From the NCBI GenBank assembly GCA_027532905.1, contig JAPZUA010000001.1:1175950-1239949 (forward strand): a stretch of DNA of 64,000 bases, given 5' to 3'. The notes beneath the pieces are model-generated. The model was given only the letters and a program-made list of their open reading frames with translations. It had not been told where the DNA came from and ran no database searches. The translations under genes were made by a program, and so were the position numbers. The stretch's first letter is position 1; the number at the start of each line of letters is the position of its first letter. This DNA comes from Magnetospirillum sp. GTDB lineage: Bacteria; Pseudomonadota; Alphaproteobacteria; CACIAM-22H2. This document shows positions 1 to 64,000 of this stretch, piece by piece.

Positions 1-628
1 TTGCTTTCCACAGCGCGAGCGGCTCTGCGCCTGCCTTGACCCCGAGCACAAACACCTCGGCAAGAGCCGCCTGCATGGCCTGACTGGCGCTGTTGTGAAC
101 AAGCTTTGTTACTAAGCCGGCACCAATAGCGCCAACATACGTTGGCTTGTCGCCCATTGCCTTGAGAACTGGCTTGAACCTGCTGAAAACTGCCCGATTA
201 CCGCCAACCCAAAATGCCATTCTCCCGCGCTTTGCACCGAGAGCGCCGCCGCTGATTGGGGCATCAAGCAAGTGGCAGCCCTTTTTCAGGAACGCCTCAT
301 TCAGCTTCTTGAGCAAGCCAATCGAGTTCGTAGAGGTTTCGAAGCAAGCACCACCCTCGCGCATGCCTTCGAGAATGCCGCTGGGGCCAACCGTCGCCGT
401 CTCAATCGCCTCAAGGCTTGGAAGACAAGTGAATACCACGTCGCTCCGCGCCGCTGTTTCAGCCGCGGTGTTTGCCCATTGCGCCCCTGCGGCAATCTGC
501 TCTGAAGCGGCGTCAGCACGAAGGTCGCTTACGATGATCCTGTACCCGGCGCGAAGCAGACTCATCGTCATGGGCGCGCCCATGACGCCGATCCCAATGA
601 ATCCAACGACCGGCCGCGCGCCGGACAC
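1..628 (-). CDS. 3-hydroxyisobutyrate dehydrogenase-family oxidoreductase (3' end cut off)
   Basis: NAD(P)-dependent beta-hydroxyacid dehydrogenase family; 209 residues are visible, against about 290-300 in the family. The N-terminal Rossmann motif GIGVMG lies near residues 12-17, the substrate-binding motif DAPISGG near 122-128, and the catalytic lysine near residue 175 in GLVTKLVHN. The start is a GTG whose G is also the last base of the upstream monooxygenase stop (TAGTG), so the pair is translationally coupled and probably one transcript. It may oxidise or reduce a 3-hydroxy acid or tartronate-semialdehyde-like intermediate of the same catabolic route; the true substrate cannot be told. 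The end lies beyond the left edge of the window. Confidence 0.88.
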   Translation of the reverse strand, partial: MSGARPVVGFIGIGVMGAPMTMSLLRAGYRIIVSDLRADAASEQIAAGAQWANTAAETAARSDVVFTCLPSLEAIETATVGPSGILEGMREGGACFETSTNSIGLLKKLNEAFLKKGCHLLDAPISGGALGAKRGRMAFWVGGNRAVFSRFKPVLKAMGDKPTYVGAIGAGLVTKLVHNSASQAMQAALAEVFVLGVKAGAEPLALWKA

Positions 629-2313
629 TACGACGCAACCTTCTGGGGTGTTTCACCAGAAGCTCTGTACGCAGCACCTGCACCCCGCACCACCTCCACA
701 ATATGCTCAGGATTATCGATGGTCGTGCCGCGCCAGGCTACATGACCGTCGGGCCGGACGAGGACGAGCGGCATCTCGTAAAGATCAGCGATGCTGGAAT
801 CCGTGATCCGCTCGACAACGAACGGAACTCCGCGGCGCGCAAAGGCAGCCGCAAGCAACTCCGTGTCCGACTTATTCGAGAAGGCGAGAAGGACAAATTT
901 CGCCCCGAAAAGATCAAGCATCGACCGTCCGTCCGCAAGCCATGCATGGGGTGCTCGGGAGCCAGGGCGTGCTGTCGGCACATAGACTCGGAAGTCGTCA
1001 GGAACCGGCGGCGTTCCGTCAGGAATGCAGATCGGGGAGCCTTCGTAACGATGACCGATCTGCAGGCCGAGCGACTCCCACTCGACACGGGTCGACTCCC
1101 GCAGTCGTCCTCCAACGCTTTCACGAAGACGCCGACCTTCGTCGGTGTCGTCAGCGATCGCACGGGTATCGGGAACATCGCGCCAAGCATTGTAGTTGGA
1201 TGTCGAGAAACGGAGATTGCGCGCAGCGATCGGACGTCGCTCGGCTTCGTAACTTGCGAGCAGCTCGGAGCCCGCCCATCCTTTCAGCACGGCATCAAGC
1301 TTCCAACCGAGATCGAAAACCTCTTGCATCCCGGTATTCATGCCCATTCCACCGGTCGGCGACGTCGTATGAGCAGCGTCACCGACAAGGATTACGCGGC
1401 GATCGAGGAAGCGCTCAGCAAGCAACTCACTCCGGCGCCACGGAATAACCGAATCCACTCTGTATGGGATATCATTTGCCCCAAGCGCGCGACGCACCCA
1501 GTAGTCAGCGTCGAAAGTATCCAAGTTCATTTTCTCTTGGGACCCTAGGACGGTGATGCGCCAAACCGCGTCGCCATCCACGACCGTCATGTTGCCCCAA
1601 GTCCCTTCAGCATCTGTGAAAATATAGCGCTCCGCCTCTCCCATCCGGTGCTTCTTCGTAAGGCCAGGAGCGGTAATCAGAATGTTAATCGAATAACTGA
1701 GAAGCCGACCCTGCATCTCAATGCCCAGAGCAGTTCGAATACTGCTTCCGGCGCCATCGCAGGCAAGAAGATAGTCGGCATGAACCTCGAGCTCGTCGCC
1801 TGTAGCTAGGTCTGTCACGTATCCAACGACCGAGCTGTCGTGTTGAACAAAGCGATTGAAGCGATGGCCGTATCGCAAGTCATTACACGCGTAATCGCGC
1901 GCTGCATCCGCGAGGATTGGCTGCATCCACGATTGCGGGCACCGTTGCTTCTTTTCCGGCGTTTCTGGCGGCGTCGGCGCTGCCCGCATGCTTGGATACG
2001 GCTCTTTGGCAATAAGATGGCCGTTGAGTGAGGTGCAGAAAACCATGGATAGCTCGTAGTCCGGAGGGAAACCGGCATTGCGGATTCGGTTCGCAATCCC
2101 CCACTTGCGCGCAAGCTCCATCGTCCGGACAATGATCAGTCCGGTGCGGGGATGCGCGACATCGCCGCCGCCCTCGTCGATCACAAGCGTCTTGATGTTC
2201 CTGGAGCCGAGCTCGATCGCCATGCCGAGACCAACTGGACCAGCGCCGACAATCAAAACGGGGACGTGGATCGATTTTGCCGAATCGGGCTGTCGGCTGT
2301 TGGCCTGTGTCAT
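628..2313 (-). CDS. FAD-dependent aromatic hydroxylase (PheA/TfdB/MhpA type)
   Basis: Flavoprotein monooxygenase of about 561 residues, the usual size of class A phenol-type hydroxylases. The ADP-binding GAGPVG motif is near residues 23-28, the DG motif (CDGAGSS) near 185-191, and the FAD-ribityl GD motif (GDAAHTTSP) near 311-319. The C-terminal part fits the thioredoxin-like tail of the phenol hydroxylase group. An ATG at 2340 is also in frame, but the ATG at 2313 has a strong GGAGGGG ribosome-binding site 4 bases upstream, and the longer form would start inside the palindrome at 2340-2356. It is coupled to the downstream dehydrogenase and divergent from a LysR gene. It probably hydroxylates an aromatic substrate using NAD(P)H; the substrate is unknown. 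Confidence 0.9.
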   Translation of the reverse strand: MTQANSRQPDSAKSIHVPVLIVGAGPVGLGMAIELGSRNIKTLVIDEGGGDVAHPRTGLIIVRTMELARKWGIANRIRNAGFPPDYELSMVFCTSLNGHLIAKEPYPSMRAAPTPPETPEKKQRCPQSWMQPILADAARDYACNDLRYGHRFNRFVQHDSSVVGYVTDLATGDELEVHADYLLACDGAGSSIRTALGIEMQGRLLSYSINILITAPGLTKKHRMGEAERYIFTDAEGTWGNMTVVDGDAVWRITVLGSQEKMNLDTFDADYWVRRALGANDIPYRVDSVIPWRRSELLAERFLDRRVILVGDAAHTTSPTGGMGMNTGMQEVFDLGWKLDAVLKGWAGSELLASYEAERRPIAARNLRFSTSNYNAWRDVPDTRAIADDTDEGRRLRESVGGRLRESTRVEWESLGLQIGHRYEGSPICIPDGTPPVPDDFRVYVPTARPGSRAPHAWLADGRSMLDLFGAKFVLLAFSNKSDTELLAAAFARRGVPFVVERITDSSIADLYEMPLVLVRPDGHVAWRGTTIDNPEHIVEVVRGAGAAYRASGETPQKVAS

Positions 2314-2339
2314 TTCCCCTCCCATGTTCGCTTGCCGCA

Positions 2340-2356
2340 TTGACTAACTAAGTCAA
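2340..2356. promoter_or_regulatory. Palindrome in the hydroxylase/LysR divergent promoter
   Basis: TTGACTAACTAAGTCAA has perfect 6-base arms (TTGACT/AGTCAA) around 5 bases. It sits in the short gap between the two divergent starts (2313 and 2403). LysR regulators usually bind interrupted dyads in such gaps and control both genes, so this is the best operator candidate. The TTGACT arms could also double as -35 elements. Confidence 0.5.
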
Positions 2357-2402
2357 CGTCCGTATTAATGTCGAATTGAATTTTGAAACCTGGAATATTC
2401 AT

Positions 2403-3329
2403 ATGCTGAATGGCGTCGATCTTAATCTTATGCGCGTGTTCGCGGCCGTCGATGCCGAACGCAACGTGTCCCGAGCGGCATCGAAGATCGGCTTGACTCA
2501 GCCTGCAATGAGCAACGCGCTCTCGCGGTTGCGTCGAGTCTTCGACGACCCATTGTTCGTGCGGACCCCCTCGGGTATGGAACCGACGGCGCTGGCGCTC
2601 GAGATGGCCGGCGCGGTACACGAAGCCCTTGTTCATTTCGAGCGCGCATTCGGGGGCCCGCGTGAGTTCAATCCGCAACGGGTCATACGTCGTTTCCGAA
2701 TACTGATGTCCGACGCCGGCCAGATTGTTGTCCTGCCAACCCTGATGCGCGCGCTGTCGTTGAGCGCGCCAGGCATAACGATTGAGGCGGTTCAGATCCC
2801 GCGAGAACAGGTCGTCGAATCGCTCCAAAGCGGTTCGGCCGACATCGCGATCAGCCATTTATCCTCGCTTCGGGCCGGAATCTATCAAGAGCCGCTGTTC
2901 GACGATTCCTACTGCTGCGTGGCCTCCGCAAAACACCCCGTTTTGAGAGGATCGATCAGCGCACAGCAATTTGCAGCGGCAAAACACGTCGCGATCGCTT
3001 CGGGAAACGCAGAAGCGCTCGTCGAGCGGACACTTTCGAAGAAGCGACTGACCCGTGACATCGCATTGATTGTAACGCAATATCATATCGCCATCGAGGT
3101 AGTGCGCACCACCCGCTTGGTCGCAACAGTACCCCTCCGCTCGGTCCGCTCGCGGACCGACGTCCAAGTCATGGCGCACCCCTTGAGTATTCCGAAAGCG
3201 CAAATTCGTATTTTCTGGCACCGACGCGTAAACAATGACCCGGCCAATCAATGGCTGCGAAGATTCCTTCGCGAGACGCTCGTTCCGAAAAGCGAAACAT
3301 CCCCCGTCCCGGAGAAGAAAAATGAATGA
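2403..3329 (+). CDS. LysR-family transcriptional regulator
   Basis: 308 residues, typical of LysR proteins. The winged helix-turn-helix is within about residues 5-65 (LNLMRVFAAVDAERNVSRAA, then a TQPAMSNALSRLRR recognition region), followed by a periplasmic-binding-protein-like effector domain. The ATG at 2403 is preferred over an upstream in-frame TTG at 2376 because the conserved N-terminus begins just after it. Divergent to the FAD hydroxylase and overlapping the next gene by 8 bases, it probably senses an aromatic inducer and controls the hydroxylase operon. It may also control the importer operon downstream. Confidence 0.9.
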   Translation: MLNGVDLNLMRVFAAVDAERNVSRAASKIGLTQPAMSNALSRLRRVFDDPLFVRTPSGMEPTALALEMAGAVHEALVHFERAFGGPREFNPQRVIRRFRILMSDAGQIVVLPTLMRALSLSAPGITIEAVQIPREQVVESLQSGSADIAISHLSSLRAGIYQEPLFDDSYCCVASAKHPVLRGSISAQQFAAAKHVAIASGNAEALVERTLSKKRLTRDIALIVTQYHIAIEVVRTTRLVATVPLRSVRSRTDVQVMAHPLSIPKAQIRIFWHRRVNNDPANQWLRRFLRETLVPKSETSPVPEKKNE

Positions 3330-3759
3330 TGTAGCCAAGCGGCTCGACGAAATCGAAGCTCGGATCGCAATTAGCGAGCTGCGCTCGGCGTATTGTTGGT
3401 ATACGACGCGCGGCGAGCGGGATCTCGTAGTAGATCTGTTTACCGAAGACTGTGTCTTTGAGAATAATCGCGCTGAAGGGGAGAATCCGGCGATCGCGAT
3501 AGGAAAGTCGGCGCTGCGCGCATATCTCAGCAAAATGGCACCCGGGCGGCGGATCCCCGTCGTCATGAACGAAATTCTGTCCGTATCGGAAGATCGTGCA
3601 TCCGGCACATGCGTCATGCAGTCCTTCGGTAGTGATCCGTTCTGCGGGCACTATATAGACGAGTTCCTGAAGATATCTGGCTCATGGAAGTTTTCCGCCC
3701 GCCGTTTCTTTCCGTACTGGCCTATCTTCAAGCCGGACAAAGTCCGTCGAAAACCCTAG
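3322..3759 (+). CDS. SnoaL-like (NTF2-fold) protein
   Basis: 145 residues with the features of SnoaL_4-type proteins: an N-terminal helix (LDEIEARIAISELRSAYCWY), the pattern RDLVVDLFTEDCVFEN and a closing FSARRFFPYWPIF strand. Members are small cyclases, hydratases or isomerases of aromatic and polyketide metabolism, and many accompany ring-cleavage genes. The ATG at 3322 overlaps the LysR stop by 8 bases and is preceded by GGAG. Its stop and the stop of the convergent hydrolase share one CTAG. Its function here is inferred only from context. Confidence 0.75.
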   Translation: MNDVAKRLDEIEARIAISELRSAYCWYTTRGERDLVVDLFTEDCVFENNRAEGENPAIAIGKSALRAYLSKMAPGRRIPVVMNEILSVSEDRASGTCVMQSFGSDPFCGHYIDEFLKISGSWKFSARRFFPYWPIFKPDKVRRKP

Positions 3760-4628
3760 CGTTGCGAAGGTCCTGTACGCGCTGCCTGAACTGCTGAGCG
3801 AGCAAAGTCGGCGAGATAGTTTGCGACAGTTTCAGGACTCTCAATCATCGGGAAATGCCCGGTATCGGACATCACCTTTATGTCAACAGCGGTCGACAGA
3901 CTGGAGAGTTTGCGCATCAGCGGCGTCTCTGTTGTTGGGGTCATGAATGTCCTGCCGAAGCCGGCCTGGAATTGCGTCGATTGGATGAGCAGTATCGGAA
4001 CGCGCACAGAGCTCCATGTGCTGTTTCCGACGGCCGCCTCCCAGCGTATCGAATCGATCAGTATCTGCGCGCCAAGCTCCGCGTCGATGCCACTCGCCCG
4101 CTCGACCACACGATCAACAATGCTACGCTCGACTTTCGCGGGAAACATTGCTTGAAAGGACCGATTCACGAACCCTCGAATCCCGTCGCGCGCGAGGTCA
4201 CCGTTGAGTTCGGCGATCTGGATCTCCGGATCACCGACATAGATGCTCCCGTCGACGAATGCGAGGCCGGCCACGGCTTGCTTCGACTGCCGGTAGCATT
4301 CCCGAATGACTTTTGTGCCCAAGCTATGACCGACAAAGACCACGTCATTGAGTCCGAGACTATCGACAACCGCGTTCACTTCCTTTGCGAACGTCGTGAT
4401 TGAGTTCTCTTCGAGTGGCTTTGACAGGCCGTGGCCGGGTAGATCGACCGCAACACAGGCGAATCGGTCCGACAATTCGAATATCGTCGCATCCCAATCG
4501 TCGAGAGAGCATCCGAAGCCATGAACAAAGACGAGGTTGGGACGCCCCCCGCCGACCACTCTGAAGTTCAAGTTAGCGGGCATCGGGCCTACAACATCAT
4601 CGGCCAAGTGATCTAACCTCGGAATCAT
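3756..4628 (-). CDS. Alpha/beta-hydrolase
   Basis: 290 residues with an alpha/beta-hydrolase fold. The oxyanion region is FVHGFGCSLDDW near residue 34, the nucleophile elbow GHSLG near 100-104 (Ser102), and the catalytic histidine lies in SDTGHFPMIE near 262. It is the last gene of the leftward importer-dehydrogenase operon, 43 bases after the aldehyde dehydrogenase. Related enzymes hydrolyse esters, lactones or ring-cleavage C-C bonds; a meta-cleavage type role is possible but not shown. No signal peptide is seen, so it is probably cytoplasmic. Confidence 0.85.
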   Translation of the reverse strand: MIPRLDHLADDVVGPMPANLNFRVVGGGRPNLVFVHGFGCSLDDWDATIFELSDRFACVAVDLPGHGLSKPLEENSITTFAKEVNAVVDSLGLNDVVFVGHSLGTKVIRECYRQSKQAVAGLAFVDGSIYVGDPEIQIAELNGDLARDGIRGFVNRSFQAMFPAKVERSIVDRVVERASGIDAELGAQILIDSIRWEAAVGNSTWSSVRVPILLIQSTQFQAGFGRTFMTPTTETPLMRKLSSLSTAVDIKVMSDTGHFPMIESPETVANYLADFARSAVQAARTGPSQR

Positions 4629-4671
4629 GCGACACGCTGCCTTTCAGACTCCGGAATTTGAATGCGTGACA

Positions 4672-6108
4672 TCAGACAAGACCCACAGTCTTTCTTCTAA
4701 GAAACTCGTCGAGGCCCGCCCGGCCGCCTTCATAGCCGATGCCGCTTCGTCGGTACCCTCCGAATGGCGCGCCAGGGTTCGTCCGGCTCGCGTCGTTGAC
4801 GTAGACAGTTCCGCTCTTGAGCTGCGCGGTAACCCGGATTGCGCGCCGAAGATCGGCGGTGTGAACGTAATTAGAAAGCCCGAACTCAGTGTCGTTCGCC
4901 GCAGCGACCGCATTCGCCTCGTCCGCGAACGGTACAATCGACATAACTGGTCCAAATATCTCTTCTCGTATTAGCGCGCTGTTTGAGTCCACATCCTCGA
5001 ACACCGCTGGCTCAACGAAAAATCCTTCAGAGAACGGGTGCGACAGAGCAGGTACCTTGCCGCCTGAAATCAACTTCGCTTCTTTTCGGCTTGTTGACTG
5101 ATTGATCAGCGCAACAAGCCGATCACGAGCGACAGCCGAAACGACCGGTCCCATCGTCGTCCGCTCGTCGAAAGGGTCGCCGAGCACGATTCCATTTGCA
5201 TGCTCGACCAGTGCCGCCCTGAAAGATGCATAGACACTCTCGTGGACATAGATCCTTGAACCAAAAGTACAAGATTGTCCGGCGTTCGATAGGCCTGCGC
5301 AGACGACTTTCGTTGCGAGGCGGACATCCGCGTCTGAGAAGACGAGGTGCGACGACTTACCGCCGAGTTCGAAGCAGAACGGCTTCACCAGCGGCGCCCC
5401 AGTCCGCATCATCGCCGAAGCGGCTCGCAGCCCTCCGGTGAAAGATATCTTCTCGACATCCGGATGTGCCACGAGGGTCTCACCCGCCTCCACGGCGCCA
5501 GGAACTATGTTCACCACACCAGCAGGGATCCCAGCTTCGACGCATGCTTGCGCGAATAGCAACGGGGTATATGGGGTTATCTCCGATGGTTTGACGACAA
5601 CGGTGTTACCCGCCGCAAGTGCAGCCGGGATCTTCATCGTTAGAGACAGCAACGCCGAGTTCCAGGTAAGGACGATTCCAATCACGCCGTATGCTTCGAA
5701 CCGCGTGTACTCGAAACGACCGGCATCGAGCGAAGCCGTAACATCCCCGCCGATTTTATCGGCCCAGCCTTGGTAAGTCCGGATCCAATCGACGGCAAAT
5801 CTATGCCTAGCTGCGAAAGAACGCGCAGGCATACCGACCTCCGCCGCGGCAAGTGTCCGAAACTTACCTTCCCACGCCTCAACGATGTCAGCCAGCTTCC
5901 CGATCCGCGCCCGACGTTCGGTCGGACCAATTGATTCCCAGAGCGGCGCGGCACGTTTCGCAGCGGCGACGGCATGCCTAATTTCTTCAGCCCCACCAAG
6001 AACGACTGTTCCATTAATCTCTCCAGTCGCCGGATAGATGTGGCTTATCTCCCCGCCACTTCCGGCCGGGAGAAAAGCGTTCTCGATGAATATCTCGTTC
6101 TTCAACAC
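4672..6108 (-). CDS. NAD(P)-dependent aldehyde dehydrogenase
   Basis: 478 residues, full length for the ALDH superfamily. Catalytic Cys280 lies in NAGQSCTFGSR, the general-base Glu247 in FELGGKS, the cofactor lysine in VVVKPSE near residue 173, and the oxyanion Asn150 in LTWNSA. The usual glycine-rich FTGSTxxG loop reads FTGGLRAA, a mild deviation. The start is GTG with a weak ribosome-binding site. It lies downstream of the ABC importer after a gap carrying a strong hairpin. It probably oxidises an aldehyde arising from the imported compound; the substrate is unknown. Confidence 0.9.
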   Translation of the reverse strand: MLKNEIFIENAFLPAGSGGEISHIYPATGEINGTVVLGGAEEIRHAVAAAKRAAPLWESIGPTERRARIGKLADIVEAWEGKFRTLAAAEVGMPARSFAARHRFAVDWIRTYQGWADKIGGDVTASLDAGRFEYTRFEAYGVIGIVLTWNSALLSLTMKIPAALAAGNTVVVKPSEITPYTPLLFAQACVEAGIPAGVVNIVPGAVEAGETLVAHPDVEKISFTGGLRAASAMMRTGAPLVKPFCFELGGKSSHLVFSDADVRLATKVVCAGLSNAGQSCTFGSRIYVHESVYASFRAALVEHANGIVLGDPFDERTTMGPVVSAVARDRLVALINQSTSRKEAKLISGGKVPALSHPFSEGFFVEPAVFEDVDSNSALIREEIFGPVMSIVPFADEANAVAAANDTEFGLSNYVHTADLRRAIRVTAQLKSGTVYVNDASRTNPGAPFGGYRRSGIGYEGGRAGLDEFLRRKTVGLV

Positions 6109-6168
6109 TTGACGCGTTCCACTTTCTGTCGTTCGTCACCCTATCGCGGATGTCAGTCTGAGCGGTAC

Positions 6169-6205
6169 GGCCGGGTGCCCGACATCCCCTGACGGGCACC
6201 CGGCC
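6169..6205 (-). terminator. Strong hairpin between binding-protein and ALDH genes
   Basis: Arms GGCCGGGTGCCCG and CGGGCACCCGGCC pair perfectly over 13 bases with an 11-base loop. No T-run follows on the minus strand, so a classic Rho-independent terminator is unlikely. Hairpins like this after periplasmic binding-protein genes often stabilise the upstream message and reduce expression of distal genes. Confidence 0.6.
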
Positions 6206-6216
6206 TTCGCAAGTCA

Positions 6217-7800
6217 TTACGTAAGCTTTACTGACTCAAGTCGCGTGGCATATGGATCGCCCGCCGGACGTATCCATTCGGCAACCTTCCGCGTCGCCGC
6301 CCATTGCGAGTTCGACCACGGCCCTGTCCCGAATAGGAAATTGTCGTAGCAGAACTTGTGCATACGCTGAGCGATGGCCATTTGCTTGTCCGTATCGACC
6401 TCTGCCAGCATCGCCGCATGCATCGCATTTAGCTCCGGAACGTTATCGGTTGAGCCCCATTGTGCGCCGGTGATGAGCCAACCGGCGGTAGTCCGAAGAT
6501 CATTCTCGAATGCGATCGACTGGATTCCGGCGCCGGTGAGCTGCCGGTTGACCAGGCGGCTAATGTAGGTCGAGGCCTCAAGCATGACGATTTTCGGCTT
6601 CAATCCTATGCCGCCCCAGTAACCAGCCACGGCTTGTGCAATTTCTGGAAGATTTGCGTAAGAACCGGACGGATAAGCCATCAGATCGAACTCAAAACCT
6701 TCCGCACCGGCCTCCCTAACCAACCGCCTGGCGCGCTCCGGATCATGCTTCCGGACCGCAAACAAATTCGCGTCGAAGCCTTTGCTCGCGGGGAAGACAT
6801 GCGCATTGGGACTCGGCGTGCCCTGACGAAGCAAGCCGCGTACAATTTCATCTTGGTTTACGGAGATCGTAAGCGCTTCTCGGAACCGCACGTCGTTCCA
6901 AGGTTTGATGCCGCGCTGGACGTCGAAGTAGTTAACTTTCATAATTGCCGTTTCCGGCGCCCGGAAGATCTTAAGATTGGGATCAGCAGCAATCTGCATA
7001 CCCTGGACGCCAGTAATCCCATCTATAATGTCGACTTCACCGGATCGGAGCTGCGCCATTCGGGTTGTCACCTCCGGCACAACATTCATTCGCACGGTTT
7101 TCACATTCGAAATTCGGTCTTTCCGGTAATGCCGTTCGTTCGCCTCCATTTCGATAAACGCGCCGATCTGGTTTCGGACGAGTTTGAACGGCCCCGTTCC
7201 CATAGGCTGGGTCCGGAACGCGTCTGGTCCGACTTTCGTGAAATGCGCCTTCGAGGACACATTCCACCAGATTGTGAACTCCGCCGTCCGCATCGGGGTC
7301 GGATTGAAGAGCTTCATCACGACTGTCCGCGCGTCTGTGGCTACAACGGACTCAATTTGTCGTTTTAAGCCGGGTACCTGCGGCTGCGGCGGGTTGCGCG
7401 TACTGAACGCTTCCCACGACCACGCGACATCCTCAGCCGTCACCGGCGAGCCGTCCCAGAACACGGCGTCGCCACGAATCGTGAAGGTGACGGTCTTGCG
7501 GTCGGAAGAAACATCCATGCCTTCCGCAAGATCGAACTCGAGTTGCCCCTTGTCGTCAAACCGGAAAAGCGCATTGTAAAGTGAATAGCCGATTGGGCGC
7601 GCGAGACCACCGCCCTGAAAGAACGGATCGACGGACTGGTCCGTGAGTGACGTCAGAGCGATCCGAAGTGTTCCCGCCGGTGCAGCATTGGCCCGCTTCG
7701 ACACGAGCGAGCCTCCGACCGCAAGCGCCGACGCTGCCGCAGCGCCGATGAAGAGTTCGCGTCGATTTAGGCTGGCAATCAGATCTCCTGGATTCGACAT
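6217..7800 (-). CDS. ABC importer substrate-binding protein, peptide/nickel family 5
   Basis: 527 residues, normal for DppA/OppA-type proteins. The N-terminus has a twin-arginine-like motif (NRRELFIG), a hydrophobic stretch and an ANA-like cleavage site near residues 38-40, so export by Tat is likely. Family-5 features include the ALTSLTDQSVDPFF start of the mature domain and a central WNDVRFREALTISVNQDEIV region. It is the fifth gene of the leftward importer operon. Such proteins carry peptides, opines, glutathione or other small molecules; the catabolic neighbours argue for a degradable substrate rather than a peptide. Confidence 0.9.
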   Translation of the reverse strand: MSNPGDLIASLNRRELFIGAAAASALAVGGSLVSKRANAAPAGTLRIALTSLTDQSVDPFFQGGGLARPIGYSLYNALFRFDDKGQLEFDLAEGMDVSSDRKTVTFTIRGDAVFWDGSPVTAEDVAWSWEAFSTRNPPQPQVPGLKRQIESVVATDARTVVMKLFNPTPMRTAEFTIWWNVSSKAHFTKVGPDAFRTQPMGTGPFKLVRNQIGAFIEMEANERHYRKDRISNVKTVRMNVVPEVTTRMAQLRSGEVDIIDGITGVQGMQIAADPNLKIFRAPETAIMKVNYFDVQRGIKPWNDVRFREALTISVNQDEIVRGLLRQGTPSPNAHVFPASKGFDANLFAVRKHDPERARRLVREAGAEGFEFDLMAYPSGSYANLPEIAQAVAGYWGGIGLKPKIVMLEASTYISRLVNRQLTGAGIQSIAFENDLRTTAGWLITGAQWGSTDNVPELNAMHAAMLAEVDTDKQMAIAQRMHKFCYDNFLFGTGPWSNSQWAATRKVAEWIRPAGDPYATRLESVKLT

Positions 7801-7849
7801 TTCGTTTCTCCCTTTTTTGCGTTTTTGTTGGCGTTTTCAGGTGTGGACT

Positions 7850-8815
7850 CTATCCGGCAAAATGGCAGGCAACGCGATGGCCGGGGGCAATCTCCCGAAG
7901 CGTTGGCGCTTCGGCGGCGCATCGATCGGTTGCCGACGGGCAGCGGGTCCGGAAACGGCAGCCGCTCGGCGGATTCATCGGATTCGGCAGGTCTCCGCTG
8001 ATTCGGCCTTCGAGATTTGGATTGCGCGGATCGGGCGGAAGGGAGGCCTCTAAAAGTCCCTGCGTATAGGGATGCTTCGGCGTGCCGTATATCACGTTGG
8101 CTGGCGCTGCCTCGACGATCGTACCGAGATACATCACGATCACGTCGTCACTCATGTAGCGTACGGCACCGAGATCGTGGGCGACGAATATGTAGGCAAC
8201 GCCACTCTTGGCTTGGAGATCCTTCAACAAGTTCAGAACTTGCGCGCGGATTGAAACGTCGAGCGCGGAGACGGGTTCGTCGAGCAGAATCAGCTTTGGG
8301 CTGGTCGAGATCGCGCGCGCAATCGCGATCCGCTGGCGTTGTCCACCGCTGAATTCGTGCGGGTAGAGCGCTGCCGCCGATTTCGGAAGCCCTACGGATG
8401 TTAAAAGCGCATCAAGTCGTTCGCGTACGACTGCGCTGCGACCGAAGTTGACAAGAACTGGCTCCATGACCGATTCCTCAACCTTGTGTCGCGGGTTTAG
8501 AGAACTGTAGGGGTCCTGGAACACCGCCGAGACCGCCCGTCGAAACTCGCGCAGGCCGTTGCGATCCAGATCCCAGATTCCGTCGCCGAGAAAACTCACC
8601 TCACCTTCGGTCGGCGGCTCAATTCTAAGAATCATTCGGCACAAGGTCGTCTTGCCGCATCCGGATTCGCCGACAATCCCAAGAACTTTTCCCGCTCGGA
8701 TATCGATCGAGACTCGATCGACCGCAGTAAGAGAGCCAAAACGCTTGGTAACGCCTTCAAGTCGCATGAGGGGTGCGGCGGGTCCGTGTGCCGTGCCAAA
8801 AGTTGTAGCTGTCAT
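7850..8815 (-). CDS. Oligopeptide-type ABC importer ATPase (OppF/DppF-like)
   Basis: 321 residues. Walker A GESGCGKTT, signature FSGGQRQRIAIARA, and Walker B LILLDEPVSALD are all intact. The C-terminal oligo_HPY extension with its cysteines (GCRFRTRCPSATDRC) marks the OppD/F family. Its ATG overlaps the stop of the preceding ATPase by 4 bases. It forms a heterodimeric ATPase with the next product, energising the two permeases. Confidence 0.93.
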   Translation of the reverse strand: MTATTFGTAHGPAAPLMRLEGVTKRFGSLTAVDRVSIDIRAGKVLGIVGESGCGKTTLCRMILRIEPPTEGEVSFLGDGIWDLDRNGLREFRRAVSAVFQDPYSSLNPRHKVEESVMEPVLVNFGRSAVVRERLDALLTSVGLPKSAAALYPHEFSGGQRQRIAIARAISTSPKLILLDEPVSALDVSIRAQVLNLLKDLQAKSGVAYIFVAHDLGAVRYMSDDVIVMYLGTIVEAAPANVIYGTPKHPYTQGLLEASLPPDPRNPNLEGRISGDLPNPMNPPSGCRFRTRCPSATDRCAAEAPTLREIAPGHRVACHFAG

Positions 8816-9834
8816 GCGGCACCTCCGTTCGTCGATCGCAGCCGCTCATGGACGACCCAACACGCACTCAGATGACTTGCGGAGAGAGCCACATCGGGCG
8901 GCACTTCCCGCCGACATATTTCGCTTGCCTCGCGGCACCGCGGTGCAAACGCACAGCCCGGTCCGAGCTTGCGCACGTCAGGTGGCTGCCCGTCGATCGA
9001 GAACAGCCTACCATTTTCGTCGGTTTCAACGTTCAACGAGCGCATAAGCGCCTTCGTGTACGGATGCGACGGCCGCTCAAAGAGCTCGGCGAGCGGGGCC
9101 TTTTCGACAACCCGACCAGCATACATGACCGCAACGTCGTCGCAGACACGCGCGATTACTGCGAGGTCGTGGCTGACCATGATCATGCCTAGTTGGAACT
9201 CCCGCTGCAGCTCACGCAAAAGCTTGAGAATTTGGAGCTGGATCGTGACATCGAGTGCCGTCGTTGGTTCGTCACACAGAATCAAGGCAGGATGGCACTC
9301 CAACGCCATCGCGGTCACAACCCGCTGGCGCTGACCGCCGCTCAATTGATGGGGATAGCTTTCAACTCGTGATTCCGGAGCCGGTATTCCAACCCGTCGC
9401 AGGGCAGCGACAACTCTCTCTTTGAGTGTCGCCTTATTCCGAACATTTTGATGCTGGCGCAGCGGTTCCTCGAGTTGATTCCCAATCGAGTAAACCGGAT
9501 TGAGCGATGTCATTGGATCCTGGGTGACAACGGAAATCTGCGCACCGCGAATTTGGCGCATTTCGTCCTCGGAAAGCTTGAGGAGATCCTTACCGTTGAA
9601 AAGTATTTCTCCACTTTCGATGTTCCCAGCCGGTTTTGCGACCAGTCGGACGATCGACATCAGCGTCACACTCTTTCCGCTTCCCGACTCGCCGACGATC
9701 CCGAGCGTACGACCGCGCTCGACAGTCAGCGATACCCCGTTGACAGCCCTGCTCACGCCGTTTCGCGTCCGGAACGTCGTGGTGAGGTTCTTCACCTCGA
9801 GAAGTGGAGCCTCCTTCATGACTTGCTCGGTCAT
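8812..9834 (-). CDS. Oligopeptide-type ABC importer ATPase (OppD/DppD-like)
   Basis: 340 residues. Walker A GESGSGKS, signature LSGGQRQRVVTAMA, Walker B LILCDEPTTALD, then the oligo_HPY tail (GPGCAFAPRCREASEIC). It overlaps the upstream permease gene and the downstream ATPase gene by 4 bases each, which indicates translational coupling within the importer operon. It pairs with the OppF-like protein on the cytoplasmic face. Confidence 0.93.
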   Translation of the reverse strand: MTEQVMKEAPLLEVKNLTTTFRTRNGVSRAVNGVSLTVERGRTLGIVGESGSGKSVTLMSIVRLVAKPAGNIESGEILFNGKDLLKLSEDEMRQIRGAQISVVTQDPMTSLNPVYSIGNQLEEPLRQHQNVRNKATLKERVVAALRRVGIPAPESRVESYPHQLSGGQRQRVVTAMALECHPALILCDEPTTALDVTIQLQILKLLRELQREFQLGMIMVSHDLAVIARVCDDVAVMYAGRVVEKAPLAELFERPSHPYTKALMRSLNVETDENGRLFSIDGQPPDVRKLGPGCAFAPRCREASEICRREVPPDVALSASHLSACWVVHERLRSTNGGAA

Positions 9835-10691
9835 AGCTGACGGAACCTTGGGTCAAGTCGAACGCGCAGCCAGTCGCCGAGAATGTTGATCGACATAACG
9901 ACGAGAAAGATTGCGATTCCTGGAACGGCGACAAGAGAGGTCTGGAAGCCGATAAAATTCTTGCCGGAAGCAAGCATACCCCCCCATGTCGCCTGCGGGG
10001 GTGGTACGCCGAGCCCAAGGAAGCTCAGCGACGCCTCTACGACAATGGTGGCGCCGAGTTGAAGCGTTGCCAAAATCACTAACGGATTGATGATGTTCGG
10101 TAGGAGGTGCCGGAAGAGGATGCGCGTGTTGCTGCAGCCGGCCACTTTCGCAAGCTTAACAAACTCCATCTCGCGCAGACGCAGGACCTCACTGCGGAGG
10201 ACGCGCGCGTACCCGGCCCAGCTCATGAAGATCAGGGTCAAGATTAGATTTTGCGTACTAGCACCGACCGCGCCGACCACCGCAATAGCAACCAAGAGAA
10301 AGGGCACGGCAATGAAGACCTCGCACATGCGAGATATCAAGTTATCGATCACACCACCAAAGTAGCCTGATAGGAGAGCAAGGAATGTCCCGATCGAACC
10401 GGCACCCACGACGACGGCAAAACCGACAAGCAACGAGATTCTCGCGCCACTGATCAAACGGCTCAGCACGTCGCGGCCAAGGTCATCGGTTCCGAGAATA
10501 TGCTCGAAGGTGCCACCGAGAAATACCGGCGGCAGATGCGAGTTCATCAATCTGACGGTATTCGGATCGTGCGGCGAGATGACTGGCGCCAGGAAACCAA
10601 CGACGATCAGAGTCGCAATGATCCCGATGGGAATAACCGGAGCGCCGCGCAGCGCGTCTCGAACGGACTGAACGGAGAGAGCGTATGCCAT
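9831..10691 (-). CDS. ABC importer permease (DppC/OppC-like)
   Basis: 286 residues with several hydrophobic segments and the inner-membrane component EAA-like loop (EMEFVKLAKVAGCSNTRILF). The N-terminus carries the OppC_N pattern (APVISPHDPN) and the family sequence ILGTDDLGRDVLSRLI. Its start overlaps the upstream permease stop by one base. Partner of the DppB-like permease. Confidence 0.92.
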   Translation of the reverse strand: MAYALSVQSVRDALRGAPVIPIGIIATLIVVGFLAPVISPHDPNTVRLMNSHLPPVFLGGTFEHILGTDDLGRDVLSRLISGARISLLVGFAVVVGAGSIGTFLALLSGYFGGVIDNLISRMCEVFIAVPFLLVAIAVVGAVGASTQNLILTLIFMSWAGYARVLRSEVLRLREMEFVKLAKVAGCSNTRILFRHLLPNIINPLVILATLQLGATIVVEASLSFLGLGVPPPQATWGGMLASGKNFIGFQTSLVAVPGIAIFLVVMSINILGDWLRVRLDPRFRQL

Positions 10692-11605
10692 CAGCGCCGA
10701 ATCCGGGGATCGATAAGGCCATAGAGGATGTCTACGGCCAGATTTAACAATACAATCCCCGACGAAGAGATGAATACGATCGTCTGTACGAGAGGATAGT
10801 CACGCGACTCGATTGCTTGGATCGACAACTGTCCGATTCCGGGCCACGCAAAAATGTTTTCGACGATTACCGAGCCACTTACGAAGAAGACCAATTGCAG
10901 CGAGAACATCGTCATGATCGGCAGCACCGCATTGCGGAAGGCGTGCTTCCATACAATCACGTGCTCGGGCAGGCCCTTCAAACGGGCGAGCCGGATGTAT
11001 TCGGCATGAAACACGTCGAGCATCGACGATCGAGTCATTCGCGTCAGGGAAGCCAACGAGAACCATGCGAGCGCGATGGAGGGCATGATAAAGGACTGCC
11101 ACTGTCCCATCCCCGATGTCGGGAGCCATCGCAGATTCACGGCGAAGATTGCGATCATGAATATTGCGATTGCGAATGACGGTGCGGCCTGACCAATCAT
11201 AGCAAGAACGTTTGCTGCCTTATCGACGAGGCTGCCGGCACGCACAGCTCCATAGACCCCGATCAAAACGCCGCCGGTCGCCGCTAGAAGTGCCGCAAAG
11301 AATCCAAGTTGAGCGGTCCGCGGGAGCCGTTCGAGATAGACCTCGATTGCAGGTTGGCCAAAGCGGAAGGACGTGCCGAAATCGAACGTGACTGCACCTT
11401 TTAGGAAGAGCCAGTATTGGGCAAGTAGCGGCCGGTCTAGACCGAGCGCTTGGCTGAGAGCAATTCGGTCCGCAGGCGTTGCATCCGGTGGGATTAGCAA
11501 AGACGCAGGATCGCCGCTCAGGCGGGCGAGCACGAATACGATAATGCTGATGCCAATGATCGTCGTAATTGCCTGGGCAAAGCGCGACAATAGATAGCGA
11601 GTCAT
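10691..11605 (-). CDS. ABC importer permease (DppB/OppB-like), first gene of the operon
   Basis: 304 residues. The N-terminal segment (SRFAQAITTIIGISIIVFVL) and the ARLSGDPASLL motif are typical of DppB-type permeases, as is the EAA-like loop near EYIRLARLKGLPEHVIVWKH. It is the promoter-proximal gene of the leftward operon permease-permease-ATPase-ATPase-binding protein-ALDH-hydrolase. An inverted repeat lies just upstream. Confidence 0.92.
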   Translation of the reverse strand: MTRYLLSRFAQAITTIIGISIIVFVLARLSGDPASLLIPPDATPADRIALSQALGLDRPLLAQYWLFLKGAVTFDFGTSFRFGQPAIEVYLERLPRTAQLGFFAALLAATGGVLIGVYGAVRAGSLVDKAANVLAMIGQAAPSFAIAIFMIAIFAVNLRWLPTSGMGQWQSFIMPSIALAWFSLASLTRMTRSSMLDVFHAEYIRLARLKGLPEHVIVWKHAFRNAVLPIMTMFSLQLVFFVSGSVIVENIFAWPGIGQLSIQAIESRDYPLVQTIVFISSSGIVLLNLAVDILYGLIDPRIRR

Positions 11606-12139
11606 GCCCGCACCGTATACGCGACAAAACGCGTACCCGCTGCACAGGCGAGGGCAGGCGTATAGTCGATCATTGCTTCAATGTACCTGTCTGAAATGGC
11701 TGCATCACATAGCGCTGTCGGAGAGGGCGGGACTTCTGTGAACGTCACATGAGGCCTCTATTCGGGGCGCTCTGAAACGATTTACTGTTTGCTTCGGCTT
11801 GGGCGTGCAGACACGGCACGCTTCGATGTTTCCTCCGACGAAACCGATGTTGGGTCTTCGTGTTGTTTTTGTGCTTGATGTAAGCAAGTGACGGCGAGGT
11901 TAGGAGCAATCCGACTCTGTGTAAACTTTCTTGATAATGGTGATTTGCTAAATCAGTTTTATGAATATGGCTGTCACATTCTTTGTATGTTTGGGTTCTG
12001 GTCGCCACACAAAAGACTGCTCATTCTTGATGGCGTTTTCTGCGATTCCGCGCTTCGGCATATACAGGCACGTACTTTATCTACCGACAGGCGCTCTTCA
12101 GTGGCGAATTCTCTAAATTGTACCTGCTTTAACAAGCGA
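11606..12139. other. AT-richer non-coding gap upstream of the importer operon
   Basis: No convincing gene is seen. An inverted repeat TACGCG-N6-CGCGTA at 11618-11635 lies 13-30 bases before the first permease start on the minus strand and could be an operator or 5'-leader structure. The importer promoter must lie in this gap but no clear -35/-10 pair stands out. Two weak reading frames near 11745-12196 lack ribosome-binding sites and family features. Confidence 0.4.
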
Positions 12140-12183
12140 TGGCGTCTCCTAGGGGATTCGAACCGCTATACTGACCGTGAAAG
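12140..12183 (-). other. tRNA-Glu-like 3' half (candidate attachment-site remnant)
   Basis: Read on the minus strand, this 44-base stretch follows tRNA-Glu from the anticodon loop (CTTTCAC, anticodon TTC) to the terminal CCA. The T-arm and acceptor part is GGTTCGAATCCCC followed by TAGGAGACGCCA. Spacing matches a real tRNA exactly, but the T-stem has a C-C mismatch and no 5' half precedes it. Starting in the anticodon loop is what tyrosine recombinases leave behind at tRNA targets. Its 3' end points left, away from the integrase gene. Confidence 0.6.
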
Positions 12184-12242
12184 TGACGACGATTAGATCA
12201 ATGGAGTGGGGTCCGCTGATTAGTCTCTACAGTGCCTTGCTT

Positions 12243-13646
12243 TCAAGCCGAACTCGGTCGCCTTGTTGCGATATCGATGACCTTGGCCGAAGAGCTTGAC
12301 GCCGTTACCTCAGCATTAGGTAATGCTGCCCGACCTAAGGCTCTCGAAATGCGGGTTGAATTTGCTTCGACGGACGCACGTAGCGGGTCGTCCGGCAAAT
12401 GGGCGTATTTCTTAGTCGTCCGTATATCGGCATGGCCGAGCATGCGCGCGACTTTGACTAGAGTGTCGCCAGCACCGGTGGCGTTAGTGGCAAACGAGTG
12501 ACGTAAGTCGTGCAGCCGAACATGCGGTATTCCCGCCTTCGCGCGCAGCCGTTCCCAGACATGTGCGAGGCCGACAAAGTGTTTTCCCGCTTGATGGCCC
12601 ACAAACACGAAAGGGTTATCGTTGAACCGCGGCTGTGCATCGATGATCGCCGCGACCTCCCGCGAAATCGGAATCGTTTTTTTGCCCGTTTTTGAGTCTG
12701 GGAGAAGCAGCACCCCTCGTTCGAGATCGACCCAATCCCAACGCAAGGCCAAGATCTCCATTTTCCGTGCACCAGTCATTGCAAGCACCAAGATCGCACA
12801 TAGAGCGACGGGATTTTCACCTCGGCGCGGCGGCAGGGGACGTTGGTCCTTTTTTGCAGCGGTGCATTCAGCCTCCCAGTCGAGCCAATCGCGCTCAGCC
12901 TGATGGAGTGCTTTACCAAGTTGGTCCGTTTCATTCGATTTTAGGTAAGTCGTTATTTCGTTCGATTTGAAAAGCGTCACGCCCTTGGCGGGGTTCGACT
13001 TCATGTACTTTTGGGAGATCGCCCACGCGAAAATCGCAGCGAGGAGCGCCGTAGATCGCGCAGCGATCCCCTTGCCGCCGCGCACGTTTGCAACACCGCG
13101 TGGCCGGGTTTTTTCGCGCTTCTTGGACTTGCCGGCGGCAACGTCGTCCTGGAATCGTTTGACATCGACTTGTTCGACCCGAGTTACGATACGAGCACCT
13201 AGCAAGGGCTTTATATGGCGCTCAATATTGGACCTGTCCGTCTCCAAAGTGCGCGGCTTCTTTGGGCGGCCCTTCCCGGGAATCAATCGGGTTTCGCAAT
13301 CTTTGACATACAAGTCGCAAAGCGCGGCGACTGTAAGCTCATCGGCTCCGATTTTGGTATCCCGGGACGGATCCTCACCCATGCGCGCGCGATGAAGCAT
13401 ATCGCTGGCGCGCGCACGCGCCGTGTCCGGCGTCCAAGGTGAGCCGTGCCGCCCGATCGTGGCCATGCGCTGCTGCGCGCTTCGGCCGCTACCCACCCGA
13501 TATTTCACAAAATAGGCTGCACCTGCTGAGGTCCTGCGCACACCGAAGCCCTTCAGCGTGTCGTCCCAAAGTGTCGCATCGATAGCGAGTGCATCGACGG
13601 ATTTCTTGGTGATCTTGCCATGTCTCTTTTCGATCTTGTCCTGCAT
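12243..13646 (-). CDS. Tyrosine recombinase / integrase (P4-type, DUF4102 N-terminus)
   Basis: 467 residues from the ATG at 13646. N-terminal DUF4102-like region (LWDDTLKGFGVRRTSAG), a core-binding segment, then an intact catalytic set: Arg in TGARKMEI near 294, HDLRH near 379-383, His in MLGHAD near 405, and the nucleophile Tyr in KKYAHL near 414. The frame stays open upstream to 13865, but that extension is the reverse complement of the tRNA-Ala half and encodes a well-known spurious peptide (EPSGIEPLTSA), so it is not protein. The enzyme probably integrates the island at a tRNA 3' end. Confidence 0.9.
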   Translation of the reverse strand: MQDKIEKRHGKITKKSVDALAIDATLWDDTLKGFGVRRTSAGAAYFVKYRVGSGRSAQQRMATIGRHGSPWTPDTARARASDMLHRARMGEDPSRDTKIGADELTVAALCDLYVKDCETRLIPGKGRPKKPRTLETDRSNIERHIKPLLGARIVTRVEQVDVKRFQDDVAAGKSKKREKTRPRGVANVRGGKGIAARSTALLAAIFAWAISQKYMKSNPAKGVTLFKSNEITTYLKSNETDQLGKALHQAERDWLDWEAECTAAKKDQRPLPPRRGENPVALCAILVLAMTGARKMEILALRWDWVDLERGVLLLPDSKTGKKTIPISREVAAIIDAQPRFNDNPFVFVGHQAGKHFVGLAHVWERLRAKAGIPHVRLHDLRHSFATNATGAGDTLVKVARMLGHADIRTTKKYAHLPDDPLRASVEANSTRISRALGRAALPNAEVTASSSSAKVIDIATRRPSSA

Positions 13647-13693
13647 GTCTCGACTTGCCCAATGATGCCGACGGCGCCGCAATGGGCCATCCC

Positions 13694-13715
13694 ATTCTAC
13701 CACCATTCTACCACC
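13694..13715 (+). repeat. Tandem 11-bp direct repeat near the attachment site
   Basis: ATTCTACCACC occurs twice back to back, between the integrase start and the tRNA-Ala half. Integrase arm-binding sites are commonly short direct repeats flanking the core crossover site, so this is a candidate arm-type site. Confidence 0.55.
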
Positions 13716-13771
13716 GAACTGGAAAACAGGGGTATCTCGGAATATCGTGTATTGATTGTTTTCAAAAGCTT

Positions 13772-13793
13772 GGCATCTCCCGGCACCTCCCGG
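13772..13793 (+). repeat. Second direct repeat near the attachment site
   Basis: GGCATCTCCCGG is followed with a 10-base period by GGCACCTCCCGG. It lies 18 bases before the tRNA-Ala half, on the element side. It is another candidate arm-type site for the recombinase. Confidence 0.5.
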
Positions 13794-13810
13794 AAACATA
13801 GTATTTTTCA

Positions 13811-13855
13811 ATGGCATTGCGGAGGTCAGCGGTTCGATCCCGCTTGGCTCCACCA
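13811..13855 (+). other. tRNA-Ala(GGC) 3' half: island attachment site
   Basis: From the anticodon loop (ATGGCAT) to CCA the sequence follows proteobacterial tRNA-Ala(GGC). The T-arm AGCGG-TTCGATC-CCGCT pairs fully, and the acceptor 3' strand TGGCTCC is followed by A and CCA. The 5' half is absent: the bases before the loop (ATTTTTCA) cannot form the anticodon stem or D-arm. This is the duplicated 3' segment expected at the far end of an element integrated in tRNA-Ala. Confidence 0.8.
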
Positions 13856-13863
13856 AATAAAAC

Positions 13864-13903
13864 AAGGGCTTAGCTGGAAACGGCTAGGCCCTTTATCTTT
13901 TTT
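13864..13903 (+). terminator. Rho-independent terminator after the tRNA-Ala half
   Basis: Stem AAGGGCTTAGC / GCTAGGCCCTT (11 bp with one mismatch) with an 8-base loop, followed by TATCTTTTTT. It begins 9 bases after the CCA end, where a tRNA transcript normally terminates. It is probably the original terminator of tRNA-Ala before insertion. Confidence 0.8.
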
Positions 13904-14187
13904 AGCTAGCACCCAGCTAGCACCAGATGGCCAAACAGCAGCTTTAGACTTCGACCAAACCCTTTCTGGCGTCGGTTCCGATTGCGTCGTTCTTCAGCTA
14001 TTCAGCTAGCCATCCGGATTTCTGAAGCAGATATCCAACGACATTGAGGACAAGCTCGCTTTCTCACTGGTCTGAGCCCGTAAACTCATCCATTCGAATG
14101 TCGATTCTGCTTCGTATTTGAGCCTGTCTGGGTGGTTGTGGCAACGGGGCGAGGACGCTTGCCGCAACAACGATCGCGCCCGCAGCA
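13904..14187. other. Non-coding stretch right of the island end
   Basis: It begins with a 10-base direct repeat AGCTAGCACC at 13904-13913 and 13915-13924. No gene with a family signature is seen up to the stop codon of the pentapeptide-repeat gene. Base composition changes here from the island type to the GC-rich core type. Confidence 0.4.
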
Positions 14188-15390
14188 CTACGGGCGTTGA
14201 CGGCGGACGGTGTCGCCCCATTGGCCGACGGTGCTCGCCGCTTTGGCATCGATCTTTATGCCGATCACGGTGGCGCTCGAGAGATCGACCCCTGTCAGAT
14301 CGGCTTGCGTAAAGTCGGTGCCGAGCATTTCGGCACCGAGAACTTTTGTGGCCTGCGCTTTGCCGATGACCTTGCCGCCATCGTCGATGAGCTCGGCGGC
14401 GGAAAGCCTTGCGCCCGCCATGATTGTGCCGGCAATTGTCGCATACGATAGATTTGCGCCGGCGAGATCGACTTCGGAGAAATCGGCGCCATCGAGGCGC
14501 GCTTTGACGAACGATGCCGATCTCAAGTTCGCGCCGCGCAGAAGAGCACCGGAGATATCCGCCTCTTCAAAACGCGCGCCGCGCAGATCGAGCCATTGAA
14601 GTTTCGCACCGGCGAGTTTCATCCTATCGAACACAGCGCGCTCGCCTTTTTTTCCCGCCGTCTCGAGCCATTGGGCGTGCTGCGTTGCGATCCACTGCAC
14701 CTCGGATGTCGTGAGAGCCGAGGATTGTGCGAAGATCCGGTTCCACTCGTCCTGTACGATTCCGTCGAATTTCGCGCCGGCGGTATTGGCGCCGGCAATC
14801 CGCGCGCCGCGAAGGTCGCAGCCGCTCAGCGACGCGCCGCAAAGACGCGCGCCGTTGAGATAGGCGCCGCGAAGATTGGCGCCGTCGAGCTTCGCTCCCG
14901 AAAGGTCGGCGCCTGCAAGATTGGTATTCTCGAATTCCGCTTCGCTCAGATCCGCATCGCGCAGCGAGCATCCGGCAAGACGGGCTCCGCTGGCTTTACC
15001 GCGAACAAAGCGGACGTTGTCGAGATTTGCGCCCAGCAGCGCTGTGGGGGTGTCTTGGGTTCCGGTAAAATTCACCTCGCGCAAATCGCAGTGCATTAAG
15101 CAAACCTGGTGCATCTGCGCGCCGCGAAGATCGGCGCTGCGCAAACTGCTTCCGGAAAGATCGGCATCGATCAGAACGACTGCGCGCATATCGGCAAGCG
15201 AGAAGTCGCAGGAAAGAAACGCAGCGCTGATGAACGACGTCCGTTGAAACAGACCGCCGGAAAGATTGAGATCGCTGACTTCAAATCCGTCGAGTTGCGC
15301 GCCAGTTACGTCGAGCCGCATGCCGTTGTCGCGCCCGAACAAGTAGCCGCCATGCCGTTTGACGAGGTCGGAAAATTCGGTTTTTTCCAC
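14188..15390 (-). CDS. Pentapeptide-repeat protein
   Basis: 400 residues, most built of A(D/N)LxG-type pentapeptides (for example ADLSGAKLDGANLRGAYLNG), forming two right-handed quadrilateral beta-helix blocks. The blocks, about residues 40-205 and 255-330, are separated by an insert near 210-250 (DEWNRIFAQSSALTTSEVQW). No signal peptide or membrane segment is seen. The start is GTG at 15390; an in-frame stop lies just upstream. Such proteins include gyrase-protecting and structural members, but no specific role can be assigned. Confidence 0.85.
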   Translation of the reverse strand: MEKTEFSDLVKRHGGYLFGRDNGMRLDVTGAQLDGFEVSDLNLSGGLFQRTSFISAAFLSCDFSLADMRAVVLIDADLSGSSLRSADLRGAQMHQVCLMHCDLREVNFTGTQDTPTALLGANLDNVRFVRGKASGARLAGCSLRDADLSEAEFENTNLAGADLSGAKLDGANLRGAYLNGARLCGASLSGCDLRGARIAGANTAGAKFDGIVQDEWNRIFAQSSALTTSEVQWIATQHAQWLETAGKKGERAVFDRMKLAGAKLQWLDLRGARFEEADISGALLRGANLRSASFVKARLDGADFSEVDLAGANLSYATIAGTIMAGARLSAAELIDDGGKVIGKAQATKVLGAEMLGTDFTQADLTGVDLSSATVIGIKIDAKAASTVGQWGDTVRRQRP

Positions 15391-15832
15391 TGACTTTATC
15401 TACCTGTTCGCATTTCGCGTTTCGCGTTTTGCAATCCCGAGAAGATCACCAAATCGCTTGCAACTGGAGACTGACAGAATGAATGTAGAAGAAATGTGGG
15501 GATCGACAAGACATCGAAACGGTTTGTAATAAAAAATTATCCAAAAGAACAACAACTAGGGCGCGCTATTCGCAGCTCCCCAGCTGACTCGGCAGGATCT
15601 GCGCCAAGCGAGGGACGAGGCGATGGCTTGTCCGGCGCCAGCGCAATCGGAGCATCTCGAGACGGCTATGAATTGGGATTTCTGTATTTCTGATTCTGTG
15701 GTTTACGTGATTGCCTGCCGGCCTGCGGCTGGAAAGTTCAATTTTTTCAATATCCTAAATTCCGATAACATTGACTCAAGATTGCTTCTTCGCTAAAATT
15801 TCTCCAATTCCCGCTGCAAAAGGGGGAACGCC
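15391..15832. other. AT-richer intergenic region
   Basis: Divergent gap between the pentapeptide gene and a small membrane-protein gene. It includes short TTTCGCG repeats near 15413-15430, a lysine/asparagine-rich low-complexity frame near 15496-15693 without a family signature, and the promoter at 15771-15799. Nothing else is recognised. Confidence 0.4.
15771..15799 (+). promoter_or_regulatory. Sigma-70-type promoter of the small membrane protein gene
   Basis: TTGACT (15771-15776), exactly 17 bases, then TAAAAT (15794-15799). A strong AAGGGGG ribosome-binding site follows shortly before the ATG at 15833. Confidence 0.65.
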
Positions 15833-16126
15833 ATGGGCGAAAAAACCGTTATTCTGCGCCTCGTTGTGATCACGCTCGTGTTCGTGTGCGCGATGGGAGC
15901 GCTCGGCTACGTCGTCACGCGCTATCCCGAATTGCTCACGAGCGACAGCCTTGCCGTCGTCGACGGCGTTGCCATCAGCGTGCCCGATGCGCGCAGCACG
16001 GGTGTGGCCCAGACCTATCGCTGCCGCATGAGCAAAGACTACGTGCTCGAACCCAACTCGAACCGCGTTGCCACCACACTGCAGACCACGAGCTGCGGCT
16101 TCGAAGATACGGCGACTCCCAACTGA
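15833..16126 (+). CDS. Small single-TM protein with paired cysteines (paralogue of the gene at 19675)
   Basis: 97 residues, not a family I recognise. An N-terminal membrane helix (about residues 8-30, RLVVITLVFVCAMGALGYVV) is followed by a short exported domain. That domain contains YRCRMSKDYVLE and TLQTTSCGFED, so two cysteines about 30 residues apart could form a disulfide. The gene at 19675-19959 has the same plan, with matching FRCRITKEFELE and THQLTACG. It has its own promoter and ribosome-binding site. Function unknown. Confidence 0.75.
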   Translation: MGEKTVILRLVVITLVFVCAMGALGYVVTRYPELLTSDSLAVVDGVAISVPDARSTGVAQTYRCRMSKDYVLEPNSNRVATTLQTTSCGFEDTATPN

Positions 16127-16249
16127 GGCGGACCGAATTGAACTGGGGCCGTGGGTAGTTTCCGAGGCTCGCGGCCGCGGTACCGGCGGCTAGAATTCCG
16201 GGAGGTCCACCTTGCGCGCCAACCTTTCCGGCGCCTGAAAGGAAGTCCC

Positions 16250-16642
16250 ATGAACCGCCTCGCCGAATTGCTCGCCATCGCCGCCGTCGCGATGGCCGCC
16301 GCAAACGCGGTGCCTGCCCATGCGCAGGGCGCCAAACAGACCGTCGGCTTGGCCCAGATCAACCCGGCCACGCTTGCCAGCGGCTATCGCAGTTCGAAGG
16401 TCGTCGGCAGTGCGGTCTACAACGAAGCGAACGAGCAGATCGGCAGCATCGACGACCTCATCGTCACGACCAACGACAGCGTGCCCTACGCGATCCTGTC
16501 GGTCGGCGGATTCCTCGGCATCGACAAACACTACGTGGTCGTCGCGATGAGCGCTCTCGACGTCGACGGTGCGCGCATGGTTCTGCGCGGCGGCACGAAG
16601 GAATCGCTGAAAGCGCTGCCGGGTTACAGCTACACGAACTAG
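16250..16642 (+). CDS. Exported PRC-barrel domain protein
   Basis: 130 residues. A signal peptide with cleavage after AHA (near residue 24) precedes one PRC-barrel domain (SSKVVGSAVYNEANEQIGSI, then LSVGGFLGIDKHYVVVAMSA). PRC-barrel proteins serve in RNA maturation, photosynthetic reaction centres and many unassigned periplasmic roles. The ATG at 16250 has AGGAAG upstream; an in-frame start at 16151 would place a non-signal sequence first. Its stop codon and that of the convergent epimerase share one CTAG. Confidence 0.82.
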   Translation: MNRLAELLAIAAVAMAAANAVPAHAQGAKQTVGLAQINPATLASGYRSSKVVGSAVYNEANEQIGSIDDLIVTTNDSVPYAILSVGGFLGIDKHYVVVAMSALDVDGARMVLRGGTKESLKALPGYSYTN

Positions 16643-17634
16643 CGGCACTCGCGCGCAAGGCCGGCCGCCTTGTTCGCGCGATACCACGCGACGGTGCGGC
16701 GAATGCCTTCCGACAGGCCGATCTTCGGCACAAAGCCCAGGATCGCCTGCGCACGCGCCGTGTCGGCCACTTTGCGCGCTTCGCCGGCGGGCTTGGATGC
16801 GTCCCAAAACACGCCTCCGTCCCTGCCAGCGACATGGCGCAGGATCGTCTCGACGACCTCGGAAATCGCGTAACCGTGCCCGCTGCCGAGATTGATGGGC
16901 CCAGCACCGAGGCCCTTTTCGTAGGCCGCGAGCAGCCCGTCGATCGCGTCCTCGACATAGAGGAAATCGCGCACGGCCGTGCCGTCGCCCCATACACGGA
17001 GCGGCACTTCGCCCGCGACCGCGCGCGCGATCAAGGCCGGCACCACGAGTGCGGTTGCGGGATCGAAATCGTCGAACGGCCCGAACGTATTGACCGGCCG
17101 CACCACCGCGATGTTGGCAAGGCCGTACTGCACGCCATAAGCCTCGATCAACTTCTCGGCCATGCGCTTGGACCACGCGACATACTGGTTGGCCGGATGC
17201 GGTGCTGCCGACCACGCCAGGTCTTCGACATAGCGGTCGAGCGGCGGATAGACCGAGACCGTGCTGACATAGACGATGCGCGCAACGCCAGCCCGGCGTG
17301 CGGCTTCGAGCGCGTTGAAGCAGATCAGCGTGTTGTCGGCCAGCATCGTTGCGGCTTGCGCGATCTGAATGCCGACCGATCCGCGCTTGCCAGCAAGATG
17401 GAACAGCCCGTCCGCGCCCGCGGCAGCTTCGTTCGCAAAGGCCGGGTTTTTGAGATCGCCCACGCGCAGCTCGACCCCGTCCGGCAGCGTCACCGCCGGC
17501 GGTCGGGAGGCAACCGCACGCACGCGCGCCCCGCGTGCAAGCAGGTGCGGCACAAGGGCGCGCCCGTAGAGCCCGCTTGCCCCGGTCACCAGGATCGTCT
17601 TGCCGTCGTAAAGTTCGCTGTCCACGCGCGTCAT
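16639..17634 (-). CDS. NAD-dependent epimerase/dehydratase (extended SDR)
   Basis: 331 residues. The nucleotide-binding VTGASGLYGRAL motif is near residues 16-27, with a conserved VYVSTVSVY strand and a VVRPVNTFGP segment. These place it among sugar-nucleotide epimerases and dehydratases. The catalytic YxxxK is irregular: the sequence is QYVAWSK, so the tyrosine is five rather than four residues before the lysine, and a valine occupies the expected position. Activity may therefore be altered, or the tyrosine may be displaced by a local insertion. The substrate is not known. Confidence 0.82.
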   Translation of the reverse strand: MTRVDSELYDGKTILVTGASGLYGRALVPHLLARGARVRAVASRPPAVTLPDGVELRVGDLKNPAFANEAAAGADGLFHLAGKRGSVGIQIAQAATMLADNTLICFNALEAARRAGVARIVYVSTVSVYPPLDRYVEDLAWSAAPHPANQYVAWSKRMAEKLIEAYGVQYGLANIAVVRPVNTFGPFDDFDPATALVVPALIARAVAGEVPLRVWGDGTAVRDFLYVEDAIDGLLAAYEKGLGAGPINLGSGHGYAISEVVETILRHVAGRDGGVFWDASKPAGEARKVADTARAQAILGFVPKIGLSEGIRRTVAWYRANKAAGLARECR

Positions 17635-17717
17635 ATTGCGGCACTTTGCCGGGCCGTGCCACTACGACGCGCGCGCCACGGCGCTCGACGACGGCGGAGG
17701 CGCCCGGGGTCGAACGC

Positions 17718-18740
17718 TCAATAGATCAGATCGTCCTCGCTGCCGGCCCCGCCCTTCGAGAGAACGATTTCGTCCTTCGCGGCGAGTTCTTTGGCAACGG
17801 CGACCATCGCGGTCTGCGCTTCGGCCACGTCCTTGCCGCGCACGGGACCGAGCGCTTCGATTTCCTCTTTGAGCATCTTGCCGGCACGCTCGGACATGTT
17901 CGAGAAAAAGAGGTCGCGCACCTGTTCGTTGGCACCCTTCATGGCGATGGCGAGTTTCGATTTGTCGACCGCGCGCAGCAGCGTCTGCACGCCGCCGGGA
18001 TCGAGACGGCCCAGATCCTCGAACTTGAACATGAGCGCTTTGATCTTGTCGGCACTGTCGCGGTTGCGCTCTTCGAGCGCTGTCGTAAAGCGCGCTTCGG
18101 TCTGGCGCTCGAGCGAGTTGAAGATTTCGGCCATCAGCTCGTGCGTGTCTTTGCGGCTCGTCTTGGCGAGGTTCGACATGAACTCGTTGCGCAGCACGCG
18201 TTCGACGTCGTCGAGCACTTCCTTCTGCACCGTCTCCATGCGCAGCATGCGCATGATGACTTCCATCGCGAACGCTTCGGGCAAAGTGCCCAGCACGCGC
18301 GCGGCGTGGTCCGAGCGGATCTTGGCCAGCACCACGGCCACGGTTTGCGGATATTCATTCTTGAGATAGTTCGCGAGGACCGCTTCGTTGACGTTGCCGA
18401 GCTTGTCCCACATCGTGCGGCCGGCAGGGCCACGGATGTCGTCCATGATCCCGGCCATGCGATTCTTGTCGAGAATCTTGCCGAGCAGCCGTTCGGTCGA
18501 ATCGAACGAGCCGACGAGCGAGCCGGTCGCCGAAATCTGGTCGGCGAACTCGACGATCAGGCGCTCGATGATCGAAGAATTGACCGTGCCAAGACCGGAC
18601 ATCGACTGCGAGATCTCCTTGATCTCGTCGTCGGTCATCAGCGCAAAGAGTTTGGTCGCGACGTTTTCGCCGAGCGACAGCAGCAGGATCGAGGCTTTGT
18701 CTTGGCCTGTGAGGGTGCGATAGTCGTCGCGGACACGCAT
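17718..18740 (-). CDS. fliG: Flagellar motor switch protein FliG
   Basis: 340 residues from the ATG at 18740; the in-frame extension to 18833 has no family similarity. The N-terminal part ([20 protein letters not shown]), the EHPQT-like motif as [11 protein letters not shown], and the charged C-terminal torque helix region ([20 protein letters not shown]) are all present. FliG forms the rotor ring with FliM and FliN at the MS ring and interacts with the stator. No other flagellar gene lies within the window, so this copy is isolated. It may be a second fliG or the only one displaced from the flagellar cluster. Confidence 0.92.
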
Positions 18741-18867
18741 GGCACCGCTCCCGTCGCTCGCCCGCTGCCGATACGCGAAACACATCGCGCACACGAGACA
18801 GGCGACTCGGAGAGTAGCACAGTACGACCGCACAACCTAATTTAGGCTCGGCCAATGGCGGCCCGGC

Positions 18868-19560
18868 CTATTGCTGGCGGATATAGTCGAAATCGAAGCC
18901 GCGATAGTGGAAGGCGAGACCGACCAGCCGGTCCTCGCGGTCGTACCACGCGTCCAAATTGAGCCAGGGCTGTTTCTGGCGTTCGCCCTTGCGGATTTCG
19001 TAGCCGCGCATGGCATAGCGCCGCGCTTCCACCGGCTTGCCGGCCACTTGGCGGGTTTCAGCCCCGCGCAACTCGACCGCAAGATCGGCAAGCGATCCCC
19101 ATTGCACGTCGAACCCGCGCGGGGCGCGCATCACCGCGACGTTCCAGTAGCTGAGCGGCTTGATGCCGACCGGCACGGCATGCGTTTCCTGATGGCCGTC
19201 GAGGCGCAGCACGCCGTCTTTTGCGACCCCGCGCAGGCGGAAGGGCGTGCCGTTGTCGTCGATGTCGCTTTCGATGCCGACCAACACGCCGTCGCGCCAA
19301 ATCTCGCGCGTGCGCTGCACGTAGCGATAGACGGTCACGAAGGCCAGGCGCAGCTGCAATTTCGAATCGGTTTCGACGACCAACGCGCCGTCGCGCTCGG
19401 CAAAGGTGATGCGATGCGTGCCGACTTCCGAGCCCGATTTGCGCACCGAAAAGACCATCGCCCCGTCGGGCGGCACGCCCGGCATGGCCGCCGCCGTCGA
19501 AGCGCTCGCGATCGCGGCCGCAAACAACAGCGCCGACACGCCTGAAATTGCACGAATCAT
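18868..19560 (-). CDS. Exported DUF6134-type protein
   Basis: 230 residues starting at the ATG at 19560, where a signal peptide begins (MIRAISGVSALLFAAAIAS, cleavage near residue 27). The mature part is beta-rich (AMVFSVRKSGSEVGTHRITF, LAFVTVYRYVQRTREIW), the pattern of DUF6134, a family found mostly in alphaproteobacteria. The frame is open far upstream but lacks any signature there. It is probably periplasmic. Function is unknown. Confidence 0.7.
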   Translation of the reverse strand: MIRAISGVSALLFAAAIASASTAAAMPGVPPDGAMVFSVRKSGSEVGTHRITFAERDGALVVETDSKLQLRLAFVTVYRYVQRTREIWRDGVLVGIESDIDDNGTPFRLRGVAKDGVLRLDGHQETHAVPVGIKPLSYWNVAVMRAPRGFDVQWGSLADLAVELRGAETRQVAGKPVEARRYAMRGYEIRKGERQKQPWLNLDAWYDREDRLVGLAFHYRGFDFDYIRQQ

Positions 19561-19674
19561 GGCATTGAATGTGGGGAGCTTGCTGCACCTGCACAAGCGA
19601 AATCCCCGTGAAAGTTCCCGCCGGTGTTGCCGAAAACGCCTTTTCACCTTATATGATGGGCAAGGAATCCGGCC

Positions 19675-19959
19675 ATGAACGGCGAAACTAGCGTTCTCAC
19701 AAAGCTGCTCGGCGTGACCGCCATTTTCGTGGCGGTGATGGGCGTGCTTGGTTATTTGGCCACGCTGTTTCCGGGTTTTGCCGACGGTGCGACGCGGCTT
19801 ACCAGCAATTTCTCGGCGGTCGAGCGCCCCGTGACAATCACCGAGCCGCAAACCTTTCGCTGCCGCATCACCAAAGAATTCGAGCTCGAAAAGACCGGCA
19901 GCCAAGTACGCACCACGCACCAGCTGACCGCCTGCGGCAACGAAAACACCAGCAAATAG
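19675..19959 (+). CDS. Small single-TM protein with paired cysteines (paralogue of the gene at 15833)
   Basis: 94 residues. A membrane helix near residues 9-31 (LLGVTAIFVAVMGVLGYLAT) is followed by a short domain with FRCRITKEFELE and THQLTACGNE. It is clearly paralogous to the product of 15833-16126: same length, same topology, same RCR...K...LE...TT.Q.T.CG skeleton. The ATG is preceded by AAGGAA, and a weak promoter (TTGCCG, 16 bases, TTATAT) lies near 19627-19654. Function unknown. Confidence 0.75.
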   Translation: MNGETSVLTKLLGVTAIFVAVMGVLGYLATLFPGFADGATRLTSNFSAVERPVTITEPQTFRCRITKEFELEKTGSQVRTTHQLTACGNENTSK

Positions 19960-19971
19960 CGCCGAAACGGC

Positions 19972-20916
19972 TCAGGCCAGAATTTGGCGGGCGGCGGCGG
20001 CGTCGATCGCGATCTGGTCTTTGAGGGCGGCAAAATCGGCGAATTTTCGCTCAGGCCGCAAAAACGCTTCGAAGCCGACGCGCAGACGGCGCCCGTAGAG
20101 ATCGCCGGCAAAATCGAACAGATGCGCTTCCAGTTGCGGTGCCAAGCCGCCGCCAAGCGTGGGGCGAACGCCGAGATTGGCGACTCCGGCGACACTCTGG
20201 CCAGGGATGGCGCCTTCGACGCGCACGGCATATACGCCGAAGGCTGGCGGCACATGAGTGCCGAGGCCCAAATTGGCGGTCGGGAAACCGATCGTGCGGC
20301 CGCGCTTGGCGCCTGCGCGCACATGCCCGTCGATCGCGTAGGGCCGGCCGAGCAGACGGGCGGCACGCTGCGGATCGCCTGCGGCAAGGGCCGCGCGCAC
20401 AGCAGTCGAAGAATAGATGGCTTTGTCGTCGGCCGTGGCGGCCGCCACGATATGCGCAACGCGCCCGGCTTGCGCCATGCGCGAAACCAGCGTGGCCGCC
20501 GTCCCGCTGCGGCCGCGCCCGAACGCAAAATCCCAGCCCGCCACGATCGCCGCCAGATCGAGCCGACCCAGCAGGATCTCGTCGACGAACGCATCGGCCG
20601 AATGGGCGGCGAGGGCCGCGTTGAAACGTAGCGCAAACACGTGGGCGACACCGCATTCGGCCAGCAACTCGAGCTTGCGCCGCACGCTAGCAAGCCGAAA
20701 GGGCGGAGCGTCGGGCTGGAAAAAGCGGCGCGGATGCGGCTCGAACGTAACGACCGATAGGGCCGCACCCTGCCGGGCCGCAGCATCGGCGGCCGCGGCG
20801 ATCACCGCCCGGTGGCCCAAATGCACGCCGTCGAAATTGCCGATCGCGGCGACCGTGCCGCGCGCGGCGGCCGGCAGGCGCTCGAGATCGCGATGGAAGC
20901 GCAAAGCGGAATTCAT
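19972..20916 (-). CDS. ribF: Bifunctional riboflavin kinase / FMN adenylyltransferase
   Basis: 314 residues. The N-terminal FAD-synthetase domain has the nucleotide motif AIGNFDGVHLGH near residues 24-35. The C-terminal riboflavin kinase domain has GRTIGFPTANL and the conserved GVYAVRV and GVANLGVRPT segments. It makes FMN and then FAD from riboflavin in the cytoplasm. The ATG at 20916 is chosen over an in-frame TTG at 20952, which would overlap the MaoC-like gene. It lies 25 bases after the MaoC-like stop and is probably co-transcribed with it. Confidence 0.93.
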   Translation of the reverse strand: MNSALRFHRDLERLPAAARGTVAAIGNFDGVHLGHRAVIAAAADAAARQGAALSVVTFEPHPRRFFQPDAPPFRLASVRRKLELLAECGVAHVFALRFNAALAAHSADAFVDEILLGRLDLAAIVAGWDFAFGRGRSGTAATLVSRMAQAGRVAHIVAAATADDKAIYSSTAVRAALAAGDPQRAARLLGRPYAIDGHVRAGAKRGRTIGFPTANLGLGTHVPPAFGVYAVRVEGAIPGQSVAGVANLGVRPTLGGGLAPQLEAHLFDFAGDLYGRRLRVGFEAFLRPERKFADFAALKDQIAIDAAAARQILA

Positions 20917-20941
20917 GAGGGGCGTCGCGCGCCGGGCGGCG

Positions 20942-21421
20942 CTATTCGCCAACCTCGGCAGCCACGCGAGCGGCGCTTGCCGCGACCGGGCGGGTCGCGA
21001 CCAGCACCACCGCCTCGCCTTCGAGCACGATCTTGTCGTCGACCGAGATCGTCGTCGTCAGCGTGCAGCGGCGCTTTTCGGGCAGCAGTTCCTTGACCGT
21101 GGCGCGCGCCACGACCGTGTCGCCCGCGCGCACCGGCGCTTTGAAGCGCAGCGTCTGGCTCAGATAGATCGCCCCCGGCCCCGGCAGCTTGGTGCCGAGC
21201 ACGGTCGACACGAAACTCGCGGTCAACATGCCGTGCGCGATGCGCCCCGAAAACGGCGTTGCGGCCGCGAACACCTCGTTGATATGCACGGGGTTGTTGT
21301 CCCCGGTGAGGCCCGCAAACAGCACGATGTCGGTTTCGGTCACGGTTTTGGCGAAGATCGCCGTTTGGCCGACCGCGAGGTCCTCGAAATAGAGGCCGTG
21401 CAATTCTTCGAATTGGTTCAT
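20942..21421 (-). CDS. MaoC-like (R)-specific enoyl-CoA hydratase (PhaJ type)
   Basis: 159 residues forming one hot-dog fold. The hydratase-2 motif appears as FAGLTGDNNPVHINEVFA with Asp and His near residues 38 and 43. Single-domain MaoC proteins of this size hydrate trans-2-enoyl-CoA to (R)-3-hydroxyacyl-CoA and often feed polyhydroxyalkanoate synthesis. The ATG at 21421 is used rather than a TTG 6 bases upstream. A TGC/GCA palindrome 47 bases upstream may be a PhaR-type box. Confidence 0.87.
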   Translation of the reverse strand: MNQFEELHGLYFEDLAVGQTAIFAKTVTETDIVLFAGLTGDNNPVHINEVFAAATPFSGRIAHGMLTASFVSTVLGTKLPGPGAIYLSQTLRFKAPVRAGDTVVARATVKELLPEKRRCTLTTTISVDDKIVLEGEAVVLVATRPVAASAARVAAEVGE

Positions 21422-21467
21422 CCCCAAATCCCCCTCGCGCGCCCTGCGATCGATCGCATCCAGCGCC

Positions 21468-21482
21468 TGTTGCGCTGCAACA
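21468..21482. promoter_or_regulatory. TGTTGC-GCT-GCAACA palindrome (PhaR-like)
   Basis: Perfect 6-3-6 inverted repeat in the gap between the divergent MaoC-like and Crp/Fnr-family genes. Its core TTGCGCTGCAA resembles the TGC-N3-GCA palindromes reported for alphaproteobacterial PhaR. A second dyad, GCAAC-GTAT-GTTGC, lies at 21522-21535, next to the ribosome-binding site of the Crp/Fnr gene. Confidence 0.45.
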
Positions 21483-21551
21483 TGCCCCTTGCCCGACTAT
21501 AGACGAGGTGCTGCAAGCCGGGCAACGTATGTTGCAAAAGGAGGCCTGCCT

Positions 21552-22265
21552 ATGCCGCCGACATCGAAAATTACAGCTCCGCCAGCGGCCCGCAGCTTGG
21601 CCGGCGTGGCGCTCTTCGCGGACGTGCCGGAGCCCGCCCGCAAGCAGATCGAAAAAGCCTGCCGCTGGCGCACCTACGATTCCGACCAGACGATCATCGC
21701 GCGCGACGATGCCTCCAACGACGTGTATTTCGTGGTGGCGGGCCTGGCGCGCGTCGTCCTTTATTCTGCGACCGGGCGCGAGGTCAGTTTCGACGAGATC
21801 GGCCCGGGTGCGTGCGTGGGCGAACTTGCCGCGATCGACGGCGGCAACCGCTCGGCCGGCGTCGTGGCTTTGGCGCCGAGCCTCGTGGCGATCCTGCCGC
21901 GCGCGGCGTTTCTGGCAACTTTGGCAGCCGAGCCCAAAACCGCTTTAGCCTTGCTCTACCGCTTGGCTGCCGCCTTGCGCCAAGCCACCGGCCGCATTTT
22001 CGAGCTTTCGACGCTGGGGGCGCACAACCGGGTCTATGCCGAGTTGCTGCGCCTTGCCCGCCCCGCCGCTGGCGAGCGCATCGTCATCCGCCCGATCCCG
22101 GCCCACGGCGACATTGCCGCACGCGTCTCGGCCACGCGCGAGACGGTGGCGCGCGCCCTCTCCGATCTCGCCAAAAAAGGCATCGTCGCGCGCGAGAAAC
22201 AGGAGCTCGTCGTGCGCGATCCCAAACGCCTCAAGACGATGGTCAGCACCTTCAGCGAGGCGTGA
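21552..22265 (+). CDS. Crp/Fnr-family transcriptional regulator
   Basis: 237 residues. An N-terminal cyclic-nucleotide-binding-like domain (VYFVVAGLARVVLYSATGREV, PGACVGELAAIDG) precedes a long dimer helix and a C-terminal winged helix. The recognition region is ARVSATRETVARALSDLAKKG. No cysteine cluster of the Fnr iron-sulfur type is visible, so it is closer to Crp. The ATG at 21552 is preceded by AAAGGAGG. The effector is unknown; the dyad at 21522 overlapping its leader suggests autoregulation. Confidence 0.88.
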   Translation: MPPTSKITAPPAARSLAGVALFADVPEPARKQIEKACRWRTYDSDQTIIARDDASNDVYFVVAGLARVVLYSATGREVSFDEIGPGACVGELAAIDGGNRSAGVVALAPSLVAILPRAAFLATLAAEPKTALALLYRLAAALRQATGRIFELSTLGAHNRVYAELLRLARPAAGERIVIRPIPAHGDIAARVSATRETVARALSDLAKKGIVAREKQELVVRDPKRLKTMVSTFSEA

Positions 22266-25200
22266 CTTGTGCCGCTTCCTCCGGCGCGCGTAGCCGCGCG
22301 AACACGCGCGACACGTCGTCCATCACCAGGAAAAACGCCGGCACGAAAATCAGCGACAGGCCCGTCGACACGATGAGGCCGCCGATCACAGCGACCGCCA
22401 TCGGCGAACGGAACTCGCCGCCGTCGCCGACCCCGTAGGCCGACGGAAGCATGCCCGCCGCCATCGCCAGCGTCGTCATCACGATGGGCCGCGCGCGTTT
22501 GGCACCCGCATCGACGATCGCCGTCACGCGGTCCACGCCGCGCGCGATCTCTTCGACCGCGAAATCGACGAGCATGATCGCGTTTTTGGTCACGATGCCC
22601 ATCAGCATCAGAATGCCGATCACGACCGGCATCGACATCGGTTTTTGCGTGAGCAACAGCGCGATCGCGACACCGCCGAACGACAGCGGCAACGAAAACA
22701 GAATGGTGACCGGCTGCAGGAACGAGCCGAACAGCAGCACCAGCACGCCGAACACCATCAGGATGCCGGCCCCCATGGCGAGTGCGAAGCCTTCGAACAC
22801 TTCGCCCATGATCTCGGCATCGCCCGTCGTGCGGATTTCCACGCCCGGCGGCAGGCTGCGCGCGGTCGGCAGGTCCAGGATCGCCTCGATGGCGCCGCCC
22901 AGCGCGTCGGTGCCGAGCAGATCGGCCTCGACCGCAATGCGCCGACGCCGGTCGTAGCGGTCGATCGCGGTCGGGCTCTGGCCGAATTCGATGTCGGCCA
23001 CGGCCGCAAGCGGCACAGGCCCGCTGCGCGCGGTGGGCACTTTGAGCGTCTCCAGCGTTTCGCGCTCGCTGCGCGCGATCTGTTCGAGCTGCACGCGGAT
23101 CGGCACCTGGCGCGTGCCGACGTCGAACTTGGCGAGATTGGCGCCGATGTCGCCGATCGTGGCCACGCGCAGCGTCTCGGCGATCGTGTCGGTCGAAACG
23201 CCGAGCTCGGCCGCACGCTCGGGCTTCGGCCGCACGCGGATTTCGGCACGGTCCAACGCGGCCGTCGAAATCACGCCTTGCAGCATCGGCAAGGTTCGCA
23301 TTTCGGCGGCCAAGCGCGACGACACATCGGCCGTAAGGACCGGGTCGTCGCCCGCTACCAGCAGCGACAGGCCGCGCTGGCCGTTGTCGGCCAGACGCCA
23401 GAAGCGGATGTCCGGCACGTCGGCAAGCTCGCGCAAGATCTCGGCCTCGAGCGCCTTCTGTTTTTTGGCGCGCTGGCTCTTGTGCACGAAGGCGATCGTG
23501 AGCGTGGCGCGGCGCACTTCGCGCCCGCCATTGGGCGTGCGGCCCCCGTCCACGAACACGCTCAGCACTTCGGGCCGCGCGCGCAGGCGCTCGGCGATCG
23601 CACTCGTCTTGGCTTCGGTGTCGGCCAACCGAGCACCGGGCGGCAGTTCGACCACAAGCAGGCTGCGCGCGGCATCCTCGCCGGGCAGGAAGCCCGAGGG
23701 CAGCGCTTGGGTGGACATGACCGAGCCCGCGAAGATCGCGAGCCCGAGCCCGACGGTCGCAAAACGATGGCGCGCCGACCAGCCGATGGCGCGCAGATAA
23801 AGCGCCATCACGCGCCCCGGCGGGCCTTCGCGGTGTGCCACGGGCCGCATGAAATAGGCCGCCATCATCGGCGTGATGAGGCGGGCGACCAGCAGCGAGA
23901 AAAACACCGCCGCCGCGACCGTGAGGCCGAATTGCTTGAAATACTGGCCGACAATGCCGCCCATGAAGCTCACGGGCGCAAACACCGCGATGATCGTGAG
24001 CGTGATTGCGACGACGGCAAGGCCGATCTCGTCGGCGGCTTCGAGGGCAGCCTGCCACGGCGATTTGCCCATCTGCATGTGGCGCACGATATTTTCGATT
24101 TCGACGATTGCGTCGTCGACGAGAATGCCGGTCACCAGCGTAATCGCGAGCAGCGACACGAGATTGAGCGAGAACCCCATGAGGTCCATCGCGAAGAAGG
24201 TCGGTATGATGGCAAGCGGCAGCGCGCAGGCCGTGATCAAGGTTGCGCGCCAATTGCGCAAAAACACGAGCACCACCACGACGGCCAAGAGCGCGCCCTC
24301 GACAAGACTCGCCATCGCCGAATGGTAGTTGCCGAGCGTGTAGGCAACGTAGGTGTCGATCTGCTGGATCGCCACCTGCGGATAGCGCGCCTGCAACGCC
24401 GCGATGCGCGCCTGCACAAGCGTGGCCAAGGTCGCGTCGCTGGCCCCTTTCGAGCGGCTCACCGCGAAGGCGACCACGGGCTCGCCGTTGATGCGCGCGA
24501 ATGTGCGCCGCTCGGCCGCCCCGTCGGTCACGCTGCCGAGCTCGTCGAGCCGCACCTTGCGCCCGCCCGACAGCGAAATCGCGGTCTCGGCGAGTTCGTC
24601 GAGCGTATCCGTGCCCGCCAGCGTGCGGATCGATTGTTCGCGCCCCGCGATCTCGCCGCGCCCGCCGGCGAGGTCCACATGCGTGGCACGGAGCTGGCGA
24701 TTGACCTCGGCGGCCGTCACGCCGAACGCAGCCAGACGGTCGGGATCGAGTGTCACGCGAATTTCGCGCTCCACGCCACCTACGCGCTCGATCTTGGACA
24801 CGCCGCGTATCCCTTGCAGATCGCGCGCGATCACGTCGTCCACGAACCACGACAATTCTTCGACCGACATTTGCGGGGCGCGCGCGGCAAAGGTCACGAT
24901 CGGCAGGCCCGCAATATCCACGCGCTGCGTGATCGGCTCGTCGATGGTGCGCGGCAGATCCGAGCGGATGCGCGCGATCGCGTCTTTGACGTCGTTGAGC
25001 GCACGGTCGGCCGAGACCTCGAGGCGGAACTCGATCGTCGAAGTGCTGACGCCCTCGCTGATGCTCGAGGTGATGTGCTTGACGCCGAGCAGGCCCGCGA
25101 CCGCGTCTTCGACCTTCTTGGTGACTTGCGTTTCGAGCTCGGTGGGGGCGGCCCCGGCTTGCGTGACCGTCACCGACACGAAGGGGGCGTCGATGTTCGG

Positions 25201-25317
25201 GAAACGCGTGATCGGCAGCTTGGCGAAGCCGTAGAGCCCCAGCACCGTCAGCACGAGAAACAGCACGATCGACGGCAGCGGCTTTTTGATGGCCCAGGCC
25301 GAAACGGGGAATGCCAT
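22252..25317 (-). CDS. RND multidrug efflux transporter (inner-membrane pump)
   Basis: 1021 residues, standard for hydrophobe/amphiphile efflux RND pumps of the AcrB/MdtB/CzcA superfamily. The N-terminal helix (KKPLPSIVLFLVLTVLGLYG), two large periplasmic loops and 12 membrane segments are present. The proton-relay Asp pair lies in TGILVDDAIVEIEN near residues 400-415. It is the last gene of the TetR-MFP-RND operon, 6 bases after the adaptor. No outer-membrane channel gene is adjacent. It likely expels drugs or solvents from the periplasm and inner leaflet. Confidence 0.93.
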   Translation of the reverse strand: MAFPVSAWAIKKPLPSIVLFLVLTVLGLYGFAKLPITRFPNIDAPFVSVTVTQAGAAPTELETQVTKKVEDAVAGLLGVKHITSSISEGVSTSTIEFRLEVSADRALNDVKDAIARIRSDLPRTIDEPITQRVDIAGLPIVTFAARAPQMSVEELSWFVDDVIARDLQGIRGVSKIERVGGVEREIRVTLDPDRLAAFGVTAAEVNRQLRATHVDLAGGRGEIAGREQSIRTLAGTDTLDELAETAISLSGGRKVRLDELGSVTDGAAERRTFARINGEPVVAFAVSRSKGASDATLATLVQARIAALQARYPQVAIQQIDTYVAYTLGNYHSAMASLVEGALLAVVVVLVFLRNWRATLITACALPLAIIPTFFAMDLMGFSLNLVSLLAITLVTGILVDDAIVEIENIVRHMQMGKSPWQAALEAADEIGLAVVAITLTIIAVFAPVSFMGGIVGQYFKQFGLTVAAAVFFSLLVARLITPMMAAYFMRPVAHREGPPGRVMALYLRAIGWSARHRFATVGLGLAIFAGSVMSTQALPSGFLPGEDAARSLLVVELPPGARLADTEAKTSAIAERLRARPEVLSVFVDGGRTPNGGREVRRATLTIAFVHKSQRAKKQKALEAEILRELADVPDIRFWRLADNGQRGLSLLVAGDDPVLTADVSSRLAAEMRTLPMLQGVISTAALDRAEIRVRPKPERAAELGVSTDTIAETLRVATIGDIGANLAKFDVGTRQVPIRVQLEQIARSERETLETLKVPTARSGPVPLAAVADIEFGQSPTAIDRYDRRRRIAVEADLLGTDALGGAIEAILDLPTARSLPPGVEIRTTGDAEIMGEVFEGFALAMGAGILMVFGVLVLLFGSFLQPVTILFSLPLSFGGVAIALLLTQKPMSMPVVIGILMLMGIVTKNAIMLVDFAVEEIARGVDRVTAIVDAGAKRARPIVMTTLAMAAGMLPSAYGVGDGGEFRSPMAVAVIGGLIVSTGLSLIFVPAFFLVMDDVSRVFARLRAPEEAAQVTPR

Positions 25318-25323
25318 GCTGCG

Positions 25324-26502
25324 TTACTCCGTCGCCGTCTGGGTGCGCACGCGGTCGCCGTCGCGCAGGAACGGGGCTGCGCGCGCCACCACCAAATCGC
25401 CGGCGCCAAGGCCGCTCTGGATTTCGGCCCAGCCGTCGGCGATGAGGCCGAGGACCACTTTGCGCACGACGATCTTGCCGTCCACGACGATCTGCAACGT
25501 CGCCTGGCCCTCGCCATAGACGACCGAACCTGCAGGCACGGCCAACACGGTCTTGCGCGCAAGCTCGACCGTGCCGCGCGCAAACGTGCCGATGCGCAAA
25601 CCCGCTTCCGCCGCCTGCGGTGCTGCGGCGAGTGCAATGCGCAGCTTGCCCAGGCGCGTGGTGCGGTCGACCTCGGCGGGCACAAGCCGCACCTTGCCCG
25701 GCACGTCGGTGCCGTTGGCGGCATGGATCGTCGCTTCCATGCCTTCGCGCATGCCGGCCAGGCGCGTTTCGAGCAATTCGGCTTCAAGCTCGATTTCGCT
25801 GTCGGCGAGAATGCGGAACAAAGGCTCGGTGCCGCCGGTCATCTGGCCGATGCGCGCCGAGCGGCGCGACACGAGCCCGCCGCGCGGCGCTTTGACCTCG
25901 CTGCGCTCGGCGCGCACGGAAAGCTCGCGGCGCTGCGCTTCGATCTGGGCACGCTCAGCATTGGCGAAGGTAAGCCCGTCGCGGGCGCCCGCAAGCCGCC
26001 CTTCGGCCGCGCGGAACGCCGACAGGCGCTGTTCGACGGTGGCTTCCGTCGCGTTGCCGTTGGCGCGCAACGCGCGCGCGCGCTCGAGGGCGGGCAGCGC
26101 TTCGTTGTAGGCGGCCTCGGCCTGCACGATCTGCGCGCGCGCCTGCGAGATCGCGGCCGTGGCGCGCTGCAGCTGTGCCGCATTCTGGGCAAGTTGCGCA
26201 TCGAGCAGATCGCGCGACAGGCGTGCAAGCACCTGGCCTTGCACGACGATGCTGCCCTCGTCGGCGAGCACGTCGACGATGCGCACGCCGTCGTTTTCGG
26301 CGAACACCATCACGTCTTCGCGGGGCACGAGCGTGCCGGTCACGCGCTGCCGGTCCACGAGTTCGCGCGAGGCTGCCGCAACAACCGTGACGGTCGGTGC
26401 GGGTGCCGCCGGCGGATTGGCGGCGTTTGCGACGAATGGCTCAAAAGCGACAGGCAGCGCCGCAACGAGAGCGAAAGCGAACAGAAAGGCGGTACGCGTC
26501 AT
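25324..26502 (-). CDS. RND efflux periplasmic adaptor (HlyD/AcrA family)
   Basis: 392 residues. A signal peptide (FLFAFALVAALPVAFEPFVA region) is followed by the lipoyl half-motif VVQGQVLARLS, a long alpha-hairpin coiled coil (about residues 100-180, rich in Ala, Gln and Glu), the second lipoyl half (EVKAPRGGLVSRRSA) and beta-barrel domains. It bridges the RND pump to an outer-membrane channel. Its ATG overlaps the TetR stop by 4 bases. No lipobox cysteine is seen. Confidence 0.92.
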   Translation of the reverse strand: MTRTAFLFAFALVAALPVAFEPFVANAANPPAAPAPTVTVVAAASRELVDRQRVTGTLVPREDVMVFAENDGVRIVDVLADEGSIVVQGQVLARLSRDLLDAQLAQNAAQLQRATAAISQARAQIVQAEAAYNEALPALERARALRANGNATEATVEQRLSAFRAAEGRLAGARDGLTFANAERAQIEAQRRELSVRAERSEVKAPRGGLVSRRSARIGQMTGGTEPLFRILADSEIELEAELLETRLAGMREGMEATIHAANGTDVPGKVRLVPAEVDRTTRLGKLRIALAAAPQAAEAGLRIGTFARGTVELARKTVLAVPAGSVVYGEGQATLQIVVDGKIVVRKVVLGLIADGWAEIQSGLGAGDLVVARAAPFLRDGDRVRTQTATE

Positions 26503-27224
26503 TTGCGGGCAACTCCGATGCGGGACGGCAGCTTACGCGCGCGGCGCTGCTTTGGATCAGGACGTTTGGTTTCGGAGCGTGTCGGCTCGGAACGTTTTGT
26601 TGCGTGCCGTTTCGCCGTGTTGCGCTTGGTTCCGGCGGGCAGCAGGTCGGCGCGCAGCAAGCGCATCGTGTGCGCGATGTCGGGCCGCGGATCGTAGCCG
26701 GGCACGCGGCTCAATTGCACGACGAGGCCGTCGAACAAGGCGATCAGGAACATGGCGATGCGCCGAGGCTCGCAATCGACGCGCAAGCTGCCGGCCGCAA
26801 TGCCCTCGCGCACGATGTCTTCGAGCGTGACGCGGATGAAGGCATGCACGCGCAAACCAAGGGCTGCGACGGCCGCATTGCGCGAGCCCTCTGCCGTGGT
26901 CTCAGCCCACAAAGCGTAGTCGGCGCGCTGGCGACCGCACAGATGCTGCACCATCAAAGCCTCGAGCGAGGCCAGAATGTCGGCACTGCGGCGCACATGG
27001 GCGAAGCCTGCGGCGGCATCGTCCATGTCGCGCGCGCAGAGCCCTGCGATCAACGCGTCCTTGGACGGAAAATAGCGGTAGAGATTGCCCGCACTCATGC
27101 CGGCAGCGGCACAGATCTGCTGCATCGAGGCGCTGTGGAAACCGTGGCGCACGAAACATTCCTTGGCCGCATCCAGGATGCGCGTGCGCCGGTCGGCGCG
27201 GTCGTGGTCGGCGAGTTTGGGCAT
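26499..27224 (-). CDS. TetR-family regulator of the RND pump, with a basic C-terminal tail
   Basis: 241 residues. The N-terminal helix-turn-helix is near residues 14-60 (TRILDAAKECFVRHGFHSAS, then SAGNLYRYFPSKDALI). The last 45 or so residues form an unusual Lys/Arg/Thr-rich tail with repeated TKR units, absent from ordinary TetR proteins. It is the first gene of the TetR-MFP-RND operon and overlaps the adaptor start by 4 bases. A TGAATG-TT-CGTTCA dyad just upstream is the likely operator, so it probably represses its own operon until drug binds. Confidence 0.9.
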   Translation of the reverse strand: MPKLADHDRADRRTRILDAAKECFVRHGFHSASMQQICAAAGMSAGNLYRYFPSKDALIAGLCARDMDDAAAGFAHVRRSADILASLEALMVQHLCGRQRADYALWAETTAEGSRNAAVAALGLRVHAFIRVTLEDIVREGIAAGSLRVDCEPRRIAMFLIALFDGLVVQLSRVPGYDPRPDIAHTMRLLRADLLPAGTKRNTAKRHATKRSEPTRSETKRPDPKQRRARKLPSRIGVARK

Positions 27225-27240
27225 GATGGCGCCTATAAAA

Positions 27241-27254
27241 TGAATGTTCGTTCA
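27241..27254. promoter_or_regulatory. TetR operator candidate before the RND operon
   Basis: TGAATGTTCGTTCA is a 6-2-6 inverted repeat with one mismatch, of the TGAACGnnCGTTCA type common for TetR repressors. It lies 17 bases before the TetR start and overlaps the stop codon of the upstream TetR gene (27252-27254). Confidence 0.55.
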
Positions 27255-27875
27255 CTTTGTCAAGCGACGCGTTTTTCCCGGCGTTACGGTGCCGGACGCC
27301 AGCCCCTGGAGTATCGCTTCGAGTGCGGTCAGCGCATGGGCGGCCTTCATGCCGTCGGCGACATCCATTGCGGCGCGTTCGAACATCGCCGAAAGCACGC
27401 TCGCCAGCGCTTCGATCGGCAAGGGCGGCAAGGCGCCCGCCGCCATTGCCGCGGCAAGCCCGTTTTTGAGGCTGCGGTCGCCATGCTGCGCTTCGATGCG
27501 TCGCATCGCCGGGCGTCCGAGCACGGCAGGTCCTTCGACGAGCAGCAGCCTCACGCGCCCTTCTTCACGCATCGCCTGCACATAGGCCGCCGCACCGGCA
27601 AGCAACGACGCCATCGGCGAGTACGCCGGGCCGTCGGCCGTTTCGATGGCGTCGGCAACCGCCGCGGATTCGGCTTCGACGACCGCGCGGAAGAGCGCTT
27701 GCTTATCGGGGAAATGGTGGTACAGCGCGCCGCGCGTCGCCTTGGCGGCATCGACGATTGCGGGCGTGCCGGCGGCGGCATAACCCTGGTCGACGAACAG
27801 CCGCCGGGCGGCGGAGACCAGCCGCGCGCGCATCTCGGCGCTGCGCTCGGGATTGCTGCGGCGCGACGATTTCAT
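27252..27875 (-). CDS. TetR-family regulator divergent from a glyoxalase-fold gene
   Basis: 207 residues from the ATG at 27875, with AGGA upstream. Helix-turn-helix near residues 15-60 ([20 protein letters not shown], then [16 protein letters not shown]). The C-terminal half is a ligand-binding helical domain. The frame extends to 27950 but would cross the palindromic operator. It is arranged back to back with a VOC-family gene, so the likely target is the perfect palindrome between them. It may read through into the pump operon downstream. Confidence 0.9.
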
Positions 27876-27900
27876 TTGCGTACATCCTGCCTGTTTGTTA

Positions 27901-27935
27901 CATTCAAAAACATACAGAAAGTATGTTTTTGAATG
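27901..27935. promoter_or_regulatory. Perfect 15-bp-arm palindrome, operator of the divergent TetR/VOC pair
   Basis: Arms CATTCAAAAACATAC and GTATGTTTTTGAATG are exact reverse complements around AGAAA. The central ACATAC-N5-GTATGT is typical of TetR-family operators. It lies between the starts at 27875 (minus) and 27949 (plus), so one binding event could repress both genes. Confidence 0.8.
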
Positions 27936-27948
27936 GAGAAAGGAAAGC

Positions 27949-28374
27949 ATGAAGGTTACGAGCTATTACCCGGTGCTGATGGTTGCGGACGTCGCGGCGA
28001 CGACGGCGTTTTACATCCGGCACTTCGGGTTCAGGGCGCTGTTCGAGGCGAATTGGTACGTGCATCTGCAACTCCGCGACGATCCGAACGTCAATCTCGC
28101 GATTCTCGACGGCACACATGCGACCATCCCGGAAGCGGCACGCGGCCGCGCTGCGGGCATTCTGCTCAACTTTGAAGTGGCGGACGTCGATGCCGTCCAC
28201 GCCCGCGCGATCGCCGACGGACTCCCGGTCCTGACGCCGCTGCGCGACGAGGCGTTTGGGCAACGCCACTTCATCACGCAGGATCCCAACGGGGTTCTGA
28301 TCGACGTCGTCACGCCGATCCCGCCGAGCGCCGAATTCGCCGCGCAGTACGCTGCCGGTGCGCTGTCGCGCTGA
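27949..28374 (+). CDS. Glyoxalase/bleomycin-resistance (VOC) family protein
   Basis: 141 residues with the paired beta-alpha-beta-beta-beta modules of the VOC fold ([20 protein letters not shown], then [20 protein letters not shown] and a closing [13 protein letters not shown]). Members include metal-dependent lyases, dioxygenases and drug-binding resistance proteins. The ATG at 27949 has AGGAAAG upstream. Regulated, by inference, by the divergent TetR through the palindrome in its leader. The ligand is not known. Confidence 0.88.
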
Positions 28375-28412
28375 TCGGTCGGCGTCGCTTGCGCACGATG
28401 CGCGCGCCGCAC

Positions 28413-28437
28413 GTTCCGCCGACTGGATCGGCGGAAC
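28413..28437. terminator. Hairpin after the VOC gene
   Basis: Arms GTTCCGCCGA and TCGGCGGAAC pair perfectly over 10 bases around a 5-base loop, 39 bases after the VOC stop. There is no T-run, so termination is uncertain. The rest of the gap to 28667 shows no gene. Confidence 0.5.
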
Positions 28438-28667
28438 AAGAGCGAATCGCCTTCACCAACCTTGCCAAAACGCAAGGAATATGCTTCTATATGGCATCCG
28501 CCGTAGGCTTCACGGCGGGGCGCTGTTTCTCATTGTGAAGAACGTGTTTTCCTTATCCTGCGGGGTTATTCGGCGATGTAACACGAATTGGCGCCGTGGC
28601 GACATCCCTGCAAAATCAAAGGAATATATAGGCGACCGTCGCGCTTCGTCGCGTTTGGCAACCTATT

Positions 28668-29318
28668 TCAGGCCAGCGAATCCAGCTGCTGGCGGGCGGC
28701 TTCGTAGTTGGGATCGATCGCAAGTGCGCGGTCGAACGCCGCACGCGCTTCGTCGAGGCGCCCCAAGCCCAACAAGGCGGCGCCGCGCCCGAAATGGCCG
28801 CGTTTGTCTTTAGGCGCGGCTTCAGCGAGCATGTCGAGCATCGCCAGCGCCTGGGCGAAATCGCCGTAGCGCATATAGGCGATCGAAAGATTGATCACGA
28901 TGTCGGGCTGGCCCGGCATCAAAGCGCGCGCCTGCGACAGGAGGCCGATCGCCTCGAGATACGCCCCCTGGCTCATTCGCACGAGGCCGAGATTGTTGGC
29001 CGCCAAGCCGTTGCCGGGCTCGAGATCGAGGGCACGCTTGAAACACGCGGCGGCCTCGTCGTTGCGCTCTTCGGCCCGGTAGACCGCCCCCAAATTGGCG
29101 TGCGCGTCGGCGAAATCCGGGGCAAGTGCGATCGCTTGTTTAAGGCGCGCGATCGCGGCCGGTCGCTTGCCGAGCGCATGCAGCGCCAAGCCGCCGAGAT
29201 TGAGCGCGTCGAGATCGTCGGGGTTGGATGCAAGCAGCTGCGCGTAGATCGCTTCGGCCTCGGCGATCTTGCCTTTGGCGTGCAGCTCAAGGGCCGCCCC
29301 CAGCGTGGCTTCGGTCAT
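28668..29318 (-). CDS. TPR-repeat protein
   Basis: 216 residues made almost wholly of about five to six tetratricopeptide repeats (for example LASNPDDLDALNLGGLALHA, LDLEPGNGLAANNLGLVRMS). No signal peptide or other domain is seen. Its ATG overlaps the GNAT stop by 4 bases, so it is coupled to the upstream acetyltransferase and amidohydrolase genes. It presumably serves as a protein-interaction scaffold; the partner is unknown. Confidence 0.85.
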   Translation of the reverse strand: MTEATLGAALELHAKGKIAEAEAIYAQLLASNPDDLDALNLGGLALHALGKRPAAIARLKQAIALAPDFADAHANLGAVYRAEERNDEAAACFKRALDLEPGNGLAANNLGLVRMSQGAYLEAIGLLSQARALMPGQPDIVINLSIAYMRYGDFAQALAMLDMLAEAAPKDKRGHFGRGAALLGLGRLDEARAAFDRALAIDPNYEAARQQLDSLA

Positions 29319-29854
29319 GCTCTCTCCTCAGGCGCCGATTCGGCGCCGCGCCCCAAAGCGCGCTGCATCATCACGCTATCGACCCAGCGTCCATGTTTGT
29401 AGCCGATCGCCTCGAACACGCCAACCATGCGAAAACCAAGCGCTTTGTGCAGGCCGATCGAGCCCGAATTGGCGCTGTCGCCGATCACCGCGACCATCTG
29501 GCGCGCGCCCCACGCCTCGGCGCGGCCAAGCAGCTCGACCAGCAAGCCGCGCCCGATGCCGCCGCCGACCGCATCGGGGGCCACGTAGATCGAGTCCTCG
29601 AGCGAATAGCGATAGGCCGCACGCGGCCGGAAGGGCCCGGCATAGGCGTAGCCAACGATTTTGTCGGCGCGCGTGGCCACGATGTAGGGAAGCCCTTTGG
29701 CAAGCAGGCTCGCGCGCCGCTCGGCCATCGTTTCGAGCCCGGGCGGGATTTCCTCGAAGCTGCCGAGGCCGTGCGTGACGTGATGGGCGTAGATGGCCTG
29801 GATGGCGGCGATGTCGGCGTCGACCGAATCGCGGATCGAAAGCGGCTCGGTCAT
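29315..29854 (-). CDS. GNAT acetyltransferase (phosphinothricin/methionine-sulfoximine type)
   Basis: 179 residues. The N-terminal LSIRDSVDADIAAIQAIYAH and the acetyl-CoA-binding APDAVGGGIGRGLLVELLG match the Pat/MddA subgroup, which acetylates phosphinothricin, methionine sulfoximine or related amino acids. The start at 29854 overlaps the amidohydrolase stop by 4 bases. The operon order amidohydrolase-GNAT-TPR hints at amino-acid derivative metabolism. The natural substrate is not determined. Confidence 0.88.
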   Translation of the reverse strand: MTEPLSIRDSVDADIAAIQAIYAHHVTHGLGSFEEIPPGLETMAERRASLLAKGLPYIVATRADKIVGYAYAGPFRPRAAYRYSLEDSIYVAPDAVGGGIGRGLLVELLGRAEAWGARQMVAVIGDSANSGSIGLHKALGFRMVGVFEAIGYKHGRWVDSVMMQRALGRGAESAPEERA

Positions 29855-30771
29855 GCGGACCTCGGCACCAAGGTTCTGGAAAGATCGGCGAGCTTGTGGA
29901 CGAGCACGCCCAGATCGGCCGCAAGCTTGGCGAAGCCCGGCGCTTTGGCGATCGCGAGTTCGTCCATGTAGAGGCCGCGATTGATCTCGATCTGCAGCGC
30001 ATGGCGTGCCGCCGACGGCGTGCCGTAATGGCGCGTGATGAAGCCGCCGGCATAAGGATCGTTGCGCCCCACCGCATAGCCCATATCGCGCAGACAGCTT
30101 TCGGCCGTGGCGATCACGGCGGGCGCGCAGGCCGCCCCGAAACAATCGCCGAGCACGAAATCCAAGCGGCGGCGGCCGGGGTCGCGGTCCATCGGCCCGC
30201 CGACCGACGGCATCGAATGGCAATCGACGAGCAGGCACGCACCGAACTGGGCTTGGGTGCGGGCGAGCAGCGCTTCGAGGGCCGCATGGTAGGGCATGTA
30301 GAGCGCTTCGATGCGCCGGCGCGTTTCGGCGAAATCGAGCTTGCCGCGATAGATCTCGGCCCCGTTCGCGACCACGCGCGCCACCGTGCCGAGCCCTCCT
30401 GCCACGCGCGGCGACTGGCGGTTCACGAAAGCCGGCAGCGGGCCCTCGAACATCGCCGGGTCGAGCTCCCACGGCTCGCGGTTGGGATCGACGTAGGCGC
30501 GCGGGAACAAAGCTCTGACGAGGGCCGCCCCGTTCGCGGCTGCGGCGGCGGCGAAAAGTTCGTCGACGAACGCGTCTTCCGAGCGGCGCAGCACGGTCGG
30601 GTCGAGGCGCGAAGAAGCCAAGAAAGCGGCCGAATAATGGGCGCCGGAATGCGGCGAGGAGAAGACGAGCGGGGCTGCCGGCGCCGTCGCCGGCACGATT
30701 TCGAACGGCGGATCGGGCTCGTAAATCGGGGTCGGCGGACGCTCCGACGAGGTGGGCGAGAAGGCGGGCAT
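29851..30771 (-). CDS. N-formylglutamate amidohydrolase family protein
   Basis: 306 residues from the ATG at 30771; an in-frame TTG at 30801 is less likely. Family motifs: FSSPHSGAHY near the N-terminus, LVDCHSMPS in the centre, and NDPYAGGFITRHYG plus LQIEINRGLYMDE toward the end. These provide the zinc ligands and substrate arginines. The enzyme releases formate from N-formylglutamate in histidine degradation or acts on related N-acyl amino acids. No other hut gene is nearby, so the precise substrate is open. Confidence 0.88.
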   Translation of the reverse strand: MPAFSPTSSERPPTPIYEPDPPFEIVPATAPAAPLVFSSPHSGAHYSAAFLASSRLDPTVLRRSEDAFVDELFAAAAAANGAALVRALFPRAYVDPNREPWELDPAMFEGPLPAFVNRQSPRVAGGLGTVARVVANGAEIYRGKLDFAETRRRIEALYMPYHAALEALLARTQAQFGACLLVDCHSMPSVGGPMDRDPGRRRLDFVLGDCFGAACAPAVIATAESCLRDMGYAVGRNDPYAGGFITRHYGTPSAARHALQIEINRGLYMDELAIAKAPGFAKLAADLGVLVHKLADLSRTLVPRSA

Positions 30772-30794
30772 CGGGATGGGGTCGTTTCGAAGGC

Positions 30795-30822
30795 TTGCCA
30801 AAAAATCGAGGATCGGTATATT
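30795..30822 (+). promoter_or_regulatory. Promoter of tRNA-Val
   Basis: TTGCCA (30795-30800), 16 bases, TATATT (30817-30822). The distance to the tRNA 5' end at 30844 fits a short leader. Confidence 0.6.
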
Positions 30823-30843
30823 CCGCGCCTTCCCGGTCCGGAT

Positions 30844-30918
30844 GGGCGCTTAGCTCAGCGGGAGAGCACTACCTTGACATGGTAGGGGTCACAGGTTCAA
30901 TCCCTGTAGCGCCCACCA
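30844..30918 (+). tRNA. tRNA-Val(GAC)
   Basis: 75 bases with the acceptor stem GGGCGCT/AGCGCCC fully paired. The D-arm is TAGCTCAGCGGGAGAGC and the anticodon loop CTTGACA carries GAC. The T-arm ACAGG-TTCAATC-CCTGT is perfect, and CCA is encoded. All standard invariant positions are present. Confidence 0.97.
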
Positions 30919-30944
30919 TCCGGACCCGAAGAGGCCTCTTGGGC

Positions 30945-31733
30945 CTAGACCGTCGGATTCGCATCCATCGCGCGGTCGAGCATTTCCGACACATTGCGGC
31001 ACAGATCGTTGTAGGGCTGCGACGTGCGGAAGCTCGTCCCCCGCGGATATGGGGCGGGGACGGCGAGTTCGCCCACCACGCGGCCCGGCCTTGCCGCCAT
31101 CACCACGATGCGCGTCGAGAGATAGACGCTTTCGTAGACGCTGTGGGTGACGAACACGACCGTCCAGCGCTGCTTCTCCCACAAGGCCAGCAGGTCGTTG
31201 TTGAGCTTGAAGCGCGTGATTTCGTCCAACGCCGCGAACGGCTCGTCCATCAGCAGCACTTTAGGCCGCAGCACGAGGGCGCGCGCGATCGACACGCGCA
31301 TCTTCATCCCGCCCGACAATTCGCGTGGGTAAGATTTGGCGAATCGGTCGAGCCCGACCATGGCGAGCGCTTCGTGCACGCGGTCCGGCACGTCGCTTTT
31401 GGGCCGGTCCTTGAGCGTGAAGGGCAAGGCCACGTTGTCGAAGACCGTGGCCCACGGCATCAAGGTCGGCTCCTGGAATACGAAGCCGATTTCGCGCATC
31501 GGCCGGCCGGCCGCATCGTAGCTCGAGGACGGCCAGTCGATCATTCCTTCGCTGGGCTCGCCGAGGCCAGCGATCATGCGCAAGGCCGTCGACTTGCCGC
31601 AGCCCGAGGGACCAAGCAGCGAAATGAACTCGCCGCTGCGCACGTCGAGATCGAGGCCGCGAATGGCTTCCGTACCGTTCGAGAAGACCTTGCGAATGCC
31701 GGCAAGGCGCACGAGGGGTTTGGGTTCGGACAT
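30945..31733 (-). CDS. ABC importer ATPase (nitrate/taurine/aliphatic-sulfonate type)
   Basis: 262 residues. Walker A GPSGCGKST, Q-loop FVFQEPTLMPW, signature LSGGMKMRVSIARA, Walker B VLLMDEPFAALDE, H-loop FVTHSVYES. The Q-loop and MPW sequences are typical of the TauB/SsuB/ThiZ group. The start at 31733 is chosen because the conserved N-terminus begins there. It is the last gene of the leftward operon of binding protein, two Rieske oxygenases, permease and ATPase. Confidence 0.93.
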   Translation of the reverse strand: MSEPKPLVRLAGIRKVFSNGTEAIRGLDLDVRSGEFISLLGPSGCGKSTALRMIAGLGEPSEGMIDWPSSSYDAAGRPMREIGFVFQEPTLMPWATVFDNVALPFTLKDRPKSDVPDRVHEALAMVGLDRFAKSYPRELSGGMKMRVSIARALVLRPKVLLMDEPFAALDEITRFKLNNDLLALWEKQRWTVVFVTHSVYESVYLSTRIVVMAARPGRVVGELAVPAPYPRGTSFRTSQPYNDLCRNVSEMLDRAMDANPTV

Positions 31734-31747
31734 GGGCTGGGCCGCGC

Positions 31748-32560
31748 TCAATTCTCGCGCCGCACCTGGCTCTCGTGCCAGCGATGCAGGAGCGCCCATT
31801 GCAGCCACATGGTGAGATAAAACAGCACGATGCCGAACACCGACAGCATCAGAAGGGCCGCAAACATGCGCGGGATATTGAGCATGTTGCCGCTCTCGAC
31901 GATGCGCCAGGCAAGGCCGGTGGCCGTACCCGATCCCGCCACGAACTCGGCCACGACCGCACCGATCAGCGCCAAGCCGCCCGACACGCGCACGCCGCCC
32001 AGAATGTAGGGCAAGGCCGACGGGAACTGCAGATAGCGGAAGCGCTTCCAGCGCGAAGCGCCGTAGAGCTCGAACAGATTCTTGAGCCCGTGGTCGGCCG
32101 AGGAGAGGCCGATCGTGGTATTGGAGAGGATCGGAAAAAACGCCACGAGCCAGGCGAGGATCAGCAAGGCGAGCCACAGTTTTTCGAAGCCGACCCAGAT
32201 GATTACCAAGGGTGCGATCGCAACGACAGGGGTCACCTGCAGCATCACGGCGTAGGGCCACAGCGTGCGCTCGAGCGTGCGGTTGAGCGTGAACAGCACG
32301 CCGAGGCTAATGCCCGTTGCCACGGCCGACAGAAACGCACCCAAAGTCACCTTGGTGGTGAACCACAACGACTGCATCAGCGAGGGCCCATCGTTGATCA
32401 AGGCGGCCGCGATCAGGCTCGGCGCCGGCAGCACGAATTTGGGCACGTTCCATGCCGCCACGGCCCATTCCCACGCGGCGAGGAACACAAGGCCCGCCCC
32501 TGCCGGCAACGCGTAGCGCGAATGGCGGGCCCAGAGGCCGTCGGTGCTGCTCGAACTCAT
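31748..32560 (-). CDS. ABC importer permease (TauC/SsuC type)
   Basis: 270 residues with about six membrane segments. It contains the EAA-like loop LKNLFELYGASRWKRFRYLQ typical of nitrate/sulfonate/taurine permeases. Its ATG overlaps the stop of the preceding Rieske oxygenase by 4 bases, strong evidence that uptake and oxygenation form one unit. Confidence 0.92.
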   Translation of the reverse strand: MSSSSTDGLWARHSRYALPAGAGLVFLAAWEWAVAAWNVPKFVLPAPSLIAAALINDGPSLMQSLWFTTKVTLGAFLSAVATGISLGVLFTLNRTLERTLWPYAVMLQVTPVVAIAPLVIIWVGFEKLWLALLILAWLVAFFPILSNTTIGLSSADHGLKNLFELYGASRWKRFRYLQFPSALPYILGGVRVSGGLALIGAVVAEFVAGSGTATGLAWRIVESGNMLNIPRMFAALLMLSVFGIVLFYLTMWLQWALLHRWHESQVRREN

Positions 32561-33606
32561 TCGGCGGCGATCGGAGCAGGGGACGGGGTCGCGCGCGTTT
32601 CCTGCTCGCCATGCGCTTCGAGGAGTTCGCGCAGCTTGCGGCGCATGGCAAGGCCCGGCCGATCCGACGGCATGTGGAATTCCTCGCCATCGACCACGGC
32701 CAGAGGCACGTCGTAGCTGCAGCCTTCGAGGATGCGGCGGTCTTCCTCGATGATCTTGCGGTCAAAGGCGATGACCTGCTCGGTCGAGGCCATCTCTTCG
32801 GTGTCGTTGCGGAAGCAAAACTGCACCAGCATCGTGCGGTCGTCGGTCATCGGCGTGGCGGCCGTCACGATCGTGTGGCGCAGGCCGTTCGGGTAGGTGA
32901 TGCCAAGGCGCCGCACGAACGGCATGTACCAGGTGTTGGTGCGCCGGCGCGTGGTGGTCCCTTCGGCTACTTTGAGCGTATCGGCCGCATCGGACCCGCG
33001 CACCGAAACTTCGCTTTCGACGAAATAGTCGAAGCCCCAGGGGCCCTCGACGACGGTCGGCATCACGGGCGGCAGCGGGCGTGAGGTGTCGCCGAAGGTG
33101 CTGCGATGCACGAAGGCCGGGTGCGCCACATCGAACGAGTTTTCCATGAGCCGCAATGCGCCGATCGCCCATTCTTCGTAGAACTGGTCGATGCGCCGGA
33201 AGCCGGCTTCCTCGGCTTCGGGGATCTGCGGCAACGCGCACAAAGGCTCGCCCAGCGCCACCCACACATGCCCGTAACGCTCGACGGCCTTGTAGCCGTC
33301 GACCGCGATGCGGCCGGTGTTCTCGGGGTTCTCGCGCTGTGGAATGCGCACGCATTTGCCCGTGCCGTCGAAGGTCCAGCCATGGTAGCCGCACACGATA
33401 TTGCCGCCTTCGAGATAGCCCAGCGACAGCTTGGCCGTGCGATGGCAGCAGCGGTCGGCGATGGCGGCAAGGCCACCGTCGGGCTTGCGCCACACGACGA
33501 TGGCTTCGCCCAGCAGCGTGAAAGGCTGCGGGCCGGCATCGAGCCGCCCCGTCGGCATGACCGGATACCAGAAGCGGCGCAGAACCGGCTGTTGCGTGGG
33601 CAGCAT
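32557..33606 (-). CDS. Rieske non-heme iron oxygenase, alpha subunit (copy 1)
   Basis: 349 residues, VanA/aromatic-demethylase type. Rieske ligands are Cys53 and His55 (DRCCHR) and Cys72 and His75 (VCGYHGW). The mononuclear iron site is Asp159, His162 and His167 in NSFDVAHPAFVHR. It is closely similar over its whole length to the product of 33622-34659, so the two are a tandem duplication. Its reductase partner is not adjacent. It probably hydroxylates or O/N-demethylates the compound brought in by the co-transcribed ABC importer. Confidence 0.92.
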   Translation of the reverse strand: MLPTQQPVLRRFWYPVMPTGRLDAGPQPFTLLGEAIVVWRKPDGGLAAIADRCCHRTAKLSLGYLEGGNIVCGYHGWTFDGTGKCVRIPQRENPENTGRIAVDGYKAVERYGHVWVALGEPLCALPQIPEAEEAGFRRIDQFYEEWAIGALRLMENSFDVAHPAFVHRSTFGDTSRPLPPVMPTVVEGPWGFDYFVESEVSVRGSDAADTLKVAEGTTTRRRTNTWYMPFVRRLGITYPNGLRHTIVTAATPMTDDRTMLVQFCFRNDTEEMASTEQVIAFDRKIIEEDRRILEGCSYDVPLAVVDGEEFHMPSDRPGLAMRRKLRELLEAHGEQETRATPSPAPIAAE

Positions 33607-33621
33607 CAGATTGCGCCTTTC

Positions 33622-34659
33622 CTACTCGGCCGCCTGGGCCGGACGGCGATGGCGAGTCACTTCGGTTTCGCCGTGGCGGGCGAGAAGCTCGCGCAGCATG
33701 CGCCGCATGCGCAAGCCCGGCATGTCGCTCGGCATGTGCGTTTCGAAGCGCTCGTCGAGCGGCACGTCCGGATCGCACGATTCAAGGATAACCTTGTCCT
33801 CGAGTGTGACGAGCCGGTCGAACGCCACGATGTCGGCAGCGGGCGCCTGCTCTTCGGTGTCCGAGCGATAGCACCATTGCACAAGCATCGTCGTGTCGTC
33901 GGTCATCGGCGTGGCGGCCGTGATGATCGTGTGGCGCAGGCCATTGGGATAGGTGATGCCCAAACGCCGCACGAACGGCATGAACCACGTGTTCTTGAGT
34001 TTTCGAACGGTGTCGCCTTCGCCGGCACTCAAGACCTTGGTCGCGAGATCGCCGCGGATTTTGACCGGGATCTCGGCGCGGAGGTGAAAACCGTAATCGT
34101 ATTCTTCGAGTTCGTTCTTGGCCGGGATCGGCTCGGAGGCTTCGCCGAACGTCTTGCGGTGCGTGAAGGCCACATGCGCGTTGTCGAAGGAATTTTCCAT
34201 GAGGCGCAACGCGCCGATTTTCCACGGCTCGAAGAACTGGTCGATCTTGCGCAAACCCGGCTCGTCGGCTTCCGGAATATGAGGAAGATCGGCCAACGGT
34301 TCGCCCAGCGCCACCCACACATGGCCGTATCGTTCGACCGCGCGATAGCCCGATACGCCCATCTTGCCGGTCGCTTCGGGGTTCTCGCGCTGCGGAATGC
34401 GCACGCATTTGCCCGACGCGTCGAATGTCCAGCCATGGTAGCCGCAGACGACGTTGCCGCCCTCGAGATAGCCCAGCGAAAGCTTGGCCGAGCGATGGCA
34501 GCAGCGGTCTTCGATGCAGGCGATCGAACCGTCTTCCTTGCGCCACAGCACGATTGGCGTGCCCAGCAGCGTGAAACCGTAGGGCGCGTCGCCGAGCTTG
34601 CCCACAGGCATGATCGGATACCAGAAACGGCGCAGAACCGGCTGTTGCGTGACCAGCAT
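33622..34659 (-). CDS. Rieske non-heme iron oxygenase, alpha subunit (copy 2)
   Basis: 345 residues. The same ligand set is intact: DRCCHR and VCGYHGW for the 2Fe-2S cluster, NSFDNAHVAFTHR for the iron centre. The N-terminal QQPVLRRFWYP and the MPFVRRLGITYPNGLRHTI block are shared with copy 1, while the C-terminal tails differ. A strong AGGAGG lies before the ATG. Two copies may recognise successive intermediates, or may form a hetero-oligomer. Confidence 0.92.
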   Translation of the reverse strand: MLVTQQPVLRRFWYPIMPVGKLGDAPYGFTLLGTPIVLWRKEDGSIACIEDRCCHRSAKLSLGYLEGGNVVCGYHGWTFDASGKCVRIPQRENPEATGKMGVSGYRAVERYGHVWVALGEPLADLPHIPEADEPGLRKIDQFFEPWKIGALRLMENSFDNAHVAFTHRKTFGEASEPIPAKNELEEYDYGFHLRAEIPVKIRGDLATKVLSAGEGDTVRKLKNTWFMPFVRRLGITYPNGLRHTIITAATPMTDDTTMLVQWCYRSDTEEQAPAADIVAFDRLVTLEDKVILESCDPDVPLDERFETHMPSDMPGLRMRRMLRELLARHGETEVTRHRRPAQAAE

Positions 34660-34682
34660 GGATCGCTCCTCCTCTTAAAATC

Positions 34683-35666
34683 TCAAAGGCCGCGGCGCTT
34701 GTTGATGAAGTCGAGCGTGAAAGCCGAACGCCAGTCGAAATCCGGCTTGTAGAGACCTTCGTCGCGCATCATCTCGAAATGGCCGCGAAAGCGCGCCTCG
34801 GTCATTGTCCCGATGCCCAGACGCTTGGTGTCTTCGGTTTCGACGATACCGTAGCTCTTCATTTTGTCGATAGCATAAGCGATCAAAGCGTCGGTGTTGT
34901 CCGGATTGTCGCGCTTGATCAGCACCGACGCGGGGGCGGGATCGCGGAAGAAATCGATCCAGCCGTCGGTCGTCGCGTCGACGAAGCACTGGATCGCGCG
35001 CGGCTTCTCGCGAATCGTTTTGGTCGGGAAGATCGGCATCGACGAATAGCTGAGATAGCCCAGATCCGACAGCATGAACACGACGGGCTCGACATTGGCT
35101 TCCGTGCGCACCTTGAACGGTTCGCTCGAAATGAAGCCTTGCTGGATCGCCATTTTGTCGACGAGCCAGGGGCCCATCTGGAAATTGTAGGCGCGGATCT
35201 GCGCGTCGGTGAAGCCGTAGCGCGCGCGCAGGAACGGCCAGAAAGTGGTGCGCGAGCTCTGCCCGATCATGATCGGGCGGCCTTTCATGTCTTCGAGCTT
35301 TTCGATGCCGTTGCCCGGATGCGTCATCAGGATCTGCGGCGTCTTCTGGAACGAGGCCATCACGGCCTGGGCCGGAAAGCCCGCCTCGTTGAGGCGGAAC
35401 GGATCGTCGGTGAACGAGCCCATCATGCCGTCCACCGCCCCGCCTGCGAGCAGCGCCTTGGCGTCAGTGCCGGGCCCACCCATGCGGATCGTCACGTCGA
35501 GGCCGCACGCGCGGTACATGCCCTTGGCCACGGCTTGGTAGTAGCCGCCATGCTCGGCCTGCGCGCGCCAGCTGCTGAGGAACGTTATCTTTTCCTGGGC
35601 TTGCGCGATTTGCGGAGCGAAAAGGGCGGCCACAAGAGCAAGGCCAGTTGCCAACCGAGCGATCAT
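34683..35666 (-). CDS. ABC importer substrate-binding protein (NMT1/THI5-like)
   Basis: 327 residues with a Sec signal peptide (LATGLALVAALFAPQIAQA, cleavage near residue 23). NMT1/THI5-like features include FLSSWRAQAEHGGYYQAVAK and LAGGAVDGMMGS. The start at 35666 is the first that gives a signal peptide directly; an in-frame ORF to 35756 has none. First gene of the operon with two Rieske oxygenases. Such proteins bind pyrimidine precursors, sulfonates, phthalate or other aromatics; no thiamine riboswitch is visible upstream. Confidence 0.9.
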   Translation of the reverse strand: MIARLATGLALVAALFAPQIAQAQEKITFLSSWRAQAEHGGYYQAVAKGMYRACGLDVTIRMGGPGTDAKALLAGGAVDGMMGSFTDDPFRLNEAGFPAQAVMASFQKTPQILMTHPGNGIEKLEDMKGRPIMIGQSSRTTFWPFLRARYGFTDAQIRAYNFQMGPWLVDKMAIQQGFISSEPFKVRTEANVEPVVFMLSDLGYLSYSSMPIFPTKTIREKPRAIQCFVDATTDGWIDFFRDPAPASVLIKRDNPDNTDALIAYAIDKMKSYGIVETEDTKRLGIGTMTEARFRGHFEMMRDEGLYKPDFDWRSAFTLDFINKRRGL

Positions 35667-35850
35667 CGAAGGGCTCCCACCGAAAACGAGCGCAAGCGCC
35701 CGACGCGCCTGCCTGATCCCACAAATGCAGCAAGCATTGTGCCAGCGAGCGGACAATCGCGGATCGCGCTTGGCGCCGTTGTTGCATCGTTTCGAGCAGG
35801 ACAGGGCCGTGCTGCGCCCAAAATTTCAGCATTCGTTCGGAAGGCGCGAA
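35667..35850. promoter_or_regulatory. Divergent promoter region, importer operon / FAD oxidase
   Basis: 184 bases between divergent starts. An imperfect dyad CACAAATGC-AGCAA-GCATTGTG spans 35720-35741 and is the only operator-like element seen. No regulator gene is adjacent. Confidence 0.4.
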
Positions 35851-37320
35851 ATGGCCGAATCCATCGCGAAGCACGATGCCGAGAATGCCGCCCGTTTGGC
35901 GCGCTTTCGCCACGCGCTGGGCGCGATTGCCTACGACGACGCGCATCAGACGCTGAAAGCGATGAGCCGCGATTGGTCGGCCGTGAGCCCGCTCCTGCGC
36001 AAGTCGCTTCGCGGCCGCGTGGCCGACGCGATCGTGGCCCCAAAAACGCGCGAAGAGATCGTCGCGATCATCAAAGCTGCCGTCGCGTTCGGCATCAAGC
36101 TCATCGCGCGCGGCGGCGGGACCGCCAATTACGGCCAAAGCGTGCCGCTCGACGGCGGCGTGCTCGTCGATTTCCGAAACTATGCGGGCATCGTTGGCGT
36201 CACGCCCACGCATGTGCGCGCGCGCGCCGGCACCAACATGGAAGCGCTCGATGCCGAACTACGCCCGCATGGGCTCGAGCTGCGCATCCACCCTTCCACG
36301 CGCCATGCCTCGACCCTGGCGGGCTTCATCGCCGGCGGCTCGGGCGGAATCGGCAGCATCCGCTACGGGCTTTTGCGCGACCGCGGCAATATCGCAGCGA
36401 TCGAATTGCTGAGCATCGAGGCCGAACCGCAAACGGTCGAGCTGCGCGGCAAGGCAACGGGCCTTGCCCACCACGCCTACGGCACCAACGGCCTCATCAC
36501 CGAAATCGAACTGCCGCTCGCACCGGCCTGGGAATGGCGCGAAACGGTATTCGCTTTTTCGGATTTTGGTGCGGCACTTGCCTGCGCCGTGCGCGCAGGC
36601 TCGGAAGACGCATTGCTGCTCAAAGTGCTGTCCTTGCAGGAAACGCCGATCGCGCAGTTGATGCCGGCCATGTCCGGCATCGTGCCCGAGGGCCATACGA
36701 TGCTGTCCGCGATGGTGGCCAAGCAGCATCGCGACGAACTTGTCGAACTCGTAGAAGAGTTCGGCGGCCGCCTCGTGAACGAGGCGGGCGAAGGCCAAGG
36801 GCCTTACGGCGAGCCGCTCTACAAATTCTGCTACGGCCACAGCCTTGCACAGGTGCAGAAACGCGAACCCAAATTCACGAGCGTGCAGACGCTGTTCGCC
36901 GGGGCCGCCCTCAAACGCCAGATCGGCGATCTGCATCCGCTCTTTGCGGGCCGCCTTCCCTTCCGGCTCGAGTTTCAGAAATCGCAAGGCCGCCTTGTCG
37001 CGGTAGGCTCGCCGCTGTTCGTGTACGAAAACGAAGCCCAGATGAGCGCCATCGTGGCGCAGATCCAAGCAGGCGGCGGCCAGGTCGCGAACTCGCACAC
37101 CACCTCGGTGCGCGCGGTCGGCATGAAAGTCGTGTCCGACGCCGACATCGCGTTCGTGCGCCGCATGGATCCGCACGGGCTGCTCAATCCCGGCAAGATC
37201 GATCTTGCGGCCCACGAAACCGATGCGCTGAAGACCGGGCTCGCCACATCGGGCTGGCATGTCGAAGAACGCAGATTGGATTCAGCCCCGGCGCGTGCAT
37301 CGGACAGCCGAACGGCCTAG
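35851..37320 (+). CDS. FAD-linked oxidase (GlcD/D-lactate dehydrogenase type)
   Basis: 489 residues. The PCMH-type FAD domain covers about residues 40-220 (VAPKTREEIVAIIKAAVAFG, IARGGGTANYGQ, FIAGGSGGIGSIRYG). The C-terminal substrate domain ends in MDPHGLLNPGKID, usual for glycolate/D-lactate oxidases. The ATG at 35851 has GGAAGG upstream. It is divergent from the Rieske/ABC operon and 10 bases before an aldose epimerase gene. It probably oxidises a 2-hydroxy acid or sugar-derived alcohol; the acceptor is unknown. Confidence 0.85.
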   Translation: MAESIAKHDAENAARLARFRHALGAIAYDDAHQTLKAMSRDWSAVSPLLRKSLRGRVADAIVAPKTREEIVAIIKAAVAFGIKLIARGGGTANYGQSVPLDGGVLVDFRNYAGIVGVTPTHVRARAGTNMEALDAELRPHGLELRIHPSTRHASTLAGFIAGGSGGIGSIRYGLLRDRGNIAAIELLSIEAEPQTVELRGKATGLAHHAYGTNGLITEIELPLAPAWEWRETVFAFSDFGAALACAVRAGSEDALLLKVLSLQETPIAQLMPAMSGIVPEGHTMLSAMVAKQHRDELVELVEEFGGRLVNEAGEGQGPYGEPLYKFCYGHSLAQVQKREPKFTSVQTLFAGAALKRQIGDLHPLFAGRLPFRLEFQKSQGRLVAVGSPLFVYENEAQMSAIVAQIQAGGGQVANSHTTSVRAVGMKVVSDADIAFVRRMDPHGLLNPGKIDLAAHETDALKTGLATSGWHVEERRLDSAPARASDSRTA

Positions 37321-37330
37321 GCTTGGGCCC

Positions 37331-38212
37331 ATGGAACGACTCGAATTCGGCAATCGGCATTTGCGCGCAGAAGCGCTGCCGGAACTGGGCGGGCGCCTCG
37401 CGCGCCTGCAATATCGCGCGGGCGACGGTGCGCACGACGTGCTGGTGCCGATCGGCGCCGACCCGGCGCTGCCGCCAAGCTGGCCCAAGGGTGGGGCCTA
37501 TCCGCTGATCCCCTATTCAAACCGCATCGCGGATGCGCAAGTGCTGCACGCGGGCAAAACCCATGCGCTCGCCCCGCATCCGGATGCCAAGCCGCACACG
37601 CTGCACGGCCACACGCAATTGCGGCCCTGGGGCGTTGCCGCACGCAGCGAATCCGGTCTCACGCTCGCGATCGAGCATGCCGGCGACGCGCAATGGCCGT
37701 GGGCTTTTGCGGCTACCCAGCGCTTCTGGATCGATGAGGCAACGCTTCATGTCGCCATCGAGTTTCGCAACCAAGCGGCCGGCGACGCGCCCGTCGGCAT
37801 GGGATGGCATCCGTATTTCGCGATTTCCGGTGATCCGGCGGTCGTTATGAACGCCAAAACCGAATGGCTGCAGGACGACGTCAATCTGCCGACCGGCGAA
37901 ACGACAGCCGCACCGCAAGGCGGGCTCACGCTCGATCGTTCAGGCGGGACGCGTTATCTGGGCGGCTGGGACGGCACAGCCAAATTCGAAACCGGGCTTG
38001 GCCTCGGCCTCACGCTGCGCGCAGACCGAATTTTCGGGCAGATGGTTGTCCATCGGCCACGCAATATCGATTATTTGTGCCTCGAACCCGTTTCGCACGT
38101 CGCAAACGGCTTCAATCTCGCGGCCAAGGGTTGGCGCGAAACGGGGACGATCAGTCTGAAGCCTGGAGAATCGGTTGCCGGTCAACTCGCCCTCACGGTG
38201 GAGAGCAAGTAA
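37331..38212 (+). CDS. Aldose 1-epimerase family protein
   Basis: 293 residues, galactose-mutarotase fold. The conserved PYSNRIADA, the histidine in LHGHTQLRPW and the general-base glutamate in YLCLEPVSHVAN are present. It interconverts anomers of an aldose or a related carbohydrate. It follows the FAD oxidase by 10 bases and is probably co-transcribed, suggesting a carbohydrate substrate for the oxidase. Confidence 0.88.
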   Translation: MERLEFGNRHLRAEALPELGGRLARLQYRAGDGAHDVLVPIGADPALPPSWPKGGAYPLIPYSNRIADAQVLHAGKTHALAPHPDAKPHTLHGHTQLRPWGVAARSESGLTLAIEHAGDAQWPWAFAATQRFWIDEATLHVAIEFRNQAAGDAPVGMGWHPYFAISGDPAVVMNAKTEWLQDDVNLPTGETTAAPQGGLTLDRSGGTRYLGGWDGTAKFETGLGLGLTLRADRIFGQMVVHRPRNIDYLCLEPVSHVANGFNLAAKGWRETGTISLKPGESVAGQLALTVESK

Positions 38213-38305
38213 CCATTGAGGGCAGCTGAATCGAAACCAGCGCTGCACCGCAAGAAGCGCCCAGCCTGACAGGTGGAACCTGATAGGGCGGGGCGCGTCG
38301 TTGCC

Positions 38306-38345
38306 GCAGGCCCCAGAAGGGACCTGCGAAGCCAAAAAAGGCTTA
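38306..38345. terminator. Hairpins between convergent aldose epimerase and csp genes
   Basis: GCAGGCCCC and GGGACCTGC pair with one mismatch (38306-38327). A second small stem AAGCC-A6-GGCTT overlaps the csp stop. T- or A-rich runs are short, so termination is plausible but not certain. Confidence 0.4.
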
Positions 38346-38552
38346 GATGACCTTCAGATTGTCGGCCGAAGTCTTGCCCTTCTTGGGATCGGGCTTTTCT
38401 TCGTACGACACCTTCTGGCCTTCATTCAGACCGCGAAGCCCAGCGCGCTCGACCGCCGAGATATGAACGAACACGTCAGCGCCGCCGCTTTCCGGCTGGA
38501 TGAAGCCGTAACCCTTGGTGCCGTTGAACCACTTGACCGTACCTGTAGGCAT
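38343..38552 (-). CDS. Cold-shock protein, CspA family
   Basis: 69 residues, one CSD beta-barrel. RNP-1 KGYGFIQ and RNP-2 VFVHIS are intact. It binds single-stranded RNA/DNA and melts mRNA structure. The ATG at 38552 is preferred because AGGAG lies 8 bases upstream; the in-frame GTG at 38561 overlaps that site. Stand-alone gene with a gap of about 190 bases on the promoter side. Confidence 0.95.
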
Positions 38553-38747
38553 ATTGATCACTCCTAGATGTCAGTTACCGGCTATGTCCATAACCGCTTA
38601 ACAAAAAATTAGCAACAAGCGCGATTCGCATGGTTGCACGGTCTGGAGCAGCGTTTTACGCGTACCGCACGCTGATGGCGATCCTGTTCCGCGGCAACCG
38701 ACTACCTGAATAATGTTCCATTACAAGCGCTTGATGCAAAAACAGCG

Positions 38748-39560
38748 CTATCGCGCCGGGGGTGGCGGCGGGCATTTTCGCAAAACCGTGCCGATGGCGC
38801 GGCGGGCGATATTTTCGATCGTGGGGTCGCTCGCCTCGATATTTGCGATCGTCATGCGCCCATTTTCGCCCGGAAGAGCGAATGTCTGAGCGAGCCGTAC
38901 CCCGCCTTGGCCGTATTCGATGCGCATCGTGGCGGGCGTGGGTTGCGAATAGGCGGCATCGAAACTTTGACGCGCAGCGCCGATCACAGCCGTGTAGCGG
39001 CGGCGTTCGAACTCAACATAGTTGATTTCGCAGTTCGTTGCCGGATTGCCGATCGCCCAGCGCCCGTCGATGTCGGGCGGCGGTCCTGAAAGAATCGCCT
39101 CGGCCTGCAATTCGGAATCGAGAATCGGCGGCAGCAGAATCACAAGCCCGACCGCAAGCGCGGCAACCGCGAAGCTTGCGCCGGCCACGAGATATTTGCG
39201 CCGCCGCTTGGCCGCGAGCCGTGCCGCAACCGCGCGATACAGCAGCGGCAGCTCGTCGCGCTCGAACGCTTGCGCACGCAGCGAAAGCGAATCGTCGGCC
39301 GCACCGAGGGCACCGGCAAAAACCGTGACCCTCTCGGCGGCCGGATCGCCCGGAACATGGCCCACAATATGGATCTCGATCGCCGCCCCGATCTTGCCGA
39401 AATTGGCGGTGCCGAGCGCCATGCGCAGGCGTTGGGCCGTGACAAGCGCCCAATCGGCGGCGGCATCGGCGGCGGCGAAATTGCGCGTGGCCAGCCGTTC
39501 CCGGCCGTTGCCGACCGACAGCGTGGCGCGGCACACAAATTTAAGGTCGCTTGCGGTCAC
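38748..39560 (-). CDS. Hypothetical protein with one central membrane helix
   Basis: 270 residues, no family recognised. An N-terminal cytoplasmic-looking part of about 120 residues precedes an arginine-rich turn (AAKRRRKYL) and a membrane helix near residues 124-146 (VAGASFAVAALAVGLVILLP). A C-terminal extracytoplasmic part with two cysteines ends in a proline-rich tail. The start is GTG. It lies 38 bases after RF3, on the same strand. Expression seems plausible given codon use like its neighbours. Confidence 0.65.
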   Translation of the reverse strand: MTASDLKFVCRATLSVGNGRERLATRNFAAADAAADWALVTAQRLRMALGTANFGKIGAAIEIHIVGHVPGDPAAERVTVFAGALGAADDSLSLRAQAFERDELPLLYRAVAARLAAKRRRKYLVAGASFAVAALAVGLVILLPPILDSELQAEAILSGPPPDIDGRWAIGNPATNCEINYVEFERRRYTAVIGAARQSFDAAYSQPTPATMRIEYGQGGVRLAQTFALPGENGRMTIANIEASDPTIENIARRAIGTVLRKCPPPPPAR

Positions 39561-39598
39561 GCGGCATTATAGCGAGCGAACCTGCCCACGCCAGCAAG

Positions 39599-41182
39599 TC
39601 AGCCGCGCTCGCGAGTCGTACGGAAGGTAAGGCCCGGCCAATCGGTCTGGATGCGATTGAGCTCCCAGGCATTGCGCGCGAGAAACACAGGTGCGCCGTC
39701 GCGGTCGTCGGCAAGGCTGCCGCGATTGCCGTCGACGAATTTCTTGAGCGCGGCCGCATCGGTGCTCGACACCCAGCGTGCGGCCTCAAACGGGGCTGGC
39801 TCAAACCCGGCTTTGACGTCGTATTCGGCGGCAATGCGACTGGCGAGCACGTCGATCTGCAGCGCACCGACCACGCCGACGATCCATTGCGAGCCCAGCA
39901 GCGGGCGGAAGACCTGCGTGACGCCCTCTTCGGCGAGATCCTCGAGCGCACGGCGCAATTGCTTGGCTTTCAACGGATCGTCGAGCCGCACCCGGCGCAG
40001 GATTTCGGGCGCGAAATTGGGGATGCCCGTGAAGCGCAGCGCTTCGCCTTCGGTGAGCGCGTCGCCCACGCGCAAAGTGCCGTGGTTCGGAATGCCGATA
40101 ATGTCGCCGGGCAGTGCCTCTTCGGCGAGTTCGCGCTCTTGGGCGAAAAAGAAGATCGGGCTGTGGATCGCGATCGCCTTGCCGGTGCGCACCTGCACGA
40201 GCTTCATGCCGCGCTTGAAGCGGCCCGAGCACAGACGCAGGAACGCGATGCGGTCGCGATGGTTGGGGTCCATATTGGCCTGGACCTTGAACACGAAACC
40301 GGTCACGCGCGCTTCTTCGGGGTCGATGTTGCGCGGCTCGGCGGGCTGGAAGCGCGGACTCGGCGCGAACTCCGCCAGCCCGTGGATCAGCGATTCCACG
40401 CCGTAATCCTTCAGCGCACTGCCGAAGAACACCGGCGTCATGTTGCCGCTGCGATAGGCTTCGAGATCGAAGGTGGGATACGCCGACAGCGCCAAGCCCG
40501 CCTGCTCGCGAAACTCGCGCAAGGGCCGCTCGGCGACGGCCGCATCGAGGGCCGCATCGTCGATGCCGCTCGTCGCTTGCGTGCGCTCGTAATTGCCGCC
40601 GACCTTGCCGGTCAAAAACGCGTTGCTGCGCAGATCGAAACAGCCGTGGAAATCCGAGCCCATGCCCACGGGCCACACCATCGGGCACACGTCGAGTTGC
40701 AGCGTCTTTTCGATTTCGTCGAGCAAGTCGAACGGGTCGCGGCCTTCGCGGTCGACCTTGTTGACGAAGACCGAAATCGGAATGTCGCGCAGGCGGCAGA
40801 CCTCGAACAATTTGCGCGTCTGCGTCTCGATGCCCTTGGCGGCGTCGATGACCATCACGGCCGAATCGACCGCCGTCAGCGTGCGGTAGGTGTCTTCGCT
40901 GAAATCTTCGTGGCCCGGCGTGTCGAGCAGGTTGAACGTCGCCCCTGCATAGTCGAACGTCATGACCGAGCTTGTGACCGAAATGCCGCGCGCCTGTTCG
41001 ATCGCCATCCAGTCCGAGCGCGCGCGACGGCGTTCGCCCCGCGCTTTCACCTGGCCCGCAAGGCGGATCGCCCCGCCGAACAGCAACAGCTTTTCGGTCA
41101 GCGTCGTTTTGCCCGCGTCTGGATGCGAGATGATGGCAAAGGTGCGGCGCGTGGCGGCACCGCTTTGGGGGTTTGGCGGCAT
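39599..41182 (-). CDS. prfC: Peptide chain release factor RF3
   Basis: 527 residues, full length. GTPase motifs: G1 SHPDAGKTTLTEK, G3 DTPGHEDFSED, G4 NKVD. The switch region GISVTSSVMTFDY and the RF3-typical C-terminal domain (PLLGSQWIVGVVGALQIDVL) separate it from EF-G. RF3 recycles RF1 and RF2 from the ribosome after termination, using GTP. Confidence 0.95.
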   Translation of the reverse strand: MPPNPQSGAATRRTFAIISHPDAGKTTLTEKLLLFGGAIRLAGQVKARGERRRARSDWMAIEQARGISVTSSVMTFDYAGATFNLLDTPGHEDFSEDTYRTLTAVDSAVMVIDAAKGIETQTRKLFEVCRLRDIPISVFVNKVDREGRDPFDLLDEIEKTLQLDVCPMVWPVGMGSDFHGCFDLRSNAFLTGKVGGNYERTQATSGIDDAALDAAVAERPLREFREQAGLALSAYPTFDLEAYRSGNMTPVFFGSALKDYGVESLIHGLAEFAPSPRFQPAEPRNIDPEEARVTGFVFKVQANMDPNHRDRIAFLRLCSGRFKRGMKLVQVRTGKAIAIHSPIFFFAQERELAEEALPGDIIGIPNHGTLRVGDALTEGEALRFTGIPNFAPEILRRVRLDDPLKAKQLRRALEDLAEEGVTQVFRPLLGSQWIVGVVGALQIDVLASRIAAEYDVKAGFEPAPFEAARWVSSTDAAALKKFVDGNRGSLADDRDGAPVFLARNAWELNRIQTDWPGLTFRTTRERG

Positions 41183-41242
41183 GAGCGGCCTTGCACATAG
41201 CCCCCAGGGCCTGCGGCTGCAAGGCCCAAAATGGCGGGCTTG

Positions 41243-42574
41243 CTACAGCGGCAAGCGGATGCGCACGCGTGCGCCGCCCATCGGCGATTCTTCGATGCGC
41301 ACGTCGCCGCCATGGCCGCGCACCACGTCGCGCGCGATGGTGAGGCCGAGGCCCACGCCGCCGGTTTGCGCGTTGCGCGCCGGATCGAGGCGGAAAAAGG
41401 GCTTGAACACGTCTTCGCGCGATTCGGCCGGAATGCCGGGGCCGTCGTCGTCGATTGCGACTTCGACTTCCGATGCGTGCCGCACGGCGACGACGCGCAC
41501 TTGGGCTGCGTGGCGCACGGCGTTGGCGATCAGATTCTCGAGGCAGCGTTTGATCGCGTGCGGGCGCACCGGCAGCGTGAGATCGCCCTCGATGCTGAGT
41601 GCGACCGAATGGCCGCCGCGCTGGGTGGCGGCGATAATCCCGTCGAGCAGTGCGGCAAGATCGGTCGTCTCGATCTGCTCCTCGCCCTCGCCGCGCACAA
41701 AGGCGAGATAGGATTCGACCATGCGCGCCATGTCGCCCACATCGGCCTTGAGGCCTTGCGCCGAGGGATGGTCGCCAAGCATCGCCAGTTCGAGCTTCAT
41801 GCGCGTGAGCGGCGTGCGCAGATCGTGGCTGATGCCAGCCAGCATTTCGGTGCGCTGGGCCATGTGGCGCGCAATGCGCTCGCGCATGGTGAGGAAGGCC
41901 GCCGCCGCCTGGCGCACTTCACTGGCCCCGTGCGGGCGGAATTCGGTGTCGATGCGGCCTTTGCCGAAATCGTCGGCGGCCTTGGCCAGAAGGCGGATCG
42001 GCCGCACCTGGTTGCGCATGAAGGTCGAGGCGACCGCGATCAAGATCAACGACGTGCCGACCATGAAGAGCAGGAACACGTAGACGTTCGTCGTGAACAC
42101 GCGCTGGCGCGAGGCGACGAGATGCAGCACACCGTCCGGCAGCTGCACCGCGAGCTTCAAATCGGCCGGATCGCCCCACGCATCGAGCAGAAACGGCCGC
42201 CGCACGCGCTCGTTGAGGCCCGAGACGAGATAATGCTCGAGCAGCGTGTCCGGCGCTTCCGGCCCCGTGCGTTCGAGAATCGCCCCGCCCTCGAAACGGT
42301 AGGTCGAGCCGTAGGCCAAATGCATCGTCTGGAACAGCCACGTGCGGTCCGCACCTTCCGGAAAGCGGCCCAGCGTCTGCACGACCGTCGCCACTTCACC
42401 CGCGAGCGCGTTCGACAGACGCCGCGACACCGTGTCCCAGACGCGGTCGTAGAACACGAGCCCTGCGACGAGCTGCACCAGCACCATCGGGGCGACGATG
42501 ATGATGAGCGCGCGCGCATAGAGCGTGCGCGGCAGATATTGGCGTAGCGTGTGGCCGAGCGCGCCCATCGTCAA
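41243..42574 (-). CDS. Sensor histidine kinase (EnvZ-like)
   Basis: 443 residues. Membrane helix near 25-47, a periplasmic loop of about 110 residues, a second helix near 160-180, HAMP, then the HisKA box AGISHDLRTPLTRMKLEL. HATPase boxes NLIANAVRHA, DDGPGIP and GGVGLGLTIARD follow. Its ATG overlaps the response-regulator stop by 4 bases. It autophosphorylates on the H-box histidine and phosphorylates the adjacent regulator. The stimulus is unknown; the arrangement recalls EnvZ/OmpR. Confidence 0.93.
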   Translation of the reverse strand: MTMGALGHTLRQYLPRTLYARALIIIVAPMVLVQLVAGLVFYDRVWDTVSRRLSNALAGEVATVVQTLGRFPEGADRTWLFQTMHLAYGSTYRFEGGAILERTGPEAPDTLLEHYLVSGLNERVRRPFLLDAWGDPADLKLAVQLPDGVLHLVASRQRVFTTNVYVFLLFMVGTSLILIAVASTFMRNQVRPIRLLAKAADDFGKGRIDTEFRPHGASEVRQAAAAFLTMRERIARHMAQRTEMLAGISHDLRTPLTRMKLELAMLGDHPSAQGLKADVGDMARMVESYLAFVRGEGEEQIETTDLAALLDGIIAATQRGGHSVALSIEGDLTLPVRPHAIKRCLENLIANAVRHAAQVRVVAVRHASEVEVAIDDDGPGIPAESREDVFKPFFRLDPARNAQTGGVGLGLTIARDVVRGHGGDVRIEESPMGGARVRIRLPL

Positions 42575-43314
42575 TCCGTGCGCAGGAGGTAGCCGGCCCC
42601 GCGCACCGTCTGCAGGAAGCGCGGATTGCGCGGGTCTTCTTCGATCTTCGGACGCAGGCGCGTGACGGTTACGTCGACCGTGCGCACATTGCCCGACAGG
42701 CGCGAGCGGCGCAGCAGCTCCTCGCGGCTCACGGGCGCGTTGGCCGAACTCGCCAGCACCTTCAAAAGCGAGGTTTCGGCCGAGGTCAGCTTAATCTGCG
42801 ACGTGCCGCGCGTGAGCTGTTCGCGCGCAATGTCGAAGCGGAAGCCACCGAAATCGACCGCTTCGGGCGCTTCGCTGGGCGGGGGGGCCCGGCGCAAAAT
42901 GGCGCGAATGCGCAGCACGAGTTCTTCGGGCTCGAAGGGTTTTGGCAAATAATCGTCCGCCCCCGAGGCAAGGCCCGAGATGCGGTCGGCGGTTTCGCCG
43001 CGCGCGGTCAAAAGCACGATCGGCACGTCGCGCTTGGCGCTGCGCAGGCGCTTGGTGAAGGCAATGCCATCCTCGCCCGGCAGCATCACGTCGAGCACCA
43101 CGAGGTCGAAGGCGAGTGCCGCAAGCTGCGCTTCGGCCTCGGTCGTGTCGGCGGCGGTCGCCACGCGATAGCCCTGCTCGGCCAGGAACCGGCGCAGCAA
43201 TTCGCGCGTGCGCGTATCGTCGTCGACGACGAGGAGGTGGGCCCCTTCAAGCATGGAGATGAATTTAGGGCTGCGGGGTCCGCCTGCCAACAGACCATTT
43301 GGCGACAAATTCAT
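42571..43314 (-). CDS. OmpR-family response regulator
   Basis: 247 residues from the ATG at 43314, which overlaps the MarR stop (ATGA). A shorter start at 43254, where the receiver domain begins (LLVVDDDTRTREL), is also possible. The phosphoacceptor Asp is in LVVLDVMLPGEDG, with conserved Lys in YLPKPFEPEEL, and a C-terminal winged helix (VDVTVTRLRPKIEEDPRNPR). Cognate kinase gene follows directly. It is co-transcribed with a MarR gene, which is uncommon. Confidence 0.92.
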   Translation of the reverse strand: MNLSPNGLLAGGPRSPKFISMLEGAHLLVVDDDTRTRELLRRFLAEQGYRVATAADTTEAEAQLAALAFDLVVLDVMLPGEDGIAFTKRLRSAKRDVPIVLLTARGETADRISGLASGADDYLPKPFEPEELVLRIRAILRRAPPPSEAPEAVDFGGFRFDIAREQLTRGTSQIKLTSAETSLLKVLASSANAPVSREELLRRSRLSGNVRTVDVTVTRLRPKIEEDPRNPRFLQTVRGAGYLLRTD

Positions 43315-43832
43315 GCGCGTTGCTTGGCAGCGAGCGGCGGCGTCTTTGCGGGCTCGGCCGCGACTTTGCGGCGGTCGCGCTCGTCGATGAGGCCCAGCAT
43401 CACGCGCCGGAAGCCTTCGACGGCCGCCGGCCCCGCCGCCCGGTAGGCGGCCGCGATGCGCCGGCGCTGGTTTTCGGACAGTTTGCGCTCAAGAGATGCC
43501 CCCTGCTCGGTCAGCTCGAGGCGGCGTTGGCGGCGATCGGACGTGCCTTGGCGCTGCAGGATGTAGCCCTTGCGCACCAATTCGCCCAGCACGCGCGACA
43601 GGCTTTGTTTGGTGATGCGCAGGATCGCCAGCAATTCACCGACATTGATGCCCGGATAGCGGCCGACGAAATAGATGGCCCGGTGGTGCGCGCGCCCGAA
43701 GCCGATTTCCTCGAGCATCCGGTCGGGCTCGGCCGTGAAATCGCGATAGGCATAGAACAGCAGCTCGATGCCGAGGCGCAGATCTTCGTCGCGCAGATAG
43801 AGATGCTGAAGGCCGGGGCGCAAATCAGGCAT
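43311..43832 (-). CDS. MarR-family transcriptional regulator
   Basis: 173 residues. Central winged helix (INVGELLAILRITKQSLSRV, then LVRKGYILQRQGTSDRRQRR with the wing). It is divergent from ilvE and heads a MarR-regulator-kinase operon. A palindrome 20 bases upstream of its start is the likely self-operator. MarR proteins usually release DNA on binding small aromatic or stress ligands. Confidence 0.88.
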   Translation of the reverse strand: MPDLRPGLQHLYLRDEDLRLGIELLFYAYRDFTAEPDRMLEEIGFGRAHHRAIYFVGRYPGINVGELLAILRITKQSLSRVLGELVRKGYILQRQGTSDRRQRRLELTEQGASLERKLSENQRRRIAAAYRAAGPAAVEGFRRVMLGLIDERDRRKVAAEPAKTPPLAAKQRA

Positions 43833-43852
43833 GTGGTTTTTTCATGCTCCGA

Positions 43853-43875
43853 ATATGTCAGTGTTGTTGACATAT
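43853..43875. promoter_or_regulatory. MarR operator candidate in the marR/ilvE gap
   Basis: Perfect 8-7-8 inverted repeat ATATGTCA-GTGTTGT-TGACATAT between the divergent starts at 43832 and 43978. The size and AT-rich ends fit a MarR dimer site. Confidence 0.6.
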
Positions 43876-43977
43876 ATGCCGCAAGAGTGTTTCTTTGCGC
43901 AAGCCCAAAACGGGCGGTTAATTGCGCCTGCAGCGTCGCAGGCGAAACGAAAGACCCCTATAGCGAGGAAATCCGCC

Positions 43978-44865
43978 ATGGCTCTGGTTCCCTTCGACGA
44001 TCGCGACGGTTTTGTGTGGTGGAACGGCGCACTCGTGCCGTGGCGCGATGCCAAGCTGCACGTGCTGTCGCACGGGCTGCACTACGCCTCGGCCGTGTTC
44101 GAGGGCGAGCGCGCCTACAACGGCAAGGTCTTCAAGCTGCGTGAACATTCGCAGCGCCTGCTCGATTCGGCGCGCATCCTAGGCTTCGAGATCCCCTACA
44201 CGGTCGAAGAGATCGACGAAGCCACCAACGCGGTCGTCGCCGCCAACGGCCAGCCCGACTGCTATTTGCGCCCGATCGCCTGGCGCGGCTCGGAAATGAT
44301 GGGCGTGTCGGCCCAGCAATCGAAGATCAATGTCGCGATCGCGAGCTGGGCCTGGGGCAGCTACTTCTCGGACAAGGAGAAGGGCATCCGCATGTGCTGG
44401 GCCAAATGGTCGCGGCCCGCCCCCAACACGGCCCCGACGAATTCGAAGGCGGCCGGCCTCTACATGATCTGCACCATGTCGAAGCACGAGGCCGAAAAGA
44501 ACGGCTATGCCGACGCGTTGATGCTTGATTGGCGCGGCCAGATCGCCGAAGCGACGGGTGCCAACATCTTCTTGGCGATCGACGGCGTCTTGCACACGCC
44601 CAAGCCCGACTGTTTCCTCGATGGCATCACGCGCCGCTCGGTCATCGCGATGGCCAAAGCGCGCCAGATCCAGATCGTCGAACGCGCGATCTGGCCGGAC
44701 GAATTGGCGCAGGCGCAAGAAGTGTTCCTGACCGGGACCGCCGCCGAGATCACGCCGGTCGGCGAGATCGACAAGTATCGCTTCACGCCCGGCCCGATCA
44801 CCAAAGCGCTGCTCGAAGATTTCGGGCGTGCCACGCGCGGCGAGGTCGATTTCCCGATCTCCTAA
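43978..44865 (+). CDS. ilvE: Branched-chain amino-acid aminotransferase
   Basis: 295 residues, fold-type IV PLP enzyme. It has the N-terminal LSHGLHYASAVFEGERAYNG, the PLP lysine in TNSKAAGLYM, EATGANIFL, and the C-terminal VFLTGTAAEITPVGEID. It transfers amino groups between glutamate and the 2-keto acids of Leu, Ile and Val. The ATG at 43978 has GAGGAA upstream. It is divergent from the marR operon, so the MarR product might also affect it. Confidence 0.93.
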   Translation: MALVPFDDRDGFVWWNGALVPWRDAKLHVLSHGLHYASAVFEGERAYNGKVFKLREHSQRLLDSARILGFEIPYTVEEIDEATNAVVAANGQPDCYLRPIAWRGSEMMGVSAQQSKINVAIASWAWGSYFSDKEKGIRMCWAKWSRPAPNTAPTNSKAAGLYMICTMSKHEAEKNGYADALMLDWRGQIAEATGANIFLAIDGVLHTPKPDCFLDGITRRSVIAMAKARQIQIVERAIWPDELAQAQEVFLTGTAAEITPVGEIDKYRFTPGPITKALLEDFGRATRGEVDFPIS

Positions 44866-44880
44866 TGCCCGAGAACCCTG

Positions 44881-45168
44881 ATGCCCGAGAACAGGGTCCC
44901 GGCGGCTGAAATCGCGGCGCGCTTTCAAGCCGCCTGGGACCGGTTCGCGCGCTCCTATCCCGAACCTGCCGCAGGGCCGCGCCTAATCGATCCGCTGCTG
45001 CGGCTGTTCGGCAAAGACTCGCAAAGCTTTGCCCGAATTGAGCGCGCGCGCGCCCTCGACCGGCTCGCGCGCGATGCCGTGACGGCCGAAATGATTGGCG
45101 AAGGTGTAAGCGCCGACGCGGCGCACGCAACGCTCGACGCGTTTATTCAGGGTGCGCGCGGCAGATAG
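44881..45168 (+). CDS. Small hypothetical protein after ilvE
   Basis: 95 residues, predicted helical, Ala/Arg-rich; no family recognised. It starts in the second copy of an ATGCCCGAGAAC duplication: the first copy begins within the ilvE stop (TAATG) but is out of frame and ends after 14 codons. The 3' end overlaps the convergent membrane-protein gene by 22 bases. Codon use resembles neighbours, so it may be real. Confidence 0.55.
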   Translation: MPENRVPAAEIAARFQAAWDRFARSYPEPAAGPRLIDPLLRLFGKDSQSFARIERARALDRLARDAVTAEMIGEGVSADAAHATLDAFIQGARGR

Positions 45169-45599
45169 CGGTCGGCGAGCATGAACATCGCCGCCACGCC
45201 CACACCGAACATGCCGTTGATGAATACGCCGCGCGCCATGTTCTCGATCACGAACCCGGCCGCGACGGGGCTCCCGCGCAGCGGTGCGAGCACGAACCAG
45301 CCGAAGAGCGTAGGCCCCAGCACGCCGAACACGAAGCCCATCGGCAACGGATGCAAGTTCGCCGGGAAACGATGCCGCAAGGCGGCATAGACAAGCGCCC
45401 ACACCCCGCCCCAGAAGGCTGCGTTCAGCACCAAGGGCACGCCGAGCGGGCCAACAGGGCGCATCCGGTAGGGCGGGTTGGCAAGGATGCCGGACTTGAA
45501 CAGCATCTGGATCGCCCCCTGGTGGAACACCAGCACCGCCAAAGCGCCGCACGCAAAAGCAAGGGCCACCCAATAGGGCGAGAGGTCGCGCAGCTTCAT
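45147..45599 (-). CDS. Small membrane protein downstream of moaE
   Basis: 150 residues with about four hydrophobic segments (near 9-30, 52-75, 86-107 and 115-140), including WVALAFACGALAVLVFHQGA and AAFWGGVWALVYAALRHRF. No family identified with confidence. Its ATG overlaps the moaE stop by 4 bases, making it the last gene of the molybdopterin operon. Confidence 0.75.
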   Translation of the reverse strand: MKLRDLSPYWVALAFACGALAVLVFHQGAIQMLFKSGILANPPYRMRPVGPLGVPLVLNAAFWGGVWALVYAALRHRFPANLHPLPMGFVFGVLGPTLFGWFVLAPLRGSPVAAGFVIENMARGVFINGMFGVGVAAMFMLADRYLPRAP

Positions 45600-46054
45600 C
45601 GATCCTGCTCCCAGCGGCGCGCCGCATCGTCGTCGCTTGCTTTGGCGCCGACCCATTGCGGACCGGCTGCCGTGTCTTCGAGTTTCCAGAAGGGTGCGCG
45701 CGTCTTGAGCCAGTCGATCAGAAAATGGCACGCGGCGAAAGCGGCTTCGCGATGCGCACTGGCCGCAGCACACAGAACGATGGGCTCGCCCGGTTCCATA
45801 AGCCCGTAGCGATGCACGATCAGCGTGGCCTGCAGCGGCCAGCGACGATTGGCTTCGGCTTCGATTTCGGCGAGCTGCTTTTCGGTCATGCCGGGATAGT
45901 GCTCGAGCGTCATCGCGCCGATCGCGGCATCGCCCGCCATGTCGCGCACGAGGCCCACAAAGCTCGTGACCGCACCGATATCGGTACGCCCGGCCGTCAG
46001 CGCCGCAAGCTCGGCGCCGACATCGAAGGTTTCGCGCTGCACGCGGATCGACAT
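45596..46054 (-). CDS. moaE: Molybdopterin synthase catalytic subunit
   Basis: 152 residues. MoaE features: GAVTSFVGLVRDMAGD, LEHYPGMTEKQL, the arginine/histidine region IVHRYGLMEPGE, and the active-site lysine in APFWKLED. It binds the thiocarboxylated C-terminus of MoaD to convert precursor Z to molybdopterin. It starts 2 bases after moaD. Confidence 0.93.
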   Translation of the reverse strand: MSIRVQRETFDVGAELAALTAGRTDIGAVTSFVGLVRDMAGDAAIGAMTLEHYPGMTEKQLAEIEAEANRRWPLQATLIVHRYGLMEPGEPIVLCAAASAHREAAFAACHFLIDWLKTRAPFWKLEDTAAGPQWVGAKASDDDAARRWEQDR

Positions 46055-46056
46055 AT

Positions 46057-46308
46057 CTAGCCCCCCGTGACCGGCGGGAAGATCGCGATCTCGTCGCCGT
46101 CGGCAACCGCGTGATCGAGCGGCACGTAAGTCTGGTTCACGGCCACGCGCACAACGTCGCGGCGCGCCAAAGCTTGCGCATGGCCGGGCGAGCGTGCCGC
46201 CAGCCAATCCAGCAATTGGCCGACCGTCGCGATGTCGGCGGGTTTTTCGACGATCTCTTCGCCCGTGCCTACACGCGTGCGCAGCCAAGCGAACCACAGG
46301 ATCTTCAC
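46057..46308 (-). CDS. moaD: Molybdopterin synthase sulfur-carrier subunit
   Basis: 83 residues, ubiquitin-like, ending in the required PPVTGG Gly-Gly. The start is a GTG at 46308 overlapping the moeA stop (GTGA), which is why it is easily missed when only ATG is considered. N-terminus MKILWFAWLRTRVG. It carries the sulfur used by MoaE. Confidence 0.92.
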   Translation of the reverse strand: MKILWFAWLRTRVGTGEEIVEKPADIATVGQLLDWLAARSPGHAQALARRDVVRVAVNQTYVPLDHAVADGDEIAIFPPVTGG

Positions 46309-47561
46309 TGGGCAACCTCCGTATAGGGCAGGAAATCGACGAGGCTGCCCGCTGCCACTGCGCGCGTGTCTTCGTCGAGTTCGATGAGGCCGTCGGATTC
46401 GACGAGCGATGTGAGGATGCCCGCCCCGTCGCGCGGGAATTTGTGCGCGACCGGAATGCCGTCGTCGCCCGCCACCAGCTTCGCGCGCAACCATTCGCGC
46501 CGCCCGGCCTTTTTGCCGATGTCGGCGGCCGTGCGCACGCGCTGAAGGCGCGGCACCACGTCGGCCGCACCGGCCAAGCGCAGCAGCACGGGGCGCGCGA
46601 AACGCAGGAACGTGACCATCATCGCAACCGGATTGCCCGGCAATCCCAGAAACGCCTTGCCCGCAAGCGTGCCGAACGCAACTGGCCGGCCGGGGCGAAT
46701 GGCAAGGCGCCAAAAATGCAAAGCGCCCTGCGCTTCAACGGCGGCGCGCACATGGTCTTCCTCGCCCATCGACATGCCGCCGGACGTGATGACGGCATCG
46801 TGCGTCGCGGCGGCGGCAGCCAAAGCCTCGCGCACCGCCTCTTGCCGGTCGGCGAGGATGCCGAGATCGCTCACCTCGAAACCGAGCCGGTCGAGGGCGG
46901 CCAGCAGCACGAAACGATTGGCGTCGTACACGGCGCCGGTCGGTGCTGCATGGCCCGGCTCGCGCAATTCGTCGCCAGTCGAAAACACCGCGACGCGAAG
47001 TTTCGCAAAAGCGTCGAATTCGACATGGCCTAGCGACGCGATGAGCCCAACATCTTGCGCGCGCAGCCGGTGGCCCGCTTTCAGCACGGTCGCACCCGCG
47101 GCAATGTCTTCGCCGGCCTTGCGCCGATTGCTGCCGCGCTTGAGGCCCGGCGGCAGTACGGCAAACTCGCCTTCGACGCGCACGTCTTCCTGCATGAAGA
47201 CCGTATCGGCGCCCTGCGGCATCGGGGCGCCCGTGAACACGCGCGCGGTCGTGCGCCCACGCAACGGCTCCGCCATCGGATGGCCGGCTGCACTGCGCCC
47301 GACGATCGGCAGGCGTGTGGCCGCGTTCGGATCAAGATCGGCGAACGCAACCGCATAGCCGTCGACCGCCGCATTGTCGTGCGGCGGCACGCTGCGCGCG
47401 GCGACGATGTCGGCCGCCAGAATGCGCCCGACGGCGTTGCGCAAGCCGCATCGTTCGACGGCCGCCAGCGGCGTTGCGCGGTCGGCAAGGATTGCGGCGG
47501 CGGCATCCGCGCGCATCAACTCGCCACCGAAAGCAAAACAATCGTCGGAGAGCTGCGCCAT
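46305..47561 (-). CDS. moeA: Molybdopterin molybdenumtransferase
   Basis: 418 residues. MoeA motifs include VPPHDNAAVDGYAVA, RVFTGAPMPQGADTV, RVAVFSTGDEL, ITSGGMSMGEEDHV and AFLGLPGNPVA. It inserts molybdate into adenylylated molybdopterin. Its start overlaps the mobB stop by one base (TGATG). Complete enzyme with no missing motif. Confidence 0.95.
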   Translation of the reverse strand: MAQLSDDCFAFGGELMRADAAAAILADRATPLAAVERCGLRNAVGRILAADIVAARSVPPHDNAAVDGYAVAFADLDPNAATRLPIVGRSAAGHPMAEPLRGRTTARVFTGAPMPQGADTVFMQEDVRVEGEFAVLPPGLKRGSNRRKAGEDIAAGATVLKAGHRLRAQDVGLIASLGHVEFDAFAKLRVAVFSTGDELREPGHAAPTGAVYDANRFVLLAALDRLGFEVSDLGILADRQEAVREALAAAAATHDAVITSGGMSMGEEDHVRAAVEAQGALHFWRLAIRPGRPVAFGTLAGKAFLGLPGNPVAMMVTFLRFARPVLLRLAGAADVVPRLQRVRTAADIGKKAGRREWLRAKLVAGDDGIPVAHKFPRDGAGILTSLVESDGLIELDEDTRAVAAGSLVDFLPYTEVAQ

Positions 47562-48058
47562 CAGCCGAGCCCCGTATGCTTAACGACGAAGTCGACAATA
47601 GCGGCAGTGTCGTCGAGTTCGAGACGCGGCACCGTGAGGCCTTCGAGGGCCGCGTCGCTGGCCACCGCCACGATGTGCGGATCTTCGGGTGCGAGCAGCT
47701 TTTTGCCCACCGACGGGCGATGCACTTCGATCTTGTCGTGCCCGTGGCGCTTGAAGCCTTCGACGATCAACAGATCGACCGGGGCGAGGCGAGCCACAAG
47801 CTCTTCGAGCGTGGGCTCGGGTGCATCGCGCAATTCGTGCATCAGCGCAAAGCGGCGCGCCGAGGCGACGAGCACTTCGTGTGCACCGGCCGCACGATGT
47901 TCGTAGCTGTCCTTGCCCGGCGTATCGACGTCGAATTCGTGGTGCGCGTGTTTGATCGTCGAGACGCGCAAGCCCCGCGCGACCAGAACGGGCAGCAGCC
48001 GAACCACAAGCGAGGTTTTGCCGCTGCCGCTCCAGCCCGCAAGTCCGATGATGCGCAT
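47561..48058 (-). CDS. mobB: Molybdopterin-guanine dinucleotide biosynthesis GTPase MobB
   Basis: 165 residues. P-loop GWSGSGKTS near residues 8-16, STIKHAHHEFDVDTPGKDSY, and LIVEGFKRHGHDKIEV are typical MobB motifs. It assists MobA in attaching GMP to molybdopterin, so bis-MGD enzymes are expected in this organism. It lies 5 bases after pgsA. Confidence 0.93.
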   Translation of the reverse strand: MRIIGLAGWSGSGKTSLVVRLLPVLVARGLRVSTIKHAHHEFDVDTPGKDSYEHRAAGAHEVLVASARRFALMHELRDAPEPTLEELVARLAPVDLLIVEGFKRHGHDKIEVHRPSVGKKLLAPEDPHIVAVASDAALEGLTVPRLELDDTAAIVDFVVKHTGLG

Positions 48059-48063
48059 CGTCT

Positions 48064-48678
48064 TTAAACCGACTGGCGCGCTGGGGCGGCAGGCTTGGCG
48101 GGCGCGGGCGGCGGCGGCGCCTCTTCGTCGACATGCTTGAGGCCGGTCGCAAGATAGTCGTAGCCGGTGTAGAGCGTGAGTGCGGCTGCGATCCACAAGC
48201 CGATTTCGCCGATCGGCAGCACCGGCAGCATCGCGGTGGGTGCGGCATCGCCGACGATGAGGAAACCCAGCGCCGTCATCTGGATGGCGGTCTTCCATTT
48301 GGCGAGTTTCGAGACCGGCAGACCGACGCGGATTTCGGCCAGGAACTCGCGCAAGCCCGAGACCAGCACTTCGCGCAGCAAGATCACCAACGCCGCAAGC
48401 ACGGTGAAACCTTCCACGCGCCCGAACGCGACGAGAAGCAGGATCGTGGCCGCGACCAAGAGCTTGTCGGCGATGGGATCGAAGATACGGCCGAGTTTGG
48501 ATTGCTGCGCCCAGGCGCGCGCGAGATAGCCGTCGAGCCAATCCGTCGCTGCGGCGATCGCATAGACACCGCACGCCACATAGCGCCACAGATCGCCGTC
48601 CAACCAGAACAGCGCGACGATCACCGGAATGGCGAAGATGCGGCTCAAGGTCAGCCACATCGGCAGCGAAAAAGACAT
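48064..48678 (-). CDS. pgsA: CDP-diacylglycerol-glycerol-3-phosphate 3-phosphatidyltransferase
   Basis: 204 residues with several membrane helices and the CDP-alcohol phosphatidyltransferase signature: DG, AR, G and two Asp residues within DWLDGYLARAWAQQSKLG and RIFDPIADK. It makes phosphatidylglycerol-phosphate for anionic membrane lipid. The C-terminal tail is Pro/Ala-rich. It is the first gene of the molybdopterin operon in this genome, 5 bases before mobB. Confidence 0.92.
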   Translation of the reverse strand: MSFSLPMWLTLSRIFAIPVIVALFWLDGDLWRYVACGVYAIAAATDWLDGYLARAWAQQSKLGRIFDPIADKLLVAATILLLVAFGRVEGFTVLAALVILLREVLVSGLREFLAEIRVGLPVSKLAKWKTAIQMTALGFLIVGDAAPTAMLPVLPIGEIGLWIAAALTLYTGYDYLATGLKHVDEEAPPPPAPAKPAAPARQSV

Positions 48679-48732
48679 GGGCCTCGCGTGGGTCGAAACG
48701 GGGTGGCGGAGGGCGGAATCCAGGGTGCTATT

Positions 48733-50640
48733 TTACCCGCCGCCGTGGAAGTGGTCATAGATTTTTTTGGCCGCCGCCTTGCCGACCCCGGCCACGGCTT
48801 CGAGATCGGCGAGACCCGCGCGTTTGACGGCAGTGGACGAGCCGAAATGCAGCAAAAGCGCCTTTTTGCGGCGAGGACCGATACCCTCGACCTCGTCCAG
48901 GGACGAGCTCGAAATCGCCTTGGAACGCCGCGCACGGTGGCTGCCGATGGCAAAACGGTGCGCTTCGTCGCGCAAGCGTTGCAGATAGTACAGAACCGGG
49001 TCGCGCGGCTCGAGTTGGAAGGGTGCGCGCCCGGGCAGGAAAAACCGCTCGCGACCCGCGTCGCGGTCCGGCCCTTTGGCGATCGCGGCGAACGGCAGAT
49101 CGTCGATGCCAAGCTCGGCCAGCACGGAAGCGACGGCATTGAGCTGGCCCTGCCCGCCGTCGATCAGCACGAGATCGGGCCAGGTTCCCTCGTCGCGGTT
49201 CGGGTCTTCGCGCAGGGCGCGCGAAAAGCGCCGCTCGAACACTTCGCGCATCATCGCGTAATCGTCCCCACCTTCGCCGACGTCGGACTTGCCGGCCCCG
49301 CGAATGTTGAATTTGCGGTACTGGGCTTTGGCGAAGCCTTCCGGCCCCGCGACGATCATCCCGCCGACGGCGCCAGTACCTTGGATATGGCTGTTGTCGT
49401 AGACCTCGATGCGCGCGGGCGGGCCGTCGAGCCCGAACACCGTTGCCACGCCATCAAGCAGCTTGGCTTGCGCGCCCGATTCGGCCATGCGTCGGGCGAG
49501 CGCTTCGCGCGCATTGTTGAGCGCATGTTCGACCGGTTTGCGCTTCTCGCCGCGCTCCGGCACCGCGATGCGCACGCGCGATTCGGCCCGCGCCGTCAGC
49601 GCTTCTTCGATGAGCGCGCGCTCGGCCACGTCCTGCGACAACAGGATCGAAGGCGGCGGCGGCTTGTCCGCATAGAACTGGCCCAGAAACGCCGCCAGCA
49701 CGTCGGCCGCATCGACGAGCTTGTCGTGGCGCGGGAAATAGGCGCGGTTGCCGTAGTTGCGCCCGCCGCGGAAGAAGAACACTTGGATGCAGCTCTGCCC
49801 GCCTTCGGCATGGATCGCAACCACGTCGCAATCGCCGAGATCTTCGAAATTGATGTCCTGGCGCGCTTGCACGGCCGTAAGTGCTCGGATGCGGTCGCGA
49901 TACATCGCGGCCGTTTCGAAATCCATCGTGTCGGCGGCTGTCTGCATTTTGGCGACGAGTTCGCTTTGCGCATCGCGCGAGCGGCCTTCGAGAAAATCGA
50001 TCGCCTCGTCGACGAGACCGCGATAGTCGGCCGCCGAAATGCGCCCCACGCACGGGGCCGAACAGCGCTTGATCTGGTAGAGCAGGCACGGCCGCGTGCG
50101 CTGGCTGAAGATCGCGTCCGTGCACGAGCGCAGCAGGAACGCGCGCTGCATGGCGGTGAGCGTCTGGTTGACCGCCCCGGCCGACGCGAAGGGCCCGAAA
50201 TAGCGGCCTTTGCGCTCGCGGCTGCCGCGATGTTTTGCGACCTGCACGAAATCGTGGTCTTCGAAAAGTGCGATGTACGGAAAGGATTTGTCGTCGCGCA
50301 GCAGCACGTTGTAGCGCGGCATCAACCGCTTGATGAGATTGCTCTCGAGCAGCAGCGCTTCGGCTTCGGTATGCGTGGTGACGATCTCGAGGCGCCGCGT
50401 TTCGGCGACCATGCGCAGCAGCCGATTGGGCATGCGCTCGAACTGCAGATACTGCGCGACGCGTTTGCGAAGCGCACGCGCCTTGCCGACATAGAGCGCG
50501 TCGCCCTTGGCATCGAGCATGCGATAGACGCCGGGGCTCAGCGGCAGCGTCGCCAACGCCGCGCGCAACACCCCCGCCCCTTCGGCGGCGATCGGCGGCG
50601 GTTCGAACTGCAGAGCGTCGTCGTCGGACGGATTTTCCAT
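48733..50640 (-). CDS. uvrC: Excinuclease ABC subunit C
   Basis: 635 residues. GIY-YIG nuclease domain at the N-terminus ([20 protein letters not shown]), a UVR motif for UvrB contact near 215-250, the RNase H-like C-terminal nuclease ([20 protein letters not shown]) and terminal helix-hairpin-helix motifs. It makes the 3' and 5' incisions in nucleotide excision repair. Located 54 bases upstream of the pgsA-molybdopterin operon on the same strand. Confidence 0.95.
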
Positions 50641-51013
50641 GGCTGCTTTGCGTTAGCGAGTCCGGCTGCGGCGGGCAAGAGGATGCGTGCTGTGGCGCTT
50701 GGGACACGCGCCTGCACGTGGGGCAGGCAATGCCGATTCGGCTGGATTCTTCTATCCACCAAGTCTGTGGATAAACTTGTGCAAAACCGCCTTCAAGGCC
50801 CCTCGAACCGAGCAAAAACGGCAATTTATGTCGTCTTGCCTAGTTTTTAGACGTTTTTGTTAAGTCGCTGATTTGCATGGATATAGAGGTTAACAATCGC
50901 CTTCGATGCTTCATATTTCCGTCAGAAATCGCTGAATTCCGCCATTTTTGTGGCTGGGTCCGGACGGTGTGCACAAGTTGCGAAGCGCAATTCCTGTATG
51001 CGCACCGACCGCG
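50641..51013. promoter_or_regulatory. AT-rich gap with DnaA-box-like sites upstream of uvrC
   Basis: 373 bases without a gene. On the minus strand TTATCCACA (complement of 50766-50774) is a perfect DnaA box, and TTTTGCACA (complement of 50778-50786) fits the relaxed TTWTNCACA consensus. A plus-strand CTATCCACC at 50752-50760 is close. The following 50800-50930 stretch is AT-rich. It may be a DnaA-regulated promoter for uvrC. Confidence 0.45.
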
Positions 51014-51379
51014 TCAAGCGCCTTTTCGGAATATTTCGATGCCGACCGACGCCGCGTCGGGGGCGATGTCGAGCTTCTCGACGCGCACGCGCACCCACAG
51101 CACCTCGGCGATCGCAAGGCATTGTGCGGCCACGCGTTCTGCCAGCGTTTCGACGAGATTGACGTGCCCGGCATCGACGATTTGGCGAATCCGATCGATC
51201 GCATGGTCGTAGCGCACGACCTCGCGGATCGAATCGCGCTGCGGCGGCCGGTCGGGCACGCCGAGTTCGATGTTGAAGCGTACGCGCTGGGCCGCCCCCT
51301 GCTCGTGCGCAAAAATGCCGATGCGCGCTTGTAGCACCAGATCGCGGATCAGCACGACACGGCAATCGGTCGCGTTCAT
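51014..51379 (-). CDS. folB: Dihydroneopterin aldolase family protein
   Basis: 121 residues, T-fold. It has VLIRDLVLQARIGIFAHEQG, then YDHAIDRIRQIVDAGHVNLVE with the glutamate-containing active region. It acts in tetrahydrofolate synthesis, releasing glycolaldehyde from dihydroneopterin or epimerising it. Its ATG overlaps the SDR stop by 4 bases. It is the last gene of the uvrB-MFS-SDR-folB chain. Confidence 0.9.
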   Translation of the reverse strand: MNATDCRVVLIRDLVLQARIGIFAHEQGAAQRVRFNIELGVPDRPPQRDSIREVVRYDHAIDRIRQIVDAGHVNLVETLAERVAAQCLAIAEVLWVRVRVEKLDIAPDAASVGIEIFRKGA

Positions 51380-52149
51380 TCGTCGGGCTGATGGGTGCCG
51401 GGCGCACCCCAATTGAGATGCTGGCCGCCGTCGAGTGCGATCATCTGGCCCGTGACCGAGCGCGCGGCGACGAGGAAGCGCACGGCGGCGCACACCTCGT
51501 CGAGCGCGGGCGCGCGGCGCAGCGGCACGCTCGCCACTTGGCGCGCGAACTGCGCGGGGTCTTGGCGGATATTCGCAAGCGTGGGCCCCGGACCGATCGC
51601 GTTGACGCGGATGCGCGGGGCAAGTGCGAGTGCGAGCGTCTGCGTCAGCGTCCACAGGCCCGCTTTCGACAATGTGTAGGTCGTGAAATGCGGCGTGAGA
51701 TTCCACACACGCTGGTCGATCAGATTGACCGCGACCCCTTCGGCATCCGCCGGCAGATGGCGCGCCATTTCCTGGATCAGCACGAAGGGCGCGCGCAGAT
51801 TGGCCTCCATATGCATGTCCCAGCTGGCGCGCGTCGCGTCGTCGATTTCGTCGCGCTCGAAGGTCGAGGCGTTGTTGACGAGCACGCCGATGGGCCCGAG
51901 GGCGGCATGCGCTTCGGCTGCCAGCTGCTGCACCTGCGCTTCGCTTGCGAGATCGGCTTTGAACGCAAAAGCGCGACCGCCGTCGGCGGCAATCTCGGCG
52001 ACCAGCGCCTGTGCGTCGTCGTGCGACTGCGCGTAGTGGATGCCGACGGCAAAACCCTGGCGCGCGAGATCGCGAGCGATGGCGCGGCCGATGCGTTTGG
52101 CAGCCCCCGTGACGAGGGCGGTGCGCGGCAGATTGGGGGGCAGGGTCAT
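51376..52149 (-). CDS. Short-chain dehydrogenase (FolM/pteridine-reductase-like)
   Basis: 257 residues. Cofactor motif TGAAKRIGRAIA near 15-26 with an arginine typical of NADPH-preferring pteridine reductases, NNAS near 95, and the catalytic YTLSK near 158-162. The linkage to folB, with overlapping starts and stops, supports a role in dihydromonapterin or dihydrofolate reduction, as for FolM. A generic SDR cannot be excluded. Confidence 0.85.
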   Translation of the reverse strand: MTLPPNLPRTALVTGAAKRIGRAIARDLARQGFAVGIHYAQSHDDAQALVAEIAADGGRAFAFKADLASEAQVQQLAAEAHAALGPIGVLVNNASTFERDEIDDATRASWDMHMEANLRAPFVLIQEMARHLPADAEGVAVNLIDQRVWNLTPHFTTYTLSKAGLWTLTQTLALALAPRIRVNAIGPGPTLANIRQDPAQFARQVASVPLRRAPALDEVCAAVRFLVAARSVTGQMIALDGGQHLNWGAPGTHQPDE

Positions 52150-53348
52150 GACGCTCCGATACCCTTCGTGCGCGCCGCACGCAACAGCGCCGTGCCGAAG
52201 ACCGCCGGGGCGAGAGCAGCGATCACATAGGCGAGCGCGTAGGAGTCGCTGAGCAGCACGATGGACGCGAAAAAGCTCGGCACGATTGCGACACCGCCGA
52301 AGGTGAAGAGGCCGATGGCACCCGTGGCTTCGCCCACGCGGTCGGCCGGAGCGATGCGCGCGACCTCGCCCAAATAGACGCCGTTCCACGACATTGCGGT
52401 GGCGCCGAACAACATGCAGGCGAGCAGCAACACGGGATAGCTCAGGGTCGGCGCGGCCATGCCCACAAATGCGCCGAGGGCCGCCATCGCGAGCCCCAGC
52501 ATCCCGAGCACGCGGTCGGGCCGGCCGCTTTTGTCGGCAACCAACCCCCACACGACGCGGCAGACAACGCCCGCAGCTTGAGCCGCCGCAAGCACGCCTG
52601 CCGCCGCGACGAGGTCGAGGGCGGTGTCGTGCACGAGAAACGCCACGAGAAAGCCTGCAAGCGAGCCCTGCAACCCCGAAAACGCCGCCGACGCGAGACC
52701 CAAGCGCCGCAGCTCTTTGACGGCCCACAGTCGCTGCAAAGGTTCGACGAACTGGCTGCGCAGCGAAAAGGTTGGCCGCGATATCGTGCGGCCGCTCGCG
52801 AATTGCTCTCGCCACGGCGTCAGCGCAAGCGCTGCCGCGAACAGCACGCATGCCGCAACCACGGCCGCCCCGCGCCAGCCCAAGGCCAGGGCGAGCGGCG
52901 GCATGCTCAATGCCGCCAGCATGAAGCCGCCGGGCACACCCGTCTGCTTCAGCGAAAACACGAGGTTGCGGTTGGCGGTCTGCGTGTTGCCCACGAGAAT
53001 CGCCGACGAGGCCGGCGTCGTCGGCCCCAAGCTGATGCCGCACGCGACGGCCGCAAGGGCCACGCTCCACGGCGTGCCGATCGCCAGCAGCAACTGGCCG
53101 GCGGCACCGCTGCACAACGTCACCTGCATCGTGCCGAGGGCGCCCAAACGCTGGATGAGGCCGCCGCTGGCCAAGCCCGCTACCGCCGCAACAGCGTAGA
53201 GGGCGGCCACGTAGTAGCCCACGCCCGCCGTCGGCATGCCGAGATCGGGACCGACCAACGGCACAAGGACGGCAACCGTGAGGCTGGCCCCACTCACCAA
53301 AATTTGCACACACAGCGTCAGGAAAAGCGGCAGCCAGAACGCGTTCAC
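52146..53348 (-). CDS. Major facilitator superfamily transporter
   Basis: 400 residues with about 12 hydrophobic segments and a central cytoplasmic loop. The start is a GTG at 53348 that overlaps the uvrB stop (GTGA), and its own stop overlaps the SDR start. It resembles CynX/NarK-like or sugar-proton transporters, but the substrate is not identifiable. Its presence between uvrB and a pteridine gene pair suggests a passenger in a repair/folate operon. Confidence 0.87.
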
Positions 53349-55555
53349 TTGCGCGCACCGCCCGGCGGGGGACGGCGCGCGCGCCCTTTGCGCGAATTGA
53401 CCGCACCGCCGGTCGAGCGCGGGCGCGGCCGGTCGGGGCCCGATTGGTAGCCGGCTTGCGCGCCCTCGCCCACGCCGCCCGGCATTTCGAGTTCGATCGA
53501 TTCGAGCCGTTTGATTTCGTCGCGCAGGCGGGCTGCTTCTTCGAATTCGAGATTGGCCGCCGCCTCGCGCATGCGCGTCTCGAGGCCCGTGATGTGGCTG
53601 CGCAGATTGTGGCCGACGAGATGTTGGGTCCCCTCGTCGCCGGTGCCGACAGTCACGCGGTCGCGCTCGTACACGCTGCCCAGAATATCGCCGATCTGCT
53701 TGCGGATCGTCTCGGGCGTGATGCCGTGTTCGAGGTTGTAGGCGACCTGCTTGGTGCGCCGCCGGTCGGTTTCGGCCAAGGCCGCTTCCATCGAATCGGT
53801 CCGCTTGTCGGCATAGAGGATCACGCGCCCGTCGACGTTGCGCGCAGCCCGGCCGATCGTTTGAATAAGGGACGTGCGCGAGCGCAGATAGCCTTCCTTG
53901 TCGGCATCGAGAATCGCCACGAGCGCGCATTCGGGAATGTCGAGCCCTTCGCGCAGCAGATTGATGCCGATCAGCGCGTCGAACGCGCCGAGCCGCAGAT
54001 CGCGGATGATCTCGATGCGCTCAAGCGTCTCGACGTCCGAGTGCATGTAGCGCACGCGCACGCCGTTTTCGTGCAGATATTCGGTGAGGTCCTCGGCCAT
54101 GCGCTTGGTCAGCGTCGTCACGAGGGCCCGCTGGCCCTTCTTCGCGACGGCTTTAAGTTCGCCCAAGAGATCGTCGACCTGGCGCTCGGTCGGGCGGATT
54201 TCGACCGGCGGATCGACGAGGCCCGTCGGCCGGATCACCTGTTCGACGAACACGCCCTTGGTGCGCTCGAGCTCCCAATTGCCGGGGGTTGCCGAGACGA
54301 ACACGGTCTGCGGGCGCATCGCGTCCCATTCTTCGAATTTGAGCGGGCGGTTGTCGATGCAGGACGGCAGGCGGAAGCCGTATTCTGCCAAGGTCGACTT
54401 GCGCATGTAGTCGCCTTTGTACATACCGCCGATCTGCGGCACCATCACGTGGCTTTCGTCGCAGATCAGCACCGCGTTTTTGGGCAGATATTCGAACAGA
54501 GTCGGCGGCGCCGCCCCAGGCGGGCGGCCCGTGAGATAGCGCGAATAGTTTTCGATACCGGCGCACGAGCCTGTGGCCGCCATCATCTCGATGTCGAACG
54601 TCGTGCGCTGCTCGAGGCGCTGGGCTTCGAGCAATTTGCCGCCGGCGTTGAGCTCGGCCAGGCGCAGCTTGAGATCGGTTTTGATCTGCGAGATCGCCTG
54701 TTCGAGCGTGGGCTGCGGCGTCACATAGTGCGAATTGGCGTAAAGCTTGGCCGTGGCGAGGGTCGCCTTCTTCTCGCCCGTCAGCGGATCGAATTCGAAG
54801 ATCGCCTCGATCTCGTCGCCGAACAGCGACACGCGCCACGCGCGGTCCTCACAGTGCGCCGGGAAAATTTCGACCGCGTCGCCGCGCGCGCGGAACGTGC
54901 CGCGCTGGAAGGCGGCTTCGTTGCGCTTGTAGTGCAGCTTCACGAGCTCGCGCAGCAGCGCGTTGCGGTCCATGCGCTGGCCGGTCTTCAGCGTCAGCGT
55001 CATCGAGGAATAGGTCTCGACCGAGCCGATGCCGTAGATGCAGCTGACCGACGCCACGATGATCGTGTCCTGGCGCTCGAGCAGGGCACGCGTCGCCGAA
55101 TGGCGCATGCGGTCGATCTGCTCGTTGATCGAGCTTTCCTTCTCGATATAGGTGTCCGAGCGCGGCACGTAGGCTTCGGGCTGGTAGTAATCGTAATAGC
55201 TGACGAAATATTCGACCGCGTTGTTGGGGAAGAACGACTTCATCTCGCCGTAGAGCTGCGCGGCGAGCGTCTTGTTCGGCGCGAGCACGAGTGCGGGGCG
55301 CTGCAGATTCTGGATCACATGCGCCATCGTGAAGGTCTTGCCTGAGCCCGTGACGCCGAGCAGCACCTGGTCCTTCTCGCCGCGCTGCAGACCTTGGGTG
55401 ATCTCCGCGATCGCCGCCGGCTGGTCGCCGGCCGGCACATAGTCCGAGACGACCGCCAGCCGCTCGGGCGGATGCGCATCCGGATCGACCGCCAGCGGCG
55501 GGGCCGGATTCTGCAGCGCATCGGGCAAGGGAGCGGAAATTTTGGGAAGAGCCAT
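53345..55555 (-). CDS. uvrB: Excinuclease ABC subunit B
   Basis: 736 residues. Helicase motif [14 protein letters not shown], the DNA-inserting beta-hairpin region [20 protein letters not shown], motif II-type DESHV, motif VI region [14 protein letters not shown], and a C-terminal UVR motif ([17 protein letters not shown]). An extra Arg/Pro/Gly-rich tail of about 50 residues follows. It verifies damage and recruits UvrC. No LexA-type direct repeat is visible upstream. Confidence 0.95.
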
Positions 55556-55614
55556 GACGCGCGCACTCTAGCGCGTTGCCAACCCCCGTCAACGCGCGCG
55601 AATGGCGCGCGCAC

Positions 55615-56595
55615 TCAGGCGAACGTCACCACCACATTGCCGACCGTCTGGCCGATTTCGACGGCTTCGTGCGCGCGCGCGATGTCGGCAAGCGCGAAAC
55701 GTTTGGCGATGCGCGTTTTTAGATGGCCCATGGCGACGCGCGAATTCACGTAGGCGCAGCCGTCGCGGCGCTGGGGCGGCGACAATTCGTACATGATAAA
55801 ACATGCGAAGGTCAGGTTCTTGGCGATCGACGGCATGAAGGGCAGCTGGAACTCCGGCTTGCCCGAGCCGTAGATCGCGGCAAGCCCGCCGGGCTTCAGC
55901 GACGCGACCGTCGCGGCCGCATTGGCCGCAATATCCATGTCGATCACGCGGTCGACACCTTCGCCGCCGGTGAGCTCGCGCACCCGTGCGGCCACGTCTT
56001 CGCGGCGATAGTCGATGGTTGCGTCCGCCCCCGCCTCCTTGGCGATCGCGGCTTTTTCGGGCGAGGAGACGGTCGCGTAGACAATCGCCCCTTCGTATTT
56101 CGCCATTTGGATGGCGGCATGGCCGACAGCACCCGCCCCGCCCGTCACCAGCACGCGGCGCTGCGAGACGCCGCCATTCATCGTGACGGCGCGCCACGCG
56201 GTCAAAGCCGGGATGCCGAGACAGGCCCCGGTGTCGAAATCCGCATTGCTCGGCAAAGCCGGGGCAAGTTCGGCCGGCACGCAGACATAGTCGGCGGCCG
56301 TGCCGTCGGCGCGCTGCCATTGCGCATTGAACACCCACACGCGTGCACCGATGCGCGCCGGATCCACGTTCGGCCCCACCGCATCGATGATGCCGGCCCC
56401 GTCCGAATGCGGGATCACGCGCGGATAGACGGCGTTGCGCGACGCGACCGCGCGCGCTTTGACGTCGGACGGGTTCACGCCCGAGGCGGCAAGCTTCACC
56501 CGCACCTCGCCCGGCCCCGGAATGGGATCTGGCAAGACGGCCAGCGACAGCACTTCGGCCGCCGGCCCGAACGACGAATAGATCGCAGCGCGCAT
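55615..56595 (-). CDS. Zinc-independent MDR / quinone oxidoreductase
   Basis: 326 residues. N-terminal GroES-like domain (GEVRVKLAASGVNPSDVKAR) and Rossmann domain (VTGGAGAVGHAAIQMAKYEG). No structural zinc cysteines are seen, so it falls with QOR-type enzymes using NADPH. Stand-alone on the minus strand. Reduces quinones or enones, by family. Confidence 0.9.
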   Translation of the reverse strand: MRAAIYSSFGPAAEVLSLAVLPDPIPGPGEVRVKLAASGVNPSDVKARAVASRNAVYPRVIPHSDGAGIIDAVGPNVDPARIGARVWVFNAQWQRADGTAADYVCVPAELAPALPSNADFDTGACLGIPALTAWRAVTMNGGVSQRRVLVTGGAGAVGHAAIQMAKYEGAIVYATVSSPEKAAIAKEAGADATIDYRREDVAARVRELTGGEGVDRVIDMDIAANAAATVASLKPGGLAAIYGSGKPEFQLPFMPSIAKNLTFACFIMYELSPPQRRDGCAYVNSRVAMGHLKTRIAKRFALADIARAHEAVEIGQTVGNVVVTFA

Positions 56596-56646
56596 GTCTC
56601 TTTCCCCCCGCCTTTCGCTATGGGCGAATCGAAGCGAGGGACGAGC

Positions 56647-57000
56647 TTAGCGGTTTCGCGCTTGCCACGCGCGCATTTGGGCGATCTCCCGCTCCTGGTC
56701 GCGGATGATGCCCTCGGCCAGCGTGCGGATCTCGGGATCGGATCCGTGCTGGATCACGATGCGCGCCATTGCGACGGCACCCTCGTGGTGCGCAATCATG
56801 CCGGCCACAAAATCTTTGTCGGCATTGCCGCTGTAGCGGATGTCCATGTCCTTGTGCATTTTGTCGTTCGCGGCACGGTAGGCGCGCGTTGCGGGCGAAT
56901 CGTTGGCCGAGCCGCCGCGGTGGCCTGCGTGCTGAGCCACTGCGGGGCCGCCGACGAGAAGTGCCGCCACGAGGGCGACAAATGTGCTTCTGCGAATCAT
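56647..57000 (-). CDS. Exported DUF305 protein
   Basis: 117 residues. A signal peptide ([19 protein letters not shown]) precedes a DUF305 ferritin-like four-helix unit with [20 protein letters not shown], where family members often have a PHH metal-site motif. DUF305 proteins frequently accompany copper or metal resistance. The gene is divergent from aatA. Probably periplasmic; metal-related role inferred only. Confidence 0.85.
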
Positions 57001-57054
57001 TGCGTTTGGGTCTCCTTCGAAAAGACACGCGATTGTGCGCGGACAATGTTTTAG

Positions 57055-58359
<1,305 letters not shown>

Positions 58360-58388
58360 GCGCCGTTCGGGCGGGGGAGAGATAACGC

Positions 58389-59318
58389 GTGAAAATCGTA
58401 TTCGTCGGGGCCGGCGGGGTTGGCGGCTATTTTGGTGCGCGCCTTGCCGCCGCCGGTGCCGACGTAGCGCTGATCGCGCGCGGGCCGCATCTTGCGGCCA
58501 TTCGCGGCCAGGGCCTGGCGGTCGAATCCGCACTCGGCAATCTGCGCCAGAAAATCCGCGCCGAGGCCGATCCCGCCGCCATCGGCCCGGTCGATCTCGT
58601 GCTGCTGGCCGTCAAATTGTGGGACGTCGAAAGCACCATCGAGCATATCCGCCCCTTGATGGGGCCGACGACGCACGTGGTATCGCTGCAAAACGGCATC
58701 GATTCACCGAAGATGCTGGCGGCGGCCTTCGGGTCGGCGCAGGTCCTCGGCGGCGTTGCGCATATCGCAACGACGATCGCTGGGCCCGGCACCATTCGCC
58801 ATACCGGCACGCTCGCGCGTCTCACGATCGGCGCCTTCGGCAATCCGCAGCACGAGAAAGCCGCCGCCTTCGTTGCGGCCGCAAAGGCTGCCGGCATCGA
58901 CGCCGTGCTGAGCCCCGACATTGCGCGCGCGATCTGGGAGAAGTTCGTCTTCCTCTCGGCCTTCTCTGCGATCACGGCGGCCTCAAGGCTCGCCAAGGGC
59001 GTGTTGTGGCGCGATGCGGCCGCACGCGGTCTCTACGAAACCTTGGTGCGCGAAGCGGTCACCGTGGCGCGCGCCGAGAAGATCGACTTGGCACCCGACC
59101 AAGTCGAAAAAACCGTGGCGCAAGCAGCCGCCTTGCCGGACGGCATGAAGGCCTCGATGCTGCACGACCTCGAACGTGGCGCGAAACTCGAGCTGCCGTG
59201 GCTGTCGGGGGCGGTCGTGCGCATGGCAAACGCGCACGGGCTCGCCGCCCCGTCGCATGCCGCCATCGTCGGCCTGCTGCAGCCGTTCGCGCAAGGCACG
59301 CCGCATGTTCATTCGTGA
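58389..59318 (+). CDS. panE: 2-dehydropantoate 2-reductase family protein
   Basis: 309 residues. Rossmann motif VGAGGVGGYFGARL near residues 5-18, the catalytic lysine in AIWEKFVFLSAFSA, and the conserved PSMLHDLERG-like KASMLHDLERGAKLELPWLSG. Starts with GTG. It reduces ketopantoate with NADPH for pantothenate synthesis, though non-pantothenate paralogues are common. The stop overlaps the following ABC transporter start by 14 bases. Confidence 0.87.
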   Translation: MKIVFVGAGGVGGYFGARLAAAGADVALIARGPHLAAIRGQGLAVESALGNLRQKIRAEADPAAIGPVDLVLLAVKLWDVESTIEHIRPLMGPTTHVVSLQNGIDSPKMLAAAFGSAQVLGGVAHIATTIAGPGTIRHTGTLARLTIGAFGNPQHEKAAAFVAAAKAAGIDAVLSPDIARAIWEKFVFLSAFSAITAASRLAKGVLWRDAAARGLYETLVREAVTVARAEKIDLAPDQVEKTVAQAAALPDGMKASMLHDLERGAKLELPWLSGAVVRMANAHGLAAPSHAAIVGLLQPFAQGTPHVHS

Positions 59319-61008
59319 AATCGACACGCTGCTGAAGAAGCACGATCCGCGCTGGCGGTTCGCTCTCTTTCTGATTTTTCTGATCGCCTGCGTGCAGTCC
59401 GTCGCCATCGTGGCGCGGCCCTTGCCGATCAACGCGCTGATCGACGGTGCCAAGCCGCAAAGCTGGTGGGGCGCCATCGAGGCCGCCCTTGTCGGCGACG
59501 GCAACCGCATCTGGTTCTACGTCATTGTGATCTTCGCGATCGAAGTCCTCGTCTTTTGCTTTTTCCTTTTGTCCGAGTATCGCACCTCGGCCCTGTCCGA
59601 GCGCATCATCCGCTCGATCCGCGGCTCGATAGCGCTCAACCTGCTGCGCGGCCCCTATGCGCGCCTGTCGAAGTTGGGGGCCGGCGGCGTGCTGGCCGCC
59701 GCTGCGGGCGATCTCGAAGCCGTGCAGCGCCTGCTGCGCGAAGCGCTCGTGCATGCCGGCGTGGCCGTGCTGCAGATTTCGCTGATGCTCGTCGTGATCT
59801 TTTTCGTGGAGAGCTGGCTCTTTTACATCTTGGTCGTCGAGATCGCGTTGCTGGCGGGCGGCATTGCGATCTACGCCAATTGGCGCAAGCAGCGCTATCT
59901 GACCAAAATGGGCCTCGACCAGGGCTATCTCGGCTATCTCGCCGCCCTCTACCAGAAGAATCTCGATCTGCGCTTCACCGGCCTCGGGGCCATCTATCTC
60001 GTGCGGCTTCTGTCGGGCGCGCGGCGCTTGATGCGCATCAATCTGCTGCTGTGGCGCCGCCATGCGCTCTATCACGGGCTCGTTGAGTTCGTGATCGGCA
60101 TGTCGGCGGCCGTGTGCTTGGTGCTGCTGTTCGTGACGTCGGAAGGCGGGCCGCCGCCCATCGGCAAGTTCCTGATCTTCGCCTACTACACGATGCTGAT
60201 CTTCCCGAATCTGAGCCGCATCGGCGAAGCTTGGCCGATGATCAACGACGCGCGGCTGGCTTTGAAGCGCATCTCGGCCTCGACCGACGGGCTCGACGCC
60301 GTCCTCGCCGACAAGGCGCAGCGCCCGGCCGCCTCGTTCGGCGAGATCCGCTTCGAAGAAGTCGGGCTCGTGTCCGAGCGCGGCGAAACACTGCTGCATC
60401 CTTTTTCGTTTTCGATCCGGGCGGGCGACAAGATCGGTCTGTTCGGCGACTCAGGGGCGGGCAAAACCACGCTGATCTTCATGCTGCTCGGCATGCACCG
60501 ACCGTCGTCGGGCCGCGTCACCGTCGACGGGCGCGACGTGACGTCGCTGAGCCTCACCGACCGCAAGCGGCTGTTCTTCTTCGCGCGTGCTGCGACCGCG
60601 TTCGTGGCGGGCGACGTCGAAGACAACGTGGCCATCTTCCGCCACCTGTCGGAAGACCTTTGGCAGCAGACGCTTGAGCGCGTGCGCATGGACAAGCGCA
60701 TCGAAGCCGAGCCCGAGCGGCGCAAAGCCTCCGTCGGCGACAAGGGCGAGCCGTTTTCGGGCGGCGAGCAGCAGCGCTTGGCGTTTGCGCGCGCATTGCT
60801 CACCGATTCGCCGTGCCTGATCCTCGACGAAACCTTGGCTTCGCTCGACGAAGACACCGAGATGTTCATGCTCGGCCGCCTGCTCGCCGATTTCCCGGAA
60901 AAGACCCTGATCTGCGTGTCGCACCGCAAGCAGGTCGCAACCTTGTTCGACCGCCGCATCGAAGTGAAGCGCGGCGGCTTCGTTCGCATGATTGAGGAGC
61001 CGAAATGA
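59305..61008 (+). CDS. ABC transporter with fused membrane and ATPase domains
   Basis: 567 residues. Six-helix membrane domain in about residues 15-300, then a nucleotide-binding domain with Walker A GDSGAGKTT, signature FSGGEQQRLAFARA and Walker B CLILDETLASLD. The Q-loop region is degenerate (LFFFARAATAFVAGD where a glutamine is usual), an oddity. Exporter-type half-transporter, probably a homodimer. It starts inside the panE gene and overlaps the next gene by 4 bases. The cargo is unknown. Confidence 0.87.
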   Translation: MFIREIDTLLKKHDPRWRFALFLIFLIACVQSVAIVARPLPINALIDGAKPQSWWGAIEAALVGDGNRIWFYVIVIFAIEVLVFCFFLLSEYRTSALSERIIRSIRGSIALNLLRGPYARLSKLGAGGVLAAAAGDLEAVQRLLREALVHAGVAVLQISLMLVVIFFVESWLFYILVVEIALLAGGIAIYANWRKQRYLTKMGLDQGYLGYLAALYQKNLDLRFTGLGAIYLVRLLSGARRLMRINLLLWRRHALYHGLVEFVIGMSAAVCLVLLFVTSEGGPPPIGKFLIFAYYTMLIFPNLSRIGEAWPMINDARLALKRISASTDGLDAVLADKAQRPAASFGEIRFEEVGLVSERGETLLHPFSFSIRAGDKIGLFGDSGAGKTTLIFMLLGMHRPSSGRVTVDGRDVTSLSLTDRKRLFFFARAATAFVAGDVEDNVAIFRHLSEDLWQQTLERVRMDKRIEAEPERRKASVGDKGEPFSGGEQQRLAFARALLTDSPCLILDETLASLDEDTEMFMLGRLLADFPEKTLICVSHRKQVATLFDRRIEVKRGGFVRMIEEPK

Positions 61009-61772
61009 CCGCCGCATTCGACGCAAAAGCCTGCGCCGCCGCTTTGTTTGAGGCCCGCAAGGCCGCCCGCAAGATCGATTGGCCGACGACCGGCCCGCAA
61101 ACGCCGGCCGACGCCTATACGGTGCAAGCGGCCCTGGCCGAGCTTTCCGGCGGCGCCGTGCCGGGCTGGAAGGTCGGCAATCTCACGGCCGCGCAACAGG
61201 AAAAATCAAAGATTCCCAGCGTCACCACGGGCGCGTTGCTGGCGCCGTGGTTCGGGCCAAGCCCCGTGCGCTGGCGGCTTGCCGATTTCCTCGTTCCCAA
61301 GCTCGAATGCGAATTCGCGTTTTCGCTTGGGATGGATTTGCCGAAGCGCGAGCAGCCCTATTCGCGCGACGAGGTCGCGGCCGCCGTCGCCGCCTTGCAT
61401 CCCGCGATCGAGATTTTCGACACGCGGCTTGCCGTATCCTCGCCGATCGGCGGGTTGGCCGATTGCATGGCAAGCGGCGGCTTCACTTACGGGCCCGGAT
61501 TTGCCGATTGGAAAAAGCTCGATCTCGGCAAACACACGATGACGCTCGCCCTCGACGGTACGGAAGTGGCGAAGGGTAGCGGGGCCGAAATTCTCGGCGA
61601 TCCGTTTGCAGCCCTCGTGCTGATGGCGAACAATCCGCCCTCGTGGAACGCCTTGCGCAAAGGCGCGATCGTGACGACGGGTTCGTGTATCGTGCCGTAT
61701 CTGGCGTCCAAAACAGGCACTTACACGGCCGATTTTGGCGTGCTGGGCAAAGTCGAAATCGCAATGGTTTAG
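61005..61772 (+). CDS. 2-keto-4-pentenoate hydratase / fumarylacetoacetate hydrolase-fold protein
   Basis: 255 residues, FAH-fold, with GWKVGNLTAAQQ, PKLECEFAFSLGMDLP (metal-site glutamates) and AIEIFDTRL. It matches the MhpD/HpcG hydratase group that hydrates 2-hydroxypenta-2,4-dienoates after meta ring cleavage. No other ring-cleavage gene is adjacent; it overlaps the ABC transporter gene by 4 bases, so the substrate is unclear. Confidence 0.85.
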   Translation: MTAAFDAKACAAALFEARKAARKIDWPTTGPQTPADAYTVQAALAELSGGAVPGWKVGNLTAAQQEKSKIPSVTTGALLAPWFGPSPVRWRLADFLVPKLECEFAFSLGMDLPKREQPYSRDEVAAAVAALHPAIEIFDTRLAVSSPIGGLADCMASGGFTYGPGFADWKKLDLGKHTMTLALDGTEVAKGSGAEILGDPFAALVLMANNPPSWNALRKGAIVTTGSCIVPYLASKTGTYTADFGVLGKVEIAMV

Positions 61773-61778
61773 AGCTTC

Positions 61779-61807
61779 TTGACAGTATTTTAGAATTATT
61801 CTAATCT
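61779..61807 (+). promoter_or_regulatory. dps promoter with an Irr-type iron control box
   Basis: TTGACA (61779-61784), exactly 17 bases, TAATCT (61802-61807). Inside and overlapping the -10 lies TTTAGAA-TTA-TTCTAAT (61789-61805), 13 of 14 positions of the Irr/ICE pattern TTTAGAA-N3-TTCTAAA. Its core TTAGAATTATTCTAA is a perfect palindrome. Binding here would block RNA polymerase, giving iron-dependent control of dps. Confidence 0.75.
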
Positions 61808-61828
61808 CCAAATCGAAGGAGAAGACCC

Positions 61829-62296
61829 ATGAAAGTCGATATCGGCCTCAAAGAAAACGCGCGCAAGACCGCTGCCGAAGCCCTCGGCCGCGTGCTGGCG
61901 AGCAGCTACATGCTCTACGTGAAAACGCAGAGCTTCCACTGGAACGTCGAAGGGCCGTTCTTCGCACTCCTGCATGCGCAATTCGGTTCGCAGTACGAAG
62001 CCTTGGGCGACGCGATCGACGAAATCGCCGAACGCATCCGCGCCCTCGGGTTTGCCGCCCCCGGCAGCTTGACGCAGTTCAAGAAACTGTCGGCGGTCGA
62101 AGAGCAGACAGGCACGCCGAAGGCCGAGAAGATGATCGCCGAACTGTTGGCCGACCACGAGACCTTGGCCAAGCTCGCGCGCGAGACCAAAGACATCGTC
62201 GAGCGCGTCGGCGACGCGGAGTCGGGCGATCTCATGGTCGAACGCATGACCGAACACGGCAAAACCGCCTGGATGCTGCGCGCCCAGCTCGCCTGA
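61829..62296 (+). CDS. dps: Dps-family ferritin-like DNA-protection protein
   Basis: 155 residues. The Dps ferroxidase signature is TQSFHWNVEGPFFALLHAQF plus DAIDEIAERIRALG, with His, Asp and Glu at the inter-subunit site. It stores iron with hydrogen peroxide as oxidant and protects DNA. AAGGAGAAG lies before the ATG. Its promoter carries the Irr-type box, fitting iron-responsive expression. Confidence 0.93.
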   Translation: MKVDIGLKENARKTAAEALGRVLASSYMLYVKTQSFHWNVEGPFFALLHAQFGSQYEALGDAIDEIAERIRALGFAAPGSLTQFKKLSAVEEQTGTPKAEKMIAELLADHETLAKLARETKDIVERVGDAESGDLMVERMTEHGKTAWMLRAQLA

Positions 62297-62310
62297 GCTT
62301 TCGGGCTCAG
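62293..62310. terminator. Shared hairpin between dps and pyk
   Basis: CTGAGC-TTTCGG-GCTCAG overlaps both stop codons of the convergent genes. The stem is only 6 bp and lacks a long T-run, so it could serve as a weak two-way terminator. Confidence 0.4.
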
Positions 62311-63722
62311 CTGATCCAGGCGATACGCAGAATGTTGGTTGCCCCCGGCGTGCCGAATGGCACGCCGGCGGTGATCGCGATCGTGTCGCCGGGATCGGCG
62401 AAGCCTTCGGCCTTGGCGACCTCGCAGGCCTTTTCGACCATTTTCGTGAACGAGGCAAACTCGTCCGACACGTGCGTGTGCGTTCCCCAGCACAGCACGA
62501 GGCGGCGTGCCGTGCGCCGATTCTGCGTCAGGCACAGGATCGGCGCTTCCGGCCGCTCGCGTGCGGCGCGCAAAGCCGTCGAACCCGACGTGGTGAAGGT
62601 CACGATCGCCGCCGCCTTGATCGTGCGCGCGACTTGCGCTGCCGCCGCCGTGATCGCGTCCGACGCAGTCGCCTCGGGTGCCGAATGGTCGGCATCCATG
62701 ATCGGGCGATACAAGGGATCGCGTTCGACGCGGCCGATGATGCGCTCCATCATCGACACCGCCTCGACAGGATGTTTGCCCGACGCAGTTTCGGCCGACA
62801 GCATCACGGCGTCGGCCCCGTCATAGACGGCCGTCGCGACGTCGGAGGCTTCGGCGCGCGTCGGTGTGGGCGCTTCGATCATCGATTCGAGCATCTGCGT
62901 TGCGACGATGACCGGGCGGCCGAGCCGGCGCGCGGTGCGCACGATGCGCTTCTGCAAGGCCGGCACGTCTTCGGGCGGCATTTCGACGCCGAGATCGCCG
63001 CGCGCCACCATCACCGCATCGGCCAATTCGACGATCTCCTCGAGCCGTTCGATGGCCGAGGGTTTTTCGAGCTTGGCGCACACGCCGGCCCGGCCTTGCA
63101 CGAGCTTTTTGGCTTCCGCCATGTCGTCGGGCCGCTGCACGAACGAAAGTGCGATCCAATCCACGCCCATCTCGAGCGCGAAATCGAGATCGCGCCGGTC
63201 TTTTTCGGTAAGGGCGGAAATCGGCAGCACCGTGCCCGGCACGTTGACGCCCTTGCGGTCGGAGATGGTGCCGCCGACCAGCACCTTGCAAAGTGCGTGC
63301 GTCGGCGAGGTTTCGAGCGCTTCGAGGCGCAGCTTTCCGTCATCGACGAGCAAATGCTGGCCAGGGCTGAGGGCTGCGAAAATCTCGGGATGGCGCAAGG
63401 GGGCACGCGTCTCGTCGCCGGGCGTGGCGTCCATGTCGAAGCGGAACGTCGCCCCCGCCGTTAGTTTCGCCGAGCCTGCCTTGAACGTGCCGACGCGCAG
63501 CTTGGGCCCTTGCAGGTCGGCAAGGATCGCGATCGGGCGGCCGGTTTTGGCTTCGAGCGCGCGCAGCTGGTCGTAGCGCTTTTTGTGGTCCTCGTGCGCG
63601 CCGTGGCTGAAATTGAGCCGGAAAACATCGGCACCGGCTTTGAACAAGGCTTCGATCGTCGCACTGTCGCTTGTGGCAGGCCCAAGCGTGGCGACGATTT
63701 TGGTGGCGCAGATGCGGCGCAT
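62307..63722 (-). CDS. pyk: Pyruvate kinase
   Basis: 471 residues. It has TKIVATLGPATSD, FRLNFSHGAHEDH, LADLQGPKLRVG, the signature MVARGDLGVEMPPE and DAVMLSAETASGKHP. Converts phosphoenolpyruvate and ADP to pyruvate and ATP. It lies 42 bases after a glycerate kinase gene, a common alphaproteobacterial pair linking glycerate to pyruvate. Confidence 0.95.
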   Translation of the reverse strand: MRRICATKIVATLGPATSDSATIEALFKAGADVFRLNFSHGAHEDHKKRYDQLRALEAKTGRPIAILADLQGPKLRVGTFKAGSAKLTAGATFRFDMDATPGDETRAPLRHPEIFAALSPGQHLLVDDGKLRLEALETSPTHALCKVLVGGTISDRKGVNVPGTVLPISALTEKDRRDLDFALEMGVDWIALSFVQRPDDMAEAKKLVQGRAGVCAKLEKPSAIERLEEIVELADAVMVARGDLGVEMPPEDVPALQKRIVRTARRLGRPVIVATQMLESMIEAPTPTRAEASDVATAVYDGADAVMLSAETASGKHPVEAVSMMERIIGRVERDPLYRPIMDADHSAPEATASDAITAAAAQVARTIKAAAIVTFTTSGSTALRAARERPEAPILCLTQNRRTARRLVLCWGTHTHVSDEFASFTKMVEKACEVAKAEGFADPGDTIAITAGVPFGTPGATNILRIAWIS

Positions 63723-63764
63723 GCGGCGGTTCGCTCCGTGTCGGGCGGCCCTTTGCGACCGCGT

Positions 63765-64000
63765 TTATCGAATCACTATAGCGCGAAAATCGTTGACGTT
63801 GGTATGGGTGGGACCGGTCGTCACGAGATCGTCAAGTTTAACGAAAAATCCGTAGCCGTCATTGTCGGCAAGGCGCTCGGATGCCGACAAACCGAGTACC
63901 GCCGCGCGGACGAGCGTGTCGGGGGCGACGATGGCGCCGGCGTTTGCTTCGGTGCCGTCGATGCCGTCGGTATCGCCCGCAAGCGCCCACACGTCGGCAA
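63765..64000 (-). CDS. Glycerate 2-kinase / MOFRL-family protein (C-terminal part, cut by window edge)
   Basis: The visible 78 residues or so are the MOFRL domain end: GDTDGIDGTEANAGAIVAPD and LVTTGPTHTNVNDFRA. The family (GckA/TtuD) phosphorylates glycerate to 2-phosphoglycerate, which pyk then feeds to pyruvate after enolase. The gene begins beyond 64,000. Same strand as pyk, likely one operon. Confidence 0.88.
   Translation of the reverse strand, partial: ADVWALAGDTDGIDGTEANAGAIVAPDTLVRAAVLGLSASERLADNDGYGFFVKLDDLVTTGPTHTNVNDFRAIVIR

Follow-up and report, generated by a model that had tools for sequence, protein, structure and literature searches.

The tyrosine integrase gene that lies between two different tRNA 3' halves in the DNA analysed here most probably belongs to an island that was inserted into tRNA-Ala(GGC) by that same integrase, and the tRNA-Glu half on the other side of the gene appears to be a decayed foreign attachment core, which arrived with an exchange of cargo or was left behind by it (we put the probability of this reading at about 0.85). 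The whole stretch analysed, hereafter the window, is 64 kb long and corresponds to C1:1175950-1239949 of a genome (G000) of 4.26 Mb in 13 contigs. Its features, in window coordinates, are as follows:

1..13855, no strand: part of the tRNA-Ala island inside the window; the island totals ~69.3 kb and starts at the intact tRNA-Ala(GGC) left of the window
1..12232, no strand: part in the window of a cargo segment absent from the island of G002; the whole segment is C1:1168941-1188181, ~19.2 kb
12140..12183, minus strand: diverged tRNA-Glu(TTC) 3' half, probable relic attachment core; 37/44 identity to the genome's own tRNA-Glu(TTC)
12243..13706, minus strand: tyrosine integrase gene; PF00589 and PF13356 above cut-off; 487 aa from the ATG at 13706
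13695..13715, plus strand: likely integrase arm-type sites (P arm), two units of TTCTACCACC at 11-bp spacing; 3 exact copies in 100 kb
13809..13855, plus strand: attR core, displaced tRNA-Ala(GGC) 3' half; 47/47 identity to the intact gene
13856..13901, plus strand (approximate limits): second copy of the terminator region of tRNA-Ala; attL and attR alike past CCA (by eye)
13905..13924, plus strand: two units of GCTAGCACC spaced by 11 bp, immediately beyond attR; they are likely arm sites belonging to a G008-type element

Extent and gene content of the tRNA-Ala island

A genome-wide tRNA check, as the preliminary description had proposed, placed an intact tRNA-Ala(GGC) on C1 and an intact tRNA-Glu(TTC) on C2. 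The former lies at C1:1120463-1120538 (+), 55 kb to the left of the window. The displaced half at C1:1189758-1189804, which corresponds to positions 30-76 of this gene from just before the anticodon through CCA, is on the same strand (+), and the two Ala ends span ~69.3 kb; no third copy of the Ala core was found in the genome. The element is an ordinary tRNA-Ala island with the integrase at its distal end, and the bracketed layout looked odd because the intact tRNA-Ala had fallen outside the window. The preliminary description had taken this layout as a departure from the simple island with two copies of one tRNA end in the same orientation; with the second Ala end in place, that departure disappears. 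The parts of the island have a GC content of 57-58%, whereas each flank has 66%. The likeness of the two Ala ends continues past CCA through the terminator, and at attR a stretch of 93 bp is 94.6% identical to attL of G002.

The island holds 58 ORFs of at least 90 aa. Forty-eight of them were scanned with Pfam and encode mostly catabolic enzymes, transporters and regulators; no conjugation genes (relaxase, type IV secretion) were named among these 48 of 58. At the left island end, a gene for a 65-aa HTH_17 protein (C1:1120763-1120960) has counterparts in G002 (91%) and in G008 (50%), the match in G008 lying mid-island, unlike the left-end position seen here. Near the same end there is also a divergent second integrase-like gene (C1:1124223-1125476), whose PF00589 match is below the cut-off and whose stretch is absent from G002. 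Just outside attR, low-GC DNA that is ~90% identical in G003 encodes a pentapeptide-repeat protein of 400 aa (window 14188-15390).

The integrase and the orientation of its tRNA end

The recombinase noted earlier between the two halves is indeed a tyrosine recombinase: its PF00589 match has an E value of 4e-21 and 75.9 bits (cut-off 27.1), and Arm-DNA-bind_3 is matched as well. The protein carries the stretches HDLRH and KKYAHL, which we take to be the catalytic stretches of a tyrosine integrase. The odd N-terminal extension arises because the open frame reads backward through the tRNA copy. A start at Met21 (~13646) is a possible alternative to the ATG at 13706, since the arm-like repeat overlaps the first codons. 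No integrase match other than 12243-13706 was found in the window. The integrase is 98% identical to that of G002 and 53% identical to that of G008, and a contig scan gave a close integrase in one named record, a Telmatospirillum sp. MAG (Rhodospirillales).

For the geometry of the locus, seven relatives were fetched from the best or long matches to the integrase (G002, G008, G022, G024, G029, G033 and G036). In all seven, a tRNA 3' end on the opposite strand precedes the matched integrase start by 103-234 bp and points outward, and the window locus, with a distance of 103 bp, is the eighth of this kind. Such geometry is therefore usual here, and the bracketing that had been described as unusual reduces, on the Ala side, to a normal attR. 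The best-matching tRNAs at the seven loci were Ala (two), Thr (two), Met, Lys and Gly. No intact tRNA was called at the tRNA 3' end in five of them; in G022 and G029, weak whole-tRNA calls of 33.5 and 41.9 bits, against a gathering score of 29, overlap the tRNA end, which may thus be something other than a bare half there. The Ala reading stands despite these weak calls, because its support comes from the intact tRNA and the repeat. A second tRNA half downstream of the integrase was seen only at the window locus among the loci compared at a threshold of at least 34 bits, of which G033 (<100 bases downstream of the integrase) and G029 (~1.7 kb) are too short on that side for such a half to show. 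It should be noted that the tRNA query set comprised 35 sequences from 43 predicted tRNA loci and held no tRNA-Leu, so that a tRNA-Leu (locus L106) was missed.

Not all of the more distant integrases of the same genome share this geometry, those at C2:140760 (tRNA-Val) and C2:25534 (tRNA-Met type) having the tRNA half on the integrase's own strand. At C2:140760-182807, a 45-base tRNA-Val(CAC) 3' half stands beside the integrase and an intact tRNA-Val is ~42 kb off, likely marking another island. The tRNA-Met(CAT)-type 3' half (C2:25534-25579), close to where C2 starts, likewise adjoins an integrase, and the intact gene (C6:171632-171706) is also by an integrase; the pieces on C2 and C6 may be one island across two contigs.

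Arm-like repeats and the likely trace of an earlier element

A scan for 8-mers recurring at 8-16 bp spacing, with no motif given beforehand, returned TTCTACCACC-type pairs adjoining both Ala ends and the GCTAGCACC pair outside attR. The scan was not fully sensitive, as it gave nothing at the left end of the genome's tRNA-Glu island and one repeat at the right end. All three exact copies of TTCTACCACC in 100 kb are at island ends: two are those at 13695..13715, and the third is at the opposite end, its partner there carrying one mismatch. G002 has the same units. In G008, TAGCACC pairs with 11-bp spacing occur at both ends of its 9-kb island, and this is the same pair as GCTAGCACC outside the attR of the window. 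We infer that both the TTCTACCACC and the G008 pairs are putative integrase arm sites.

The stretch from the core through the GCTAGCACC repeats, 127 bp in length with 80 bp beyond CCA, is 94.5% identical to attL of G008, and on the strength of this likeness a G008-type element most likely occupied the tRNA-Ala before the present island. The repeats outside attR may thus be read as a sign of serial insertion at this gene.

Occurrence of the island in related genomes

The Ala core pattern, with up to 3 mismatches, was matched in eight of ten same-genus genomes: G002 and G008 have two copies, G001, G003, G004, G005, G006 and G010 have one, and no match at up to 3 mismatches was obtained in G007 and G009. 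The genome of the window and most relatives are multi-contig assemblies. The island of G002 (48.9 kb) is of the same type as that of the window, the one in G008 is a 9-kb cousin, and the layout is alike in both. In G003, the left and right flanks are together, ~85 bp apart, and just after the single tRNA-Ala copy (contig C144) there is one TTCTACCACC unit, as if the island had once been present and then lost. As this unit is still there, the single-copy site of G003 may be a scar and not a virgin site. Of 61 records from a plasmid DNA search, the best 10 match the Ala core region only; a plasmid protein search gave 2602 records, all with <60% identity.

The islands of the window genome and of G002 share 1126022-1136802 and 1136944-1168940, both with 96-98% identity, as well as 1188182-1189806, which holds the integrase and attR. 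Between the last two lies the ~19.2-kb cargo segment, whose left end is ~7.0 kb outside the window; in its place, G002 carries 144 bp of unrelated sequence. Catabolic genes and an ABC operon of the oligopeptide type are found in the segment, and the Glu half lies within it, ~50 bp from the right edge. The difference may be a loss in G002 and not a gain in the genome of the window. A clean site-specific or transposon insertion of the segment was considered and rejected, no matching repeats being found at its two ends. A DNA search with the ABC operon matched 244 of 385 genomes, and the matches listed outside its own locus are parts of the two ATPase genes.

The tRNA-Glu half

Alignment to the genome's tRNAs confirmed both tRNA identities proposed in the preliminary description as well as the start of both halves at the anticodon loop, the Glu half spanning tRNA-Glu(TTC) from position 33 to CCA. 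A match no better than chance had been named as the outcome that would count against it; the half scores 49.1 bits, compared with 29.2 for the reversed sequence. A chance origin was rejected, as this score exceeds those of all 40 dinucleotide resamples of the 100-kb region (maximum 33.7).

The half lies 60 bp past the integrase stop codon. No further Glu fragment of at least 28 bits was found elsewhere in the island, the same not fully sensitive scan gave no 8-mer that recurs 8-16 bp apart within 11841-12500, and a comparison with seven integrases gave no integrase remnant beside the half (best E 0.43). Rightward on the same contig, an intact tRNA-Glu on the minus strand is absent, tRNA-Glu(TTC) being on C2; a tRNA-Glu(CTC) lies to the left of the half, at C1:429162-429237. 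An exact 31-base Glu pattern had no match in viral contigs, a 43-base pattern with up to 3 mismatches had none in 16 relatives, and a 25-base pattern with up to 1 mismatch was matched in 31 of 385 genomes of the class, exactly in its own genome only. A 655-base DNA search matched 20 of 23 genomes of the order, but apart from its own locus the matches were confined to the surroundings of the tRNA-Glu stretch. These searches of viral contigs, 16 relatives, 385 class genomes and 23 order genomes thus gave no source element for the Glu half.

The genome carries a 22.6-kb island in its tRNA-Glu(TTC) (C2:1055199-1077850), which has an exact repeat of 48 bp and, at its distal end, an integrase of its own; a GTACGGAA repeat with 11-bp spacing is near its attR. 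G016 has an orphan Glu 3' half, and no match to the window integrase was found among the long ORFs in the 12 kb fetched around it. Given this island and the orphan half, tRNA-Glu is a used integration target in this group. In our view, the half in the window is most plausibly the remnant of a dead attachment core within a mosaic island.

Probable origin of the two tRNA halves

The following course of events would account for these observations. The island of ~69.3 kb would have entered tRNA-Ala(GGC) through its own tyrosine integrase, which would have catalysed a crossover at the anticodon loop; the attP of the island would have rebuilt the tRNA at the left (attL), and the old 3' half would have been displaced to the right (attR), beside the integrase gene. 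The integrase probably binds the paired, 11-bp-spaced arm sites flanking the core, and the HTH_17 protein at the left end is a likely excisionase. The Glu half would stand outside this Ala system as the decayed core of another, tRNA-Glu-type element, and may have been carried in with, or left by, the exchange of ~19.2 kb of cargo beside the integrase gene. The recombination between two islands suggested in the preliminary description fits in this mild form, with the Glu half inside a segment absent from G002, and is not supported as a re-ordering of Ala and Glu sites.

Such a re-ordering, by inversion or recombination between the Ala and Glu attachment sites of two islands, would make the outward halves true ends, and the opposite orientation of the two halves agrees with it. 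However, the Ala island is complete, its two ends being correctly oriented, the genome's tRNA-Glu island is complete as well, on another contig and with its own 48-bp repeat, and paired repeats adjoin the ends of the Ala core, with none found by the scan at the Glu half; the inversion proposed earlier is thus highly improbable. A switch of target, also proposed there, supposes that the integrase lineage formerly used tRNA-Glu, with the Glu half as its old core, and took up tRNA-Ala later. The position of a Glu 3' half that starts at the anticodon loop, so close behind the integrase stop codon, speaks for it. Against it, the integrases of G002 (98%) and G008 (53%) use tRNA-Ala and have no Glu half at a threshold of at least 34 bits, the tRNA end is upstream and not downstream of the integrase in the seven relatives, and the scan found no arm-like repeats at the Glu half, which leaves the switch very unlikely. 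A bivalent island, with Ala and Glu cores on opposite sides of the integrase and either site usable, we regard as extremely improbable.

It is also conceivable, and in our view unlikely, that the Glu half is a stray tRNA fragment which came in with the cargo and is unconnected with any integrative element. Its diverged sequence would agree with this, as would the results of the search for an integrase remnant and of the repeat scan, neither of which returned anything at the half. Nevertheless, its extent, from the anticodon loop to CCA, is that of attachment cores, and Glu 3' halves are also found at the genome's own Glu island and in G016, where the half is an orphan. A foreign core, decayed in the cargo of a tRNA-Ala island, is the reading that we prefer.

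Wider meaning and comparison with known systems

The locus illustrates that a tRNA island of the ordinary kind may seem strange when it is cut by the edge of a window. For comparative purposes it is a clean case as well: the arm-like repeat pairs differ between related integrases that share one tRNA-Ala, and the trace of one element sits beside another at the same gene. The Glu relic adds one more example of mosaic cargo adjoining an integrase gene and, together with the outer arm-like repeats, provides modest signs of island turnover.

In the Islander paper (PMC4383910), a tRNA island consists of an intact tRNA gene and a displaced 3' fragment in the same orientation, with the integrase between them and a crossover centred on the anticodon. 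The Ala island agrees with this description in its intact tRNA, its cognate fragment in the same orientation, its tyrosine integrase and its anticodon-centred crossover, and nothing seen in the island itself departs from Islander-type tRNA islands. The Glu half differs, having no cognate intact tRNA placed according to the configuration and orientation rules given in that text.

In a table of the same text (PMC4383910), tandems of at least two islands account for 125 entries. Unlike tandem or serial islands at one tRNA, the outer element here is only a trace, with no third Ala core in the genome and no second integrase in the window; like them, the locus has a second arm-like set outside attR and a probable earlier element at tRNA-Ala. 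With regard to the prokaryotic tRNA gene fragments treated in PMC9897764, the Glu half differs in that it is not firmly tied to a specific island, and resembles them in that it is likewise a partial tRNA without its 5' half.
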